From positions 479,740 to 543,739 of the forward strand of contig NZ_JH597770.1 in assembly GCF_000243315.1 (NCBI RefSeq): 64,000 bases of DNA, read 5' to 3'. The translations under genes were made by a program, and so were the position numbers. Source of the stretch: Metallosphaera yellowstonensis MK1 (GTDB lineage: Archaea; Thermoproteota; Thermoprotei_A; Sulfolobales; Sulfolobaceae). Positions 1 to 64,000 of the stretch are shown here, piece after piece. The notes below the pieces were generated by a model that had not been told where the DNA came from, searched no databases, and worked only from the letters and a program-made list of their open reading frames with translations. Each line of letters begins with the position of its first letter. The first letter of the stretch is position 1.

Positions 1-550
1 ACTATCGGAAGGACAAGCCTTAGACATGCAGTTTGAAGAACGATGGGACGTGACGGAGAGGGAGTACATAGAAATGGTGAGGAAGAAAACAGCTCAACTT
101 TTCGCCTGCTCCGCTTCTCTCGGAGGTATTATAGGAGGAGGTACTGAAAAGGATGTGAAGAACCTTTTCCTGTATGGAGAAAAGATAGGGATATCGTTCC
201 AAATAGTCGATGATATATTAGGACTTACTGCCGATGAAAGAGAGTTGGGGAAACCCGTCTATAGTGATCTGAGGGAAGGAAAGAAGACCATCTTATTAAT
301 AAAGGCCCTTAGGGACGCCAGCGAGGAAGAGCGGAAGAGAATACTAGCCGGTGTGAAAAGTAATGACCAAGGTAAACTCAGAGACGCAGCGTCACTGGTC
401 CTCACCATTTCCTTAGAGTATGCCACAAGACTTTCAGAGAGCTATAAGACCGAAGCTCTACAGGCCCTCTCTCTCGTCAAGAGTGATAACGAGGAAGTTA
501 AGAAGCTCCTGATGGAGGTAGCGGAATTAGTTACTAAAAGGCGGAAGTAA
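1..550 (+). CDS. Geranylgeranyl/polyprenyl diphosphate synthase, 3' part
   Basis: The gene enters from outside the window; the reading frame is open from base 2 and begins with the family motif GQALDM, so the 5' end is missing. It condenses isopentenyl diphosphate with allylic diphosphates to make the C20+ chains of archaeal ether lipids. The second Asp-rich region is present but short, reading VDDILGL near residues 61-67 of the visible part, followed by the GKPVYSDLREGKKT segment typical of trans-isoprenyl diphosphate synthases. It ends one base before the TTG start of the next gene, a sugar-phosphate transferase that also uses polyprenyl phosphate, so the two are probably co-transcribed. 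Chain length cannot be judged because the first Asp-rich motif lies outside the window. Confidence 0.9.
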   Translation, partial: LSEGQALDMQFEERWDVTEREYIEMVRKKTAQLFACSASLGGIIGGGTEKDVKNLFLYGEKIGISFQIVDDILGLTADERELGKPVYSDLREGKKTILLIKALRDASEEERKRILAGVKSNDQGKLRDAASLVLTISLEYATRLSESYKTEALQALSLVKSDNEEVKKLLMEVAELVTKRRK

Positions 551-551
551 G

Positions 552-1514
552 TTGTTAGATGTACTTGTTCCTTCGATAGTAGCCTTGGTTGTCACCCTTT
601 TTTCCACTCCATGGATACTCAAAGTTTCAAGGGAAAGAGGCTTCGTGGGCAAGGACGTAAATAAACCGGATAGGCCTGAGGTACCGTCTCTGGGAGGTCT
701 AGGGATACTGAGTGGCTTCATAGCCGGTAGCTTCACTTTACTAGTTGAGGATCCAGCGTTTGAAACTATAGTTTCGGCAGTCATGTTATCATCTCTTATA
801 ATAGGTCTCTTAGGTCTCTTAGACGACGTACTTAACCTGAAGCAATCTGTGAGGGCCATAATGCCCGTTTTCGCTTCGGTGCCGCTGGCTGTTTATAGCG
901 TGGGTCACTCAGTTATATCCATTCCTTTCGTAGGTCTGGTAAACTTTGGACTTCTCTATTACGTTATAATAGTTCCCGCAGCGTTAACCATAACCTCAAA
1001 TGCATTTAACATGCTGGAGGGCCTAAACGGACTGGGAACGGGGATGGGAGTGATAATGGCCGCAGCCCTGGCTTACATAGGGCTCAGGGGGAATGGAGTC
1101 ACATCAGAGGCGGGGGATTTAGCCATAATACTGGCAATAAGTCTGATCGCATTCCTTTACTTTAACAAGTATCCAGCTAAGATCTTCCTGGGAAACGTAG
1201 GGACCTATTTCATCGGCTCGGTGATAGGATCCATAGGTATTTCTGGATATATGCTGACCGCCTTAGCTGTCCTCTTTATACCCTATGTCATTGAGTTCGT
1301 ACTGAAGGCTAGGACTAAGTTTAAGGGAATCTCATTCGGGCAAGTGGATAATGACGGTTACATGCATTGGGACTCTTTTCCTAATTCGTTGACTCACGTG
1401 GTCATGAAAATGGGGAGAATGAGGGAGTATCAAGTGGTAGCGGTACTCTGGGGGATGGAACTAGTGTTTGCAATAGGTGCGGTAGTACTTCAGAGCACCG
1501 TCATAAGGATATAA
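552..1514 (+). CDS. AglH-like polyprenyl-phosphate GlcNAc-1-P transferase (GT4/MraY family)
   Basis: An integral membrane enzyme of 320 residues with about ten hydrophobic segments. It belongs to the MraY/WecA/GPT family, which transfers a sugar-1-phosphate to a polyprenyl phosphate; in Sulfolobales the member of this family (AglH) starts N-glycan assembly on dolichyl phosphate. Visible signatures are the acidic pair LLDDVLN near residue 95, the NAFNMLEGLNGL segment (Glu where many relatives have Asp) and the FLGNVGTYFIG segment. The start is a TTG one base after the stop of the prenyl synthase. Context (prenyl synthase upstream) supports a lipid-carrier function. The exact sugar is inferred, not seen. 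Confidence 0.85.
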   Translation: MLDVLVPSIVALVVTLFSTPWILKVSRERGFVGKDVNKPDRPEVPSLGGLGILSGFIAGSFTLLVEDPAFETIVSAVMLSSLIIGLLGLLDDVLNLKQSVRAIMPVFASVPLAVYSVGHSVISIPFVGLVNFGLLYYVIIVPAALTITSNAFNMLEGLNGLGTGMGVIMAAALAYIGLRGNGVTSEAGDLAIILAISLIAFLYFNKYPAKIFLGNVGTYFIGSVIGSIGISGYMLTALAVLFIPYVIEFVLKARTKFKGISFGQVDNDGYMHWDSFPNSLTHVVMKMGRMREYQVVAVLWGMELVFAIGAVVLQSTVIRI

Positions 1515-1590
1515 ATTAATATAGATGCAGTGTCCAAGCCCTCGTAAGATCATTAAATTTGTAATCAGAGTACATGGATGAGCTAGATAA

Positions 1591-1600
1591 GATTTTTATC
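1591..1600 (+). promoter_or_regulatory. TATA box of tRNA-Pro
   Basis: The T-rich block GATTTTTATC is centred about 28 bases before the first base of the mature tRNA, the normal archaeal TATA spacing. A second A/T stretch at 1606-1613 is too close to serve. Confidence 0.5.
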
Positions 1601-1623
1601 TAATGATAATTTAAGGTGTCAGA

Positions 1624-1699
1624 GGGGCCGTCGTCTAGCCTGGACTAAGATGCTAGGCTTGGGCCCTAGTGATCGCGGGTTCAAATCCCGCCGGCCCCA
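1624..1699 (+). tRNA. tRNA-Pro(UGG)
   Basis: A full cloverleaf can be drawn: acceptor GGGGCCG/CGGCCCC, D stem GTCT/AGAT, anticodon stem CTAGG/CCTAG with loop CTTGGGC (anticodon TGG), T stem GCGGG/CCCGC with loop TTCAAAT, and discriminator A. The CCA end is not encoded. No intron is needed to close the arms. Confidence 0.97.
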
Positions 1700-1751
1700 T
1701 TCTCCTTCCTTTGAGTCTCTTTCTGCAGCTGGACTCGGTCTTTAACACTAA

Positions 1752-1814
1752 TAGCAGTTATGCGACTATCCCCTAACTATCGCCCTGTCATCAAGGGAAA
1801 TCCAATAACCGCTA
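1752..1814. repeat. Small inverted-repeat element, copy C (63 bp)
   Basis: The ends TAGCAGTTATGCGACTA and AAATCCAATAACCGCTA are imperfect inverted repeats (about 12 of 17 pairs). An inner hairpin CCCT/AGGG surrounds the centre. It is flanked on both sides by the hexamer CACTAA (1746-1751 and 1815-1820), which looks like a target duplication. It is related along its length to the elements at 1869-1929 and 39777-39840. Confidence 0.7.
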
Positions 1815-1868
1815 CACTAAGTGTTATGCAAGCATGTTCTTCCTGATTTCCTTCCTTAATCTCCCTCA

Positions 1869-1929
1869 CAGCAATCATGGCCTTTGTTAAGTATAGCCTT
1901 AGAGTCAAGGCAAACTGCAACAACCGCTG
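1869..1929. repeat. Small inverted-repeat element, copy B (61 bp)
   Basis: It aligns end to end with the copy at 39777-39840 apart from a 3-base gap. It begins CAGCAATCATGG, ends ACAACCGCTG and carries the core hairpin GCCTT-agagtc-AAGGC, perfectly paired here. The terminal repeats have diverged more than in the other copies. It sits 55 bp after copy C, so the tRNA-Pro/tRNA-Asn spacer holds two copies in tandem. Confidence 0.7.
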
Positions 1930-2001
1930 TCCCTCACTTTGCTCTGGCGCGAATTTTGATGTGAGGGTGTAGGATAGCTTATCCTGTAGCTGAAAAGTTA
2001 G

Positions 2002-2074
2002 CGCCGCGGGGAGGACTCGAACCTCCGACCACCGGGTTAACAGCCCGGCGCTCTGCCAGCTGAGCTACCGCGGC
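2002..2074 (-). tRNA. tRNA-Asn(GUU)
   Basis: Read on the minus strand: acceptor GCCGCGG/CCGCGGC, D stem GCTC/GAGC, anticodon stem CCGGG/CCCGG with loop CTGTTAA (anticodon GTT), T stem GGAGG/CCTCC with loop TTCGAGT, discriminator G. CCA is not encoded. A TATA-like AGTTTTAAAT lies about 34 bases upstream (2104-2113). Confidence 0.97.
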
Positions 2075-2193
2075 ACGAGGCAAGAGATAAACCAAGATGA
2101 ACCATTTAAAACTTTCTCATACCCTATAGGACATAAAGTAAGAGCAACAATAAATTTAGGGACTAGGTACAAATTGTAGATATAAAAATTAAT

Positions 2194-2571
2194 TTATGTC
2201 TTGCCTACTATTTCGGATAGCCTCTTGAGAACCTCGTCCAGTACATCCTTTCCCTGTCCAGGATCTATCACAGCAGCTGCAGCTGCCCCCACTTGAAGAC
2301 CGCAGGCCTCTCCGATACCTTTCTTGGATGGAACGTAGATGTATGGTATTTTTTTCTCCTCACATAGTGGAGGTAAGTGGGCCACGATCTCTTCGGGTTG
2401 TACATCCTCAGCTATCAGCACCAGTTTAGCTTGTCCCCTCTCCACAGCTTTGGTAGCCTCATTGGTACCTTTCCTTATTTTGCCTGTCTCCTTTGCTTTC
2501 TTGAGGGCTTCAAGGGCTTTCTCCGCCAACTCAGGCGGTACGTCAAACTTAACATATGAAGGCTTGGCCAT
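2194..2571 (-). CDS. rpl7ae: Ribosomal protein L7Ae
   Basis: A protein of about 125 residues that binds kink-turn RNAs. In archaea L7Ae is part of the 50S subunit and also of box C/D and H/ACA RNPs and RNase P. The segment [22 protein letters not shown] is the family's RNA-binding signature, followed by [12 protein letters not shown]. Two ATGs are possible. The upstream one (2580) directly abuts the GAGGAGG Shine-Dalgarno, whereas the ATG at 2571 sits nine bases beyond it and gives the usual MAKPSYVKF start, so I chose the latter. The following minus-strand genes (GltX and others) lie behind a separate promoter region. Confidence 0.95.
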
Positions 2572-2632
2572 TGCGTTCATCCTCCTCTTGTATCGTCACG
2601 CTAGGTCACTTAGCATGGTACAAATAATAAAG

Positions 2633-4324
2633 TTAATCATGGGCATAAACCATCAGGAGTTTACCATCATTCCTATCGACTCTGCAGAATCCGTATCTGA
2701 TAAGTTGTACTACTTCTCCCTCATGTAAAGAACTCATATACCCTTCACCAAAGCCGTCCTCTGTTACAAGCTCTTGATTTGATATTGCCTTTAGCACCGT
2801 AACTGGTACTGCTTCAGACTTTTTCACCCATTGAACTATTGGTGCGTTAAACCTCTTGGCGGTCTCTAGACTCTCATCCAAGAACCTCAGGACATCTCCC
2901 TCCACTCTCACGTTGCATAACTCCAGGAGTCTAAGTACCCTTCCTTCCAATGCGTCTTCTGGGTCCAGAAATATCTCATCCCCTGGAGAGACTCTGATTT
3001 TCCTATACTCCTTCTTGCTAGGCGTTAGTGGGATGTTAGCTTCCATATCCTTTGGGATAAGTAACTTGAAGGACTTCTTATCCCTCACGAACATCAGTCT
3101 CTTCGCTGAGGGATCTAGTAGTTTCCTATTCATTGAGGCTAGATTATCAAAGCTAATGGTAGCGTCAGTCACCTTGAGACCTACTTCTATCATCAGTGAT
3201 CTCACAGTTTCGGGGAGAATACCCCTCCTCCTAAGCCCAGCGAGTGTGGGTAACCTTGGGTCGTCCCTTCCTGAGCCAGTTTCCATCAGACCCCTTATCT
3301 TAGATTTGCTCATCATGAACCCTTCTAGTTTGAGTCTACCGAATTCGAGAATTGTAGGGACCTCCCATCCCATGTAACTGTATATCCACCTCTGTTTGAG
3401 GGAGTTGCTCATGTGCTCCTTGGCTCTCAAGATGTGGGATACGTTGAAGTCGTGATCGTCTACCACCGTGGCGAAGTTGTAGGTCGGCCAGACCCTATAC
3501 TTATCCCCAGTGATAGGATGAGGATTCTTCATAGTATCTATTATCCTTAGCATTACCCAGTCCACTTGTGAGGGATCAGGACTTTTGGGATCGGTCTTTA
3601 TTCTCACCACGGCCTCGCCCTCGTTAAATTCTCCCTGAAGCATCTTCTCCCAAAGGTTAAGGTTTTCCTCAGGGGGCCTTTCCCTATGGGGATAACTCTG
3701 ATTTATCCTCTTCTCTCTCCAACTCCTGAAGTCGTCCTCAGTTCCCAGATCCACGTAGGCGTATCCCTTTTCCAGTAAAACCTTGGCGATCTCGTAGTAT
3801 CTCTCCATTCTGCTCGAGGCGGAGAACTCCATGTCCCAATTTATCCCTAACCACTTAAGATCCTCCCTTATCCATTGATAAGCCTCCAGCAGTGGTTTCT
3901 TTACCTTAGGATCTGTGTCGTCGAAGCGAAGTATGAACTTACCTCCATACATCTTAGCGTATTCGTGGGAAAGGACTGCAGCCCTGGCGTTCCCTAAATG
4001 GATAGGTCCGTCTGGATTAGGAGCGAATCTAGTTGTTACTGTTCCCTTAACGTTCGGTAAGGGGGGGAGGATCTTCTTTTTCTCTTCTTTTTTCTCCTCC
4101 ATGACTTCAGGATATCTTTGAATTTCCCTCATCTGATCTTCAAGGGGCATGGAATTTACCCTTTCCACTACTTTCTTGGCCATTTCAACGACTTCCTTAA
4201 CTTTAGCCTTGAGATCAGGCCTCTCAGCCAGAACTTTACTCACCACTGGACCCACTTGAGCTCTGCCTTCATGTTTCACCGCATTAGCTAATGCGTGTTT
4301 ATAGATTATCTCCTCTAATTCCAA
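2633..4324 (-). CDS. gltX: Glutamyl-tRNA synthetase, archaeal type
   Basis: A class I aminoacyl-tRNA synthetase of 563 residues that charges tRNA-Glu. Archaeal enzymes of this group usually also mischarge tRNA-Gln for the GatDE amidotransferase (family knowledge; the discrimination is not readable here). An N-terminal helical region of about 85 residues, ending in a Glu/Lys-rich linker, precedes the catalytic core, which begins [15 protein letters not shown] (HIGH motif at about 108-111). The KMSKS equivalent is MMSKSKI. The GlnRS-like beta-barrel C-terminal half fits the archaeal/eukaryal type. The start is TTG, three bases after the stop of the phosphatase gene, so translation is probably coupled. 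Confidence 0.95.
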
Positions 4325-4327
4325 CTT

Positions 4328-5002
4328 TCACTCCCTCGTCAGACTGTCTATGAACTCCTTTACCCCATCACCACTCTTTAACTTTAGCGTGAAGTTAGCT
4401 ACTCTTTTCAAGTTCTCATCTGCGTTAGCTACAGCTACTCTCACACCAGCAATCTCCAGCATTTCTATATCTGTAGCAGAGTCGCCTATGGCCGCGACGT
4501 CCTCACTCTTAACTCCCAATACGTTGAGCAGTTTTTTGACCCCCGCACCTTTACCTCCAGGTCTCCCAGAGATGTGGAGAGCGTAACCGCTGGACTGAAT
4601 ACTCACTCCTTTTTCTTCTGCCCACTTTCTCATGTCGTCCGTTATCACCGGTGGCGTGAAACCAAAGTCATATCTTCTGTACTCGTTTTGCCAACTTTCC
4701 TTTAGTTTGAACTTATCTCTGAATTCCTCAACAAGTACCTTGGGTAATGGAGTACAGACCGGGAAGATATTACCTTGATAATACACGAGGCAACCGTTTT
4801 CCGCAACGACTCCCCCAGAGAAACCCAGATAGTTGTACAGCCCCCTTAATACAGGATACGAATTTCCGCTCACTAGTGCTACCTTTATTCCCTTAGCTTC
4901 GGCCTTTCTAAGGGCCTCAATAGCCTCTAGGTTTAATAGGTAACTACCTCTGTCTTCTGTCAGAGTACCGTCTAGATCCGTTAGAATAACACGAACCTTC
5001 AA
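4328..5002 (-). CDS. pgp: Phosphoglycolate phosphatase (HAD superfamily)
   Basis: A haloacid dehalogenase-type phosphatase of 224 residues. The nucleophile motif DLDGTLT is at residues 9-15, motif II is VALVSGNS, the Lys of motif III lies in [11 protein letters not shown], and motif IV is [10 protein letters not shown]. Length and cap arrangement match the archaeal phosphoglycolate phosphatase (TIGR01487-type), which removes phosphate from 2-phosphoglycolate; a broader sugar-phosphatase activity is possible. The start is a TTG overlapping the TGA stop of the HD-domain gene upstream, so the two are translationally coupled. Confidence 0.85.
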
Positions 5003-6171
5003 ACTAGTTCCCTTGCCCTTTTCACAAATTCCCTGTCTACATAAACTCTCCTAAGCGTTAAGGAAGAGGGTATCCTGTTCAGGAGGGAGGGGTAAGATTG
5101 GAGTCCTATTTCCTTGCCCTTGGAGATAACCTTTATCTTGTCCTTGTTCATGATGGAGATAGTCTCCTCAAAGGGGTAGATTGATTCCCTTGGAATTCCT
5201 CCCCTCTCCAACCTTTCAGTTATCTCTTCTAGATTTCCAGGGGAACCGCCGTCATAGTTTATCTCCTCATAAATTACTTTGGGTCCCCTCCGGTCCAAAA
5301 AGTCCTTTATCATTTGCCCTAGATCCGAATTTGGATTTTCGGAATAACATCTGTATAGAGCACCGAAGAGCCACTCATCGTCCCAATAAGGAAAAGAGTT
5401 CGATGAGATCATCTCCACGACGGAGCTAGGATCTCTCATTTCCGTCTCACACTCCTCCACTAGCCTGGAGTAAATGCTCCTCAGAAGAAGCTCGTAACCC
5501 AATATCGTCTTGTGGTAATATACTGCCTGGTACATATGAAGTCTCGCAATGTAAAAGTTTTCAAGGCTTATCATGCCTTTATCCAGGACGGAGATACCGT
5601 CCTCCCGATAATTGACAGTGAAAATTAGCCTGTCCAAATCGATGTGTCCCAGCTGAACGCCGCTATGCCTTGAGTCCCTCACTAGGTAATCCATCCTGTC
5701 CACGTCCACTTCTCCATCTACTATAGAAGTCATTAAACCATTTCCGTCGAATATGGTTCTGAGTCTTTTTGGGTCTATCCCTGCATCTTCGATCTCGTCT
5801 CCCAGAGAGCTGTGAAGTATATACGCTCTCACATCCTTGTTACTAAGTCCCTTCTTAATATAGTACCCCTCCACAGCATGGCTGAAGGGGAACTGGCCTA
5901 TATCATGGATGAGTGAGGTTACCTTAACTAACTCTAATTCTTCTTGGCTGAGAACTCCTTCGTTGACTAGTCGGGAACCTATTTTATTGGCCAACTGATA
6001 CGTCCCGAGAGAATGACTGAACCTAGTGTGAGTAGCACCTGGATACACAATAAATGCTAAACTCGTCTGTCTAATTCTTCTCAGCCTTTGCATTACTGGG
6101 GTGTCTAAGATCTTAACTGCTATATCGTCTAACTCTATATTTCCGTGGATCTCATCAAAGATCCTCTTCAT
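4999..6171 (-). CDS. HD-domain phosphohydrolase, dGTPase/SAMHD1-like
   Basis: A 390-residue metal-dependent phosphohydrolase. Metal ligands are visible as [11 protein letters not shown] (near 50), [13 protein letters not shown] (near 88) and a later Asp in [16 protein letters not shown], the arrangement of the dGTPase/SAMHD1 branch. Relatives hydrolyse dNTPs or nucleotides; the substrate here is unknown. It is the first gene of a run leading into the phosphatase and GltX, with a promoter in the 30-base gap before the 5S rRNA gene. A housekeeping role in nucleotide pool control is the simplest reading. Confidence 0.85.
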
Positions 6172-6201
6172 GTTCTACAATAGAACCAATATTAAATATA
6201 A

Positions 6202-6324
6202 GTCCATCCCAGCTTGGTGGCGCTGCGGGCCCTTTCGGATCCCACCGCACCGCCAACGCAGGGGACTTAACTTCCGGGTTCGAGATGAGACCGGGTGTTG
6301 CCCCCCTGCTATGGCCGGGTGGAC
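6202..6324 (-). rRNA. 5S ribosomal RNA
   Basis: Read on the minus strand, it starts GTCCACCCGGCCATAGC, contains the conserved loops CAACACCCGG and TCGAACCCGGAAGTTAAG, and ends AAGCTGGGATGGAC, which pairs with the 5' end to form helix I. The length of about 123 bases fits Sulfolobales 5S. It stands alone, with no 16S/23S nearby, as usual in this order. Terminal positions may be off by a base or two. Confidence 0.95.
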
Positions 6325-6344
6325 AACTAATAGAGACCTCAACT

Positions 6345-6356
6345 ATCTTAAAAAAT
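6345..6356 (-). promoter_or_regulatory. TATA box of the 5S rRNA gene
   Basis: On the minus strand this reads ATTTTTTAAGAT and is centred 26 bases before the 5' end of the 5S RNA. It overlaps the stop codon region of the small Cys-protein gene, so the 5S promoter is embedded in the end of that gene. Confidence 0.6.
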
Positions 6357-6550
6357 TATTTCTTCTGGTTTAGCGTCTCAGCATAGATGCCAGCTATGTA
6401 AAGTGGTCCGTTGTCCTTGGGACAATTACCTACTAACTTAAGTACGAAGTCTCCCACCTGAAAATCCCTTTCCTGAGTATAGTCACACTGCATACATTTC
6501 ACTACAGTTTTCACTTTCAAGACCTGCTTAGAATCCGCACTTATGGCCAT
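6356..6550 (-). CDS. Small conserved Cys-containing protein
   Basis: A 64-residue protein with a CMQC pair at 19-22 and a third Cys at 43 in GNCPKDNG, resembling a minimal or decayed zinc ribbon. The middle is beta-rich (TVVKCMQCDYTQERDFQVGDFV). I do not recognise a functional family. It follows the DUF1512 gene by six bases on the same strand, so the two are probably one transcription unit. Its stop codon region carries the 5S promoter. It may bind a metal or RNA, but that is inference from the Cys pair only. Confidence 0.7.
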   Translation of the reverse strand: MAISADSKQVLKVKTVVKCMQCDYTQERDFQVGDFVLKLVGNCPKDNGPLYIAGIYAETLNQKK

Positions 6551-6556
6551 GTCACA

Positions 6557-7702
6557 TCACTGGGCTATTCCCGCTGTATTTCCGACTCCCACTAGTACTA
6601 CTGTACTTCCAGGCTTTGTCCTCTCTAGAATTATCCTCTTAACGTAGTCTATCACTTTGTCAGCGGCTTGGTATACCTCCTTTCTCATCTCAGTTATTGC
6701 CTCTTCCATGCTCATCTTGACTATTACAGCGTCTATAGGTATCCCGTACTTTACGGCAACCCTCTCTATAGCTATCTTTTCAGGCCCTGGATCTCCCATT
6801 GCCACACCCATTCCTTCAGCTATCGTTCCTGTTTCCTCGCCTTCAAGTTTTAGTGCCGCATCTACTGTTATTATCCTTGACACCTTCCCACCTTCCCTTT
6901 CTATTACATTTTGTACACCCTCTCCAGGTGTTCCCACCGTAGCCATAGGACCTTCGGCCTTCACTACCACCAACTTTCTTCCCTCGAATTCCAGGGTTCC
7001 CGCAATAGTATCTTTGCTTACAGTGAACTTTTGACTAGACTTCATCAGGAACTTGGAGGCTACCAAGGGACCCAATCCATCACCTATGGGTATGCCTTGA
7101 AGGAATACCTTCTGGGCCTTCGAGTAGGCCTCTGCGTATTTTACGTATATAGGGGCCACCATCTGTAACTGATACATTATCATTATGCTGTTCAATTTCT
7201 TGGCCATTATCAGATAATGTCTTATTACTTTGAAGATTAAGTTCAGCGCGTTTACAACTTCTGCTGATATCTCTATTTGACTTCTCGTCATGGGATCTAG
7301 GTTGGGATTAGCAGACATGATCATTTCCCTTACTGTATCCTCATTTGATCTCATGAGTAGCTTCATCCTGTTTATGATGTCCGTAGGTTCAATGGAGACC
7401 GGATCTATTACGAATCTGTCTATAACTCTATCTAAGAATGCCTTGGGATCTGGAAAACCCTTCTCCTTCAGAAGTTTCTCAGTGATGCTTTTAGAATCCT
7501 TCAGATAGTTTTCGATCATTTGTAACTTCTGTTCAACATCTCTACTAAGGAACATTATTTGGGTCTTCTGTTGAACTCCTGGGAAGAACGAAAGAGCAAG
7601 TAGGGCAATGAAAAAGATATAGAAGATGTACGAGAATGCTAGAGCTGCCCCATTTTGAGAACCTTGACTGCTCGCCTGAGCAAGAACTATTATTAAGCTC
7701 AT
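6557..7702 (-). CDS. DUF1512 family membrane-anchored protein
   Basis: A 381-residue protein with one N-terminal hydrophobic segment (about 22-42, [20 protein letters not shown]) and a long soluble domain with Gly-rich loops ([36 protein letters not shown]). It matches the archaeal DUF1512 family, which has no established function. The C-terminal part, ending [14 protein letters not shown], suggests a nucleotide- or ligand-binding fold, but I see no Walker motif. It forms a probable two-gene unit with the small Cys protein downstream. Confidence 0.75.
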
Positions 7703-7766
7703 CTTAATCCATTGGTATAGTCAAGGCTTAAGAGAAATTAAACTTTTATCAAACTACCTAAAATCC

Positions 7767-8660
7767 CTAAGTTAGAATTGTTGCTCCCTGAGAGTCCACG
7801 TAGACAGTGTGCTCTGCTTGGCTTACAAGTCCGCCCTTAACTTCAACTAGGATAGGATACCCGTGAAGAACGCCTTTCCTAGATAGAGACTTCAGGGCCT
7901 GTCTTATCTCCTCTTTAGTACCTAGGTCAGAGAGCCACCTTTCACTAAAGGGTAGAGTTTTAAATCTTCTCTGTATTTCGTCGACTATCCTCTTCTCGAA
8001 TTCGGTTAGACCTCTCGAGTTTGGATTCCTCAACGCATAGATAGTCGTCTCCTTACCTTCTATTACCTCACCACCTCCATCCGTGGCGAAGGGTTCTATG
8101 GCGTAAGTGCTCCCAGAGGCTATCCTCCCACTGGTTCTCTCGTATATGTTGGGTACAAAGACTCCGGCATGAAGTTCGAACCTCCTGATCAGATGTCCTC
8201 CCAAGTTTCTAATTGGTTTAAAACCATTCATTTTTATTACCCTCTCTATTATTTTTCCTATGTCAGCTAGTGAAACTCCAGGCCTAAAGTTAGATATGGC
8301 AGCGGTTAGGGCGTCCCTAGAGGCGGTAGCCAATCTCTCTAGTTTCTCGTCTAGAAAGACTGTTATCGCAGTATCAGTGATGTAGCCTTCTATGTGAGCT
8401 CCAACGTCTAACTTAACTATAGCGCCATCTGGAATTATTTTTTCGTCACCAATGACCGGACTATAATGGGCAGCCTCGTTGTTGATGGACAGGTTACAGG
8501 GGAAGGCAGGCCGAGCTCCACTCTCGATAATGATCTTCTCTACAGTTTCACAGACATCAATCACCCTTGCACCAGGTTTTATGAGTTTAGCCCCAGCGTC
8601 TCTAGCCTTAGCAGATATGACTCCTGCAGCCTTAACTAACTTTAGCTCGTCCTCACTCAT
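7767..8660 (-). CDS. map: Methionine aminopeptidase, type II
   Basis: It removes the initiator Met from nascent proteins. The five metal ligands of the pita-bread fold are visible: Asp in [10 protein letters not shown], Asp in YITDTAITV, His in FELHAGVF, Glu in AIEPFAT and Glu in SQAEHTVYV, with the substrate His in NNEAAHYSP. An inserted helical region before the last Glu makes it type II. The start is taken as the ATG at 8660; a GTG one codon upstream is equally in frame. An A/T-rich block at 8681-8695 provides a promoter and is shared with the divergent UPF0173 gene. Confidence 0.95.
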
Positions 8661-8680
8661 CACTCATGTCTACATGAATG

Positions 8681-8695
8681 AAATTTTTATTTTTA
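8681..8695. promoter_or_regulatory. Shared A/T-rich promoter between map and the UPF0173 gene
   Basis: AAATTTTTATTTTTA lies about 30 bases before the plus-strand ATG (8720) and about 25 before the minus-strand start (8660). It can be read as a TATA element in both directions. Confidence 0.4.
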
Positions 8696-8719
8696 GTCCA
8701 TAAAGGGATCTGATGACTC

Positions 8720-9400
8720 ATGGCTCACCTAAGGTGGTTTGGTCACGCAGCAGTGGAATTAGGTCTTTCGGGCAGGAGAGTGGTGATAGATCCCTTGATT
8801 AAGGAAAATCCGCTGTCTCCAGTCAAGCTAAGTTACTTCTCTGGAGTGGACGTGATAGGAGTTACACACGATCATTACGATCATCTCGGGGACGCAGTGG
8901 AGATAATGAAGCATAACGACAAGTCTGTCCTATTTGCTACATACGATTTGGAGGAATACCTAGTGTCGGAGCACAAGTTGGATTGGAACAGGGTTATTCC
9001 AGCCAACGTTGGAGGTTACGTGGAGTACTCGGGATTGAGGTTGGCACTCACGAAAGCGGTGCATTCCAGCAAGCACAGTGACCCCACAGGGATCGTCGTG
9101 AACGGAGACGATATAACGGTTTATCATGCAGGGGACACAGGATTGTTCGAGGACATGAGGTTAATCGGAGAAATATTTAGACCAGACTACGTCCTCCTCC
9201 CAATAGGAGGAAGGTTTACCATGGATCCTAAACAGGCAGTCATGGCTGTGGAGATGTTGAGGCCTAGGAAGGGAGCCATCCCAATACACTTCAATACGTG
9301 GGACATGATCAAGGTGGATCCACAGGATTTCGCCAAGGGAGTGAAAGAGAAAGGTTATACACCTATAATCCTCCAGCCGGGACAGAGCATAGAGTTGTAG
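8720..9400 (+). CDS. UPF0173 metal-dependent hydrolase (metallo-beta-lactamase fold)
   Basis: A 226-residue member of the UPF0173/YtkL group. The metal-binding motif is [10 protein letters not shown] near 50-59, with further ligands His in [11 protein letters not shown], Asp in YHAGDTGLF and a late His in PIHFNTW. The substrate of the family is not established. It precedes pheS by one base and may be co-transcribed with pheST. Confidence 0.9.
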
Positions 9401-9401
9401 T

Positions 9402-10805
9402 ATGATGCTAAGCGAAAATGAACAGAAGATAATCTCGTTCCTCAAGACTAAAGGCGTCAGTAACTCTCAGGAAATCTCGTCCGCTACTGGTCTGCCTCCG
9501 AGTACTGTGTTCAGTAACCTGAAGCTACTTGAGAGTAAAGGCCTAGTTAAAATACTTAAGGAGGAGAGGAAGAAACTGCTATTTCTGACGGAGGAGGGGA
9601 GGAAGAGGCTAGTTGAGGGGCTGCCTGAGGAGAAGTTGATGATGGTATTAGGAGGTCAGCCCAGGAAGATAGAAGAGGTCAAAGAGAAGATGAAGGAAGA
9701 TTTTGAGATAGCTTTAGGATGGGCAAGGAAAAGAGGGTGGATAGAGATAGATGGAGATCTGATCAAGCCTATAGTAAAAGAAATTCAGGCTCCTGAAAGA
9801 GACTCCCTAAGGGCCTTGAGCAAGGGTCAGGGCATCGATCACGCATCTGTAGAACTCCTCCTAAAAAGGAAACTAGTTGAACGACGAGAGGATAAGATCC
9901 TCGAGGTCGAGTTAATCAAAGACGTGGAAGCCAAACCAGTGGAAATCTATCTAACCCATGAAATGTTGGTGAGTGGAGATTGGGAGAAGAGGGAGTTCAA
10001 AGAGTATAATGTCGAAGCTGACCCTCCCTTCCTCCCCATAGGGAGGACTCACTATTTTAGGGACTTCATAGAAAGGGTGAAGGACCTGATGGTAAGTCTG
10101 GGTTTCAGTGAGGTCTCCAGTGATTATGTGGAACTCGAGTTCTTTAATTTTGATGTATTGTTTCAACCTCAGGATCACCCAGCTAGGGAGATACATGACT
10201 CCTTCGTGGTGAAAGGCAAAGGTCGTCTCCCACCTGGGAGACTTGTAGAGGAAGTAAAGAAAACACATGAGACGTGGTGGAAATATAGGTGGAGCCCTGA
10301 GGTGGCCTCAAACCTCGTCATGAGGAGTCAGACCACCGCTACTACGTCGAGAGTGCTCTCGAGATCTCCTGGATCCCCTCTAAGAGTTTTTACTATAGGA
10401 AAGGTTTTCAGGCCTGACGCCATCGACGCAACCCATCTAATAGAGTTCCATCAAATGGATGGTCTTGTAATTGAAGAAGGGTTTAACTTCAGAAGCCTCC
10501 TCTCTATATTAAGAGAAATATTCAGAGGGTTGGGGGTCAAGGAGGTTAAATTTAAACCTGGGTACTTTCCCTTTACGGAGCCCAGTGTAGAAGTCTACGG
10601 TTACGTAGACCCATTAGGATGGGTAGAGATGGCAGGTGCAGGGCTCCTCAGGAGGGAAGTTACATCTCCGGCTGGTGTAAGTGAACCTGCAGGTGCGTGG
10701 GGGATAGGTATAGATAGGTTGGCCATGCTTTTCCTAGGTGTAAAGGACATTAGGGATCTCTACTCCAGCGATATTGAGTACTTAAGACACAGGAGGGTGG
10801 TGTGA
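9402..10805 (+). CDS. pheS: Phenylalanyl-tRNA synthetase alpha subunit
   Basis: A 467-residue catalytic subunit. The N-terminal 60-70 residues form a winged helix (LSENEQKIISFLKTKGVSN), as in archaeal/eukaryal PheS. Class II motifs follow: motif 2 around FRPDAIDATHLIEFHQMDGLV and motif 3 around GAWGIGIDRLAML. It attaches Phe to tRNA-Phe as an alpha2-beta2 complex with the next gene. The stop TGA at 10803-10805 lies immediately before the pheT ATG. Start choice between ATGs at 9402 and 9405 is immaterial. Confidence 0.97.
   Translation: MMLSENEQKIISFLKTKGVSNSQEISSATGLPPSTVFSNLKLLESKGLVKILKEERKKLLFLTEEGRKRLVEGLPEEKLMMVLGGQPRKIEEVKEKMKEDFEIALGWARKRGWIEIDGDLIKPIVKEIQAPERDSLRALSKGQGIDHASVELLLKRKLVERREDKILEVELIKDVEAKPVEIYLTHEMLVSGDWEKREFKEYNVEADPPFLPIGRTHYFRDFIERVKDLMVSLGFSEVSSDYVELEFFNFDVLFQPQDHPAREIHDSFVVKGKGRLPPGRLVEEVKKTHETWWKYRWSPEVASNLVMRSQTTATTSRVLSRSPGSPLRVFTIGKVFRPDAIDATHLIEFHQMDGLVIEEGFNFRSLLSILREIFRGLGVKEVKFKPGYFPFTEPSVEVYGYVDPLGWVEMAGAGLLRREVTSPAGVSEPAGAWGIGIDRLAMLFLGVKDIRDLYSSDIEYLRHRRVV
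10792..10800 (+). promoter_or_regulatory. Shine-Dalgarno of pheT
   Basis: GGAGGGTGG within the end of pheS lies five bases before the pheT ATG at 10806 and supports coupled translation of the two subunits. Confidence 0.6.
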
Positions 10806-12440
10806 ATGCCTACCATTAATCTGAACAAATGGATCCTATTAGAGAAAGTGAGCCTCAGTGAGGGGCAATTGAAGGAGTTCCTTTTTAAATTGAAGTCTGA
10901 GGTCTCACCCGTGAGTGACGATGAATACTCGGTGGAAATAAATGCAGATCGTGTAGACATGTTGGGGCTTGGCGGTGTAGTGAGGGCCCTCAAGGGTATA
11001 AGCGGAAAGGAGTTGGGAGAGCCCAAGTATACTGTGAAGGAGACCGATTATATGTTAGTAATAGACAAGGTACCACAAAGGCCTTACGCCTTGGCCTGTG
11101 TCATTCATAACGTAAAGCTCTCCCCTGAGGCTTATCTGAAGGAGATGATTCAGTTCCAAGAGAAACTTCATGAGACTATAGGTAGGAAAAGAAAGAAAGT
11201 AGCAATTGGTATCCATGACCTGAGGAAGATAAAGAGTAAGACCATAAGGTATTCTCTCGTCAGTACTAACGATAAGATCGTCCCACTAGGATCTACAGTA
11301 CCTATGACGTTAAGCGAGGTGTTAAGAGAGACGGAGCAGGGGAGAAAGTACGGGGAAATATCGCTAAGGGAGGGTAGGATGCCAGCAATAATGGATTCCG
11401 ATTATAATATTCTTAGTTTGCCTCCAGTAATAAATTCTGAAGAAACTAGGCTCGAACCCAACACGAATTCTTTATTTGTAGATGTAACTGGAACCAGCTT
11501 AGACGCCGTGTCACAGACTCTTGATATTCTAGCTACTAACTTCGCAGAATTGGGTGCAGAGATAGGGGCAGTGATGATCAAGGAGAGCGAAGGTACGATA
11601 AGGAAATCACCTTTGCTGACTCATAATAGGCTTAGGGTTAGTCTAAAGGAGATAGAGAGTATTCTAGGAATTAAATTAAGCCAAGAGGACGCCAAGAGGT
11701 TCCTAGAGATGATGAGGGAAGACGTCGTTATAGGGGATGGTGTGTTGGAGGTAGTAATTCCTCCATACAGAGTGGATATAATGAACGTAACTGATGTCGC
11801 TGAAGACATTGCGATGGCCTACGGGTACGAGAACTTCGCTCTGAACGAAGTGAAAGTTTACAGGGTAGGTTCCTTAGCGCCGAAGAGTAGTCTCTACAGG
11901 AAGTTGAGGACGTTGATTATCGGTGCGGGATTTCAAGAGATTTATACTTTAATTCTCACCAAATCAACTAGACAAGTTGGAGAGATTGTCCAAATTGAAA
12001 ATCCTATATCTCAAGAGTATGATTCTGTAAGGAACTCATTAATCTGGAACATGCTCACCTTTATGTCCAATAATCAACACGCTAGATTTCCAGTCAGAGT
12101 GTTTGAGATAGGAGAGGTAGTATTAAGGGATTCAACTACTGATACTGGTTACAGGAATTTCTTCCGAGTATCTATCGGAGTAATGGACAGTAAGGTAAGC
12201 TACGAGTCTATTCAGGCGCCAGTTCACGAGATCCTCCTAGCCTTAAGTGGAGAAAAACCAGAGTATAAGAGAACAGTCAACGACGTGTTCATGAGAGGTA
12301 GAACCGCTGAAATTCTGTTGAAGGGGAGAAGCGTTGGCGTAATAGGAGAGATAAGTCCAGTTATGTTAAATAAATTTCAACTACTCTACCCTGTGGCCTT
12401 AGCTGAGTTAGACGTGGATGCGTTACTGGAGGTGATTTAA
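10806..12440 (+). CDS. pheT: Phenylalanyl-tRNA synthetase beta subunit
   Basis: A 544-residue archaeal-type beta subunit with B3/B4 editing-domain features (residues about 100-270), a B5 domain ([26 protein letters not shown] near 318) and a C-terminal catalytic-like core. Archaeal PheT lacks the bacterial anticodon-binding extension, and the length agrees. It is coupled to pheS by a Shine-Dalgarno and overlaps the next ATG by one base. Confidence 0.97.
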
Positions 12441-13216
12441 TGCCTCACGTTGTATTGGAAGACGTGAATTTGTACTTCCAGAGAACGGGATTAGGTCGGG
12501 CGGTAGTTTTGATACATCATTTGGCAGGATCCACCAGGAGTTGGAAGTATGTATACCCTGTAATTACAGATGAGTACATGACAGTGACGTATGATCTCAG
12601 GGGACACGGTCTATCTTCCATTCCTCCTCACGATTATCTCATTGAAGATCATGTGGATGATCTCAAGAACCTTCTCGATTATCTTCAGGTATCCGACCCA
12701 ATATTGATAGGTCACTCTATAGGTTCCCTTATAGCTATGGGCTATGCTCTAAGGTATCCTGTCAGAGGACTGGTGCTGTTAGGGGCTATCTACAAAGCCC
12801 CAGATCCTATGAATTATATGAAATACGTTTCCATCGTGGCGAACTTCGGAATGGAAGCGTTAGCATACTATCGTCGTAATATGGGAGAGTTCTCCAAACT
12901 TCTCACCGAAAACCCTAGGGCATGGAATGATCTACTTGAAGTCTACAGAATGAGCAACCCTAGAGGTTATATTAATACTGTGATGGGTCTCCTCAAGGCG
13001 AAGGACCACAGTGAGCTACTCAGCGAGATCGACACCAATACACTCGTAATATACGGAAGTGAGGACAGGTTGAAGCAAAATAAGGACATCTTCCTAGCAG
13101 GTCTCAGGAAAGCGGACTACCATGAGATACCGGGGGCTGGACATTTCTTAAATATAGAGGCTCCAGAACAGTTATTAGAAACCATGAAGCCGTTCATTGA
13201 CCATGTTTCTAGGTGA
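12440..13216 (+). CDS. Alpha/beta hydrolase
   Basis: A 258-residue alpha/beta-hydrolase. The oxyanion-hole region is LIHHLAG; the nucleophile elbow is GHSIGSL near 94; the acid lies in YGSEDRL and the catalytic His in GAGHFLNIEAP. It resembles carboxylesterase/haloperoxidase-type enzymes; the substrate is unknown. A near-perfect Shine-Dalgarno, GGAGGTGAT, lies at 12428-12436, and the ATG overlaps the pheT stop by one base, so it is the last gene of the pheST operon. It overlaps the convergent CinA-like gene by eight bases. Confidence 0.9.
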   Translation: MPHVVLEDVNLYFQRTGLGRAVVLIHHLAGSTRSWKYVYPVITDEYMTVTYDLRGHGLSSIPPHDYLIEDHVDDLKNLLDYLQVSDPILIGHSIGSLIAMGYALRYPVRGLVLLGAIYKAPDPMNYMKYVSIVANFGMEALAYYRRNMGEFSKLLTENPRAWNDLLEVYRMSNPRGYINTVMGLLKAKDHSELLSEIDTNTLVIYGSEDRLKQNKDIFLAGLRKADYHEIPGAGHFLNIEAPEQLLETMKPFIDHVSR

Positions 13217-13994
13217 GTTTTCCTCCTAAAGACATAGCAATCCTAGAGATTATTTCTCTCACGTTCTTCACCTTCCTAGTAATCTCATCCTTATCATAGG
13301 AACTTCCGGCTATCTGAACCTCCAAATAGGGGTCATTGATCTCATGACCCTTTGGGTGAGTCTTGATGTATAGACCATACTCTCTGACCACTCTCTTGAT
13401 ATGAGGAGCGAGGGCTGACTCCATCACCCCCCTCACGGTTAAACTTTCCTCGTAATAGAAAACGTTAGGACGTCGTTTTAAGTAAGATCTCAAAAACGTT
13501 TCAGTAACCTCCTCCATTTCTTTAGGAACGCCTGGTGCCAGTAGAATTTCCGTGTTATTCACCTCCACATATACCCCAGGTGCTATTCCTGCTTCATTAG
13601 GAATCGGAGTAGCGCCTTCAGGAAAAAGGGCCATCTTCAACCTCTCCTCTGTGAGCTCGAGCCCTTTTTCCTTGTATTTTCTAGTCACTTCGTTGAGTGC
13701 TTCCTGATTATATACCAATTTTCTCCCAAGGGCAGCAGCTAGGCCCTCAACTGTTCTATCGTCATATGTTGGCCCTAGGCCGCCAGAGGAGATGATCAAC
13801 TTAGGATTCCTGCCCAGAGCTTCCAGGAAACATTCCCTTATCTCCTCCACTTCGTCGCCTACAACAGTCACTCTCCTTACTTGGAATCCTAGAGATGTAA
13901 GCCTAGCGGCTATGAATGCGGAGTTGGTGTTAACAGTCCTGCCAGTTAATATCTCGTTGCCTACAGCGATCACTTCCGCACTCCACTCGTACAC
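13209..13994 (-). CDS. CinA-like molybdopterin-binding domain protein
   Basis: A protein of about 261 residues starting at a GTG (VYEWSAEVIAVGNEILTGR). The N-terminal 170 residues are the MoCF/CinA domain: GNEILTGRTVNTNS and SSGGLGPTYDDRT. It lacks the C-terminal PncC (NMN deamidase) domain of bacterial CinA. Archaeal relatives are annotated as nicotinamide-nucleotide amidase-related or as unknown; a pyrophosphatase role like that of the CinA COG1058 domain is possible. An open frame continues about 110 codons upstream but crosses the divergent aminotransferase gene and does not resemble the family, so I excluded it. Confidence 0.85.
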   Translation of the reverse strand: MYEWSAEVIAVGNEILTGRTVNTNSAFIAARLTSLGFQVRRVTVVGDEVEEIRECFLEALGRNPKLIISSGGLGPTYDDRTVEGLAAALGRKLVYNQEALNEVTRKYKEKGLELTEERLKMALFPEGATPIPNEAGIAPGVYVEVNNTEILLAPGVPKEMEEVTETFLRSYLKRRPNVFYYEESLTVRGVMESALAPHIKRVVREYGLYIKTHPKGHEINDPYLEVQIAGSSYDKDEITRKVKNVREIISRIAMSLGGKLT

Positions 13995-14031
13995 AAAGTA
14001 ATAAAATGGAGTGAGAGGGTAATAAGGAATT

Positions 14032-15240
14032 ATGGGTAAATGGTCCTCCTTCTTCTCTACGGACACCAAGTCACTAAAGTCCTCAGAGATAAGGGACTTG
14101 CTGAAGCTCACTGAAGGCAAAAGCGTTATAAGCTTCGCTGGAGGTCTTCCTGACCCTTCCACATTTCCTGCAGAAGATATATCGAGAATAACAGAAGATG
14201 TTTTAAGATCAAAGGCCTCTTCGGCCTTACAGTACTCCGCAACCGCTGGTGTGGCCGAACTAAGAAAAGAGTTGGTTAATTTTTCCGCTCTACGGGGAAT
14301 AACCGGAATCAGGGACGACAATGTATTTGTGACGGTAGGTAGTCAGGAAGCCCTCTTTATGTTATTTAATATACTAGTTGATCCTGGAGATCACGTTTTT
14401 GTGGAAAGACCTACTTATTTGACCGCTCTCAACGTGTTGAGAACAAGGAAGCCGATCTTTCACGGCATGGAGGTTAGTGAGAAAGGTCCGAACGTTCTTC
14501 AATTGGAAGAGGAGCTAAAGAAAGTGAGCAAAGAGCAGGGTAAACCTAAGCTTCTATACGTTATCCCCACGGCACAGAACCCTGCAGGTACAACAATGAA
14601 TTTAGATGATAGGAAACGCGTTCTGGAATTGGCGACTCAGTACGACCTACTGGTGGTGGAGGACGATGCGTACGGTTTTTTGGTATTCGAGGGAGAAAGC
14701 CCACCGCCTCTGAAGGCACTAGATAAGGAAGGGAGAGTGATTTACTTGGGTACGTTCAGTAAGATTCTCTCTCCTGGATTAAGATTGGGCTGGATCGTAG
14801 CGGACGACGAGATAATAAAGGAGGTAGAGTTATTCAAACAAAACGTTGATCTCCACACCCCAAGTTTAAATCAATATATTGCCGCTGAGGCGTTAAAGAG
14901 AGGGATAATCCAAAATAATTTACCTAAGATAAGATCTCTATATAGACAAAAAAGGGATTATATGTTGGCCTCAATTGAAACTCATTTCCCTTCTCAGGTG
15001 AAATGGAGTAAGCCTGTGGGTGGAATGTTTGTGTTCTCGTGGTTGCCCGATAAAATCGACACGACAAAAATGCTTGAGGACTCTATGAGGAGAGGGGTCG
15101 CCTACGTCCCTGGGAGCAGTTTCTACTATGACTACGGCGGAAGGAATACCATGAGGATAAACTACAGTTTCCCAAGAAAGGAGGAAATAGAGAGAGGAAT
15201 CCAGATCCTGGGATCCCTGATAAAAGAGAAGTTGCAATGA
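14032..15240 (+). CDS. PLP-dependent aminotransferase (class I/II, LysN-like)
   Basis: A 402-residue fold-type I aminotransferase. The PLP lysine is in [15 protein letters not shown] near residue 246; other landmarks are [15 protein letters not shown] and the C-terminal Arg in RINYSFP. The N-terminal [13 protein letters not shown] is shared with 2-aminoadipate/aromatic aminotransferases of the LysN/multisubstrate group, suggesting broad amino acid use, possibly lysine or branched-chain biosynthesis. It is divergent from the CinA-like gene with only 37 bases between, so the two promoters overlap. Confidence 0.88.
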
Positions 15241-15274
15241 TCAATCAGTCCTGTATTTTGACATTTTAAATGTA

Positions 15275-16129
15275 TTATTTCTTTGTAGTAAAGTATTTCT
15301 TGATATCTACTATAACTCCAGGTCTGGGTGTTGGTATTGACGCTAGAACATCCTCTGAAAATCCAACGTAGGTCCTCATGATTTCTATAACTTTTTGTGA
15401 ATTTAAATACTGAAGTACATCTTGTCTTTTCCTGGGTTCAACGAATAATGTATTTCTAGGAAAGGATGGAGGCCAGCTCTTCAGAAATCTTGGAATGACT
15501 ATTTTCCCTTTCTCATTTACAATCTTCTCTGCCACGTATCTGGCCCACCCTCTCAGTGTGGTTATAACAACGTTGTCCCATTTTCCGTCTAGGCTCCTGA
15601 TGGTTCGAGCCCCAGCAGGCTTCAAATCACCTTCACCCACGTAGACCTCCACTTCTTCTAGCAATGCGGTAGTAATTAGTGCAGTTAGCCCGGAACCTAT
15701 TATCAGAGTAGAGCCGTCTGATATTAAGTCCTTAATATCGAGGGCCACAGATATAAAGGGATACAAGAGTACATTGTCACCCAGTCCTTCGCTTATTTGC
15801 ACGATGGAGTCCTGGGGGACAATTGATCTCTCAGCTAGGATTCCATCTATCTCTGATCCGATGCCTCCCCTTGACGGAGAGAAAGGAAGAACTAGGACTC
15901 TCTTTCCAGAAAGAGACGGATCAACATTTAGGGCGGTCGCAGTGACCTTGGCTGTCCCTGTCCCTCCAAGGATTAGGTTAGGCTGAACCCAAAGGAAGCC
16001 TAGATAAATCGCGTTCTCTATCCCATTTAGTAACACCTTCTCTGCCTCTACCTCCACATGGTCTTGTTCCACGGGTCTCTCTGGGACATCCTTCTGAATA
16101 ATACCCTGGTTGAAAACTATTGACTTCAT
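15275..16129 (-). CDS. MDR-like (zinc-alcohol-dehydrogenase-fold) protein without zinc motif
   Basis: A 284-residue protein laid out like a medium-chain dehydrogenase: an N-terminal GroES-like part (VERPVEQDHVEVEAEKVLL; LILGGTGTAKVTATALNVDPSLSGKRVLVLPFSP) and a Rossmann-like part (LIIGSGLTALITTALLEEVEVYVGEG). The usual catalytic Cys/His-Glu zinc ligands and the structural four-Cys loop are not visible, and the nucleotide fingerprint is atypical. It may be a non-enzymatic or substrate-specialised relative. No obvious operon partner is present. Confidence 0.6.
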   Translation of the reverse strand: MKSIVFNQGIIQKDVPERPVEQDHVEVEAEKVLLNGIENAIYLGFLWVQPNLILGGTGTAKVTATALNVDPSLSGKRVLVLPFSPSRGGIGSEIDGILAERSIVPQDSIVQISEGLGDNVLLYPFISVALDIKDLISDGSTLIIGSGLTALITTALLEEVEVYVGEGDLKPAGARTIRSLDGKWDNVVITTLRGWARYVAEKIVNEKGKIVIPRFLKSWPPSFPRNTLFVEPRKRQDVLQYLNSQKVIEIMRTYVGFSEDVLASIPTPRPGVIVDIKKYFTTKK

Positions 16130-16180
16130 TTACGGGCAAAGATCTGATTCAGTTAATAGATTTAAAGTCTTACTAGACAT

Positions 16181-16537
16181 GTGAGGGCTGTCCATAATCT
16201 CAGTAAGGAGACTAGGCAGAGGGCAATTGAAGTATTATTGGAGAAGAGATCCAAGAAAGAACTTGCGGAGCAGTTGGGGCTCTCCCCAGCGTCAATAGTA
16301 AAGTTCTTCAAGGGCTATACGCACCCAAGCGATATCACAATATCTAGGGTTCTTGAGGTGGCTTCTGATGAGGAGAGAAGGGAGATCGTTCGTCTGTTCA
16401 TAGACGATCTAGTGGATGGAGTCATAGAGCTGCTGGAGACGTATCCGGATGTGGAATCCAGCAAACTGGACGAATTGAAAAAGATATTAGAGGAGAAAGA
16501 GAAAAGGAGGATTTTAACTTCTCTTGGCTTCGTATAA
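16181..16537 (+). CDS. Small helix-turn-helix protein
   Basis: A 118-residue protein with a helix-turn-helix at about 25-50 (KKELAEQLGLSPASIVKFFKGYTHPS) followed by a helical, acidic C-terminal half and a Lys/Glu-rich tail. It resembles a single-domain transcriptional regulator conserved in Sulfolobales; the target is unknown. The start is GTG at 16181. Its end overlaps the convergent Cys-protein gene by 24 bases. Confidence 0.7.
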   Translation: MRAVHNLSKETRQRAIEVLLEKRSKKELAEQLGLSPASIVKFFKGYTHPSDITISRVLEVASDEERREIVRLFIDDLVDGVIELLETYPDVESSKLDELKKILEEKEKRRILTSLGFV

Positions 16538-16942
16538 TGGGCAGGCTATACAAAAGTGGGGGTACTTTCCTACCCACACGTTCTTAGTGCCGTCCTGGTT
16601 AACTTGTACAACATCAGGAGGAAGGCCAACTCTATCTGGATCACTTATGTTCCACGCTTGACACCTGTCGTTAATGGAGTGTCTGCAAGTCTTTGCCTTC
16701 CAAACTCCCTGAGCCTCAGCTATTCTCAACCAACTTATGAAGTCCCATAACTTCTTCACGTCATCTAAAATGCTCTTTATTTTCTCTCCTTCTAGTTGCT
16801 GATGTGCGTGTAGTTCCTCTTCTATTTTCTTAACCTCTACTTCTACGTCTGAGGGAGATATGATAGCTATACTAGGTTTGAGATTATCTTCAACGCTCAT
16901 GACAGAGAACTTGTCTATTATCCTTTTTAAGGAAGAACACAT
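16514..16942 (-). CDS. Conserved hypothetical protein with Cys motif
   Basis: About 142 residues. The N-terminal half is acidic and helical; the C-terminal half has Cys residues in [11 protein letters not shown] and [11 protein letters not shown], a CX2C plus separated Cys pair that could bind zinc or an Fe-S cluster. Starts at Met codons 16960 and 16942 are both possible; I prefer the inner one ([12 protein letters not shown]) because it leaves the divergent DUF2192 start free. I do not recognise a family. Confidence 0.6.
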
Positions 16943-16963
16943 ATTAAAACTGCGTGGCAAGGC

Positions 16964-17665
16964 ATGGTTAAGGAGCTCTACAGAGAGAGAATGAAAATAC
17001 TTACTGACCTATGGGGACATATACTTAACGAATGGGAGAGTCTAACCAGAGACTCGCTTCTCTCGCTAGTCCAGGAGTATTATGAAAAAAACGAGATTAG
17101 ACCGTTTAGAGGTTTTAAGTCCACTAATTTATATGAGAAGGAACTCATTACCCTCTATGTGGTGGGGAAAGAAGGACTGGGCCTCTATGAGGATTATAGG
17201 CAGGTCTTTGAGAAGCTTTTACCCAATGAGGAGAAATATAATCAAGTGGCCAAGATAATATTCGAGAAAGGAGCAGAAGAGGCTTACCTGGAGGCGGGTA
17301 GTGATAAGGATGTGTTGGCCAGGGCCCTAAGACTCATTTTTACTGAGGTCATCTTCTCGTTCTCTGATGAGGCTAAGCTAATTCAGTCATTGAGGATACT
17401 CCACAGTTCCACAAATGACGCCATAAAGCACACAGCAAAAAGTTTCTCAAGATTCTACACCGCCTTTAGGCTTGCTGAGAGTATAGCTGAAGGCTTGATA
17501 AGGGATAAGATGAATTACATAGCCATGAAGAAAGCAATAGCCATAAATATAGGAATAGATTATCCATTGCCTAAATCAAGCTATGTTGCACTTATATCAA
17601 AAGAAGTTTTCAACGTCAACCAGAAACTCATAAGGAAAGTCTTAGAGGTTTCTACGTCACCATAG
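16964..17665 (+). CDS. DUF2192 family protein
   Basis: A 233-residue, mostly helical soluble protein ([20 protein letters not shown]...) matching the crenarchaeal DUF2192 family. No catalytic motif is visible. It lies 34 bases upstream of the HTH-CBS regulator on the same strand, but that gene has its own TATA-like element, so co-transcription is uncertain. Function unknown. Confidence 0.7.
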
Positions 17666-17667
17666 AT

Positions 17668-17677
17668 CTTTTTAAAC
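17668..17677 (+). promoter_or_regulatory. TATA box of the HTH-CBS regulator gene
   Basis: CTTTTTAAAC is centred about 27 bases before the ATG at 17700, suggesting a leaderless mRNA. A GAGG at 17681 is too far from the start to be the ribosome site. Confidence 0.45.
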
Positions 17678-17699
17678 ATTGAGGAAATGATAATTTAGT

Positions 17700-18596
17700 A
17701 TGCAGAATCTGTCATCTACTCAAAGAGAGATCTTGCTTGCGCTGGTGGAATTGTACAATAGGCAGAAGAAGATGATAAAGAGCAAGGAAGTTGCTGACAT
17801 GATAAGTAAGGACGAAGGTACCGTAAGGAACATAATACTGAGCCTTAAGGTACTAGGTTTGGTGGATTCTAAGCCTGGACCAAATGGAGGTTATTTACCC
17901 ACCCTTAAGGCCTATGAGTTCATAAAGAATCCTACTTTGCTCCCCATCTTAGATAAGTTGAGCCTGTACAGAGGTAATATAGAGACCGACGTTAAGGTTG
18001 AAAACATTGAGCTACTCGATATTACCAACCCCTCGGGAAATAAGGTTATTCTAAAAGTGTCTGGGGATATAAAGAAAATCAGGTCAGGTGACTCGGTAAG
18101 ACTTGGACCCACCCCATACAGTAGACTGGTGATAGAGGGTGTGGTCATTCACTTGGATGAGGAAAGAAGAGAGATAGTCATTGACGTCAAAAGGATGGTG
18201 AGCATACCTAAGGAAAAGGTAAAGAATATCATAGGAAAGAAACTGATCTCCCTTAAACCGACAATGAACTTACAAGAAGCCTCAAGAGTCCTGTATAAGG
18301 AAGGCATAAGGGGAGCACCTGTGCTAGACGAAGGTGAGAAGGTTCAGGGGATAATAACCACAGCAGACATAATGAAGGCGTTTTATGAGGGGAGATTTGA
18401 TGCCAAAGTATCAGAGTACATGAAAAAGGATGTCATAACAATCAGGGACGAAGATGACATTCTGGAGGCTGTTAAAAAGATGATAACATATAATGTAGGC
18501 AGACTTCTGGTTTTAGATGCCATGGGCAGGGTAGTAGGTATTGTGACTAGGACCGACATACTGAAATCTATTGCTGGATTAGAAGCTTTGTGGTAG
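17700..18596 (+). CDS. Winged-helix regulator with paired CBS domains
   Basis: A 298-residue protein. Residues 1-75 form a winged helix (STQREILLALVELYN; KSKEVADMISKDEGTVRNIILSLKVLGLV). A beta-rich linker domain follows (about 95-170), then two CBS repeats (about 180-298; GAPVLDEGEKVQGIITTADIMKAF and VGRLLVLDAMGRVVGIVTRTDIL). CBS pairs commonly bind adenine nucleotides, so this looks like an energy- or nucleotide-sensing transcription regulator. The small JAMM-like gene begins 17 bases later and may be co-transcribed. Confidence 0.85.
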   Translation: MQNLSSTQREILLALVELYNRQKKMIKSKEVADMISKDEGTVRNIILSLKVLGLVDSKPGPNGGYLPTLKAYEFIKNPTLLPILDKLSLYRGNIETDVKVENIELLDITNPSGNKVILKVSGDIKKIRSGDSVRLGPTPYSRLVIEGVVIHLDEERREIVIDVKRMVSIPKEKVKNIIGKKLISLKPTMNLQEASRVLYKEGIRGAPVLDEGEKVQGIITTADIMKAFYEGRFDAKVSEYMKKDVITIRDEDDILEAVKKMITYNVGRLLVLDAMGRVVGIVTRTDILKSIAGLEALW

Positions 18597-18612
18597 GAGG
18601 GATTCCAAGTTC

Positions 18613-18936
18613 GTGAAGGAAAGATGCTGGATTGTCTATAAAGATAGAATAGTTGCCATAAGAAATATTTCCGGAGAAGAAAGCGAGTTTCTTATGGATC
18701 CAGAGGAGATTTATTCATATGTTGACGGGATAACAGGAATAGTGCATACACATGACCGCTCATGTGTTCCAAGTCCTCTTGATTTGGAAGGTATGAAAAA
18801 TTGGAGAGTACCATGGATTATAGTCAGCAGAGAGTGTATAAAGTCCTACATGTGGTCAGACCTCGGTGTAACTGAGGTTAAGATCCACGCCTCTCTCCTT
18901 AAGGAACTCCATGACCTTCTCATGCATCCGTTTTAA
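18613..18936 (+). CDS. Small JAMM/MPN-like metalloprotease-fold protein
   Basis: A 107-residue protein starting at GTG. It carries HTHDRSCVPSPLD near 46-58, which matches the zinc-binding JAMM motif (His-x-His, then Ser-x2-Asp) with six rather than seven residues in the spacer. An upstream Glu in the ISGEESEFLM region could be the catalytic acid. Archaeal JAMM proteins cleave ubiquitin-like (SAMP/Urm1) conjugates. This one is shorter than most, so it may be a minimal or inactive form. Its last 81 bases overlap the 3' end of the convergent helicase gene. Confidence 0.6.
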   Translation: MKERCWIVYKDRIVAIRNISGEESEFLMDPEEIYSYVDGITGIVHTHDRSCVPSPLDLEGMKNWRVPWIIVSRECIKSYMWSDLGVTEVKIHASLLKELHDLLMHPF

Positions 18937-21474
18937 GAATTCCCTCTTATCGCTGGCGTGCACAATGTCGCTGTACTCCTTAGCTAGAATGGAATGAGCG
19001 AATGGACTTGGCACCCTATTGGGCCCTATGGCCTTCACCTCTATCCTTCCCTCTCTCACGTCTTTGAGGATCTCCGTGGCACTCCTTATGTCCATATAGT
19101 CCTCCAAAATTTCTCTAAAAGTCTCCCTTAAAATCGGAAAACCTTCTATCTCTTTCACGACATTGAGGAGAGTCTCAGAGTTGAGTTGTCTCCTATCTAT
19201 ACTGGTCTCCCTTCCCTTATATCTCCTTAACAACATGAGTGATCTTTCAGCTGTATGTCTAAATCGCCTCTTTATCATCTCAGTCCTTAGAGTTACGTCC
19301 TCTAATATGGGATACATCTCGCTAGGATCTATACTTAGAAATGCCTCTACGATGTTGTAATCCACCAATCCAGGAATAGTTAGGACAAATCCGTTATCGG
19401 TTATTGAAGTCTTTACATCAACCTTAAGATCGTTTCCAACTTTCCACGCTACAACTCTTGATAACGCATCGAGGGCCCTTCGCCCGAAAAGGGCATGAAA
19501 TATGAAATTCCTTCTGTCTTCCTCATCGTCGTATATCTCCACGAGGATAAGTCTCTCGTTGGGGATCACTCCCCCTGTGAACAGAAACTCTTCTAGGATA
19601 TATTTGTAAATCGATCTAGCAGCATGTTGTGCTACACCTAGCTCTCGAGCTATCCACTCCACAACTTCCCTCTCATTTTTTCCCAATCTAATCATGTTAG
19701 CGACCTTGCCTCTGAACTTGGAGATCTCTTTGGCGGACTCTATAGCCAACGGGAGCATCTCTGAGAACCAGCTGGGCACCGTAGGTCTTTGTCCCTCAGC
19801 AGGCCTAACCACTATTTTATTTCCCTTTGAATATAAAAATTCAAATGTTTTCCCACCGAGAATGAACACGTCACCTGGTCCTAGTATCTCCACAAACTCT
19901 TCTTCCAAATTTCCTACATATTTATTGTTATCAGTAAAGACTGGAATCATGGACTCATCGGGTATCGTCCCACTATTCATATAGAAGATCATCCTGGCCC
20001 CTCTCTTAGGTCTTAGCTTCCCGTCTGTATCCCTTATCTTTGGATATATGTTCCTGGAGTCCAGGCCGTACTTGCCCAGGAGATAGTCTACTACCTGGTC
20101 AAATTCCTCAACGGTCAAGCTTGAGAAGGTATATGATCTTTTAATAACTGTGAATAATTCCTCTCGGTTGATCTCCTTTATTAGAGTAGCAGCTAAAATT
20201 GCTTGAACTAGGACGTCCAGAGGTTTAAGGGGTATATGAATATTATCTATTTTTCTCTCCTTGGCTAACTTAGTCAGGACAGAGCATTCAACAAGGTCAT
20301 CCCTGTCAACAACTATAACCCTGCCTTTACTGGTTTGACGTATGTGATGACCTGCTCTTCCAATCCTCTGTAACAACCTACTCACGCTCTTTGGACTACT
20401 CAAAAGGAGCACGAGGTCAATGTAGCCTATGTCAATACCCAGTTCTAAGCTAGTAGAGGACACAACTACCTTAAGCTCGCCATTTTTCAACTTGTTCTCA
20501 ATTTCTAATCTGACATCTCTACTTAGACTGCTGTGGTGAGCTCCCACTAGATCTGCATCGAATAATTTTTCTTTTTCAATCAATTTTCTAAGCTTATATG
20601 AGACTCTTTCTGCTGCACTCCTGGTGTTAGTGAAGATTAATGTAGTCCTGTGCTTCTTAACCTCCTCCAAGATCGTGTCGTATATTCCTTCATTCACCTC
20701 ATCCTCTGTAGCGTCGACTAGATCCTTTACCGGGGAGATTACTTTTAGATCTAGTCCCTTCATGAATCTAGCGTCTACTATTTGGCACTCCCTTCCTACT
20801 CCAACAAGAAACTTGGCTACTTCCTCTAAAGGTGAGATCGTTGCACTCAAACCTATCCTGACAGGAGGACTATCGGCTATCAAGCCTTCAAACAACTCAA
20901 GGAAGGAGGAAAGGAAGGAACCTCTCTTACTACTTGCCAGCTCGTGAATTTCGTCTATAATAATCCATTTCACTCCTTTCAGTAATTTGCCGAACTTCGG
21001 CGATACCAAAGAGATCGCAAAGGACTCCGGAGTAGTAATCAGAATATGAGGAGGATGTCTGAGCATTTTCTGTTTGTCGTATTGTGACGTGTCACTAGTT
21101 CTAACACCTACTCTTATCTCTTTCTGGAGGTTTATCCTCCCCTTAATCTCATTAAGGGGCTGAATCAGATTCTTATACATGTCATTGTTGAGTGCCCTGA
21201 GGGGAGAAATGTAAACAGCGTATATCTTGTCCTCTAGTTCCCCTCTTTCCGCTAATTCTAGGAGAGTGTCAAGTATACCTAGAAAAGCCGCAAGCGTTTT
21301 ACCGCTCCCAGTGGGGCTGGAGATCAGTACATTTTTACCCATTTTAATTGCGGGAATGGAGGACCTCTGTGGTGGGGTCAAAGCTCCATATTTTTCAACA
21401 AACCACTGGGCTACATAAGGCCTCAACAGCCTCAGCACTTCCTCATCAGAGGAACCATCAGAGGGGATGCTCAT
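18856..21474 (-). CDS. Lhr-like superfamily 2 ATP-dependent helicase
   Basis: An 872-residue DExH helicase of the Lhr group. Motifs: LTPPQRSSIP (Q motif), ISSPTGSGKT (Walker A near 50), IIIDEIHEL (motif II), GLSATISPLEE (motif III), VVSSTSLELGIDIG and LLQRIGRAGHH (motifs V-VI), followed by a winged helix and the Lhr beta-domain region (HALFGRRALDALSRVVAW). Lhr enzymes are DNA/RNA translocases linked to DNA repair. Placement beside endonuclease III and the ups operon matches the conserved repair neighbourhood of Sulfolobales. It ends 38 bases downstream of the glycosyltransferase gene's stop. Confidence 0.92.
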   Translation of the reverse strand: MSIPSDGSSDEEVLRLLRPYVAQWFVEKYGALTPPQRSSIPAIKMGKNVLISSPTGSGKTLAAFLGILDTLLELAERGELEDKIYAVYISPLRALNNDMYKNLIQPLNEIKGRINLQKEIRVGVRTSDTSQYDKQKMLRHPPHILITTPESFAISLVSPKFGKLLKGVKWIIIDEIHELASSKRGSFLSSFLELFEGLIADSPPVRIGLSATISPLEEVAKFLVGVGRECQIVDARFMKGLDLKVISPVKDLVDATEDEVNEGIYDTILEEVKKHRTTLIFTNTRSAAERVSYKLRKLIEKEKLFDADLVGAHHSSLSRDVRLEIENKLKNGELKVVVSSTSLELGIDIGYIDLVLLLSSPKSVSRLLQRIGRAGHHIRQTSKGRVIVVDRDDLVECSVLTKLAKERKIDNIHIPLKPLDVLVQAILAATLIKEINREELFTVIKRSYTFSSLTVEEFDQVVDYLLGKYGLDSRNIYPKIRDTDGKLRPKRGARMIFYMNSGTIPDESMIPVFTDNNKYVGNLEEEFVEILGPGDVFILGGKTFEFLYSKGNKIVVRPAEGQRPTVPSWFSEMLPLAIESAKEISKFRGKVANMIRLGKNEREVVEWIARELGVAQHAARSIYKYILEEFLFTGGVIPNERLILVEIYDDEEDRRNFIFHALFGRRALDALSRVVAWKVGNDLKVDVKTSITDNGFVLTIPGLVDYNIVEAFLSIDPSEMYPILEDVTLRTEMIKRRFRHTAERSLMLLRRYKGRETSIDRRQLNSETLLNVVKEIEGFPILRETFREILEDYMDIRSATEILKDVREGRIEVKAIGPNRVPSPFAHSILAKEYSDIVHASDKREFLKRMHEKVMEFLKERGVDLNLSYTEV

Positions 21475-21511
21475 GAGTTCTTGAAACCTATCTGAGTAAA
21501 AAAGTTGGATT

Positions 21512-22885
21512 CTATAACTCCCTCTTAAAAGTCAGAACGGTAAAAACGTATCCAATGGAGTAATAAAGGAGCCATAAGCCAGTTACCCACGATGCATGAA
21601 GTAGGTAGATGATAGAAGTCATTAAGAACAAAACTCCAAATGCTGATATAGGATATTGAATCCTTGTAGTTACTTTTTTCCCCTTAGGAGTGACAATGTA
21701 TTTTCTTTCCTTTCTAAGTCCTGAAATCAGGCCCAAAAGGATGAAAGGCGATATTGCTACCGTATAGGATGATATTTTACCTAAGGCCCTCATCGATTCC
21801 AGGAGATTTAAACCAGTCTTCTTCGCAGTTTTAATGAAGTTAAAACCATATATTCCTAAGGCACCGAGCCACAGTACCAGAAGTGGGGTCCTAAGTACAT
21901 CGACTCCAAAGAGAGCTAGAGGAACCAAAACTAATGCTGCCAGAAAGGTGAGAGCAATGGGAACGTATTGAAGAAGAAATACAATGATATCCAGTTTCTC
22001 CCTTAATGATAGATTTTTAGAGAAAATCTCCTTTCGTCTATGTACGAGGACTTCTATACTACCCATTGCCCATCTGGTCTGTTGTATATAGAAAGAAACT
22101 AGATTATCAGGGACTTCCACGAAGACCGAGGAAGAGGACGCGCATATCCTCTTGCCTTTATTTATTAACCTAGCTCCTATCTCAAGGTCATCCTGTATCA
22201 TGGAGGGATCCCAAGGGCCTACTTCCTCGATAGCTGTCCTTTTGAACATTGTGCCACACCCCACTGGGAATATTCTCATTTTCTTGGAGTCCCTCCCCTT
22301 AAGCAGGGAAATGTCAGCTATGATTGTAGAAACCATTAAGGCCTTAGCTAGGGTAGAATATCTATTCCCTGTGTAACCGACCCAGTTCATAGTGACAGCG
22401 TCGCATCCGAACTTCAGCATATGACGAAAGGCCTTGAGTAGGGAATCCTTTTGTAATCTAGCGTCTACATCTAGCGTTAAAATCAGGTCCCCATCTGAAT
22501 ACTCGAAACCTTCTCGAAGGGCTCCACTCTTATACCCTATGGGTTTCTCACGTCTTAATATTTTTACTTTGAGGTCCTTAGGAACCTTAAGATGGTTCAA
22601 CATCTCCTCATAATATGAGGAGGAGTCATCTGAGACAATTATCACCTCGAGCTTACTCTTGTCCCACTCCACTTCGTTTATGTTATCTAGGAGTCCCTGG
22701 ATGTTCTCGATTCTCTCGCCCTTGGTAGGAACTATGATGGAAACTTTAGGCAACTCTCCCACAGATAATTGTAGGTCTTCTTTCAGTGACACGCCTGCCC
22801 TAAAGAAGATGTACTGATAGATTAGCAGGAAGCTAGGGACACCAAATATTGCGAGCTGTAGCATCAATTCTGCCAGGAGATTCAT
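21512..22885 (-). CDS. Membrane glycosyltransferase, family 2
   Basis: A 457-residue processive-type GT2 enzyme. An N-terminal membrane segment (about 5-25) precedes the GT-A domain: VSIIVPTKGE, VIIVSDDSS, LTLDVDARL (DxD), IQDDLEIGARL and QQTRW, the D,D,D,QxxRW pattern of cellulose/hyaluronan-synthase-like enzymes. Four or more C-terminal membrane segments follow (about 300-450). It probably builds a surface glycan. Neighbourhood conservation with the ups genes suggests a link to pilus glycosylation or cell recognition, but this is inference. It overlaps the stop of the ParB/Srx gene by one base. Confidence 0.88.
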   Translation of the reverse strand: MNLLAELMLQLAIFGVPSFLLIYQYIFFRAGVSLKEDLQLSVGELPKVSIIVPTKGERIENIQGLLDNINEVEWDKSKLEVIIVSDDSSSYYEEMLNHLKVPKDLKVKILRREKPIGYKSGALREGFEYSDGDLILTLDVDARLQKDSLLKAFRHMLKFGCDAVTMNWVGYTGNRYSTLAKALMVSTIIADISLLKGRDSKKMRIFPVGCGTMFKRTAIEEVGPWDPSMIQDDLEIGARLINKGKRICASSSSVFVEVPDNLVSFYIQQTRWAMGSIEVLVHRRKEIFSKNLSLREKLDIIVFLLQYVPIALTFLAALVLVPLALFGVDVLRTPLLVLWLGALGIYGFNFIKTAKKTGLNLLESMRALGKISSYTVAISPFILLGLISGLRKERKYIVTPKGKKVTTRIQYPISAFGVLFLMTSIIYLLHASWVTGLWLLYYSIGYVFTVLTFKREL

Positions 22886-23481
22886 TATAACTTCACCCTG
22901 AGTTTAGGAATTATAAAATTATAGAGGTGTCTTGTAGTCTTAGGAGGGAATCTCAAGCCGGTTTTTGCCACGCGTATTATCTCGGCTTTAGTCAATTCAG
23001 GCGGTTCTTCACCTGAGACCGGGTCTCTATCGACCTTGGCACCTAAGCCTCTAAGTCTTTCTTCCAGCCATTCCAGTCTCCAATACAGGGAATATACGTT
23101 ACGTGAACAAATGGATATAGACTGAAATCTCATACATAGATCCCCATCCCCCACCCTCTTCAATGAGCTGACGAACAATGATGATAGCTTAGAGTGGAGG
23201 ACCTTTCTGAACCACTTTCCTACTATAATTTCATCTTTTGAGTAGTCCACAAGGTAAAATGGGATTTTTCTGAAATTCATTGATATAACTGCCTCTCTCC
23301 TATGGTGACCGTCGATCACAATAAGTGTTCTCAGGTCGACTATGGGAGGCATGATAGATTTAGTCTCCTTTACGGATATGATCGCATCCTTCACTTTATT
23401 TAGCACCACGTCCTCGTGTGGTATCGTGTCTCTCGGATCTAAGTACTCCAAGGTAATATTGGCAACAGTCAATGAGTACAC
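22885..23481 (-). CDS. ParB/sulfiredoxin-fold protein near the ups locus
   Basis: A 198-residue protein with a ParB/Srx-type N-terminal half: IPHEDVVLNKVKDAI and LIVIDGHHRREAVISMNFRKIPFYLVDY, the DGHHR box being the nucleotide-binding signature. The C-terminal half is specific to this group (Cys-containing, basic). Archaeal members include the ADP-dependent serine kinase SerK and proteins annotated as ParB-like nucleases, so phosphotransfer and DNA binding are both possible. The GTG start lies inside the end of endonuclease III (86-bp overlap), with TCAGGAG directly before it. Coupled to the glycosyltransferase downstream. Confidence 0.75.
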   Translation of the reverse strand: MYSLTVANITLEYLDPRDTIPHEDVVLNKVKDAIISVKETKSIMPPIVDLRTLIVIDGHHRREAVISMNFRKIPFYLVDYSKDEIIVGKWFRKVLHSKLSSLFVSSLKRVGDGDLCMRFQSISICSRNVYSLYWRLEWLEERLRGLGAKVDRDPVSGEEPPELTKAEIIRVAKTGLRFPPKTTRHLYNFIIPKLRVKL

Positions 23482-24130
23482 ACTCCTGACACTTTGGTTT
23501 CACTGCTTTACACGTTTTTCTCCCATGAGTTATAAGCAATAGGTGTGCGTTGAGAGGATCCTTTACATGCCTTACCCAAACACTACTGATCTCAGAGTAG
23601 TTCCTTCCCTCTATACCTAGTCTCCTAGAAATTCTAAAAATATGCGTATCAACAGGAAAAGTTCTATATCCTTTACAAATCAACAACACCACGTCTGCCG
23701 TCTTGGTTCCTATACCAGGCATAGAAACTAAAATTTCCCTAGCTTTATCTGGGGATTGATTAAGAATGTCTTCCAGCAAATCGTGAAAGGATTCATGAAT
23801 AATTTTGCTTATTTCTCTGATATTTTTTGCTTTGTTATTATGAAGACCAGCAGGTCTAATAGCTTTTGCTATTTCCTCAATGCTTGCACTAGCTAACTTA
23901 TCAGGCGATATTCCTATTTCTTTCTCTAAATTTTCAAATGCCACCATTGCGGATTTATCTGTAGAATTCTGGGTTAGTAAGGTAGCTACTAATACCTTAA
24001 AGGCATCTCTACTCCTTTCCCAGACAAGCGGCGCAAGAAAATCTTCGATCTGTATCATGTACTTATTGCGTAATCTGTCAATCATCTCCTCAAGGTCGCA
24101 TTCTGGACCTTCACTGACGATAGGTTCCAC
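23396..24130 (-). CDS. nth: Endonuclease III (DNA glycosylase/AP lyase)
   Basis: A 244-residue base-excision repair enzyme. The helix-hairpin-helix LVSMPGIGTKTADVVLL (near 133) contains the catalytic Lys, and FPVDTHIFRISRRLG holds the catalytic Asp. The C-terminal Fe-S cluster ligands are CKAVKPKCQECVLIDCC. It removes oxidised pyrimidines and cuts AP sites. The start is GTG. The gene is first of a minus-strand run nth - ParB/Srx - glycosyltransferase - helicase adjoining the ups operon, the arrangement known from other Sulfolobales. Its promoter shares a TATA block with the divergent HTH gene. Confidence 0.95.
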   Translation of the reverse strand: MEPIVSEGPECDLEEMIDRLRNKYMIQIEDFLAPLVWERSRDAFKVLVATLLTQNSTDKSAMVAFENLEKEIGISPDKLASASIEEIAKAIRPAGLHNNKAKNIREISKIIHESFHDLLEDILNQSPDKAREILVSMPGIGTKTADVVLLICKGYRTFPVDTHIFRISRRLGIEGRNYSEISSVWVRHVKDPLNAHLLLITHGRKTCKAVKPKCQECVLIDCCQYYLGVLRSERHDTTRGRGAK

Positions 24131-24151
24131 TAATATTCATGAGCTGGACTC

Positions 24152-24160
24152 CTTAAAAGC
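24152..24160. promoter_or_regulatory. Bidirectional TATA element between nth and the HTH gene
   Basis: CTTAAAAG is near-symmetrical and lies about 26 bases before the nth GTG (24130, minus) and about 28 before the HTH ATG (24184, plus). ATTTTC at 24162-24167 on the plus strand fits the ANTTTC hexamer reported for UV-inducible Sulfolobus promoters; whether it acts here is unknown. Confidence 0.4.
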
Positions 24161-24183
24161 CATTTTCATTAAAGTGACGTTTG

Positions 24184-24447
24184 ATGCACGAGCTTAAAAT
24201 TGTCCTACAGGCTATCTCTGAAGGGGCTTTGAATCCAGGGGAAGTTGTGTTAAGAACACGTCTTCCTAGATATGAGGTACTAGCAATATTTCACGTCCTA
24301 GAAGGTTTAGGGTTAATTGAAACGATCTATTCTAAGGGTTCACACAAGGTATATACTCTGACTCAAAGGGGGGAAGAAGTATTAGAAGGCCTTTCTAAAG
24401 GTGGTACTTTAGAAGTGAAAATAAAGACGGTAGAATCTGTGGCTTAA
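24184..24447 (+). CDS. Winged-helix DNA-binding protein beside the ups operon
   Basis: An 87-residue single-domain winged helix: NPGEVVLRTRLPRYEVLAIFHVLEGLGLIETIY, then a wing (SKGSHKVYTLTQRGEEVLEGL). It probably regulates transcription and may act locally on nth or the ups operon, with which it is divergent and convergent respectively. A TTG one codon earlier is also possible, but the ATG fits a leaderless transcript. It ends 24 bases from the upsB stop. Confidence 0.75.
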   Translation: MHELKIVLQAISEGALNPGEVVLRTRLPRYEVLAIFHVLEGLGLIETIYSKGSHKVYTLTQRGEEVLEGLSKGGTLEVKIKTVESVA

Positions 24448-24471
24448 TTCTCAGTGTACACGTTCGAAGTA

Positions 24472-24855
24472 TTAGTAGTAATAATAATTGCCATTTATTT
24501 TCAAAATTAATGTACCATTTACTGTAGCGTTCCCCATAATCTGAGATAATCTTACTAGGTCACCTGGGGGTAGATGGAAGTCCACCTCGTAATAATGTTG
24601 ACCTAAAATTATCTCTTGAATCACTGCGTCTACGGAGCCGTAATTATAGATAAATACGTCCTGGGTATTGTTACTTAACTCAATAACAGTTATCTTTGAC
24701 ATTAGGTTCAGAACTTCGGAGTTAGCCGAATTTTCGATCTGATGCCTTTGCTGAGAGGATGTTTGATTGAAGTAATACATGAGCGGGCCTGCCAAGGCCA
24801 AGATAACTACTGTGACAAGAAGCGCAGAAAAAATTTCAGAAATGGCTTTCTTCAT
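24472..24855 (-). CDS. upsB: Ups pilin UpsB
   Basis: A 127-residue type IV pilin-like protein. The class III signal is very short: MKKA followed by ISEIFSALLVTVVILALAG; PibD should cut after the Ala before the hydrophobic helix. The rest is beta-rich, with possible N-glycosylation sites (NNT, NAT, NGT). It is the second of two pilin genes at the 3' end of the ups operon and overlaps nothing; the upsA stop is seven bases upstream. Ups pili assemble on UV damage and hold cells together for DNA exchange. A/B naming follows operon order. Confidence 0.85.
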   Translation of the reverse strand: MKKAISEIFSALLVTVVILALAGPLMYYFNQTSSQQRHQIENSANSEVLNLMSKITVIELSNNTQDVFIYNYGSVDAVIQEIILGQHYYEVDFHLPPGDLVRLSQIMGNATVNGTLILKINGNYYYY

Positions 24856-24862
24856 CTTCTCA

Positions 24863-25273
24863 CTACTCCTCAGCTAGGACTGTTGAGACCGAAGTGTAAC
24901 TTTGGCCGTTGGTGGTCAAGGCGTAAACTATAACTGGATAATAATTACCTGCAGTTAGATTATTTATTTCCCTTACTCCCTGGACACTCTGACCTGGCTG
25001 GAGGATATAGTTCAATGTTACGTTCTGACCATTAACTTGAATGGTCTCTAAGTGAAGAGCCACATTTCCAGCGTTTTTAATATTATATTGAATAAAACCC
25101 TGTCCAGAGGGCGTAACTACTAGGTTAAATTGGTCTTCAACTTGGACGTTTGATGTTAGATTATCGAATAGCCCTTTGGAGTAGCCGTATAGGAGACCTC
25201 CTAGGGCTAAAGTGATAGATAAAATTAATATTGTTCCCATTATCGAAGATATTCCTTTCCTTTTGTTTTTCAC
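24863..25273 (-). CDS. upsA: Ups pilin UpsA
   Basis: A 136-residue pilin. The class III signal is MKNKRKG before ISSIMGTILILSITLALGG, with the charged Lys-Arg-Lys-Gly cleavage context recognised by PibD. The mature domain is Ser/Thr/Asn-rich and beta-rich. It is expected to be a main subunit of the UV-inducible pilus. It lies 26 bases after upsF, possibly with its own promoter in that gap (CTATAAAATAG on the plus strand at 25291-25301 is palindromic enough to be read as TATA-like on the minus strand). Confidence 0.87.
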   Translation of the reverse strand: MKNKRKGISSIMGTILILSITLALGGLLYGYSKGLFDNLTSNVQVEDQFNLVVTPSGQGFIQYNIKNAGNVALHLETIQVNGQNVTLNYILQPGQSVQGVREINNLTAGNYYPVIVYALTTNGQSYTSVSTVLAEE

Positions 25274-25299
25274 TCCTGTTCACCCTACAGCCATCGGGT

Positions 25300-26904
25300 C
25301 TATAAAATAGGATGAGGGATCATCGAAAGTGTTAGTGATAACAGTACAACTGTCAAGTAAAGCGGTGGATTAATGAGTGTAAATTTATATATTTTTGAAT
25401 AAACTGCTGCAATAACCAGAGAATATGTTAGATTTAAATTGTTTATCCAGCCAGCAGGGGTAGATGAGATAAAGGATAGGGAGGTAGTAGTGAACCATAA
25501 CAGAAGTGGGGTCAGTAATGCTAGTACTGAGAAACTTCTTAATTGTAACGATAGTCGTCTTCTAGAATCGTGTAATTCACTTATGATGTTCATGGTTTCA
25601 TGGATAACCATGAGGCTATCGCTCCCCTTCCGATCCAGTATGTCGAGAACCCCAAGGAGCTGGTTCAGGAACGTGTTCCCAGTTTCAGCCATTGATAGAG
25701 GTTTCGACTCCCTTATCAGACTCTTCAGCTTCATTAGGAATTTAAATGTAGGTCCGCTGAAGTTATCAAGATCTATATTTAGAAGAGATTGTCTGATACC
25801 TCTGCCCAATCTAGTGTAGTCAGACACCAACGCCAGGATATTTAGAAAATCCTTGAATATCTTGTCACTATTTTTTATTTCGGAGTATGATGGATACAAA
25901 ATTAACTGTGAAACCAATACAAGTCCAATTACTCTATACTCCAAGTTTGAGATGGGGATAACCAATAAGGCAGTGCTACATACTAGGGCTGTCCATTGCC
26001 AACCCTTCAGCTTTACTCTGTAACCCATGTTCGGTTGAATTATGGATATCCACAAAATTATCGGAGGTGCTAAACCAAGCGGAAGTAATAAAATCAATAT
26101 ATTATTGCCATTACCCAGAAATTGAAAGCCAAGGGCTGTTAGAGGAAATAGCAAAAATAAAGCGAAAATGACCTCAGTAATCTCCGTGGCCCGTTCCACA
26201 TAGTCCTTGTATAGCTCACTCAAACTAGTGCTAAGTTCCTTTACTATATCTCGTGTCCTCTCTTTGAGAGAGACCCCTGTGAATTCCGACGTGATTACCT
26301 TCATGTACATATCAGCTAGGATATGACGGGCGAGTAACCTGCTCCTACTCTTTATTGTCATGCTGAGACTCTTACCGTTAATTAAACTATCCCTCTCCAC
26401 AAGTTCCACTTCTCTTTTTAAATTGTTAAAGAGATTGGACGATTTTACGTCGGAGAGAACGGTGCCGATTCCCTTCCCCAGGAGCGAGTTTAGATAAAGT
26501 AAGATCGAAAACGGAAACATTTCGCTCTCTAGACCCTTTAGGTACTCCGCTCTCTTTAGCTCGGAAATGAGCAGAGGATAGACATAAATTATAATAGGGA
26601 TGACGAATAATGTAGAGATATACAAATTCTTTAACAGTAAGATGGTTGAGAAAACACCCACACAGGTCACTATACTCCAGAAGGGGGTTACGGCTGAGAG
26701 GTACCTTATCCTCTCAAGGTCTTGTCCACTTATTTCGCTATTTGTCTTGATTTTTTTATAAAATAGTCTATAAACACTTACTTTGGCGAAGAAACCTCCA
26801 TTTGATATAATCTTATTTATTAAACCTATCAATTTCTTAAAATACAGTAAAGGATATTCTAATCTTATGGAGTTCAACTTTCTATCTCTATATTTGCTCA
26901 ACAT
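25300..26904 (-). CDS. upsF: Ups pilus assembly membrane platform protein UpsF
   Basis: A 534-residue polytopic protein with membrane segments at about 75-115, 240-310, 310-345 and 450-530, separated by cytoplasmic helical domains, like the TadC/FlaJ family in duplicated form. It forms the inner-membrane platform on which the ATPase drives pilin insertion. Its start overlaps the upsE end by 17 bases, which indicates translational coupling. The GTA/AGA-rich, A/T-rich composition is similar to upsE. Confidence 0.88.
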   Translation of the reverse strand: MLSKYRDRKLNSIRLEYPLLYFKKLIGLINKIISNGGFFAKVSVYRLFYKKIKTNSEISGQDLERIRYLSAVTPFWSIVTCVGVFSTILLLKNLYISTLFVIPIIIYVYPLLISELKRAEYLKGLESEMFPFSILLYLNSLLGKGIGTVLSDVKSSNLFNNLKREVELVERDSLINGKSLSMTIKSRSRLLARHILADMYMKVITSEFTGVSLKERTRDIVKELSTSLSELYKDYVERATEITEVIFALFLLFPLTALGFQFLGNGNNILILLLPLGLAPPIILWISIIQPNMGYRVKLKGWQWTALVCSTALLVIPISNLEYRVIGLVLVSQLILYPSYSEIKNSDKIFKDFLNILALVSDYTRLGRGIRQSLLNIDLDNFSGPTFKFLMKLKSLIRESKPLSMAETGNTFLNQLLGVLDILDRKGSDSLMVIHETMNIISELHDSRRRLSLQLRSFSVLALLTPLLLWFTTTSLSFISSTPAGWINNLNLTYSLVIAAVYSKIYKFTLINPPLYLTVVLLSLTLSMIPHPIL

Positions 26905-28330
26905 TAATTTTCACCTTTCTATAAAAATTAGCTATATTTTTTACTATTAATGAATTATCTATAATATTTTGTTTTTGTAGATATGTAAGAAATTCTTCCC
27001 TTCTCCTAAGATCGGAAACGAGATCTGCTATAGGTATTTCGTATAACTCACTGATATATCTTAATTTCTCTGATCTTTCTACTAATTTTTCTAGATTGCC
27101 TGGAATATATTTCTTCTCCGTATTTGACCACCAACTAACTTTTTTGAAAACTGGCTTCCCCTTCGTTCTTTTTATTTCATAAAGAGCACTGACAGCTTTG
27201 ATGAACTTACCTTCGTCTGTTATTCTCCTAGATACCATTATTATCCCCCAGAGGTTATTGATGAACATTATGGCCAAGTCCCTAGGGACAAGGCTAACTA
27301 TTCTGGTTATCACGTCACTGGGTTTTCCTCCATGGAAAGTACTCAAAGATCCGTGTCCAGATGCTGACGCGTGGATGAGGGTCTCTATCTCTCTTCCCCT
27401 GACCTCCCCTATTATTAAATAATCTGGCCTATACCTTAATGCTAACCTTGAGAGGTCAGCTATCGATACGTCGTAGTAGGAGTTCACATTACTCCTAGAG
27501 AAGAGACTTATCCAATTTCTACCAGATAAATTCAGTTCCGGAGTATCTTCTATACTGACTATCTTTGAGTCTGGGTGAGTGAAGTTTAGCAACGCGCTGA
27601 GCAATGTAGTCTTGCCAGACCCTGTAGATCCTACTATCAAGTAGAAAGGTTTGTAGTCCATCATTAACCAGATGTATGCCGCTAGTTCCTTGCTTATGGA
27701 ACCGTTTATAATTAGTTTCACTAGGGATATGGGGGAGATAGGAAATTTCCTGATGTCGAAAGTGGATCCAGGACTAGAGATCTCTGAGGAAATTGTGGCT
27801 GCTACTCTATGGCCCTCTGGCAAAGAGAACTCGAGGAAAGGTTTAGCGATATTAACGGATTTATTTGATTTTGTAGCTAATTTTTCTATAATACTTATTA
27901 TTTCCTCGTCTCTCGTCATAATTAAATTGGTATAGAGTCGGATATAATTGGAATACTTTCTATGGATGACTGTTATGGGAGTACCAGGCCCCATGCACTC
28001 TATCTCTTCGATCTCTGGATCAAGCAGGGGAACGGTCATTTCATCGTATAATAGCCTTCTTCGAACCCAATAATGGATTCTAGAGACTTTCTGTGCGTCC
28101 ATGTTCCTTTTGGATAACAGATTTATTATTACTCCCTCTGGATCGTTGAGATCCTTCGAAACTATCGCTTCTGTAAGTATCTCATCCACGACGCTTTTTT
28201 CGTCGTCCAGTAAGAGCGGTTCCTCGACTATATAGAAACCCTTACCATCAATATCCTGAATGTAGACCTTCGCTCCAGCCACCGAGTAGGTTTCGATAAC
28301 GTTGGATGACATCATTACTCTGTAGGGCAT
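26888..28330 (-). CDS. upsE: Ups pilus secretion ATPase UpsE
   Basis: A 480-residue GspE/FlaI-type ATPase. Walker A is IVGSTGSGKTTLL (near 240), the Asp box is SIEDTPELN, Walker B is YLIIGEVRGRE and the His box is HASASGHGSLSTFHGG. It powers pilus assembly from the cytoplasmic face with UpsF. An N-terminal domain of about 180 residues precedes the motor. It follows upsX by eight bases and overlaps upsF by 17. UV induction of upsE is established for Sulfolobus; no ANTTTC hexamer is seen in the coding orientation just upstream here. Confidence 0.93.
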   Translation of the reverse strand: MPYRVMMSSNVIETYSVAGAKVYIQDIDGKGFYIVEEPLLLDDEKSVVDEILTEAIVSKDLNDPEGVIINLLSKRNMDAQKVSRIHYWVRRRLLYDEMTVPLLDPEIEEIECMGPGTPITVIHRKYSNYIRLYTNLIMTRDEEIISIIEKLATKSNKSVNIAKPFLEFSLPEGHRVAATISSEISSPGSTFDIRKFPISPISLVKLIINGSISKELAAYIWLMMDYKPFYLIVGSTGSGKTTLLSALLNFTHPDSKIVSIEDTPELNLSGRNWISLFSRSNVNSYYDVSIADLSRLALRYRPDYLIIGEVRGREIETLIHASASGHGSLSTFHGGKPSDVITRIVSLVPRDLAIMFINNLWGIIMVSRRITDEGKFIKAVSALYEIKRTKGKPVFKKVSWWSNTEKKYIPGNLEKLVERSEKLRYISELYEIPIADLVSDLRRREEFLTYLQKQNIIDNSLIVKNIANFYRKVKINVEQI

Positions 28331-28338
28331 AAAAATAG

Positions 28339-30315
28339 TCAGAGTACACCGATACTTTCTAATCGATCCTTTATGGCAGTAGCCACCTTAATCGCATTAT
28401 TTAAAGCAATATTTAAAGAGTTCATCTCAAGTTCTTTCTCAAAGATAATATTACCCACAAAGGATCTTATTATAACTCTATTATACACTGGATCTAAAGG
28501 CAACAATATTTTTACTGGAAATCCGGTATAAACCGATGTCCCGTAATAAACTTGGAGAGGAATCAGGGTCCTCACTATCGGTTCGACAATTAGGTAATTT
28601 CCTTCAACCTTTAGAACTACGTTCTCAATCACATTTTCTAGACCAAGTGATATAAAAGGGGGTTTTCCTGGGACCTTCACAAGGGAAACTTTAGAGCCTT
28701 TAGTTTCCTGTGTGAATTTATTGATTACCAACTTTTGATCGTAAGTAGGTGTATACCATTTCCTCTCCCAAACAAATAAATCGTTCTCAGACCTCCATAT
28801 TCTGACCTTAACGTGACCTAAATCCCTTATCTCCGATCTCCATTCCCTTGGAGGATCAACGAATGTTCTAGTGAGTATTAGCTCCGTTGTATACACTTCC
28901 TTCGTGTCCACCTCTAGTGTGAGTTTCAGGGGGAATATATTTTTGATATTATATAAAAACAAACTTAAAAATACTTTTAAGTATCGTTGATTAGGTTCTA
29001 ATTTGAGAATGAATTTATGACCCTCTATGTCGATCCTAAGAAGGGAGGCTGACTTTAGGGCCTTAGATAGCATCGCTGATCCTAGTAACACACAGTTCCC
29101 TTCCCCAACCTTCACTTTACCGCCATCTTTAGCACATTGCAGGATACCTTCAAATGACACTGTTATGTTAGCTGAGGGGAGCTCAAACTTGAACGTCTGT
29201 TCCAGGAACGGAGACCTTATTGTCAGGTCTATTATACTATCACGTCCTAAATTTTCTATTAAATAGTTCGAATATTCATGATCCCTAGAGTAATCCAGGG
29301 CTGTCACTGAACCTAGAGTGGAAATCTCGTAACCTTTAGGGAGCTTCAGTTTACCTTCTCCTTCACTCATTACTTCCAGGGTCATAGTCTCCAACTCACC
29401 TAGGTCTATGACAGACGTAATTAGGCTCTCGTTAATGAAAATGCCCTTCCTAAGACCTACACCCGTAGTACAAGGTTTGAAGCCGAAAAGCTGGAACAGG
29501 TCCATATCGTAAACTGCTGTTTTTCCGTTGTCCGTAACAACGATGTAATTCTCGCTTGCACTCGATCTTCTAATGTCGAAATCGCGAGATAAATTAATCC
29601 AGCCAGAATTATAATAAATCATTAAGTTCTTTCCGCAACTGAGAATAGCCCTGTCTCGTGATAGGAAAACGACCTCCGCTTCCTCTCTGCATATGCCTAT
29701 GGCCTTACCATTCCTAATTAATGCACCCTCTTCGTTCTTGTAAACTAGGTCTCCGTCCTGAAAATGTAGCACTGTTCCTCTGATATTGAAATTTGTTCTT
29801 CGCCCGCCCCAATCTATGAATAAGGTTTCATCTTGGTACAGGAGCGAGATACCGGCAAGGCTAAAACGGGCAGAAAGAGGGGGTTCTACTGGTATTTCCT
29901 TGCCTCCCATTAGAACAAGACTATCCTTACCGTTGATGAGGAGGAACGATGAGTCCCTTCTAATCACCTTGGAATAAACTCTCCGGTCAAAGACGTACTT
30001 ATTACCTAACCTCAGGATAGGTTCTATGCTGTCATCAACCTTTGCGTAGAAAACCTCCCAGGCCTTCTCGCACTCGAAAAGATTACATTTGATGATCCTC
30101 TCCTTTCCTCCTTCAACCTCCACAAGGTTATTACCAGATTGATAGCGCCAGAGATCGCCCTCTACTCTGAGGCTTGGATATAACTCAACCTTAGGTTGTT
30201 CAATAGCTGTGGTAGCGAGCTGAAATGTGTTCTTGACCCTCCTTACTGACAACTGGAGTCCCCTGGGAATGTCGAGTCTATAAACGTTTTCTATCCTAGG
30301 AAGCTTCACATTCAT
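28339..30315 (-). CDS. upsX: UpsX, ups operon protein of unknown function
   Basis: A 658-residue soluble, beta-rich protein without signal peptide or membrane segment. It has many short beta-repeat-like stretches (for example LRLGNKYVFDRR; LINGKDSLVLMGGKEIPVEP; IVVTDNGKTAVYDM) reminiscent of a beta-propeller in the first half. Naming rests on position (first gene before upsE) and length as in other Sulfolobales. Its role in pilus function is not established. The start is an ATG at 30315; AATATAAGAAAG lies close upstream and CTTATTTTAC about 45 bases upstream on the minus strand, so the promoter is uncertain. Confidence 0.8.
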   Translation of the reverse strand: MNVKLPRIENVYRLDIPRGLQLSVRRVKNTFQLATTAIEQPKVELYPSLRVEGDLWRYQSGNNLVEVEGGKERIIKCNLFECEKAWEVFYAKVDDSIEPILRLGNKYVFDRRVYSKVIRRDSSFLLINGKDSLVLMGGKEIPVEPPLSARFSLAGISLLYQDETLFIDWGGRRTNFNIRGTVLHFQDGDLVYKNEEGALIRNGKAIGICREEAEVVFLSRDRAILSCGKNLMIYYNSGWINLSRDFDIRRSSASENYIVVTDNGKTAVYDMDLFQLFGFKPCTTGVGLRKGIFINESLITSVIDLGELETMTLEVMSEGEGKLKLPKGYEISTLGSVTALDYSRDHEYSNYLIENLGRDSIIDLTIRSPFLEQTFKFELPSANITVSFEGILQCAKDGGKVKVGEGNCVLLGSAMLSKALKSASLLRIDIEGHKFILKLEPNQRYLKVFLSLFLYNIKNIFPLKLTLEVDTKEVYTTELILTRTFVDPPREWRSEIRDLGHVKVRIWRSENDLFVWERKWYTPTYDQKLVINKFTQETKGSKVSLVKVPGKPPFISLGLENVIENVVLKVEGNYLIVEPIVRTLIPLQVYYGTSVYTGFPVKILLPLDPVYNRVIIRSFVGNIIFEKELEMNSLNIALNNAIKVATAIKDRLESIGVL

Positions 30316-30414
30316 CCAAAACTTTCTTATATTGGGGGGAGAGGATCAAAAATGTAAAATAAGGTGAGCGTGATTTTCGTGAAGCTAGTATTTTATGGTA
30401 GATGGTGAGAGTTA

Positions 30415-31545
30415 TTGAATTCAGGAAAATCTCTTGAGAAGAAATCAAGAGAGATCAAGGATTTTTTATCAGCACTCCTCTTTTACGTCGAGAAAGGGTA
30501 TCCTTATCCTGTCAGTTTCAAGAGAGCCAAGGACATTAAGAAGCTCAAGTACAATGACTACGAAAAGGCATATGAAATTGGACGTGCCTTAGTTTTGAGC
30601 TATTTCTCTCTAGAAGGGAGATCCAGGAGAAAAAAGGTCGAGGAGTTTCTCTCCAGGAAGGAACTGAGCATAGTCCTTCCTGACTGGATGAACAGATCTC
30701 TCGAGAAACGAATACCTTTAGAGAAATACAAGGAGTCTCTTTTAAAGAGAAATGTCTGGTTTAGAGTTAACAGATCTAAGACCCAAAACGAGGAGAAGAT
30801 AATTAGGTCACTCGAGTTAAGCGATATAGAGGCTGAGCAAGATAAGGAGTTCACGTTCCTCTTCAAAGTGAGGAAGGGAGATCTGACCAGGACTAAACTG
30901 TTTCAAGAGCATTTAATCATAATCCAGGACAAGGCGAGTGTTGCAGTTGTAGAGGCGTTAGAACCATCCCCAGGAGATAGGATAGTTGAGCTAGCTTCAG
31001 CTCCTGGACTAAAGGCTGAACTCATGTATGAGTTGACTGAAGGGAAGGTTGAACTATTCCTTGCTGAGGTCGATATACAGCGGATGGAAAAAGAACGAAA
31101 GCTCCTCAAGGAGTTGGGGGTTAAGGAGGAAAAAACACATTTCGTTTCCCAAGATTCTACATTCAATACGTTAAGCCGAGGAAATAAGGTTCTATTGGAC
31201 GCCCCGTGCAGTTCCTCAGGAACAATCTCTTCGGATCCCTCGGTTCTTCTCTCCTTAAGAGATTACACTCGCGTCGGGGAATACGCACGGCTACAAAGTA
31301 AAATGCTTAATTCACTCATGGAATCTAATTTCGAATATGCTGTCTTCTCCACTTGTTCCATATTTCCAGAGGAGGGAGAAGTTTTACTCGAGCCTTATAA
31401 CGACCTGATAGTTAAAACGAGACTTCACGGATCACGCGGTTATACAGATTTCCAAGTCGGTGATAAGATAACCAGGTATTTCTCGTGGATCCATGATTCT
31501 CAGGATTTCGTGATAGCTGGACTGAGAGGAGACCTCAAGCGATAA
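30415..31545 (+). CDS. RNA (cytosine-5) methyltransferase, NOL1/NOP2/Sun family
   Basis: A 376-residue SAM-dependent enzyme. SAM-binding motif I is ELASAPGLKAELM (near 194), motif IV is VLLDAPCSSSGTISSDP with the catalytic Cys context, and motif VI is VFSTCSIFPEEGE with the second Cys. The N-terminal 150 residues are a lysine-rich helical RNA-binding region. It methylates C5 of cytosine in tRNA or rRNA; the target is not readable. The start is TTG. Divergent from upsX with about 100 bases between. Confidence 0.88.
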   Translation: MNSGKSLEKKSREIKDFLSALLFYVEKGYPYPVSFKRAKDIKKLKYNDYEKAYEIGRALVLSYFSLEGRSRRKKVEEFLSRKELSIVLPDWMNRSLEKRIPLEKYKESLLKRNVWFRVNRSKTQNEEKIIRSLELSDIEAEQDKEFTFLFKVRKGDLTRTKLFQEHLIIIQDKASVAVVEALEPSPGDRIVELASAPGLKAELMYELTEGKVELFLAEVDIQRMEKERKLLKELGVKEEKTHFVSQDSTFNTLSRGNKVLLDAPCSSSGTISSDPSVLLSLRDYTRVGEYARLQSKMLNSLMESNFEYAVFSTCSIFPEEGEVLLEPYNDLIVKTRLHGSRGYTDFQVGDKITRYFSWIHDSQDFVIAGLRGDLKR

Positions 31546-31579
31546 CAAGAATGATAAACCTTACACTTCCTGGAGAAGA

Positions 31580-32160
31580 GGGTCTCCGAGGTACAATAGC
31601 TCGCAGACAGGACCAAGGACATAGGTGAACCGATACTTTCGATGAGCTTTCCAGTGAGAAGAGGAGGTTCAAGAGGTTTATGAGGAGACCATCACCTGTC
31701 AGGAACTTCGCGTCCCACCTGGTCGAGACCCTCCACGAGCTAAGAATACCGACGATCTACTTGGGGCACCCTTAAACGTGGCACAGGACAAGGGCAACAA
31801 GTTCACGTCAGACCTGTGGTCTTACCACAAACTGTTGGATACCATCGCGTTGGAGTCCAAGGACTACACGTGAAGGTGTTCTAAGTCGTCCAGTACAACA
31901 ACCCCAAGTACTGCGCCCGCCACGGGGTTGAATTTGAGAGACGAACTAGAGGAATAGTCCAATCCCCCTGGGGCACAGACCGCACTCCTCCTGAACCGTT
32001 CGCTGAACGTCCTCAGGAAATACACCAACGTAGTAATCTCCACGATGAAGAGGCCGCTCTCCTTCCTGGTGAACCACTTCCAAGTAGTAACTTAAGGGGG
32101 TGTAACCCTCAACTCGGGTAATTCCCGCCCTCAGGGCAAGGAGGGGGGTCAGCTAGGAAA
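31580..32160 (+). pseudogene. Decayed IS605-type TnpB (OrfB) C-terminal fragment
   Basis: In shifting plus-strand frames the sequence matches the C-terminal half of Sulfolobus OrfB proteins: HELRIPTIYLGHP, then NKFTSDLWSYHKLLDTIALESKDY, EVVQYNNPKYCARHGVE (one zinc Cys pair), and finally the tail GGVTLNSGNSRPQGKEGGQLG near 32095-32155. Several stops (for example TAA near 31773, TGA near 31872) and frameshifts break it. The N-terminal half is absent. No open frame longer than about 60 codons survives. Confidence 0.7.
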
Positions 32161-32309
32161 ACTTGTGGAGAAGTTCAACTTCAGGTGAAAGTTAACTCAA
32201 TCAGCTAAAACTACATTAACCCCGAATTTATAGAGAAACACGGGATACTCAGGGACCTCAAGAATGAGGAGGCTTTCCCCCTGACACCCCCCAGGTCCCT
32301 GGGCATCCC

Positions 32310-33200
32310 CTAGAGATTAATTAGAAAACCCATTTTTCCTCTCCTCCATATATAGTATCGCTCTAAGAACCTCTTCATGAGTGGCCTTAATCTAGAAACT
32401 CTTAACGAGACATTGTCTTCGCCCCAAGGTTTAGTGGATCTAACGTGAAGTCCTATGCCGTGTCCTGTATCCAGTATAAAAATAAAAATTGGCTTAAAAC
32501 TACCCCTGTTCCTCCCTTTCACTCTCTCTCCTATGTAAACTCCAGACCTCATGGCTAACTCTCCCAGTTTGGGCCAGCCCTTTACAACGTCTCCAGCAGC
32601 GTAAACTCCCCCCTTAATTTCGAGGTACTGATTCACGGTGTAGGCTTGAAATGGTTCCTGGACTTTACATTCGTCAAGAACTAATTCAGGACTCTCAGTG
32701 GACTTTAGTCCATACCTCGTAGTTAATTCTAATACCTTATTTTCCACCTCGGTTCCTAAAAATCTTAGGAAGTTTCCAGCGATCTTAACATCTTTTCCTA
32801 GTCTCTTGAGATAGAAACCTAGCTGAAGAATCAAGTACTCATCCTTTTCGTCCTCTACGCCTAAACTGACTTCCTTCCTCTTGAGGGATTCCTGAATTAA
32901 TTGAGTTAAATTTGGCCTTATACAGCCTGGGGCCAATATTAGGTTCTCAGCGACGTAAGTCCCCAGGTTGGTTCTTACCGTCCTAGAACCTATGTCTAAA
33001 TCGTTCACTTCTTCGACTCTAACGAAGGGTATCTTCACCTCCCCTCTCACTGACGGATCTATTACTCGCCTGAGTTCCGCTGTCCAATATTTGAACACTG
33101 ACGTGCGAGAGAGGATGATAGCGCTATCTAAAGAATAATACGCGTTTAAACCGGCGTAACCAGCACCTACTATCAGGTTTACTTTGGTCTCCATATTCAT
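32310..33200 (-). CDS. FAD-dependent NADH dehydrogenase-like oxidoreductase
   Basis: A 296-residue flavoprotein resembling type II NADH dehydrogenases and sulfide:quinone reductases. The FAD dinucleotide fold is VNLIVGAGYAGLNAYYSL at the N-terminus, and the second FAD contact is GGVYAAGDVVKGWPKLGELAMRSG. It is about 100 residues shorter than usual: the middle NAD(P)-binding region is shortened (LKRLGKDVKIAGNFLRFLGTEVENKVL), so cofactor use may differ. The Sulfolobales C-terminal membrane helices are missing. Divergent from the DUF3834-like gene by 38 bases. Confidence 0.75.
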   Translation of the reverse strand: MNMETKVNLIVGAGYAGLNAYYSLDSAIILSRTSVFKYWTAELRRVIDPSVRGEVKIPFVRVEEVNDLDIGSRTVRTNLGTYVAENLILAPGCIRPNLTQLIQESLKRKEVSLGVEDEKDEYLILQLGFYLKRLGKDVKIAGNFLRFLGTEVENKVLELTTRYGLKSTESPELVLDECKVQEPFQAYTVNQYLEIKGGVYAAGDVVKGWPKLGELAMRSGVYIGERVKGRNRGSFKPIFIFILDTGHGIGLHVRSTKPWGEDNVSLRVSRLRPLMKRFLERYYIWRRGKMGFLINL

Positions 33201-33238
33201 GTAAGCTTAATACTAGTCGGACTTCTAAATGTGTAATC

Positions 33239-33880
33239 GTGAGGATAACTGTAGCTTACTCGCAAGAGGATGACCTGAAGCCCCTCAAGCCTCTTTTGGA
33301 GAGCAAGGTCAATAAGGGGATAACTTTAGACGTTGTGAAGGTTAAGGAAGACGACCTAAAGTTCAATCATCATAATTATGACCTTTTCTATTCCCCAATA
33401 CCCCTCATAAACCACGTGCGGGGCATCAGATTCCTAACCAACGGCGCTAAAGTATGGAAGAGTATAGGGATTGAGGGCAACTGTAACGAGGGAAAGATTT
33501 GCGTGCAAGGTTCTAATTCTACAGAGTTTTACTTTTTAAAGATGTTCTACAGGGGGAAATTGTCAGTGTCGCTGAATCAGGAGTGTGGATGTAGAATGGC
33601 AGAGGGAGGAAGCGTAGTAGAGCTGACCCCGTTCTGGTCAGATGCGTGTGGCGATTTACCCTTTGTAGTTAAGCTGCTTGGAACAGTTACCTTAAATGAC
33701 GATACATTGGCCAAGGTGAAGGTTGCCGTGAGAGAATCTGCGTCGATGGCGCAGGGCAGAGGAGACGTGGACGTCCTATCTAAGGAGCTGGGATTAAGGG
33801 GAAGACAGGCCTTAGAATGTTTCATTAAGCGGTGTTCTGAAGCAGGCCTTTGCATCAAACCAGAATATTATTTATTGTAA
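33239..33880 (+). CDS. DUF3834-like protein, solute-binding/MqnA-type fold
   Basis: A 213-residue cytosolic protein with the layout of a small type II periplasmic-binding fold: RITVAYSQEDDLKPL, YDLFYSPIPLINHVRGIRFL and an acidic/Cys-rich middle (GNCNEGKICVQG; NQECGCRMAEGG). It has no signal peptide. It fits the archaeal DUF3834 family, which is thought to be related to solute-binding lipoproteins; MqnA/MqnD enzymes of menaquinone biosynthesis share this fold. Six or more Cys residues could bind metal. The start is GTG. Function not established. Confidence 0.6.
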   Translation: MRITVAYSQEDDLKPLKPLLESKVNKGITLDVVKVKEDDLKFNHHNYDLFYSPIPLINHVRGIRFLTNGAKVWKSIGIEGNCNEGKICVQGSNSTEFYFLKMFYRGKLSVSLNQECGCRMAEGGSVVELTPFWSDACGDLPFVVKLLGTVTLNDDTLAKVKVAVRESASMAQGRGDVDVLSKELGLRGRQALECFIKRCSEAGLCIKPEYYLL

Positions 33881-34020
33881 TTTTTCCTATAATAAATTAA
33901 AGTCCGACTTATTCTAATTATTAAGTAGATTCCCAGCAGGTAAAGTATAATATCCAATACGTTGCTCCTCATTACTGGAATGAGGATTATCGAGAGGAGA
34001 ACCAAAATTTCATCCTTCAT
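33868..34020 (-). CDS. Putative 50-residue membrane protein
   Basis: A short open frame reading MKDEILVLLSIILIPV and ending RKNYNK. It has one strongly hydrophobic stretch (residues 4-17) and a second (about 22-37, VLDIILYLLGIYLIIRI), with basic residues towards the C-terminus, consistent with two short membrane helices. TAAGG lies just upstream of the ATG. The stop overlaps the 3' end of the DUF3834-like gene by 13 bases, as is common for convergent pairs here. No homologue is recognised; it could be chance coding. Confidence 0.4.
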   Translation of the reverse strand: MKDEILVLLSIILIPVMRSNVLDIILYLLGIYLIIRISRTLIYYRKNYNK

Positions 34021-34278
34021 AACCCTTACTATCCTATGGAGAATTTATGCCGATTTGAGGTAATCCTTGATATGACCTAATGGAGACTATCGTGGATGAT
34101 ATTAACATCGAGGAGGCAAGCTAGGTTGGCCACTCCCTTCCCAAGATTAGCGTGATCTTGTCCTCGCTGTCGATAAATTATTCGCGAGGGGCAATCTTAT
34201 CTTTGTAGGTCACTTTTTATAAATAAAAAGTAGAACGGGGAATATATTGTAATGTCCACTTCCAGTAACATCTAAATG
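34021..34278. other. Intergenic region without recognised gene
   Basis: About 260 bases between the small membrane ORF and UbiA. It holds an A/T-rich stretch (TTTTTATAAATAAAAAG near 34213-34230). I see no tRNA, no convincing C/D-box pair and no conserved frame. Confidence 0.4.
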
Positions 34279-35184
34279 TCAGAGAGGAGGAATACCCAGT
34301 AATACGTCCAGATCTATACCGAGCCCTAATACTACCGAGGAGTAAATGTTATAATAGAAGGCCTTCCCGAAGTTGTCATGCATAGCGAGGTAAAATGCAT
34401 ATGCCATTATGACCCCGTGTAGTACCGTGGACACATAGGATATAGGACCGAGAGAATATTGAAAGTCTGCCAAAAAGTCAAGGATAACAGACATCAGTTG
34501 GTTCAGGCCCGCAAAGATCAAGGCTTTCTTGCCTAATAGTACAGCAAAGCTATGAAGACCCATTTTCCGGTCGAACTCTGCATCTGGAATGTGATTGTAT
34601 AGATCGAACCCTACGGCCCAAAATATGGTAGCTATCACGAAGAGCCAAGGAACTGACCTGAGAACTTGTATCAATGAATCATATTCTATTCCTGCACTCG
34701 CTACAGCACCACTGAAGACAGCTAATCCCTGGACCGTGGCTATCTGATAGTTGGCAAATGACGTGAACCTCTTCATATACGGGTACGTCATGGTAACTAT
34801 GGCCACCAACGGCGATAATAGGAGGGCCCACTTGTTAATGAAATAAGCACTTGTAAAGAACCCAATCAGACCTATAGCTATTAGGATCTTCGCTTCTTTG
34901 GTCGTTATTGCTCCGGTGACTAAAGGTCTAGTTCTCGTTCTCGGATTCCTTGAATCGATTTCCCTATCGGCTAGATTATCGTTTGTCATCCCAGCTATTC
35001 TAAGGAAAAATAGGGCGAAAAAAATCAGTAACATGGTAGCTGGCGAAGGTATACCCCTTATAGCCACGAAGGCCCCTAGATACGCCATTGGGAGGCTGAA
35101 GAAAGTCTGCTCTATTCTAAGGAATTTAAGATAAATGTAAAGTTTTCCCCTGTTGGCCGTTGTTCCTCCAGGATCCCAGCTCAC
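34279..35184 (-). CDS. UbiA-family prenyltransferase
   Basis: A 301-residue membrane enzyme with about eight to nine helices. The first Asp-rich motif is NDNLADREIDSRNPRTRTRPL (near 67), and the second is VGFDLYNHIPDAEFDRKMGLHSF, typical of aromatic prenyltransferases. It attaches a long isoprenoid chain to an aromatic acceptor or makes archaeol-type lipids; in Sulfolobales a role in caldariellaquinone-type quinones is plausible but not shown by sequence. It overlaps the citramalate synthase gene by four bases, so they are an operon. Confidence 0.85.
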   Translation of the reverse strand: MSWDPGGTTANRGKLYIYLKFLRIEQTFFSLPMAYLGAFVAIRGIPSPATMLLIFFALFFLRIAGMTNDNLADREIDSRNPRTRTRPLVTGAITTKEAKILIAIGLIGFFTSAYFINKWALLLSPLVAIVTMTYPYMKRFTSFANYQIATVQGLAVFSGAVASAGIEYDSLIQVLRSVPWLFVIATIFWAVGFDLYNHIPDAEFDRKMGLHSFAVLLGKKALIFAGLNQLMSVILDFLADFQYSLGPISYVSTVLHGVIMAYAFYLAMHDNFGKAFYYNIYSSVVLGLGIDLDVLLGIPPL

Positions 35185-36758
35185 GATGTCTGTTTAGTCA
35201 GCATCGGTTTTAATTTCTTATTTATCTGTAAGTAGTAATCTAGCCCATCCACAAGGGCCATGATGGAAGCTTCTATCACACTAGTAGATACACCCTCCGT
35301 CCTCCAACTATCGTTCCCGTCGGTGAACTCTATTGTAACCCTAACCACGCTCTCTGTGTTCTTGACCTGTCCAGGTAATATAACCCTATAGTCGGTAAGC
35401 GTAACTTTCTGGATCTCAGGGAACTCTCTCGAGAGTGCCCTCCTCAATGCCAAATCCACTGCATGAACTGGCCCTAAACCCTCTGAAGCCTCTATTTGAT
35501 CATTCACTTTGACAACAGCTAGTGATAATCCATTTTCATTGATAACCTTCCAATACCTAAGGTTCACGTACCTGGTGTAAAGGCCCAGTTCCTTTAGGAC
35601 CACTAGTAGGGCAGACTCGGGTGCTATGTCAAAGCTGTAGCCCCTCATTTCCATTTCCTTTATCTTGTTGAGGGCTACTTTCAATTTTTCCTCCTTCTTC
35701 TCAACCTTTATCCCTACTCTGTCTAGATAGCTCACTAAGTTTGCGGTGCCCGAGAGTTCTGAAATCACTATCCTCCTCCTGTTTCCGACAAGTGACGGAT
35801 CTATGTGCTCATATGCCCTCGTATTTTTCATGACAGCATCTGCATGAACACCTGCCTTATGCGTGAAGGCATTATCTCCTACGTAGGGCTGGTAAGGATT
35901 GGGATGCATCCCTGCTAGTTCATACACCATGGTAGAGACTTCCTTGAGTTTCTTGAGACTCTCTGAACCCTCCAACACCCTGTATCCCATCTTCAAAACT
36001 AAGGTAGGAATAATTTGAACCAGATCGGCGTTTCCTGTCCTCTCCCCTATACCGTTTATGGTACCCTGTACATGTGTTGCCCCTCCAACTACCCCCATTA
36101 GTGAATTTGCAACAGCACAACCTATGTCGTTATGCATATGAACTCCCAGCTTGGCACTACTGGCCTCTCTAACTTTCCTAGTAATCTCTAGGATTTCGTG
36201 AGGCGGTGTACCGCCGTTTGTATCCGCTAAAACAACCACGCTAGCTCTGGATCTCCAAGCAGTTTCGACTACCCTCGTCGCATAATCTGGGTTCTCCTTG
36301 AAGCCTTGATAGAAGTGTTCAGCATCGAAGATAACTTCCATTCCGTGATCCCTAAGGAACTCTATGCTGTCACTGATTATGGACAGGTTGTCCTCCAGAG
36401 TAGTTTTAAGTACCTCCTTCACGTGAAGGGGCCAAGTCTTCCCGAAGATCACAGCCACCTTAACGTCGGCATCTATTATCGAATTAAGACTTGGATCCTC
36501 CTCTGGTTTATTCTCCTTTCTTCTTGTGCTTCCAAATGCCGCAATCTTTGACTTCCTCAGGGAGTAGTTCTTTATCTCTTTAAAGAATTCGAAGTCCTTA
36601 GGATTTGATCCAGGCCAACCTCCTTCTATATAGTCGACACCTAACTCGTCCAACATTAAGGCAATCTTCACCTTGTCTCTTAGGGTGAAAGAAACCAGGG
36701 CAGCTTGAGCCCCGTCACGTAAAGTAGTATCAAGAATTTGTATGGATTTCTTGACCAC
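35181..36758 (-). CDS. cimA: (R)-citramalate synthase
   Basis: It condenses pyruvate with acetyl-CoA to citramalate, the first step of threonine-independent isoleucine synthesis. The frame carries the HMGL/IPMS signature ILDTTLRDGAQ, the metal His pair in GVHMHNDIGCAVANS, and a long C-terminal LeuA regulatory domain, about 525 residues in total, matching the TIGR00977 (CimA) type. Feedback control by isoleucine through that domain is a family property. The frame is open to 36914, but a GTG at 36758 before VKKSIQILDTTLRDGAQ is the natural start; the upstream stretch has no homology and runs into the inverted repeat. Confidence 0.85.
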   Translation of the reverse strand: MVKKSIQILDTTLRDGAQAALVSFTLRDKVKIALMLDELGVDYIEGGWPGSNPKDFEFFKEIKNYSLRKSKIAAFGSTRRKENKPEEDPSLNSIIDADVKVAVIFGKTWPLHVKEVLKTTLEDNLSIISDSIEFLRDHGMEVIFDAEHFYQGFKENPDYATRVVETAWRSRASVVVLADTNGGTPPHEILEITRKVREASSAKLGVHMHNDIGCAVANSLMGVVGGATHVQGTINGIGERTGNADLVQIIPTLVLKMGYRVLEGSESLKKLKEVSTMVYELAGMHPNPYQPYVGDNAFTHKAGVHADAVMKNTRAYEHIDPSLVGNRRRIVISELSGTANLVSYLDRVGIKVEKKEEKLKVALNKIKEMEMRGYSFDIAPESALLVVLKELGLYTRYVNLRYWKVINENGLSLAVVKVNDQIEASEGLGPVHAVDLALRRALSREFPEIQKVTLTDYRVILPGQVKNTESVVRVTIEFTDGNDSWRTEGVSTSVIEASIMALVDGLDYYLQINKKLKPMLTKQTS

Positions 36759-36854
36759 CGGCCATGGTGTATGGCATTGTGAGCAAATATAAAAGCTTTC
36801 AGTATGCCTGCAGGAGTGTATCCAACTATTTTTGTTTTTTGTATAAAATTTTAG

Positions 36855-36921
36855 TAGGGCAGTGAGGTGGTAATATTGGGCGGTTAGTATGAGTACTAAG
36901 TTGGAACGCCTCACTGCCCTA
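36855..36921. repeat. 67-bp unit bounded by a perfect 13-bp inverted repeat
   Basis: TAGGGCAGTGAGG (36855-36867) is the exact reverse complement of CCTCACTGCCCTA (36909-36921), with 41 bases between. It lies about 100 bases upstream of the cimA start and directly before an IS-like transposase fragment. It may be a solo transposon end pair, a regulatory palindrome or an RNA stem. Confidence 0.75.
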
Positions 36922-36971
36922 ATGTTGAGATATGTTTTTCAGCTTTAACCATTTCTCCTCGTTTTTACACT

Positions 36972-37161
36972 AGGGATGAGGTTGCCAAAGCATCATCAGC
37001 TTATTACTTCGGCCTTTCATTGAGGAAGGTTGAGGCAATTTTTCACGTACTGAAGAGTGTCGTTCAGTGCTATTAGAGGAGGTTGGATAAGTTTACTTCT
37101 CCCCCTTCTTTAAGCGATGTTTACGTTGTAGACGAGACGGGGATTAGGCGTTAATAACTTA
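36972..37161 (+). pseudogene. IS6-like DDE transposase fragment
   Basis: The plus-strand reading DEVAKASSAYYFGLSLRKVEAIF, then a stop, then DVYVVDETGIRR and a stop, resembles the N-terminal helix-turn-helix and first catalytic Asp (VDET) of IS6-type archaeal transposases. In-frame stops at about 37072 and 37155 and the abrupt end at 37161, where the next element begins, show it is a remnant. Confidence 0.5.
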
Positions 37162-38260
37162 CAGTAGTTATGGGACTTTAACGTAACTTAAAGATTTTCA
37201 TCAGCCCCGGCGGTCAGCCTAAATAACGTTCAACGAACCTGAGGAACGCCTCCACGCTCCTCAGGTTCGGCTCCCCCACCAGCTCCCCGACGACGTTGTT
37301 GATGGTGAAGATCGTGAGGTAACCCTGAAGCCTCTCCCTCCTCCAGAATGAGGAGTCTCAGGGCCTTGACGTCCCTTGGAGGTACTCGATCTCCGGCCAG
37401 GCAGGCCTCCTCCCCGCTGAGCGAGAGGTCGGTCGTGTAGAGGTACCTGGCCTGTGTCCCGGAGTCGTGTTCCTGCGAGCAACTTCACCGTGACCACTCG
37501 GCCTCCCAGGGTCAGGTCGGCGTAGTAGACTCCAGGGGGTATCCCACTGGGAGGTGCCCCTCCTCGAGGGTTCCCTGGGCAGACCCTGAGTTCGGTTGGA
37601 CTTGAGCTCAGACACCACGTTGTCCGTCACGAGCCTCTCGGACAGTACGGGAGTCGAAGACGACCCTGGCTACCGGAAGCGCTCCTTGAGCACGTCCAAC
37701 ATCTCGCCACCTCGATCTTGGTCTTGAACTCGGTGACCCTCACAAATCCCACATCTTCCTCACGGCGTAGGGGAACCGTGAACGTCCTGCCCTAGGTCCA
37801 CTACGGCGACCGTGAGGAGCTCGGCCCTCTCGAACCTCCCGTGGGTGTGGCAGCAGGTCCAGTAGTTCTCGGGGGCTCACGTCCTCCCAGAGCGTCGTGG
37901 TCCACGGTGTCGTCCACGATGACGACCTGACCCTTCACCGGCCTGACAGGACCTCCACGCGTCGTCGAGTTCTCCCAACGCCTCCAGCAGGTTTGCGTAG
38001 TCCAACCCGAACGTCTCGGCAGCGTCATTCACGCTGGCCCTCCCACCTACCAGGACCATGAGGATCAGGCCAGTTAACCTTCCTGCTCCTCCCGTTCCCC
38101 CTCACCACTCCCAGCCTGTTGACCTCCCTGACCAGTATCTCCCTAGCGAACTCGATCGGTCCCTTTCCGCACCTTTTCAGCGGGACGACGTCGAAAAATA
38201 AAAACTTCTCGCTAATACCGACTTCTTCGTATTACCTCCCTAAGATTCCCATAACTGCTG
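37162..38260 (-). mobile_element. Decayed ~1.1 kb insertion sequence with terminal inverted repeats
   Basis: The right end reads CAGCAGTTATGGGA on the minus strand (38247-38260) and the left end CAGTAGTTATGGGA on the plus strand (37162-37175), 13 of 14 bases matching in inverted orientation. Between them lies a frameshifted DDE transposase on the minus strand. No target duplication is evident. The same end sequence bounds the small element at 39777-39840, so this looks like the parent IS of that family. Confidence 0.65.
37240..38190 (-). pseudogene. Frameshifted DDE transposase (IS4/ISH3-like)
   Basis: Overlapping fragments in different frames rebuild a transposase: GRASVNDAAETFGLDYANLLEALGEL (near 37940-38040), GQVVIVDDTVDHDALGGR with a catalytic Asp pair (near 37895-37930), a middle part around 37700-37360, and FTINNVVGELVGEPNLRSVEAFLRF near the C-terminus (37240-37310). 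The high G+C and the many one-base slips contrast with the neighbouring genes. It resembles, from memory only, Sulfolobus ISC1217-type transposases. Not functional. Confidence 0.65.
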
Positions 38261-38387
38261 AATATTAATTACTGAAAGATTCCTGTTATACGATATCGTT
38301 TTATTGAAATAAATTGAACGAATCAACAAAGCATAATTTATGGGAATGCTTTAAAGGTAATGCCTGAGCTAGTATGCCTGGTGTGAT

Positions 38388-38885
38388 GTGAGAATTACTT
38401 TAATAATAGGGTTGTTTCTTATTGTTACCGGGATAATAGCCTACCTAACAATCCCTCTTTATTTCCCTGGGTATTCCACCGTGAGTTCCCAGTTGAAGCA
38501 GAACCACAAGGTCCTCACATTGAGGCCTGAAGAATCTCGGATAATTACGCAGTTAAGCATCGGAAACAATTCTTCAGCTGTAATAGTAGTCACCAATGAG
38601 TCTAGAGTGAACGTATCTATAGAAGGAGCGTCTGGGCATACTTTTCAGGAACAGGGAGAGGCCTCAGTCAGCCTACCCGCAGGCTATTACAACGTTTCCC
38701 TTATTAATACGACCAACTCAACACAGACTGTCTCACTGACCTATGGGGTGTTCAATGCTCAATTTATCTCCAATTTCTACTATAATCTACAAGTTCTCGA
38801 GACGATATTAGAGTTCATTATAGTTATTGGAATAGGGATCGTAGGTTGGCAGATATTGACTAAAATTTTCTCAAGGAGGAAATGA
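38388..38885 (+). CDS. Small membrane protein with extracytoplasmic domain
   Basis: A 165-residue protein with an N-terminal membrane segment (about 4-24), a beta-rich outer domain with several Asn-x-Ser/Thr sites (NNSS, NES, NVS, NTT, NST), and a C-terminal membrane helix (about 140-158) followed by SRRK. Start is GTG at 38388. It overlaps the convergent binding-protein gene by 26 bases. No family recognised; a surface-associated role is suggested by topology only. Confidence 0.7.
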   Translation: MRITLIIGLFLIVTGIIAYLTIPLYFPGYSTVSSQLKQNHKVLTLRPEESRIITQLSIGNNSSAVIVVTNESRVNVSIEGASGHTFQEQGEASVSLPAGYYNVSLINTTNSTQTVSLTYGVFNAQFISNFYYNLQVLETILEFIIVIGIGIVGWQILTKIFSRRK

Positions 38886-39678
38886 CCCCTCTCAGCCAGG
38901 GAATCGCCTCAGTCACGAAACTTGGACCTTGATGGGCTATGAAATCTCCCCTCGTGAGAACGATAGGTGTGTCTAGTAGTTGTTCTAGACCCCTGTCAAT
39001 AAGAGATCTCTTAAACCTCTCCAGCTCTTCTGCGGAGTTTCTCTTGGGTTCGTATATGATTAAATCGGGCCTGATACCCCTAAGAACGGAGGGGTCAGGA
39101 CTAACATAGGCATCTGCCATAAAATCTAGTGCGTTCTTAGCTCCCACAAGCCACAGTGCGTCACTTACGTGAGTAGGATATCCAGGGGATATAGGACCGC
39201 CTAAATCGAACTCTACGTAAACCACAGGTCTTTCTGCTGGTGCCTCAAAATTTAGTCTCCTGAGCAGAGAAGAATATAATTCCCTGGCCTCTTCTTGTCT
39301 CCCTATCAAGTTGCCAATTAGGAGAACGTTATTGAGTATTACTGATACCGAGGTTGCCACCCTCATGGGATAGACTGGATAACCTTCGTTTACCAGTTCT
39401 CTCGTAAGAGGTTTTTGTGCCCCCAGCGTCGTTACTAAGAGGTCTGGGCTCAGCTCCCTTAGTTCTTTTTTCACTACGTGGGTGTAGCTACCTATCTTCT
39501 TTTTCTTTCTCGCTTCTTCTGGTCTATAACTGAACGCGTCTGTCGCTATAATACTGTCTCCTCCCCCTAGCATGAATATGGTTTCTGTGGATGCAGGATC
39601 TAGACTGACTATCTTTCTGGGAGGATACTCTATCTCAATAAATGCGTCCAGAACATCGTTATAGAACCTCTTTTTCAT
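38860..39678 (-). CDS. BtuF-like periplasmic-binding-fold protein without signal peptide
   Basis: A 272-residue protein of the FhuD/BtuF helical-backbone type: PRKIVSLDPASTETIFMLGGGDSIIATDAFSYRP, LLVTTLGAQKPL and RPDLIIYEP. Such proteins bind cobalamin or siderophores outside the cell for ABC import. Here the N-terminus (MKKRFYNDVLDAFIE) has no signal or lipobox and no permease/ATPase genes are adjacent, so it may act in the cytosol or be secreted otherwise. The nearby cbiG gene suggests a corrinoid connection. Confidence 0.75.
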   Translation of the reverse strand: MKKRFYNDVLDAFIEIEYPPRKIVSLDPASTETIFMLGGGDSIIATDAFSYRPEEARKKKKIGSYTHVVKKELRELSPDLLVTTLGAQKPLTRELVNEGYPVYPMRVATSVSVILNNVLLIGNLIGRQEEARELYSSLLRRLNFEAPAERPVVYVEFDLGGPISPGYPTHVSDALWLVGAKNALDFMADAYVSPDPSVLRGIRPDLIIYEPKRNSAEELERFKRSLIDRGLEQLLDTPIVLTRGDFIAHQGPSFVTEAIPWLRGVISSLRKF

Positions 39679-39776
39679 GACCAGAGAGACGAGTTAATAC
39701 TATAAAATCTCTCTTCTTCATTTTCTGTGCAATGTAGGTGATAAAGAGAACGACAACTCCTTCCCCTTCAGGGCTA

Positions 39777-39840
39777 CAGCAGTTATGGGATTTCTCGTTA
39801 GGTGTAGCCTTGAAGTCGAGGCGAAATCTAATAACTGCTG
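39777..39840. repeat. Small inverted-repeat element, copy A (64 bp)
   Basis: CAGCAGTTATGGGATTT (39777-39793) and AAATCTAATAACTGCTG (39824-39840) are inverted repeats matching at 15 of 17 positions. The core GCCTT-gaagtc-GAGGC forms an inner hairpin. CTA occurs on both sides (39774-39776 and 39841-39843), a possible 3-bp duplication. Its first 14 bases equal the right end of the IS at 37162-38260. It lies between two genes. Confidence 0.75.
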
Positions 39841-39860
39841 CTAATAGGACAAACGGAAAC

Positions 39861-40778
39861 TCACTTGACACCTAGACACGTCACTACTCCATATGCCCTC
39901 CTGGCTCCCCTTAACACCACCCTCGTACCCATATATTGTAAAAGCGACTCACATATCGTTGTTTTGGAGTAACCCTCTACTTTATTAGCAGAGCCTAAAA
40001 CTTCAGGATCCTCAACGAAGATGGTAGAGGCCCCCAATTTCCTCCCCAGTGAGCCCCGTGTGTCTCGGTTTTTGTCCAGGCCTGGAACAACAACAAAGTT
40101 GATTCTCCTCTCGTTAAGGTTCAACGATTTTAACGTATTGGTTACAGAGAAATATATAACTTCCTCCGGAACTCCAGAGTCGTGAACGAGACCCACCGTA
40201 ATATCTAACGGCCTCATGTTAACTCCATCGGTTTCTGGATCTCCAATCACGATGTCTGCTTCCTTAGGTGAGGAGACCTGATGATAGCCATCTAAGAGTC
40301 TTAGTGGCATCTCCACGTCTAAAAATACACTCAGTTTTCCTTTAGAAATCAGTCTCTTATCCAACTCATCAATGTCATCGTAACTAATTACCTCCAGCCC
40401 GTTGATCCATGCGAACTCGTAAATGCTAGCTAGGCCTAGCTGTGCCGTCCTTGAAGTGAGGATCAGTTGAGCTCCCATTAAGTCGGCCACGAGACCTCCT
40501 ATTATCGATCCTCCACGAGTCTCATTCAAAATCGGTATCACATAGTTTCCATCGTTGGTCACATCTATCATCACTGACCGATGCCCACCACTGATCCACG
40601 AGCTTGCGACCTCCTTTATAGCTTCCTCAAGGGGCAGGAACATTATGTAGACCTCAGGATTATCGGTCACATTAATGTATCCCAGTTCCTCCATTGAGGT
40701 CTTCAGTACCTGAGCTAACTTGTTATCAACGTCTGCCAGTATCTTTATCTTAGAAACATACAACCCGGTTACTCTCAC
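39861..40778 (-). CDS. cbiG: Cobalamin biosynthesis protein CbiG-like
   Basis: A 305-residue protein. The N-terminal domain has the CbiG landmark YVIPILNETRGGSIIGGLVADLMGAQLILTSRTAQLG, and the C-terminal domain ends TICESLLQYMGTRVVLRGARRAYGVVTCLGVK, matching the family's terminal motif. CbiG opens the delta-lactone of cobalt-precorrin-5A in the anaerobic pathway. The GTG start is used. Other cbi genes are not in the window, so this is a separated member, next to a BtuF-like protein and separated from pibD by 21 bases. Confidence 0.85.
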   Translation of the reverse strand: MRVTGLYVSKIKILADVDNKLAQVLKTSMEELGYINVTDNPEVYIMFLPLEEAIKEVASSWISGGHRSVMIDVTNDGNYVIPILNETRGGSIIGGLVADLMGAQLILTSRTAQLGLASIYEFAWINGLEVISYDDIDELDKRLISKGKLSVFLDVEMPLRLLDGYHQVSSPKEADIVIGDPETDGVNMRPLDITVGLVHDSGVPEEVIYFSVTNTLKSLNLNERRINFVVVPGLDKNRDTRGSLGRKLGASTIFVEDPEVLGSANKVEGYSKTTICESLLQYMGTRVVLRGARRAYGVVTCLGVK

Positions 40779-40799
40779 ACAAAACTGATTTATTAGTGC

Positions 40800-41522
40800 T
40801 CATGAGATCGGTATACCTATTATAATGCTTAATAAGTATCCTAGGAAGATGAAAGGGAGGACTGGAACACCCCACGCTACCCAAATTATGTCCTCCCCGC
40901 TTAATTTCCCCTCCATCATTAACTCCCTGTATTTATCTCTCCACTCTCTATCATCTTCGTCAATGGAGAAGGATAACCTTATCCTCTTTTCCCCCTGACT
41001 ATCGACCTCAGTTAGCGGGAACAGGAATTTAGAATTGACGAAATCACGAACCTTTATCCTCTTTCCGGTCATGGAGAGTAGGAGTCTTACGCTGAACGGT
41101 AGACCCTTGGTGTGTCTTAGATTACGTATGAGGTTAAGCACACCGGTGATAACTATTGAGACCGAGGCGTAGAGAACTACGACTAGTGGTTCCAGTCCAA
41201 CTTCAGAGAGACCCCCAAATAATAAGGGTTGTACTCTGGCATTCGCCAGACCCAATATGAGTAGAGCGAAAAGATCAGCTCCTCCCATCATCGATAGTTT
41301 ATAGAATGCAAAGAAAATCATAATTGTTGAGAGAAAGGAGTAAGTAAAAATGAATAAATTAAGAAAATGGAATTGTAATAGGAAAAACAATATTAAGGGG
41401 GAATAGAGGAGCCAAATCTTAGGATCGACTTCCCTTGTCCGAATATCAAGTATAGAGGTATGTACAAGCATCAGCGATGACGCCACGACTTGTACCAGGT
41501 AAACGAGATTATTGTAATACAC
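40800..41522 (-). CDS. pibD: Prepilin peptidase PibD
   Basis: An aspartic protease of the membrane, 240 residues with about seven helices. The catalytic Asp pair is in ILDIRTREVDPKIW (first Asp near 27) and GGADLFALLILG (second Asp), the arrangement of archaeal type IV prepilin peptidases. PibD cleaves the class III signals of UpsA/UpsB and of archaellin, adhesive pilins and sugar-binding proteins. A cytoplasmic loop of about 45 residues (VDSQGEKRIRLSFSIDEDDREW...) is typical of Sulfolobales PibD. It is the single such gene in the window and serves the ups operon 11 kb away. Confidence 0.9.
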   Translation of the reverse strand: MYYNNLVYLVQVVASSLMLVHTSILDIRTREVDPKIWLLYSPLILFFLLQFHFLNLFIFTYSFLSTIMIFFAFYKLSMMGGADLFALLILGLANARVQPLLFGGLSEVGLEPLVVVLYASVSIVITGVLNLIRNLRHTKGLPFSVRLLLSMTGKRIKVRDFVNSKFLFPLTEVDSQGEKRIRLSFSIDEDDREWRDKYRELMMEGKLSGEDIIWVAWGVPVLPFIFLGYLLSIIIGIPIS

Positions 41523-41835
41523 GGCAGGAAACCCTCTTCATCCCGTCCCTCTACGGGGGAGTCTGGGGCCAGATACCCAAAAATCAGTAGTGAAGTCTGA
41601 CTTTTAAGCATTTAGACACAGTCGAGAGCGTTTCAGGACTCCTTATTGTAAATTTGCTTTAGTTTTTTCTCGACAAAGAAAAGCCTAAGTAAGGTGACGC
41701 CAGAACTTCAATGGAGATAATTCAGCTATTTTAACAATATTTATAGAGATCAAGAGAATTGGATCATAACCCCTGTAATGCCCAAAGGCAACGAATCAAC
41801 CTTTCAATGACTATTACCTAAGGTATTGATTTGTT

Positions 41836-41859
41836 AAATAATAATTAAAATAATAATTA
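41836..41859. repeat. Perfect tandem 12-mer repeat
   Basis: AAATAATAATTA occurs twice back to back (41836-41847 and 41848-41859). It lies about 75 bases before the acyl-CoA dehydrogenase start and 30-50 bases before its TATA box, in the position expected for an upstream regulatory site. Confidence 0.6.
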
Positions 41860-41887
41860 GCTAGATCTAAAATGTCAGAAAGGTAAA

Positions 41888-41897
41888 GTTTAATATA
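41888..41897 (+). promoter_or_regulatory. TATA box of the acyl-CoA dehydrogenase gene
   Basis: GTTTAATATA is centred about 32 bases before the ATG at 41925, consistent with a leaderless or very short leader mRNA. Confidence 0.45.
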
Positions 41898-41924
41898 GCT
41901 TATACTCTACGAATTCCGATAATC

Positions 41925-43061
41925 ATGTTCCAGCTTTCAAAGGAACACCAGGAATATAAAGAGAAAGTAAGGGATTACACTCAAAAAGTGGTCAGAGACT
42001 ATGCGAAGTTAATGGATGACAAAAATGAGGGAGGAGAGAAGATAGTCAGGGACTTCGGTGAGATGGGGCTACTGGGAATGAAGATCCCTACTCAGTTTGG
42101 AGGTCTAGGCCTAGGAGAGGTGGCTTTCGCTATAGCCACCGAAGAATTGGGAACAGAAAGTGGAGGGGCTTCACATAGTTTACATACACAACTCAACGCT
42201 CTTCAACTGCTCCTATCAGTTGGCGGGGAGTCTGCAAGAGATTGGATAGAGAAGGGCATAAAGGCTAAAGAGATCTATGCAGTTGCCCTCACTGAACCAG
42301 GTGCAGGCTCCGACTTAGGAGCTTTACAGACAACTGCAAGACCGGAGGGAGACGAGCTACTTATAAACGGAGAAAAGATATTCACTAGTGCAGCGTCCTT
42401 CTCTACGAAGATGGTAGTTTTAGCCAGGACAAGTGGAAATGTTGGGGACAGACAAGGAATTTCCCTTTTACTTGTAGATAGCAAAACTCCAGGAGTGGAA
42501 ATACATAAACTCGACCTTATGGGTATAAGGGGTGCTGGAGTCTCTTATGTGAAGTTCAATAACGCTAGAGTACCTAAGGATGCAATTATAGGTAAGGAAG
42601 GGGATGCATTTAGGGGAGCGATAAAAGCCTTAATGGTTAGTAGGAACGGTTACGCAGGTATAGCTGTTGGTATTGCACGGGGAGCCCTTGAAGAGGCAGT
42701 GAATAGGGCAGCTTCTAGAAAACAGTTTGGCAAGTCCCTTTTGGAACAGGAGTGGATAGCCTTCAATCTCGCAGACGCGCTAGTTAAGGTCGAGTCAGCG
42801 AGGCTACTCACGTTAAGGGCCGCAGAGATGTTAGATAGAGGTATAGAAGCTTTAACTGAGGCAAGTATGGCGAAATACGCGGCAGCAGTCACAGCCGCTG
42901 AAGTGTCAAGGACTGCACTCCATATATTTGGAGGTCATGGTCTAAACCGCGGGTCAAAGGTAGAGAGACTCTACAGAGATTCCAAGATTATGGAAATAGC
43001 GGAGGGCACGAATGAGATGCAACTCTTGGCGGTGTCTAGGGCGTTACAGCCCAAGAAATAG
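41925..43061 (+). CDS. Acyl-CoA dehydrogenase
   Basis: A 378-residue FAD enzyme that oxidises acyl-CoA to enoyl-CoA. Landmarks are LTEPGAGSDLGALQT (substrate/FAD segment near 125), SRNGYAGIAVGIARGA, the FAD-binding ASRKQFGKSL, and IFGGHGLNRGSKVERLYRDSKIMEIAEGTNEMQLL, where the Glu of IAEGTNE is the usual catalytic base. In Sulfolobales these genes belong to fatty acid or branched-chain amino acid degradation. It overlaps the end of the convergent transporter gene by 18 bases. Confidence 0.92.
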   Translation: MFQLSKEHQEYKEKVRDYTQKVVRDYAKLMDDKNEGGEKIVRDFGEMGLLGMKIPTQFGGLGLGEVAFAIATEELGTESGGASHSLHTQLNALQLLLSVGGESARDWIEKGIKAKEIYAVALTEPGAGSDLGALQTTARPEGDELLINGEKIFTSAASFSTKMVVLARTSGNVGDRQGISLLLVDSKTPGVEIHKLDLMGIRGAGVSYVKFNNARVPKDAIIGKEGDAFRGAIKALMVSRNGYAGIAVGIARGALEEAVNRAASRKQFGKSLLEQEWIAFNLADALVKVESARLLTLRAAEMLDRGIEALTEASMAKYAAAVTAAEVSRTALHIFGGHGLNRGSKVERLYRDSKIMEIAEGTNEMQLLAVSRALQPKK

Positions 43062-44261
43062 GTATAATACGATGAAATTAACCGCTAGTATTGGAAGAGA
43101 ATATTTGATAAACTCAAAAAACCCAAAACCTTTTCCTCCCCTACTCTCAGAGGCTTCTGAGATAATCACGTTACTGGCAGCACCTATTAAGGTTAGGTTG
43201 CCCGCTATTGTACTACCTGCTGCTAGACTTAACATATCAGACACGGAGACGTCACCGTGAGCTAACATGAACGGAATATAGATAGCTACTAGTGGGACGT
43301 TACTAATCACCTGGCTGAGTGCGACACTCACTACCATGATGGCGAGTACTGAGGAGGGCTGAGGAAGATATTTAAATAATGTCTCAAGGACACCTCCCTG
43401 GATCATTCCCTGAGTGAACATAAAAAGCCCCATAAAGAATATGATTGTTGACCAGTCCATTCTCCTGACTATCTCTCTCCTCTTGTGTGTCAGGAGCAAA
43501 AGGAGGGAAGAGGTCGTAAGAGAGGCAATGAGTATATCTACGCCTAGAATACTTAGGAGGAAGAAACCTCCTACTGTGATAGTAAGTAGTATTATTGACA
43601 GATAGGCCAGTTTCGGATCATCCAGTCTTATAACCTCCTTGTCTCTCGCGCTGTAGGAAGAGAGTTTATTTCTGAACATCATAAGTAAAATGGGATAGCT
43701 CAAAAGTAAGTTGATTAATGTAGGTATTGCTAAATACATCATGAAGGTAAGGAAAGGATCCCTGATGCCACCATTTAGGGCTATCAAGAGGTTTTGAGGG
43801 TTTCCCGTGGGCAACATGACGCTCCCTATGGTGACTCCGAAGGCTAAGGCGTAGAGGAAAGGTTTCTCCTCCGTTCCCAGTCTCCTACTGCTCTCCAGGA
43901 TCACTGGGGTCCAACTAGCAGATATACCGTCGTTTGTAACCAGATTGGAGAGTATTCCAGATAGTACCAGGACGCCCAAGAGAACTCTCTTGGGTTCTCT
44001 CAGCTTCTCCACTATGTATGCGGCGAGGAACTTCAGAAAGCCTGAAACTTCCAATGCTGAGGCGAAGATGAAGAGGGTTACGAGAAAGAGGATGACGTCC
44101 ATGTTGATTGATTGGAGAGCCTGTTGAGGGCTTAGCACTCCTAAGGTAACCATGAGTACTCCTCCTAAGAACATGGACGCCCAAGGCGGAATCTTGGTCA
44201 CTCCCCTGGTTACTATCAGAGAGTAAGTCAGGAGGGTGATCATGAGGGCGAGATAGTTCAT
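43044..44261 (-). CDS. ArsB/NhaD-type anion or cation antiporter
   Basis: A 405-residue membrane protein with about eleven helices. It resembles the ion transporter superfamily of arsenite permeases, NhaD and SLC13 (FASALEVSGFLKFLAAYIVEKL; VTNDGISASWTPVIL; SVMLPTGNPQNLLI), with the NGI/TGNPQN re-entrant features. The ion is not readable; arsenite, citrate and Na+/H+ exchange are all found in this family. No ars regulator is adjacent. Confidence 0.8.
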   Translation of the reverse strand: MNYLALMITLLTYSLIVTRGVTKIPPWASMFLGGVLMVTLGVLSPQQALQSINMDVILFLVTLFIFASALEVSGFLKFLAAYIVEKLREPKRVLLGVLVLSGILSNLVTNDGISASWTPVILESSRRLGTEEKPFLYALAFGVTIGSVMLPTGNPQNLLIALNGGIRDPFLTFMMYLAIPTLINLLLSYPILLMMFRNKLSSYSARDKEVIRLDDPKLAYLSIILLTITVGGFFLLSILGVDILIASLTTSSLLLLLTHKRREIVRRMDWSTIIFFMGLFMFTQGMIQGGVLETLFKYLPQPSSVLAIMVVSVALSQVISNVPLVAIYIPFMLAHGDVSVSDMLSLAAGSTIAGNLTLIGAASNVIISEASESRGGKGFGFFEFIKYSLPILAVNFIVLYLFLGL

Positions 44262-44317
44262 GAATTGGGATAGAGCTGGTTGGTTTAAAGGAGTTTCAGA
44301 TATAGAGCCACTGATTG

Positions 44318-45436
44318 ATGAGACGTTTCTTAGCCTTGCCCTTCATAACGGCTTCTGTATCCTTCCTCGGGATATGGTTCCCTGTGGAATTATATTCGTC
44401 CACCAAATCGGTGTTCCTTTTGGGGTTGGCTACCACTGTTTATAATGCCACAAATGGTCTCGGATCCTACCTATGGGGGGATATAATTGACAGGACGCAT
44501 AGGAGGACAGAGTTCGTCATAGCCATTCCGACAATGCTTTCCTTATCAGTGCTGCTCCTCGAAGGAAACTTACAGGAGGGTTTAATAGGTTACGGACTCG
44601 TTGGATTCTCATCATCCCTGAGCTCTCCCCTCTATTCTGTAATTCTGTTAGAGAATTATGATTTTGAGGAAGTGCCTAGAATAAACTCTAGGCTCTCTCA
44701 ACTTAATCTAGCAGGTAACGCCACTGGAAGTCTAGCAGCTGGTCTCCTGGGAGACGTAAAGTTTCCACTTATATGCTCTACGGCTGGACTACTGATCTCA
44801 TTGGTCGCGGTTAAAGATCTTAAGGGCAAAGAGAACATCGATGTTAAGGAGCGAATTAGGGCCATAGGCGAGCTGAGGCTGGCCCTGCTCTCCTTCGCAG
44901 CGTTTAACTTCGGTGCAGAAATATTCTTTACAGCCTTTGTTCCGCTCAATTATAGATTCGGGAACTCAAGGTTTCTAATTTACGCAGGGTACACAATACT
45001 TTACGGAGCAGACGAGCTCGTGTATTACTTATCGTCTACGAGAGTCAAGAGAAGGCACGAGATGACGATCTTCACTGTAACGTATTTGAGGGCATTGATA
45101 CTATTGTTAACTTCGGTCGCCCTTGAGGCAGGACTGAATTTAGGAGCGTTCACTCTTCCTTTATTCGTTTCTTTCGGTTCACTTTATCCAGCGTACAGTC
45201 TCTCGTTCTTCTCATTGATATTTAGAGGGCTCAAGAAAAATAGGGCATCCATTATAGGCCTCTTTAATTCCGTGGAGGACGTTGCCAACATTCTAGGGAG
45301 TGCTGCAGTGAGCTTCATGGGAAACGAGTTGGCCTCGGATTATCTTATGGCCTTTTATTCCATCTCCCTCTCAATACTCACTCTTCATAGGTTCCTCACT
45401 GCCGTATCAAAGAGGTCGTTGTCTCCTCCTCAGTGA
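44318..45436 (+). CDS. Major facilitator superfamily transporter
   Basis: A 372-residue protein with about twelve hydrophobic segments and the MFS loop motif GDIIDRTHRR after TM2. The ATG at 44318 is preceded by an in-frame TTG; either could start. Substrate unknown. The start codon lies 56 bases from that of the divergent permease, and the gene overlaps the convergent thioesterase gene by 30 bases. Confidence 0.8.
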   Translation: MRRFLALPFITASVSFLGIWFPVELYSSTKSVFLLGLATTVYNATNGLGSYLWGDIIDRTHRRTEFVIAIPTMLSLSVLLLEGNLQEGLIGYGLVGFSSSLSSPLYSVILLENYDFEEVPRINSRLSQLNLAGNATGSLAAGLLGDVKFPLICSTAGLLISLVAVKDLKGKENIDVKERIRAIGELRLALLSFAAFNFGAEIFFTAFVPLNYRFGNSRFLIYAGYTILYGADELVYYLSSTRVKRRHEMTIFTVTYLRALILLLTSVALEAGLNLGAFTLPLFVSFGSLYPAYSLSFFSLIFRGLKKNRASIIGLFNSVEDVANILGSAAVSFMGNELASDYLMAFYSISLSILTLHRFLTAVSKRSLSPPQ

Positions 45437-46351
45437 ATTTAACCACAACTCCCTCTCCTGTTCCGTCGCTGGAACATATTCAGGCATCTCTTTTTTGTTG
45501 CCTTGTGGATCTATCCTCACGTAAGTGAAGAAGGCAGTGGTAACATGTGAGCAGCCACCACTCTTCGGGTCCAACCTGTTTACATTGATCAGTATGTCTG
45601 CAGAGGTTTTCCCTACGTAAGTCAATCCAGCGTTCATTTCTACTACGTCGCCTAACCTTATGGGAGAGTAGAAAAAGATGTCGGATACAGCCACTGTAAC
45701 GACACCGTCCGAGTCTGGAGAGTAATTTTCAATCCCGTTGAATCTCAGAGCTAATGTTCCCCCAAGATCATCCATAGCCTTGAGGAGCATCCCCGCTGAA
45801 GCTACTCTTCCATCATAGGTCATACCAGGTCCCACGAACAGACTATTGGAAATTCTATATCTCAGGAAGTTAGTGGGATCAGCAGAGCATTCTCTCATGG
45901 AGTTCCTGTTGGCAAGTTTTTCCAGCCTAGCCTCTCTCCTCTTCATAGCCTCCTCTACCTTGACTTGTTCCTCCCTCGTCTCTGGGATCACCTTTTCATC
46001 TATCTCAACTGGTCTAAACTCCTGATCAACCTTTACGTAGGTTCCAGTAGCTGTAACTATAATCTCCTCTCCCCTCCTTGCAGACATCTCCACTTCCATG
46101 GAACTTTTACCGACGTATAGCACCTTAGCCTCAACTTCTATTATGTCCCCTAGTCTACCTCCCTTCTTGAAGAGGACCTGATCTAATGAGGCCAAAACCG
46201 TAAATCCTTTAGCTACCCTCATAGAGGCCAGCATCCCTGAATCAGCCAGGAACTTCAGCATATCCCCTCCATGAAGTCTACCCATGAAGTTAGTCTGTTG
46301 GTAATGAACCATATTGATTGTCGTAGTAACCGTGTCCCTAACCCTTAGCAA
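45407..46351 (-). CDS. Acyl-CoA thioesterase with two hotdog domains
   Basis: A 314-residue tandem hotdog protein (BFIT/ACOT type). Domain 1 (1-120) contains NFMGRLHGGDMLKFLADSGML and domain 2 (about 165-300) NSLFVGPGMTYDGRVASAGMLLKAMDDLGG, each with the acyl-CoA pocket helix. It hydrolyses acyl-CoA thioesters. It lies downstream of the HerA-NurA genes and overlaps the hypothetical protein's end by 14 bases, so it may be read from their transcript. Confidence 0.88.
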   Translation of the reverse strand: MLRVRDTVTTTINMVHYQQTNFMGRLHGGDMLKFLADSGMLASMRVAKGFTVLASLDQVLFKKGGRLGDIIEVEAKVLYVGKSSMEVEMSARRGEEIIVTATGTYVKVDQEFRPVEIDEKVIPETREEQVKVEEAMKRREARLEKLANRNSMRECSADPTNFLRYRISNSLFVGPGMTYDGRVASAGMLLKAMDDLGGTLALRFNGIENYSPDSDGVVTVAVSDIFFYSPIRLGDVVEMNAGLTYVGKTSADILINVNRLDPKSGGCSHVTTAFFTYVRIDPQGNKKEMPEYVPATEQERELWLNSLRRRQRPL

Positions 46352-46745
46352 GGACCTCTACCTCTGAGGCTAGGTTAGAATATTTAGGATGTGTCTTGGA
46401 GAAATCCTTCAATATTTTAGCCAATTGTACAAGTAATTCCTTTGGTTCTCTTGCAACCTTTATTAGGATGTCGGGAGGTATGGACTCATAGTTTATCCTC
46501 TTCTCCATGGCGGAGAAGAAGGGCAAGTATTCGTCTTGAGACGTGGTTATGACAGCCACACCCCTTCTATCCACCACGTACTCATGTGTCCCCTTCTTTC
46601 CCAAGGAGAGAGCTAAGTCGTCAGACGGAGGTAAGAGCTGCGAGATAGCCATAAGAAAGGCTATTGTATTCTCCTTAGATCCCTGGCTCCGTAGGATGGA
46701 AGTCGTCTCCTTCAGGCGTAATAGTTCCTCGCCCAACCGGATCAC
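46338..46745 (-). CDS. Conserved hypothetical protein downstream of HerA
   Basis: A 135-residue, mainly helical soluble protein (RLGEELLRLKETTSILRSQG...). I do not recognise a family. Its ATG directly follows the HerA-like stop, and all three genes (NurA-like, HerA-like, this one) touch or overlap, suggesting it is a third partner of the module. It contains no catalytic motif I can see. Confidence 0.65.
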   Translation of the reverse strand: MIRLGEELLRLKETTSILRSQGSKENTIAFLMAISQLLPPSDDLALSLGKKGTHEYVVDRRGVAVITTSQDEYLPFFSAMEKRINYESIPPDILIKVAREPKELLVQLAKILKDFSKTHPKYSNLASEVEVLAKG

Positions 46746-48554
46746 CTAGGTTCTGGATAGATCGTAGTGCCCAATGGGTGGAGGTATAGGTATCCTGAGC
46801 TTGAGTTTTCCCTGTCTCAGCCACGGTGAAATCATATAAGCTACACCGTTCTTCTCCCAGCTTAATAGTTTTGCCTCGCTTTTGGTGAGGCCCAAGCTCT
46901 CCCCTATCTCCGCTGACGTCCTAAAGACTAGCTTGGTGTTGGCCAACTGTACTACTATGTCGCTCAGATCTGAAGGGTTGTGTGTGGAAAACAGAAAGCC
47001 TATCTTCCTCCTTCTCCCTAGTCTCATCATAGTGGAGATCTTGCTCGCTACTCTCCTCACGTAATTGCTATCTTCCTCCCACCCATGGTTAGAGGGGAAG
47101 AACCTGTGGGCCTCATCTATCACGATTAGAAGTCTGTTCTTGACTTCTCCCTTCTTCATCATAGTCTCCCTGATCTGAAAGGTTCTATCTAGGAAGTAGT
47201 AGGCCAAAATCTTTTGGGAGAAATCGTCTGGCTCTTGATTGTAGAGGTCGACAACTAAGAACCTGCCCGATTTCAACGTCGTTGAGAAGGGACTCCTGGG
47301 AGCCCTGAGGTCAAAGAGTCCTGTCTCTCTTAACAGATATAATCCCCTCAGGATGTTCTCCCTCGTGCTCTTATGTATCTGTAGCTTCTCGAATGTGGAT
47401 TCGTCAAGGGCGTGTATCAGCTCATCGAGTGTATTACTGTCATTGAACTCTCTGGTTAGAATCTTTAAGAAATGAGACGCCTGCTCACTGAAATAAGGGT
47501 TGAGCCTGTGGAGGATCCTCTTTACCTCCTTAAAGCTGAAGAAGAAAGGATGAAGGTTCAGGGAGGACCTCCAACCCTCTGTCTCTACGCTTATTTTGAG
47601 GTTTTCGAAGCTAACGTTCAGTTTCATCCCCTTGTTCTCCAGATAGTTGACTAGCGGTTGAAGGTAAAGTCTATAGTAAACTCTGGACAGTTCCTCCTCT
47701 GATCCATTTTTCCTGAGATTTTTCCATAACCATCGCCGAGTTATTGGAAAGATCACATCCATTTCCAGGGACTCGATTGGTGCAGAGAGCTTGGAGAACT
47801 CCTTCATACTGTTCCTGACGTGTTCAGAGGTTAAGTCTGGTGGAAGGAAGGAATGATAATAATCGCCTGTCGCATCAAGTACCATTACCTGATCCTCCTT
47901 CAAGAGGAGCAGAATCGATGATATGAGGTTCTTAATGAAAGAGGTCTTCCCGGCTCCTGTGGTTCCCACGACCAAGGAGTGAAAATTCAACTCCTCTGGT
48001 CCTATTCCGACTTTGGCCTCAGAATTCGCGTAATCCAGGTAGCCCAATTTTAATGCTCCCCTATTGATTCCCAGGGCCCTTTCAATTATCTCGGAGGCAG
48101 GAATTATCACAGGAGATTGAGGCTCTATGACTATGTCTGCAGGCACAGCCTCTTCCTTAGAGAGTGGATCAAGCCTAGTGAGCATCTCGCATTTCAATAT
48201 AACGTTACTTATCAGGGTTCCAGGATCCTCGTCCTCCACCAATTTGGGGAGCAGGTCGTTCGTATTGAAAAGGGAAGAGGAAACGTCGCTCCTCTCGTAG
48301 CCTACCACCCTGAGTAAGACCAACTGTAAAGTCCTTATGTCGACGGATCCCAAAAGTATGCCCATCTTTCCTAGATAGTCCGCTGAGTAATAGGTCTCCG
48401 GATCTATTACAACGTATACGTACAAGTTTTCCTCATCGATCTTGTTGGGAACGTACTTAGACACTCTTCCGACCAACTTACCCAAGCTCACGGCTAGGGT
48501 TCTAGCTCGACCTATCCTGTCCCTCATACCCTGATATAGTTCGTCAGTGGTCAA
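46746..48554 (-). CDS. HerA-like ATPase
   Basis: A 602-residue bipolar-translocase-type ATPase. A HAS-barrel-like N-terminal part precedes Walker A VVGTTGAGKTSFIKNL (near 205); Walker B is LLIVIDEAHRFFP; a sensor region is FLFSTHNPSDLSDIVVQLANTKLVFRTS with the C-terminal Arg-rich end. HerA forms a hexamer that drives DNA into the NurA nuclease for end resection. The canonical Sulfolobales herA sits with mre11-rad50-nurA; those genes are not here, so this is a second, paralogous module. Overlaps the NurA-like stop by four bases. Confidence 0.85.
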   Translation of the reverse strand: MTTDELYQGMRDRIGRARTLAVSLGKLVGRVSKYVPNKIDEENLYVYVVIDPETYYSADYLGKMGILLGSVDIRTLQLVLLRVVGYERSDVSSSLFNTNDLLPKLVEDEDPGTLISNVILKCEMLTRLDPLSKEEAVPADIVIEPQSPVIIPASEIIERALGINRGALKLGYLDYANSEAKVGIGPEELNFHSLVVGTTGAGKTSFIKNLISSILLLLKEDQVMVLDATGDYYHSFLPPDLTSEHVRNSMKEFSKLSAPIESLEMDVIFPITRRWLWKNLRKNGSEEELSRVYYRLYLQPLVNYLENKGMKLNVSFENLKISVETEGWRSSLNLHPFFFSFKEVKRILHRLNPYFSEQASHFLKILTREFNDSNTLDELIHALDESTFEKLQIHKSTRENILRGLYLLRETGLFDLRAPRSPFSTTLKSGRFLVVDLYNQEPDDFSQKILAYYFLDRTFQIRETMMKKGEVKNRLLIVIDEAHRFFPSNHGWEEDSNYVRRVASKISTMMRLGRRRKIGFLFSTHNPSDLSDIVVQLANTKLVFRTSAEIGESLGLTKSEAKLLSWEKNGVAYMISPWLRQGKLKLRIPIPPPIGHYDLSRT

Positions 48555-49651
48555 CTGGGAGCACCTTCTAGCCTGCTGTAGAAGCTCTCTTGGATACCGT
48601 TTAACGTCAAGCTACTTATGAGGAGGGAATATATAGCGTTTGACATCTCTTTGGCAGCTTTGTCTGACATGGCCAGAACTTTAGGTATACCGTCTCCAGT
48701 TATGGGGAGTGTACCTACCTTCTCCCACAAATCACCTTCCTGGAGGCTCTCTATCCTCAGGATGGAGAATTTCTTAACGTACGGATGAAATGGAATGATG
48801 AGATAACCTGAGTAAACCTTCGTGTCGTAAAGCGTCCTCTGGATTGGGCCTATCTTCATGACACGAAATGGAGGCTTCAAATTTTTCATAGCCAAGTAAG
48901 TTAGAAGTCCTTCGTCTGAGGAGAAGACCAAGGGATTTACGCCAAATTTTGATCTAAAATCCCTGATCACTTCAGGATCTCCTAAAGCGCTGACTAGAAT
49001 CTTGGAGGCATTCAGCCTTTTCACAATTCCAACAAAGTTCTTCCTAACTGCTCTTTTTCTTGCATCTATGAGTTTCTCCCTGTGAGACTTGGGGAGGAAC
49101 AACAAGTTAGGGAAGAGTGGTCCGTCCACTAGGACCAGTCTGTCTCCTTTTACTCTAGACATGAAGGACGTCTCAAGACCAAAGCGGAGCTCTGACTCCA
49201 ATGTCCTTATGACCTCTGGAGAGAGAGTGGTTCCATCTGTAGAGTAGTTAGCCACGAAGGGAGAGCCTAAGAAGTCCTCTATTCTCGAACTGGATCTGAA
49301 GCCACCGACTACGGCTATGAAGGGATCTGAAAGGTCTAACGTTCTAGACTGTTCAAAGGAGGGAAACAAACCTATGACTCCCTTGATGTTAGAGACTAAT
49401 GCCACAGAGCTTACTGAAACTAAGCCTCTCGAAGAGAGGAAACTTCTGCTACTCCCGTCCATGGCAAGAATTTCTCCGGGATCTTGTACCTGCGGATCAA
49501 GTTCGCCTAGGGCCTCGTCCAAGTTGTTTAGTAATTTAGACTCTTCCAGGATCGTCGGCTGCCCATCTAGGGGTAAACTATCGAACTGGAAGGCGATATA
49601 TTTTGCCACCAGACCGCTAAGTAATTCGCTTAACCCTCCCCTAGCACTCAT
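48551..49651 (-). CDS. NurA-domain nuclease, partner of the HerA-like ATPase
   Basis: A 366-residue NurA-fold protein. Metal-binding acid residues are visible as LAMDGSSRSFLSS (near 64) and RLVLVDGPLFPNLL (near 170), with a further His/Asp region towards the C-terminus (IIPFHPYVKKFS). NurA is a 5'-3' ss/dsDNA nuclease stimulated by HerA. Length and insertion pattern differ from the mre11-linked NurA, supporting a separate subfamily. Start ATG at 49651, with A/T-rich promoter sequence upstream (TAATTATTAATTATAG). Confidence 0.8.
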   Translation of the reverse strand: MSARGGLSELLSGLVAKYIAFQFDSLPLDGQPTILEESKLLNNLDEALGELDPQVQDPGEILAMDGSSRSFLSSRGLVSVSSVALVSNIKGVIGLFPSFEQSRTLDLSDPFIAVVGGFRSSSRIEDFLGSPFVANYSTDGTTLSPEVIRTLESELRFGLETSFMSRVKGDRLVLVDGPLFPNLLFLPKSHREKLIDARKRAVRKNFVGIVKRLNASKILVSALGDPEVIRDFRSKFGVNPLVFSSDEGLLTYLAMKNLKPPFRVMKIGPIQRTLYDTKVYSGYLIIPFHPYVKKFSILRIESLQEGDLWEKVGTLPITGDGIPKVLAMSDKAAKEMSNAIYSLLISSLTLNGIQESFYSRLEGAPS

Positions 49652-49697
49652 TTTAGGATAATTATTAATTATAGAAATATTTAAATATGCCGTATTA

Positions 49698-51011
49698 CTA
49701 GTCCTTCAGCAATTGTCGTGCTGCCACAGTCAGGGGATCCCACACCTGCGATATAGCCGGCAAATACCCCATTTCAGCGAAGAAGAGTTCTTCCACGGTA
49801 ACTCGCTTCTGCAATGCCACGCTTACTGCGTCAAGTCTTCCTAAGACTTCCTCTCCTCCAACGATTTGGGCTCCCAGGAGCCTGTTAGTGTCAACCTCTG
49901 CGACTAGCCTAACGTAAATGTCCTTCCCTCCAGGATAATATCTAGCCCTAGTCTTTGCCTTTATGGTTTTGCCTATAGTCTTGAGGCCAACGGTTTTGGC
50001 TTCTCTCTCGCTCAGACCGACCTTTCCCACGAACCACTCCTCAAACTTTGTGATCATGTTTCCCGTAGTTCCTGGGAATGCTGTTCTCACTCCCCCGATA
50101 TTACTTCCGGCCACAAATCCCATCTTGTTTGCTACTGGTGCAAAGGGCATCCAGACTCTTGTGCCGGAGACTATATGCGTAGTCTCCGCAACGTCTCCAG
50201 CGGCGAACACGTTTTTCCTGTTGGTCTCCATGAACTCGTTCGTATAGATAGCACCAGTCTCGCCCAGCTTGATCCTACCTTCGACTAATTCCACGTTAGG
50301 TCTCACTCCGAGAGCTAATATCACACCGTCAACCTCATATTTTCCCCAGTTCGTTTTGACCAGTCTCCCGTCCCTTATTTCCTCTATCTCCTCAGAGAGT
50401 CTCAGATCCACCTTCCGGGACATAACATCCGTGACTACCTTGCCGAGGTCTTCGTCAAGCAACTTGTTAAGTACATAATTTCCTCTATGAATTAGCGTCA
50501 CTTTCTTACCTACTTCTGTCAAAGCTTCAGCCATTTCCACGCCTAAGATACCTCCCCCGATCACTGCTATCTTATTTAAAGACCACAACCTTTCCCGAAG
50601 TTCCTTCGCGTGTGCCGGATGATGAACAAAGAAGACCCTCTCCCTACTTCCCTCGATCCTATGGAAGTCCTTGGGAACAGCTCCCGTGGCTATTACTAGA
50701 TAATCATACTCGTACTTCTCTCCCCCAGACGTGCTCGCAACTCTTGAGTCCAGGTCTAACTCGGTGACCCTCGAACCTATCCTCACGTCTATTTTTCTCT
50801 CTTTCCTAAAGAATTCCGGCGTGTATGTCATGAAGAGTGATTCCTCGTGGAAGAGACCCTCCACATAATAGGGTATACCACAGGGAGCGTGACTGACCAT
50901 CTTTGTCTCTTCTAGAACCGTGATCTCCATTTCAGGCCTGAATTTCCTAGCTCTCGAGGCTGCAGACATACCAGCAGCTCCGCCACCTACAACGAGGAGT
51001 CTTTCGACCAT
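49698..51011 (-). CDS. CoA-disulfide reductase / NADH oxidase family
   Basis: A 437-residue flavoprotein. FAD fold VERLLVVGGGAAGMSAASRA, active-site Cys in SHAPCGIPYYVEGL (Cys44), NAD fold AVIGGGILGVEMAEAL, second FAD motif VFAAGDVAETTH, and a dimerisation domain containing LGAQIVGGEEVLGRLD. The single-Cys active site fits CoA-disulfide reductases that keep CoA reduced in archaea; NADH oxidase activity is a common side reaction. Divergent from the small gene at 51062. Confidence 0.9.
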   Translation of the reverse strand: MVERLLVVGGGAAGMSAASRARKFRPEMEITVLEETKMVSHAPCGIPYYVEGLFHEESLFMTYTPEFFRKERKIDVRIGSRVTELDLDSRVASTSGGEKYEYDYLVIATGAVPKDFHRIEGSRERVFFVHHPAHAKELRERLWSLNKIAVIGGGILGVEMAEALTEVGKKVTLIHRGNYVLNKLLDEDLGKVVTDVMSRKVDLRLSEEIEEIRDGRLVKTNWGKYEVDGVILALGVRPNVELVEGRIKLGETGAIYTNEFMETNRKNVFAAGDVAETTHIVSGTRVWMPFAPVANKMGFVAGSNIGGVRTAFPGTTGNMITKFEEWFVGKVGLSEREAKTVGLKTIGKTIKAKTRARYYPGGKDIYVRLVAEVDTNRLLGAQIVGGEEVLGRLDAVSVALQKRVTVEELFFAEMGYLPAISQVWDPLTVAARQLLKD

Positions 51012-51061
51012 GAAGTGAGTTCTCCCTCAAGACTTTTATGTGTTGATGGATATTTTACACC

Positions 51062-51499
51062 ATGACCTCAAAAGGTAGGATAGAAGAGCTGATCTCGAGC
51101 CTTGAAGGAACTACTGCAGTGGGTTTGAGTGTGGCAGAACAAGGGATAGTGAATTTCGTGAAGTTGGAACTCAAGAAGATGTCACTTCATTTGACGCATT
51201 TCAACAAGGAGATGACGGAAGGGAGATGGGACAATGCATTGGTAGCGTTCCTCACCATGGTACAGAAGGCCAACCTCCTCTACTCTTATCTGATGCAACC
51301 GTCTGTACTGAGCACTCTGGTTACTAGTAGAATAGGAGAGACAGCTGAGGAAACTCTCGATACTATATCCCTGACCCTCGGAGAGGCTTTGACGAGATTA
51401 AAGGGTAAACAAAAGGAGATGGGTATCGAGAGCATAAGTGCTAATCTTAACTCGTCACCCCCATCTTTCAATATATCTATTGTGATGAAGGGTACCTGA
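51062..51499 (+). CDS. Small conserved helical protein
   Basis: A 145-residue protein, helical for its first 120 residues (EELISSLEGTTAVG; NFVKLELKKMSLHLTHFNKEM; ETLDTISLTLGEALTRLKG). No family is recognised. It starts at an ATG 50 bases from the divergent CoA-disulfide reductase. The C-terminal tail is Ser/Pro/Asn-rich. Function unknown. Confidence 0.7.
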   Translation: MTSKGRIEELISSLEGTTAVGLSVAEQGIVNFVKLELKKMSLHLTHFNKEMTEGRWDNALVAFLTMVQKANLLYSYLMQPSVLSTLVTSRIGETAEETLDTISLTLGEALTRLKGKQKEMGIESISANLNSSPPSFNISIVMKGT

Positions 51500-51747
51500 C
51501 TACTGCATTATTAACCTTCTTCCGAAACGTTTCCTCGAGGAGTTTTCGGTCAAGTCGTGAAATTTCCACGTTAACGGTCAAAACATCTGGAAGTGAACGG
51601 AAAAAGACACTTTAGCTAGAGGAAGGGCTGAGTGGAACTCGTGTGACCTTGGCGAAGCCCAGAGACTAGTGACTATTACTACGTGCAGAAGGAAAGACTA
51701 TAACACTTATGCATGACTTTTAAATACTTCTAGCTACTTTTAATTAC
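51500..51747. other. Intergenic region before the IS607-like element
   Basis: About 250 bases. GGGCT (51625-51629) can pair with AGCCC (51656-51660). No gene is recognised. It may include the left end of the IS607-like element, whose boundary I cannot place. Confidence 0.4.
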
Positions 51748-52095
51748 TGTGAAAGATATCTAACTCCTAGTGAGGTCGCTGAGATATTCAGCATGAGTAG
51801 GAGTGGTGTTATTAAGTGGATTAGGGAAGGGAAAATCAAGGGTGTTGAGGTTAACGGTAGGTGGAGAATTCCTTACAGTGAGGTCGAGAGGTTACTAAGC
51901 AGTGAAAGGGTTAAACAAGTAGCAATTTATACAAGAGTTTCATCAAATACACAGAAAGACGACTTGGAGAGGCAATTAAACGCGTTGAAGGAATGGGTTA
52001 AGAGAACTTTTGGCAAGGCGAGTGTAATAGAAATCAAGGATATAGGCTCTGGATTGAAAGAAGATAGGAGAGGTTTAAAGAAACTCTTAGGATGA
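51748..52095 (+). pseudogene. Truncated IS607-type serine recombinase TnpA
   Basis: The frame reads YLTPSEVAEIFSMSRSGVIKWIREG (MerR-like DNA-binding domain), then QVAIYTRVSSNTQKDDLERQL, where the catalytic Ser lies in RVSS. It stops after EDRRGLKKLLG, about 80 residues short of the usual ~190. The expected start codon before ERYLTP is lost (TGT is there; a GTG one base out of frame precedes it); the first in-frame ATG is 51793. The recombinase should be inactive. Confidence 0.75.
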
Positions 52096-52114
52096 CACTA
52101 TACTCTCAGAGAGC

Positions 52115-53299
52115 TTGCCAACTACTAGGAAGAAGTTACACGAGAGGTTTTACAATCACTATAAGGAGAAGTACCTTTTCCTACCTTCTAGGGTTATTGA
52201 AGGTGCTTACATTGTTGCAAGTAGGATTGTTAAGAGCTTCAGAGAAAGGAGGAAGAAAGGGCTAACTAGGAAGGATAAACCGGAGTACAAGAGAGTCGTG
52301 ATCACAATACCCAACACGATTAACTGGAGGTTTAACAAAGTTTCTGTCAGCGTTTTAACTCACAAGGGTTGGGTTGAGATTCCACTCAGAATAACTAAGC
52401 AATTTACCCACTATTTGTACGATGGCTGGAGGGTTTCGCAAGAGTTAAAGTTAAGGTTAGTGGGTAGGAAAGCCCTAGTTTGGTTAGGATTTGAGAAGGA
52501 GGTTGAGGTAGAGACCGAGGAGGGTAATTATATCTCAATGGACGTTAACGAGAATAACGTCACCTTAGCAGTTTTTGAGGGTTTCAAACTCAAGGAGTTG
52601 AGGCGTTATGAGACTGGGTTAGGGAGGATAGTCCTTAACTACTCTTTAAGGAGGGAGGAGATTACTAAGGGGTATTCAACGAAAGGCGAGTTAATAAAGA
52701 AGAAGTTGAGGAGACTGAGGGAAAGGGAGAGGAAGCTTGATATTCTGAGGAAGACTGTTAAGAGGATATTCGAGCTGGCTAATGAATTGAAGGCTAAGGT
52801 TATTGTCGGTAAGTTTTCCTTCAAGGCTAAGGATAGGATGGAGGGTAACAAAGATTCTAGGCTTAGGCATAGGATTCATCAGTGGAGTGTTGTGAAATTC
52901 TCGGAAATGTTGAAAACTCAGCCAGTTGACGTTGAGGAGTTTTCTGAGGCTTATACCTCGTCGATCAATCCCTTTGACGGTAAGAAGTTGAGGAAGGGGA
53001 AGCAAATCAAGGAGATGATTACCAAGGTTTTTAACCCCTACCTGATGACGGGCACTGCTCACGAGGGTGGGGGAATTAGAGTACTGAAGGTAAATGCTAG
53101 GTATTTGGAGAGTAATCAAGGACTATTGGAGAGGGATTCAGTTGCTCCTCTTAACTTGGCAAGAAAGGTGGATGGGAGGGTAGTGATGTTTCCCTCGACT
53201 AGCCCCAATGACTTAAGGGTGACTGTGTATGATCCCTCAGCAGGGGTGCCCGTGGCGGAATTAGAAGTGATTAAAGAAGATAAGTTACGCCACGGGTAA
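52115..53299 (+). CDS. IS607-linked TnpB-like protein, RuvC-II Glu and zinc ribbon not visible
   Basis: A 394-residue OrfB-type protein. RuvC-I Asp is in YISMDVNENNVTLAVF. The RuvC-II position reads VIVGKFSFKAKDRM, with Gly where active TnpB has Glu. RuvC-III Asp may be in LLERDSVAPLNLARK. The CX2C...CX2C zinc ribbon is absent; instead YTSSINPFDGKKLRKGKQ follows. The N-terminal ~40 residues of full-length relatives are missing, because the frame begins right after truncated TnpA; the TTG at 52115 is only the first candidate. The same deletion probably cut both genes. It could be a nuclease-dead derivative or a divergent TnpB branch. Confidence 0.7.
   Translation: MPTTRKKLHERFYNHYKEKYLFLPSRVIEGAYIVASRIVKSFRERRKKGLTRKDKPEYKRVVITIPNTINWRFNKVSVSVLTHKGWVEIPLRITKQFTHYLYDGWRVSQELKLRLVGRKALVWLGFEKEVEVETEEGNYISMDVNENNVTLAVFEGFKLKELRRYETGLGRIVLNYSLRREEITKGYSTKGELIKKKLRRLRERERKLDILRKTVKRIFELANELKAKVIVGKFSFKAKDRMEGNKDSRLRHRIHQWSVVKFSEMLKTQPVDVEEFSEAYTSSINPFDGKKLRKGKQIKEMITKVFNPYLMTGTAHEGGGIRVLKVNARYLESNQGLLERDSVAPLNLARKVDGRVVMFPSTSPNDLRVTVYDPSAGVPVAELEVIKEDKLRHG
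53249..53296 (+). repeat. 9-bp perfect inverted repeat at the tnpB 3' end
   Basis: CCCGTGGCG (53249-53257) and CGCCACGGG (53288-53296) are exact reverse complements with 30 bases between, overlapping the stop codon of tnpB. A smaller CCCT/AGGG hairpin lies just before (53234-53246). This is where the guide RNA (omega-RNA) of TnpB elements ends, so the stem may belong to it. Confidence 0.5.
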
Positions 53300-53471
53300 A
53301 CACTTGCGGAGTCTCGGAGTATCAGTTTTCTTCTCTTAGTATTTTAAAGGCCTTAAATAACCTCATCTCGATTAGTCATCCCTCCTATAACCCTGGAATG
53401 CCTGCCGTGCGTTCCATTCATAATTTTTAAGAGTGTGAATCTATGATCTAGGAATACGCCGAAATAACTCA

Positions 53472-53476
53472 GAGGT
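53472..53476 (+). promoter_or_regulatory. Shine-Dalgarno deciding the cysS TTG start
   Basis: GAGGT lies seven bases before the TTG at 53484 and supports this non-ATG start over later codons. A TATA-like CATAATTTTTAAG is about 55 bases upstream, leaving a short leader. A hairpin GGAATG/CGTTCC lies near 53395-53417. Confidence 0.5.
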
Positions 53477-53483
53477 AACCGCT

Positions 53484-54884
53484 TTGATAACCGTGTACAA
53501 CACGTTCGGAAGGAGAGTGGAAGAGTTTAGCCCCTACGATCCCAATCTAGTGAAGATGTATGTCTGTGGTCCCACAGTCCAAGATGAGGTCCACATAGGT
53601 CACGGAAGGACCTTCGTCGCATTTGACGCTATCAGTAGGTATCTCCGGTTGAGTGGATTCAATGTGATAAGGGTTCAGAACATAACCGATATCGACGACA
53701 AGATAATAAAGAAGGCTCAGGAAACCGGAACCTCATGGGAGGAGGTAGCGGATAAATACGCTAAAAGTTACCTCGAAATGATGGAAAGGTTAAAGGTCAA
53801 GATAGACCTCCACCCTAAGGTGACCACCCATATCTCTCACATCATAGATTTCATACAAAAACTCATTGACAAGGGGCACGCTTATGTCTCCAACGGGAGC
53901 GTCTATTTTGACGTGGATACGTTCCCTCAATACGGGGAACTCTCAAACATTAAGAGGGAGGAGTGGAATCAAGGTGAGGAGTTCCTTAAGGAGAAGAGAC
54001 ATCCCTATGACTTCGCTTTATGGAAGGCATACAAGCCTGGAGAGCCATTCTGGGAGTCCCCTTGGGGGAAGGGCAGGCCAGGTTGGCACATCGAGTGTTC
54101 CACAATGTCTACCAGGTATCTGGGTCTAAACATAGATATTCACGGGGGAGGAATGGACTTAGTATTTCCTCACCATGAGAACGAGAGGGCCCAGACCGAG
54201 GCACTCACAGGAAACAGGTGGGTTAAATACTGGATGCATGTGGCCTTCCTTAACATCAGGAAGGAGAAGATGTCCAAGTCCAAAGGTAACATAGTTCCAC
54301 TAAAGGAGGCGGTGAGCAAATATGGGCCCTCAGCGTTAAGATACTGGTTCCTGTCCTCTCAGTATAGGTCGACCGTGGAGTACAGCGAAGAGGCGATGGA
54401 GCAAAGTTCGAGGGCCTTAGACAGATTGAGAGATGCCTTGTCTATCCTCAGGAAGATAATTCAGGAGGGCCCTAAGCACTTCTCCAGGGACGAGGATATC
54501 CAAGTACAGGCGGAGTTGGTTCAGAGGGTTTCCCAATTTAGAACAGCCCTAAATAACGATTTTGATACTGCTTCGGCACTTTCTGCCATACACGAAGTGG
54601 CCACTCTGGTATTTTCTAAGCTACAATACTCAGAGGACGCGTTGGGTGCGTCGATAGCATTGGACGCTTTTAGGCAATTCAATGAGGTGTTCGGAGTTAT
54701 GGACGAGGAGTTCGCTGTAGAGCTGGAGAGACTGACGAGAGTCATAGATGCGGTGGTTGAGATCAGGAACTACCTGAGGAAAAACCAAATGTATGATCTT
54801 TCGGATCAGATTAGACAAATATTAGCCCAGGGCGGGGTTAAAGTCTTAGACGGGAAGGAAAAATCTACTTGGAGATTTCAGTGA
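53484..54884 (+). CDS. cysS: Cysteinyl-tRNA synthetase
   Basis: A 466-residue class I synthetase. Zinc ligand Cys in [17 protein letters not shown] (with the HIGH motif at about 33-36), second Cys in HIECSTMS, zinc His/Glu in [13 protein letters not shown], and [10 protein letters not shown] as the KMSKS loop. The C-terminal helical bundle ends at 466. Start TTG with Shine-Dalgarno GAGGT. It overlaps the convergent Nudix gene by 20 bases. Confidence 0.97.
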
Positions 54885-55290
54885 GGAAGAGAGGTATTTT
54901 CTCCCCTCTAAAGAATCTCTCCAGCATCTCTCTAGTTGTTGGGGAGAGATCCAGACTCCTCCACTCCTCAGTGCTGAGGAACTTGGCCTCCTTGGCATCT
55001 GAGGAAGGCGTGAGCGATCCTCCGATCTCCTCACAGAGAAAGTCCAAAATAACGTAGTGATAACCCTCAGCTAACACCTCCACTACAGCCATCAATACCC
55101 TAGGTTCAACATCTAGGTTAGTCTCCTCTTTCATTTCCCTCCTCAATGCGTCCCTGAGCGTCTCCCCAAATTCCACCTTCCCACCAGGTATGGCCCACCT
55201 ATCCTGGTTGGGCGGATGTTTTCTCCTGACCAGGAGGACCTTTTCTCCTCTGAACACCACTCCTCCAACTGCGACCAGTGGCCTGCTCAC
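54865..55290 (-). CDS. Nudix hydrolase
   Basis: A 141-residue Nudix protein. The Nudix box is [26 protein letters not shown] (residues about 37-62), complete with the REXXEE core. The N-terminal strand [19 protein letters not shown] and a Trp-Ala-Ile-Pro segment follow the MutT/ADP-ribose group. Substrates are typically nucleoside diphosphates linked to another moiety; the sequence does not decide. The ATG lies 50 bases before the ATG of the divergent glycoprotein gene. Confidence 0.9.
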
Positions 55291-55310
55291 ATGAGGCAGT
55301 AAGGATAAAA

Positions 55311-55320
55311 GTTATTAAAT
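55311..55320 (+). promoter_or_regulatory. TATA box of the surface glycoprotein gene
   Basis: GTTATTAAAT is centred 25 bases before the ATG at 55341, indicating a leaderless transcript and supporting that start over the open frame that runs 21 codons further upstream. Confidence 0.5.
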
Positions 55321-55340
55321 CAACTCAGTCTTCTATACTG

Positions 55341-56615
55341 ATGTCACGTCATACGCTGATTCCCGTCACGATTCTCATAGTCATGGTTGTGGGTCTTGTC
55401 TCACCTGTTGTTGGTTCTCTAGTATTCTATCCCACCGGAAATCAGGCCCTACCATATCAGGTACCTTTGTCCTTAGAATATTCACTAAAGGTCTACAATC
55501 AATCTACCTCAGGTAACCACACTGTCACTAAGCTAGTGGAGGAAGCCCTGATAATGTACCAGGCACAACTCCTAAAGGGCACGCTAATTCAGGTCCACGT
55601 CAACTCCAATTTCACCCCGTTGGAGAACTTCACTCCAGTGAGGTCAGGAGCATACAACCTAAGCTACGTCCTGTCTCCCCTGAGTCCGCTCTATCCCTAC
55701 ATATACCCTGGTTTTCTCTCAAACTCCACTTCGTACGCAATATCTACTCCAAACTCTTACCTGATTTTAAGTTACGTGAATGCCACTAACGTCACGTTGA
55801 TGGGTAACTACTACAGGGCGTTCATCTATCGTGAACTCAGTCCATCGTTGATGTCCCTGACAGTCCTAGAAGACGGTGTCCTTTATCAGGAGAATCAGAC
55901 TCACGGTAGCCTCAACTACGTCCTAACGTTACGTAACTTCTCCCTATCTCAGGATATACAGACACTGAATGTAACCCAAACCCAGGGATACCTCTACTCC
56001 AACCTCACGTATTCTAGTTTCTCCAGAACTTTTCAGCCCTCAGGTTACCTGGAATACGTGTACCCCGCTGAGTTTCCAGGAGGTTTACTAGCATCTGCAG
56101 TATATCAAGTGGAACCATTCCAAGCATTTCCCTTAGGCGGTTTCACGAGCTTTCACAACATGTTTGTGAACTTCGTTTTGAACGTTGGTAACATGACTCA
56201 AATTCCAAGCAATTTCGTCATTGTAAACGGGAGTTCCGCAACATGGAACGGGGTGGCCTACACACTCGTGGGTAACACGCTTCTGAACTTAAGTAATGGT
56301 ACCGTTCAAGTCTCAGTCTACAAGCACGTGGAGACGATAGGTAACATCACGGCATCTACCACATATATTTACGTTGCTAACGGCCTTCTGGTGGAGGAAG
56401 AGTACAATCAGAGCTATCCTGGGGGTTACGCCTTTAAACTTGTCCTGATCCCCAACGGCTATATAGACCCTAACCAACACTTCCCCGACGTAACCGGTTA
56501 CTCCAACGATACGCTTCCATATAAACCTGTACACCCTACTTCCGCCTTCGTCTATACTGTAGTGGCCACCCTGATCATCGTCGCAATTCTTGTGATTCTA
56601 CACAGGAGACTTTGA
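55341..56615 (+). CDS. Secreted, membrane-anchored glycoprotein-like protein
   Basis: About 424 residues. An N-terminal signal (SRHTLIPVTILIVMVVGLVSP) leads into a large Tyr/Ser/Asn-rich beta domain with about twenty Asn-x-Ser/Thr sites (for example SNFT, ENFT, NATNVT, RNFS, LNVT, SNLT), and a single C-terminal helix (VYTVVATLIIVAILVIL) ends in HRRL. This topology is typical of Sulfolobales cell-surface proteins. Function unknown; an adhesin or S-layer-associated role is possible. No catalytic residues are seen. Confidence 0.75.
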   Translation: MSRHTLIPVTILIVMVVGLVSPVVGSLVFYPTGNQALPYQVPLSLEYSLKVYNQSTSGNHTVTKLVEEALIMYQAQLLKGTLIQVHVNSNFTPLENFTPVRSGAYNLSYVLSPLSPLYPYIYPGFLSNSTSYAISTPNSYLILSYVNATNVTLMGNYYRAFIYRELSPSLMSLTVLEDGVLYQENQTHGSLNYVLTLRNFSLSQDIQTLNVTQTQGYLYSNLTYSSFSRTFQPSGYLEYVYPAEFPGGLLASAVYQVEPFQAFPLGGFTSFHNMFVNFVLNVGNMTQIPSNFVIVNGSSATWNGVAYTLVGNTLLNLSNGTVQVSVYKHVETIGNITASTTYIYVANGLLVEEEYNQSYPGGYAFKLVLIPNGYIDPNQHFPDVTGYSNDTLPYKPVHPTSAFVYTVVATLIIVAILVILHRRL

Positions 56616-56651
56616 AATCACTTAAACAATTAAAGTGTAGGATCAGAAAAA

Positions 56652-56661
56652 TTTTTTAATA
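56652..56661 (+). promoter_or_regulatory. TATA box of the glutamate dehydrogenase gene
   Basis: TTTTTTAATA is centred about 27 bases before the ATG at 56683, with no Shine-Dalgarno, consistent with leaderless translation. Confidence 0.5.
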
Positions 56662-56682
56662 AATCGTTCCAAGAAATTATTA

Positions 56683-57948
56683 ATGACCTCGGTAGAAGAA
56701 GTTTTAACTTCGAACTTATATACACAACAGACTAAAAAATTATATAAAATAGGCGAGATCCTAGGTCTCCATGAGGACCAGCTAGCCGCCCTCTCCACAC
56801 CTGAGAGAGTCATCCAGGTAAAGGTTCAAATTAGAGGCGACGGAGGAGTAATAAAGACCTTCACGGGCTGGAGGTCTCAACACAATAGTGCATTAGGTCC
56901 TTACAAGGGTGGAGTAAGATATCATCCTAACGTCACTCAAGACGAAGTGATCGCTCTCTCCATGATAATGACGTGGAAGAACTCCTTACTCCAATTGCCC
57001 TATGGGGGAGGTAAGGGAGGGATAAGGGTTGATCCGAAGGCACTAAGTAGGGAGGAGCTCGAGCAATTGTCTAGGAACTTCATTGACGCTATTTATAAGT
57101 ACATAGGTAGCAATATCGACATCCCTGCTCCTGATGTAAATACGGACTCCCAGATAATGTCGTGGTTTCTAGATGAGTACACCAAAATATCTGGAAAGAT
57201 AGATCCAGCAACGTTCACGGGTAAACCAGTGGAGTTGGGAGGCCTCGCCGTGAGGGAGTACAGTACTGGTCTTGGAGTTACCCATACAGCGAAGTTAGCT
57301 GCAGATAAGTTCCTAGGAGGAATAGAGGGGAGGAGAGTGATCATACAGGGATTCGGAAACCTTGGTAGCTATGCCGCCAAATTCTTTGTAGAGAATGGCG
57401 CTGAGGTGATAGGCGTCAGCGATTCCAAGGGGGGAGTGATAGATCCTAAGGGGCTAGACGTTAAGAAGCTTGAAGAAGTGAAGAAGGCCACAGGATCTGT
57501 AATAAACTATCCCGAAGGGAAGAAGGTGAGCAACGACGAGTTGTTGATCTCAGACTGTGACATACTAGTGCCAGCTGCCCTCGAGAATGTAATACACAAG
57601 TATAATGCCCCGAAAGTCAAGGCTAAATTAATTGTTGAAGGGGCGAACGGGCCTCTAACTGCAGATGCAGATAGCATGCTCAAGGAGCGTAATATTCCTG
57701 TCGTTCCTGACATCTTGGCAAACTCTGGAGGAGTTGTAGGTAGTTACGTTGAGTGGGCTAACAATAGGATGGGCGAAATAATAGGAGAAGAGGAGGCAAA
57801 GAAGCTCATACTCAATAGGATGGAAATGGCCTTCAACGCTGTCTATAACAAATATAATAGCCTGGGAGATCAAGACCTTAGGACCGCAGCCATGGTAGTA
57901 GCTGTCGAGAGGGTAGTCAGAGCCATGAAGATCAGGGGACTAATATAA
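56683..57948 (+). CDS. gdhA: Glutamate dehydrogenase
   Basis: A 421-residue hexameric dehydrogenase interconverting glutamate and 2-oxoglutarate plus ammonia. The substrate site is [14 protein letters not shown] and [15 protein letters not shown] (catalytic Lys near 105), and the nucleotide-binding fold is [21 protein letters not shown]. Its residues after the first beta strand do not settle NAD versus NADP. It overlaps the convergent DUF131 gene by nine bases. Confidence 0.95.
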
Positions 57949-58221
57949 CAGCGGCAATAGGAACAAGACGACGAGAATTAATGTGATAATTAAAGCAACT
58001 ATCATCATCCATTTTTCTATCCTCCTGGACGTCCCAAATATTATGGGGATAGGACCTATAAATATGACACCCCCTGCCTCGGTTCTTTCTTTTTCCTCTC
58101 TCCCTTCTTCACTCTCTCCTCCAGATCTCCTGATTGCCCTAAATGCTGTGATCAGTACGTCAAAGAACACTAATAGAAACCCCACGAAGATGAGAAGTAA
58201 GGCTAGACCTACTAGATCCAT
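57940..58221 (-). CDS. DUF131 membrane protein
   Basis: A 93-residue protein with two hydrophobic segments (5-28 and 70-90) separated by a charged, Glu-rich loop ([18 protein letters not shown]). The [13 protein letters not shown] segment before the second helix is the signature of the archaeal DUF131 (TIGR00304) family. Function unknown. It lies five bases downstream of the OLD-like ATPase gene and may be co-transcribed. Confidence 0.75.
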
Positions 58222-58226
58222 AAAAG

Positions 58227-59720
58227 TTATGCTACCTGTGCCGTTTTAATCTTATTCACAAGGATCTCCAACTCTTTCGGTATTTCTATGGAATCGATTC
58301 TCGATATTATTTCGCCTATGGAGGCACGCATACTACCGTAGTCTATTCCCCTTCTCTTTAGGACATTCACAAGCCATCTCAAATTATCTTCTCTAGATAG
58401 GTCCCTCATCTCCTTATCGTCGGGATATATACCTATTCTCTTTAGGGCCTCCAGCATACCGCTCTTGCTGTAGAAAGACTCTACCTCTTTGCTCAGGGGA
58501 AGACATAAGTCTCTTAGTTCATTGTCCACCTTGTCGCAGAGTCCCAGGAGCAAGATGTCCAGTTTAAGTGTGTCCCTCAACCTCAGCCACGTTTGGAGCT
58601 CCAAGTCGCTCTTAACGTTGAAGATCACGATACCGTTGTGCTCTGGACTAACGTTCAATTTCCTTAGCCAATTAAGGATTACTTTGGGCTCAGCCATCTC
58701 ACTGGCTACTATTATGGTCTTGTTGAAGAGTAGATCTCCTAGGCTGACACCCAGTAAGGATAGGGATGCTCTGATTTCGTCAGTTGGCTGAAAGCTTATG
58801 GTCTTGGACGCTGTTTGACCCCTCTTCAATACGATGTAGTTATCCACCTCCGAGGAAACTATGAAGGGCGAGTGAGTGGTCATAAACACCTGGAGTATAT
58901 TACTGTCAGTCCAGGACTTGAGGAGTTTAGCTATCTTGTATTGCATTATCGGATGCATGTTTACTTCCGGTTCCTCAACCAAGAGTACCTTGTTTCCGCT
59001 CAACCAAATCACGAATAAGATGAGGATTATTCTCTGAAAACCGCTGGCAGCAAGGTCGATGTAGATTGGAAGGTTGTAGACGTTGAGCACCAGTTTCTTG
59101 GAGTCCCAAATCTCTATTCCCCTAACCTCAGGTATAGTGTTACTGACCAGGTTAGCGAAGTCGTACCAATACTTACGTAAGTTTATGGGTGACCTATTCA
59201 GCCCAACGATCCTCTTAAGGACATCATCAAAGTAATTTTGATCAAATATGGGCACATATTCAATCTGTCCCGAGGCGTAGTCTAAGAGCTTCCTCGCCTG
59301 TTCCATCTCGTCTCTAGAAGGCACCGAGCCGTTTACCCTAAGAAGGTCAAGATCCCACTCCAAGTAGCCGTTCACGTACCTGAGCTTGTTCACCACCTCA
59401 ATGGAGAAAGTCTGAGACTTTCCAAGAACCTTCTCGACCTCCTGTTCCACGAACTGAATCCTCCCACCGAGGATAATGGTTCTCGAAGTATCGTAACCAT
59501 TCCACATAAGGAGATATTCTTGATTCCTATCCTCTACAGATCTCTTCTCCAAACCTGCCGTCAAGTTCTTGACAAAGAGGTATATCGCTGATAGCAAGTT
59601 GGTCTTTCCGTAACCATTGAAGCCAACTACTACGTTAAAGCCTCCAAGCTCCCTAAGGCTGACCATCTCCAGACTCCTGAAGTTACTGGTGTAGAACTCG
59701 GTCAGTCTCAATAGTATCAC
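58227..59720 (-). CDS. OLD/RecF-like ABC-type ATPase, C-terminal region possibly TOPRIM-derived
   Basis: A 497-residue ATPase. Walker A is NVVVGFNGYGKTNLLSAIY near 30; the signature region is DLAASGFQRIILILFVI; Walker B/H-loop is LLVEEPEVNMHP...VFMTTHSPF. The C-terminal 170 residues sit where OLD-family nucleases carry TOPRIM: KTIIVASEMAEPKVILNWL and LLGLCDKVDNE hold the only plausible acidic residues, and the usual VEGExD motif is not clear. OLD proteins act in phage defence and DNA repair. No Gabija-type helicase (GajB) partner is adjacent. Confidence 0.72.
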   Translation of the reverse strand: MILLRLTEFYTSNFRSLEMVSLRELGGFNVVVGFNGYGKTNLLSAIYLFVKNLTAGLEKRSVEDRNQEYLLMWNGYDTSRTIILGGRIQFVEQEVEKVLGKSQTFSIEVVNKLRYVNGYLEWDLDLLRVNGSVPSRDEMEQARKLLDYASGQIEYVPIFDQNYFDDVLKRIVGLNRSPINLRKYWYDFANLVSNTIPEVRGIEIWDSKKLVLNVYNLPIYIDLAASGFQRIILILFVIWLSGNKVLLVEEPEVNMHPIMQYKIAKLLKSWTDSNILQVFMTTHSPFIVSSEVDNYIVLKRGQTASKTISFQPTDEIRASLSLLGVSLGDLLFNKTIIVASEMAEPKVILNWLRKLNVSPEHNGIVIFNVKSDLELQTWLRLRDTLKLDILLLGLCDKVDNELRDLCLPLSKEVESFYSKSGMLEALKRIGIYPDDKEMRDLSREDNLRWLVNVLKRRGIDYGSMRASIGEIISRIDSIEIPKELEILVNKIKTAQVA

Positions 59721-59821
59721 TTGAAGTGTATTACTTATCAGAATTCATATAACAGTTAGGCCCTTAATTTCCGTCTTGTTCTAAGATAGAGAAAAAAGGG
59801 AGTATTATCAGCCAAACAACT

Positions 59822-60601
59822 TTAAAGAGCTGCCCTTATCCATCCGCCGTCAACCGGGATTATTGCACCGTTAACATAGGTAGCCAGATTAGAGGCAAGG
59901 AAGATGACCACATTGGCTATTTCTTCGGGCTTTGCGATCCTACCTAAGGGTACATCGCTTACTATCTCTGAGATGACCTGTTCCTCGCTTTTGCCCTCCC
60001 TTTTAGCCCTATCCTTGGCTAATTGCGTCACCCTCTCCGTCAGAGTCCAACCCTGCATTATTCCGTTCACGAGGATTCCCTTCTTGCCCAACATTCTAGA
60101 TGCAGACTTTATCAGACCTGCAAGGGATAGTCTGACCACATTAGAGAGGTCAAGGTTATCTATGGGTTGCTTCAGAGTTACGGATGTGGTCAGTATTATT
60201 CTTCCTCCACTTTCCATGTGTTTAGAGGCCTCCCTAACAGCGACAACAGCACTCATGAGCAGGAGATTGTAAGCCTTATACCAATCCTCATCGGAGAGTT
60301 CTAGAAAGTTTCCAGGCTTAGGACTTCCAGTGACGTAGGCTAATACGTCGAGACCACCTAGAAGAGACCGTCCCCTTTCGATCAAAGCCTTTACTTCCTC
60401 AGGCTTAGTGAGATCTGCCTGGACACTATATACTCTGCCAAACCCCGATAGCGACTCGTGCGCTCTCTTGAGCGAAGAGGGATTCTCGGATGAAATGACA
60501 ACTGAGGCTCCTTCCTCAAGGAACCTTTTGGCAGTAGCGTAACCTATCCCCCTACTGGACGCCGTGACTATTACTCTCTTGTTTTCAAGACCTAGACTCA
60601 T
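59822..60601 (-). CDS. SDR-family oxidoreductase with altered active site
   Basis: About 259 residues with the Rossmann glycine motif TASSRGIGYA (near 14) and a C-terminal VDGGW end, like 3-oxoacyl reductase-type SDRs. The catalytic Tyr-x3-Lys is not present: the aligned stretch reads DLSNVVRLSLAGLIK, with Ser and Arg there. The Ser before it (ILTTSVTL) remains. It could use another base or have lost oxidoreductase activity. The ATG at 60601 is preferred; 60607 is possible. It overlaps the end of udg by about 17 bases. Confidence 0.8.
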   Translation of the reverse strand: MSLGLENKRVIVTASSRGIGYATAKRFLEEGASVVISSENPSSLKRAHESLSGFGRVYSVQADLTKPEEVKALIERGRSLLGGLDVLAYVTGSPKPGNFLELSDEDWYKAYNLLLMSAVVAVREASKHMESGGRIILTTSVTLKQPIDNLDLSNVVRLSLAGLIKSASRMLGKKGILVNGIMQGWTLTERVTQLAKDRAKREGKSEEQVISEIVSDVPLGRIAKPEEIANVVIFLASNLATYVNGAIIPVDGGWIRAAL

Positions 60602-61220
60602 TCCCATCAAAGAAGTTATCAAGGGTGATGGCTTTTGAGGCTATCGATCCTCCAAGGAGTTCCTTAAGTTTCGAGAAGTCGGACTCCAACTCTCTCATGA
60701 GTGATGGGTTATAGAGCGCAGCAGCGGGATGATATGTAGGATATATCAATAGTTCTCCGAAACCAGTCTTTAGCTTGAATGGCCTTCCCCTCACCTTGGA
60801 TATACTAGCTTTCTCGTTTCCCGCGAGTGTAAGGAAGAACGCAGTGGAATGCCTCCCCAGAGTAACCACTACCTTAGGCCTGATCATCTCCAACTGAATG
60901 AGCAGATAAGGAGAACATGCCCGAATTTCGTCCTCCTCAGGATCCCTGTTGTTTGGAGGTCTACATTTAACTAGATTTGTAATATATACTTGCTCTCTCT
61001 TTAAATTCAAGTATTTATCGATAAGCTTTGTTAGTAGGTTCCCGGCTGCTCCGACGAATGGCCTTCCCAACTCATCCTCTCTGGCTCCTGGAGCCTCTCC
61101 GACAAACACTATCTTACTTTCTCTATTGCCCTCTCCAGGAACAGCATGAGTTCTGGTTGAGCTCAATTTACACTTAGTACAATTTAGTATCTCCCTCTCA
61201 ATGTCCTCCCACGATTTCAT
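60585..61220 (-). CDS. udg: Family 4 uracil-DNA glycosylase
   Basis: A 211-residue repair enzyme that excises uracil from DNA, important at high temperature. Motif A is FVGEAPGAREDELGRPFVG near 37-55, motif B is LIYPTYHPAAALYN. Four Cys (CTKCKL at 14-17, KCRPPNN and ACSPYLL) hold the Fe-S cluster of family 4/5 enzymes. Motif A with Glu in GEAPG marks family 4. Its end overlaps the SDR start, and its start overlaps the MFS stop by 23 bases. Confidence 0.93.
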   Translation of the reverse strand: MKSWEDIEREILNCTKCKLSSTRTHAVPGEGNRESKIVFVGEAPGAREDELGRPFVGAAGNLLTKLIDKYLNLKREQVYITNLVKCRPPNNRDPEEDEIRACSPYLLIQLEMIRPKVVVTLGRHSTAFFLTLAGNEKASISKVRGRPFKLKTGFGELLIYPTYHPAAALYNPSLMRELESDFSKLKELLGGSIASKAITLDNFFDGNESRS

Positions 61221-62715
61221 TCTTCTGTAAACTGGGACTCCTCACATTTATGTCCTTTGCGAAGGAAGATACCACGGTCATCGTCACTGCAAGGGCAGTA
61301 GCAACTAGGTATATGAGCGAGAAGGCATGGTCAGAGGGAAGCATGATTGGATAGTAAATCGAGTTTCCACCTAAGGGAATGTACTCCACTATGCTTGCCT
61401 GGTAAGTCCCCATTATAGCTCCAGCGACAGAAGGACCGATGGTTCCTCCGATGAGCCTGAACACCGTGTTTATGGATGTCGCCGTCCCCATGACTTGTCT
61501 CTCTACCGAGAAAGTGAGGATGTTGATTAGGCTGACGTTTAATAGAGTTGCACCCAACATGGCGAGGCTTCCAAAGAGTATCACAGTTGAGATTGCCTCA
61601 GATGAGCCCCCGAGAGTTAGGAACGATAAAGCCAGGTATATGGGAACAAGGATTAGAGAGCCAAGCAACATAACGTTCTTAGCCCCACTCCTGGTTATCA
61701 TCTTGCCCGCAATTGGACCAGTAACTAGTTGTACGAGCGCAGTTGGAAGTAACGCTATTCCAGTAGCCTGTATATCCATAGAGTACCCTATAGGGTTTGG
61801 TTCCTCTAAGAGATAAGTCAGGGTCTGAGACCCCATGAATATGGCAAACCCTGCTATTATAGCAGCCAGATTTGCAACTAAGACATTTCTCCTCTTAAGT
61901 AGCTTAACTGCTATCAAGGGGAAAGGACTCCTTGCCTCGAGGTATATGAAGAAAGAGAAAGTAGCTCCTGCCCCAATGAGGAAGGCCAAGGTCTCAGGAG
62001 ACGACCATCCCCAAGAGGGAGCTTCACTGAAACCTATGATCATTAAGGCCAACGACGTCCCAAGGACTATTGCACCTAAGTAGTCTATCTTTACGTTAGG
62101 GTTCCTATACCTGGACTCCCTAACTTGGGTGGAAGTGAGTATAGCCATGAGTACAACGAATGGTATCACACTATGATAGGTGTACTGCCATCCGAAGTTT
62201 TGTGAGATGTATGCTCCTATTGGTAAAGAAATTGCAGTTCCAGCCCCAAACATAGCACTGACAATTCCTTGGGCAGTTGGTACCATATTGGGAGGAAATT
62301 CCTCCCTTATCAGGCTGAAAGCTAAGGGGAACATAGCCAGACCCAGTCCCTGTATTGCCCTGGAGAAAACTAGGAAATCGAAGTTGGGAGAGAATCCAGT
62401 TAAGGTGACTCCTAGGGCATAGATCCAGATGATGATTCCCAGAACTCTCTTCTTCCCATAAATGTCGCCTAGCTTTCCCGCTATTGGGTTCATGACTGCA
62501 CCGGTCAAAAGGTAAACAGTTAAAACCCAACTCACCTGAGATGCCGTAACACCAAAATCCTCCTCAATCTTCACAAGTGAGGGTATTAACATGCCTTCAG
62601 TATACATAACTACGATGGAGAGTGGGGCAAGAACAGCTAACGCCTTATAGGCGTACTTGATGTCGTATCCGTCGTGGCCTCGTGAGTCCCCCATTGGAGG
62701 CTTTGGAACTTCCAT
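61198..62715 (-). CDS. MFS drug/solute exporter, DHA2-like (14 helices)
   Basis: A 505-residue transporter with about fourteen hydrophobic segments. The MFS loop motif GKLGDIYGKKRVLG follows the second helix (near 75), and the TM5 region GAGTAISLPIGAYI resembles drug/H+ antiporter family 2. It starts MEVPKPPMGDSRGHDG, a short hydrophilic cytoplasmic tail. Substrates of such exporters range from drugs to acids. It is the first gene of the minus-strand run leading into udg. Confidence 0.85.
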   Translation of the reverse strand: MEVPKPPMGDSRGHDGYDIKYAYKALAVLAPLSIVVMYTEGMLIPSLVKIEEDFGVTASQVSWVLTVYLLTGAVMNPIAGKLGDIYGKKRVLGIIIWIYALGVTLTGFSPNFDFLVFSRAIQGLGLAMFPLAFSLIREEFPPNMVPTAQGIVSAMFGAGTAISLPIGAYISQNFGWQYTYHSVIPFVVLMAILTSTQVRESRYRNPNVKIDYLGAIVLGTSLALMIIGFSEAPSWGWSSPETLAFLIGAGATFSFFIYLEARSPFPLIAVKLLKRRNVLVANLAAIIAGFAIFMGSQTLTYLLEEPNPIGYSMDIQATGIALLPTALVQLVTGPIAGKMITRSGAKNVMLLGSLILVPIYLALSFLTLGGSSEAISTVILFGSLAMLGATLLNVSLINILTFSVERQVMGTATSINTVFRLIGGTIGPSVAGAIMGTYQASIVEYIPLGGNSIYYPIMLPSDHAFSLIYLVATALAVTMTVVSSFAKDINVRSPSLQKNEIVGGH

Positions 62716-62784
62716 CAGAACTCCTAACGATATATCTTAATTTGTTTAAAAGTTTAAGTTTATCATTCGTAAGGGGTTTGGGCT

Positions 62785-64000
62785 TCATAGGATTTCATAA
62801 TATTTAATATCAATCCTCAGCCGTTGGGCTTCACCGGGGTCACGGGGCATTGCCCCATTCATACCCCTCCGCCCCCTTAACAGGGTAACCCCAACCCACC
62901 TACTCCCAGTGGGAGTGAGAAAGAGGTGGGGAAACCCGCACACCTTGAGGTATATGTTGAGAGATGCGTTCAATTGCCTATCTAGGGTGAACCCGCACCT
63001 CTCACACCTGAAAGTCCTGCCGACCTTTCGGGAAACCCGTCCACATCTGGGGCAGGACTTGGATGTGAGGTGAGGGTTCACCTCCTTCACGAAGGAACCA
63101 TAAATGGGAGCCTTATATTTTAGAACGCGATGAACAGTCCTCCAAACGGTCCTAGAAATCTTCTTAGACAGCTTGTCATCAGCATCCTCAAACATCTCTT
63201 GCTTATTCAACTTTTCAACAGCAAAAGTCGTCACAGGATACATCTCCAGCAACTTATTCACGAACTTGTGAACGTAATCCAGCACGCGATTTCTTTCGCG
63301 GTGGGAGTACTTCCTCGACAACACTTTCCCCTTCCTACCGTGCTTTGAAGCGAAGGACTTGATTCTACCCCTCTTCAACTCCATCCCAAACTTAAGGCTG
63401 TACAACTCCCTCATGAAAAACGTGACGAACTTCTCGCCGTCGTAAATGTCCAGCGTGTAGAGGTTACTGTCGATTGCTAGATAGTCTAGGGGAGTAAACC
63501 AGGGTAATTTGTAACGGAATGGTAGGTGAACCTTGTCCTCCTTTATCACGGGCTCACCCAGTTCTAACCCTTTGACCCTCCGTGAAAACCAGGAGTGGGA
63601 TCATGAGAAGGTAATGTACTCATACGGTCTTACAGTAATCCTCACACTCTCACCCTCAACCTTCCTCAGAGTAGACTTAACCCTTACGTAAACTCTCTTC
63701 AGTTATAGGTTTCCTCAGTGAAGCTCTCCCCTTTTCAGCCCTCCTCTTCCAGCTCCTCAACACGGAGTAAGCGTCGCTTATTGCCTTATCCACGTAGTGG
63801 GAAGCTAGGACGTTGACCTCCTCCAGTTCATCCCTCAACGTCCTGTAAACCCCTTCTTCTCGGGGAGGGTTATCTTGACCTTCGTGAGGACTTTCTTACC
63901 CCTCCTGATCTCTCTCCTCTCAACCTTGATCCTCTCCCACAACCAGTCTAAAGCCCTCTGCAGTAGGACTCTGTAGTTCTCCAGCAGTACCCTGCTCTCC
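62785..64000 (-). pseudogene. Broken IS605-type TnpB, extending beyond the window
   Basis: From 63549 to 62785 the minus strand is open for 254 residues and keeps RuvC-I Asp (YLAIDSNLYTLDIY), RuvC-II Glu (TTFAVEKLNKQ), the zinc ribbon (CPRCG and CERCG) and RuvC-III Asp (TLDRQLNASLN). Upstream, towards 64000, the N-terminal half is present but disrupted: a TGA near 63601 after YITFS, a frameshift near 63703, and another near 63857 (KKGFTGR then stop). The C-terminal half ends GMNGAMPRDPGEAQRL, the usual Sulfolobus OrfB tail. A start codon within the intact part is only nominal. Confidence 0.85.

Follow-up and report, generated by a model that had tools for sequence, protein, structure and literature searches.

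The window analysed here is a 64-kb stretch of the Metallosphaera yellowstonensis MK1 genome (contig C19, positions 479740–543739, in a 2.82-Mb assembly of 21 contigs; window G+C content 44.7%). It contains a decayed ISC1217-type IS and three copies of a short, gene-free element whose two imperfect inverted ends, each about 20 bp long, enclose a short spacer (Table 1). The left end of the 64-bp copy, CAGCAGTTATGGGA, is identical at 14 of 14 positions to the right end of the IS and at 13 of 14 to its left end. The right end, read inwards, is CAGCAGTTATTAGA, which agrees at 12 of 14. With up to three mismatches allowed, the window holds 12 matches where 4.75 are expected, a number reached in none of 100 shuffles. 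A preliminary description had read these elements as a MITE-like family that owed its mobility to a parent transposase now decayed. Its coordinates and letters for the 64-bp element and both IS ends were correct on re-check, and its two further relatives are real, each flanked by a target duplication.

Table 1 MITE copies and IS features in the window.
Feature	Position	Strand	Remarks
Older MITE copy, 63 bp, grouped with subfamily C	1752..1814	+	Target duplication CACTAA (6 bp)
Older MITE copy, 61 bp, A-like	1869..1929	+	Target duplication TCCCTCA (7 bp)
IS left terminal inverted repeat	37162..37175	+	CAGTAGTTATGGGA
Decayed ISC1217-type IS, 1099 bp	37162..38260	-	Fragmented transposase; flanks show no duplication
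IS right terminal inverted repeat	38247..38260	-	CAGCAGTTATGGGA
64-bp MITE copy, subfamily A	39777..39840	+	Flanking repeat is the 3-bp CTA only

The surroundings of these features show two further peculiarities. The two old MITE copies lie between tRNA genes (window 1624–2074), and, compared with congeners (e.g. G002 and G005), the tRNA at 1624–1699 is on the opposite side of the tRNA at 2002–2074, with the relative orientation of the two reversed. This local rearrangement may have involved the MITEs, though a link is not demonstrable. Immediately left of the IS, at 37110–37150, a short frame reads DVYVVDETGIRR by eye. It looks like the remnant of another transposase, and the IS seems to have inserted into or next to it.

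Copy number, subfamilies and insertion sites

M. yellowstonensis MK1 has been reported to carry 283 transposon sequences, the maximum in its genus (PMC7325606). Across the genome, the terminal 14-mer has 388 matches at up to one mismatch, compared to none for a reversed control pattern, and a strict full-length pattern finds 40 copies. A profile started from four sequences and then iterated was used to scan contigs C17 and C19 (1.377 Mb, 49% of the assembly), where it recovers 104 near-full-length copies; extrapolation from these two contigs suggests about 200 in the whole genome. The consensus thus occurs in far more than the three places recognised in the window. Copies are 61–66 bp long, with 63 or 64 bp in 94 of the 104, and their two ends agree at 15–20 of 24 positions, in line with the definition of a MITE as an element below 500 bp with terminal inverted repeats and no ORF.

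At least four subfamilies (A, B, C, and D) and further variants can be distinguished. Subfamily A is the youngest, with a median divergence of 3% from its consensus and several copies that are identical at different sites; the 64-bp element of the window has identical copies at C10:444133, C10:153971, and C10:54792. Subfamilies B, C, and D diverge from their consensus by about 8%, and D carries TAGTAGTTAT at both ends. Overall, GGGA, the form found in the resident IS, predominates at left ends (71/104), and TAGA or CAGA at right ends (85/104).

Exact flanking repeats of 6–9 bp were found at 25 of the 49 C19 copies with boundaries left unadjusted, compared to 0.8% of random 64-bp intervals. Over C17 and C19 together, with a boundary shift of up to two bases permitted and the end motif taking priority, 52 of the 104 copies have target duplications of 6–9 bp, and 30 of those are 7 bp. 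The 7-bp duplications begin with T in 26 cases and end with A in 23, giving the form T-N5-A. One copy (C17:28931–28993) interrupts another IS copy, with a GTTTAT duplication, and the uninterrupted sequence is present in many other IS copies; these undisturbed siblings supply an in-genome "empty" site. The preliminary description had proposed looking for such sites in related strains, and at that level two recognised same-species MAG contigs showed no insertion polymorphism. Midpoints of 98 of the 104 copies fall outside crude ORF calls, compared to about 26% of random points, although this excess may be inflated, and the low in-ORF fraction partly circular, because a 71-bp insertion breaks the frame. 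Several MITE flanks on C17 and C19 (e.g. C17:445520–445625 and C17:548593–548682) themselves have dozens of other matches of about 90–115 bp at 75–97% identity, and the genome therefore carries other short repeat families.

A repeat of this kind could in principle be a structured small RNA, or a hairpin with a regulatory role (a terminator or processing site), maintained by selection, with its likeness to IS ends incidental. Single copies do form stable folds (z about −5 to −7), and they are intergenic. However, a strong single-copy fold follows from the inverted ends themselves, and RNAalifold across the subfamilies gives no consensus pair. These positions match no Rfam family, target duplications flank half of the copies, and the gene-pair context (convergent, tandem, or divergent) is not clearly off chance. 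The family was also not found in five congeneric genomes among the best 150 scored candidates per genome, so the conservation across species that the preliminary description had named as the mark of a functional RNA was not seen in them. Neither the conserved structure nor the presence across related species of a functional small RNA family was found here. With copies almost wholly intergenic, without a conserved fold, and undetected in the five congeners, we regard a functional RNA as extremely improbable.

The resident ISC1217-type IS and its transposase

The IS in the window has about 40 or more nucleotide-level relatives in the genome, most of them broken; those that are near full length are 84–92% identical. 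The window fragment matches PF04693 (ISC1217) weakly, at 15.5 bits. Elsewhere in the genome are seven stop-free transposase ORFs, which cover positions 3–327 or 4–327 of the 327 in PF04693 at 347–362 bits. With 362 bits compared to a curated cut-off of 20.2, the intact copies belong to the ISC1217 type. All seven ORFs lie inside elements with perfect ends, CAGCAGTTATGGGA on both sides, and the intact form of the IS is 1214–1220 bp. While the window copy of the transposase has decayed, the genome as a whole therefore retains it, and the earlier suggestion of a decayed parent transposase is not supported.

Invariant over ten relatives are D96/D97, D193, and a W290-(2)-R293-(3)-E297-(6)-K304 block. 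The residues D96/D97, D193, and E297 are predicted to be the catalytic DDE residues, and together with the W-R-E-K block this pattern is compatible with a DDE transposase from the IS4/IS701 neighbourhood; the NCBIfam IS701 and IS4 models score below their cut-offs. In its near-complete match to PF04693 (DDE_Tnp_2) and in its DDE-type and W-R-E-K residues, the resident IS resembles ISC1217. Its transposase shares 35% amino acid identity with the top-scoring PF04693 element of genome G034, which is probably ISC1217 itself, and 60–63% with other Sulfolobaceae members. Target duplications were found at 11 of the 52 full-length IS copies, eight of 7 bp and three of 6 bp, and thus peak at 7 bp as for the MITE.

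The reading of the repeats as a MITE family with IS ends is borne out by the copy number, the ends held in common with an autonomous element of the same genome (14/14 at one end and 12/14 at the other), the target duplications, and the in-genome empty sites, all of which can be seen in the genome sequence, as can the intact transposase ORFs. We conclude that the repeat is very probably a non-autonomous MITE of 61–66 bp, moved in trans by the DDE-type transposase of intact ISC1217-type IS copies and inserted between genes at T-N5-A sites. In this mechanism, intact resident copies elsewhere in the genome would make the transposase, which would bind the common terminal sequence CAGCAGTTATGGGA and probably also the CAGCAGTTATTAGA variant at the other MITE end. 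It would then move the MITE in trans to an intergenic T-N5-A site, and the insertion would leave a direct repeat, mostly of 7 bp. Action of the ISC1217-type transposase on the MITE is thus likely but, because one MITE end (TAGA/CAGA) differs from both IS ends (GGGA), efficient use of the MITE by the resident enzyme is not certain.

The transposase also appears to be still active. A family that is now a relic, its transposase dead and its copies no longer moving, would agree with the broken state of the majority of IS copies. The seven intact ORFs argue against this, as do the slight divergence of subfamily A and its identical copies at different sites, and we consider a relic unlikely.

Origin of the MITE ends and interior

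A simple origin for the MITE would be the loss of internal sequence from the resident 1.2-kb IS, which would account for the 14-bp end in common and for the 7-bp duplications of both. Beyond the ends, however, nothing convincing is shared between the MITE and the resident IS, and the right-hand end is TAGA rather than GGGA. On C19, no resident-IS derivative of intermediate length (above 64 bp and below 1.2 kb) stood out, although a few end pairs of 90–600 bp occur there. The MITE interior TTTTCCCTTAGGTA also better matches the corresponding end of related Sulfolobaceae ISs from genomes G035 and G002 (shuffle p 0.001) than that of the resident IS (p 0.01). The ends of these related ISs are CAGCAGTTATCATATTTTCCCTTAGTAGTACCG (G035) and TAGCAGTTGTTCTATTTTCCCTCGGTAATACG (G002). 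For subfamily B, the left interior likewise matches them at p 0.001, the minimum attainable with 1000 shuffles, and the right interior matches less well. These interior comparisons were picked after inspection and are no more than suggestive. An internal deletion of the resident IS is thus a decidedly unlikely origin, and the resident IS is a doubtful direct parent: all that the two have in common is the terminal 14 bp on one side and 12 of 14 on the other, and the MITE interior better fits ISC1217-type ISs of other genomes.

Diverged relatives of the MITE are present in another genus (g6), with 15 matches in genome G031 (best E-value 2.5e-11) and others in G032 and G033. Since its interior better matches other Sulfolobaceae ISC1217-type ISs and it has diverged relatives in another genus, the MITE is probably older than the present resident IS. 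We infer that it arose from the termini of an earlier ISC1217-type IS and not from the window copy. A more speculative and rather doubtful extension is that a 60–64-bp MITE lineage has far outlasted any one partner IS across Sulfolobaceae genera, repeatedly adopting the terminal sequence of the resident ISC1217-type transposase at one end. This proposal draws on the GGGA left end, like that of the present IS, the older TAGA/CAGA right end, the TAGTAGTTAT at both ends of subfamily D, and the relatives in g6.

The lone match in a scan of named genomes was in a MAG labelled Euryarchaeota; its contig is 99.8% identical to this genome with the copy at the same site, and it therefore represents a mis-binned contig of the same species rather than another host. 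In all, this MAG, which is placed in another Sulfolobaceae genus, contains mis-binned contigs 99.1–99.8% identical to this genome, L091 (JAFMDM010000144.1) and L241 (G038:C32). On contig G038:C49 (L257), which lacks any long match to C17 or C19, a 3.9-kb span carries three diverged relatives of the MITE (236–294, 834–895, and 3690–3748); the bin is mixed, so their host is uncertain. Spread of the MITE by viruses or plasmids was also considered and rejected, since searches of viral contigs and of phage and plasmid sequences gave no match.

Relation to known MITEs

Short, gene-free inverted-repeat elements mobilised in trans by IS transposases are known from other Sulfolobaceae, namely SM1–SM4 of Sulfolobus solfataricus and SMN1 and SM3A of S. 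islandicus. Copies per family in S. solfataricus range from 25 (SM2) to 44 (SM3) (PMC10969869). SMN1 (320 bp) depends on ISC1733 and SM3A (164 bp) on ISC1058 (PMC3718332). The Metallosphaera element differs in its length of 64 bp, its estimated 200 copies, and its ISC1217-type partner, and may be related to SM1, SM2, or SM4. Archaeal MITEs found de novo resemble their partner IS in the terminal repeats only (usually less than 20 nt), and the elements listed are 89–570 bp with 2–34 copies (Kamoun et al. 2013, PMC3852290). The present MITE resembles these in having its IS similarity in the ends, and differs in being shorter and more numerous. Our literature search returned no paper on Metallosphaera MITEs, none with both ISC1217 and MITE, and no description of the present family.

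These repeats form a genuine MITE family whose ISC1217-type partner is intact; the family is new, its kind well known. Ordinary in kind, it is unusual in being very short, numerous, and nearly uniform in length, and it combines subfamilies of several ages with an intact partner in an archaeon. These properties make it a usable case for asking how little DNA suffices for a DDE transposase and how MITEs persist beyond the elements that gave rise to them.
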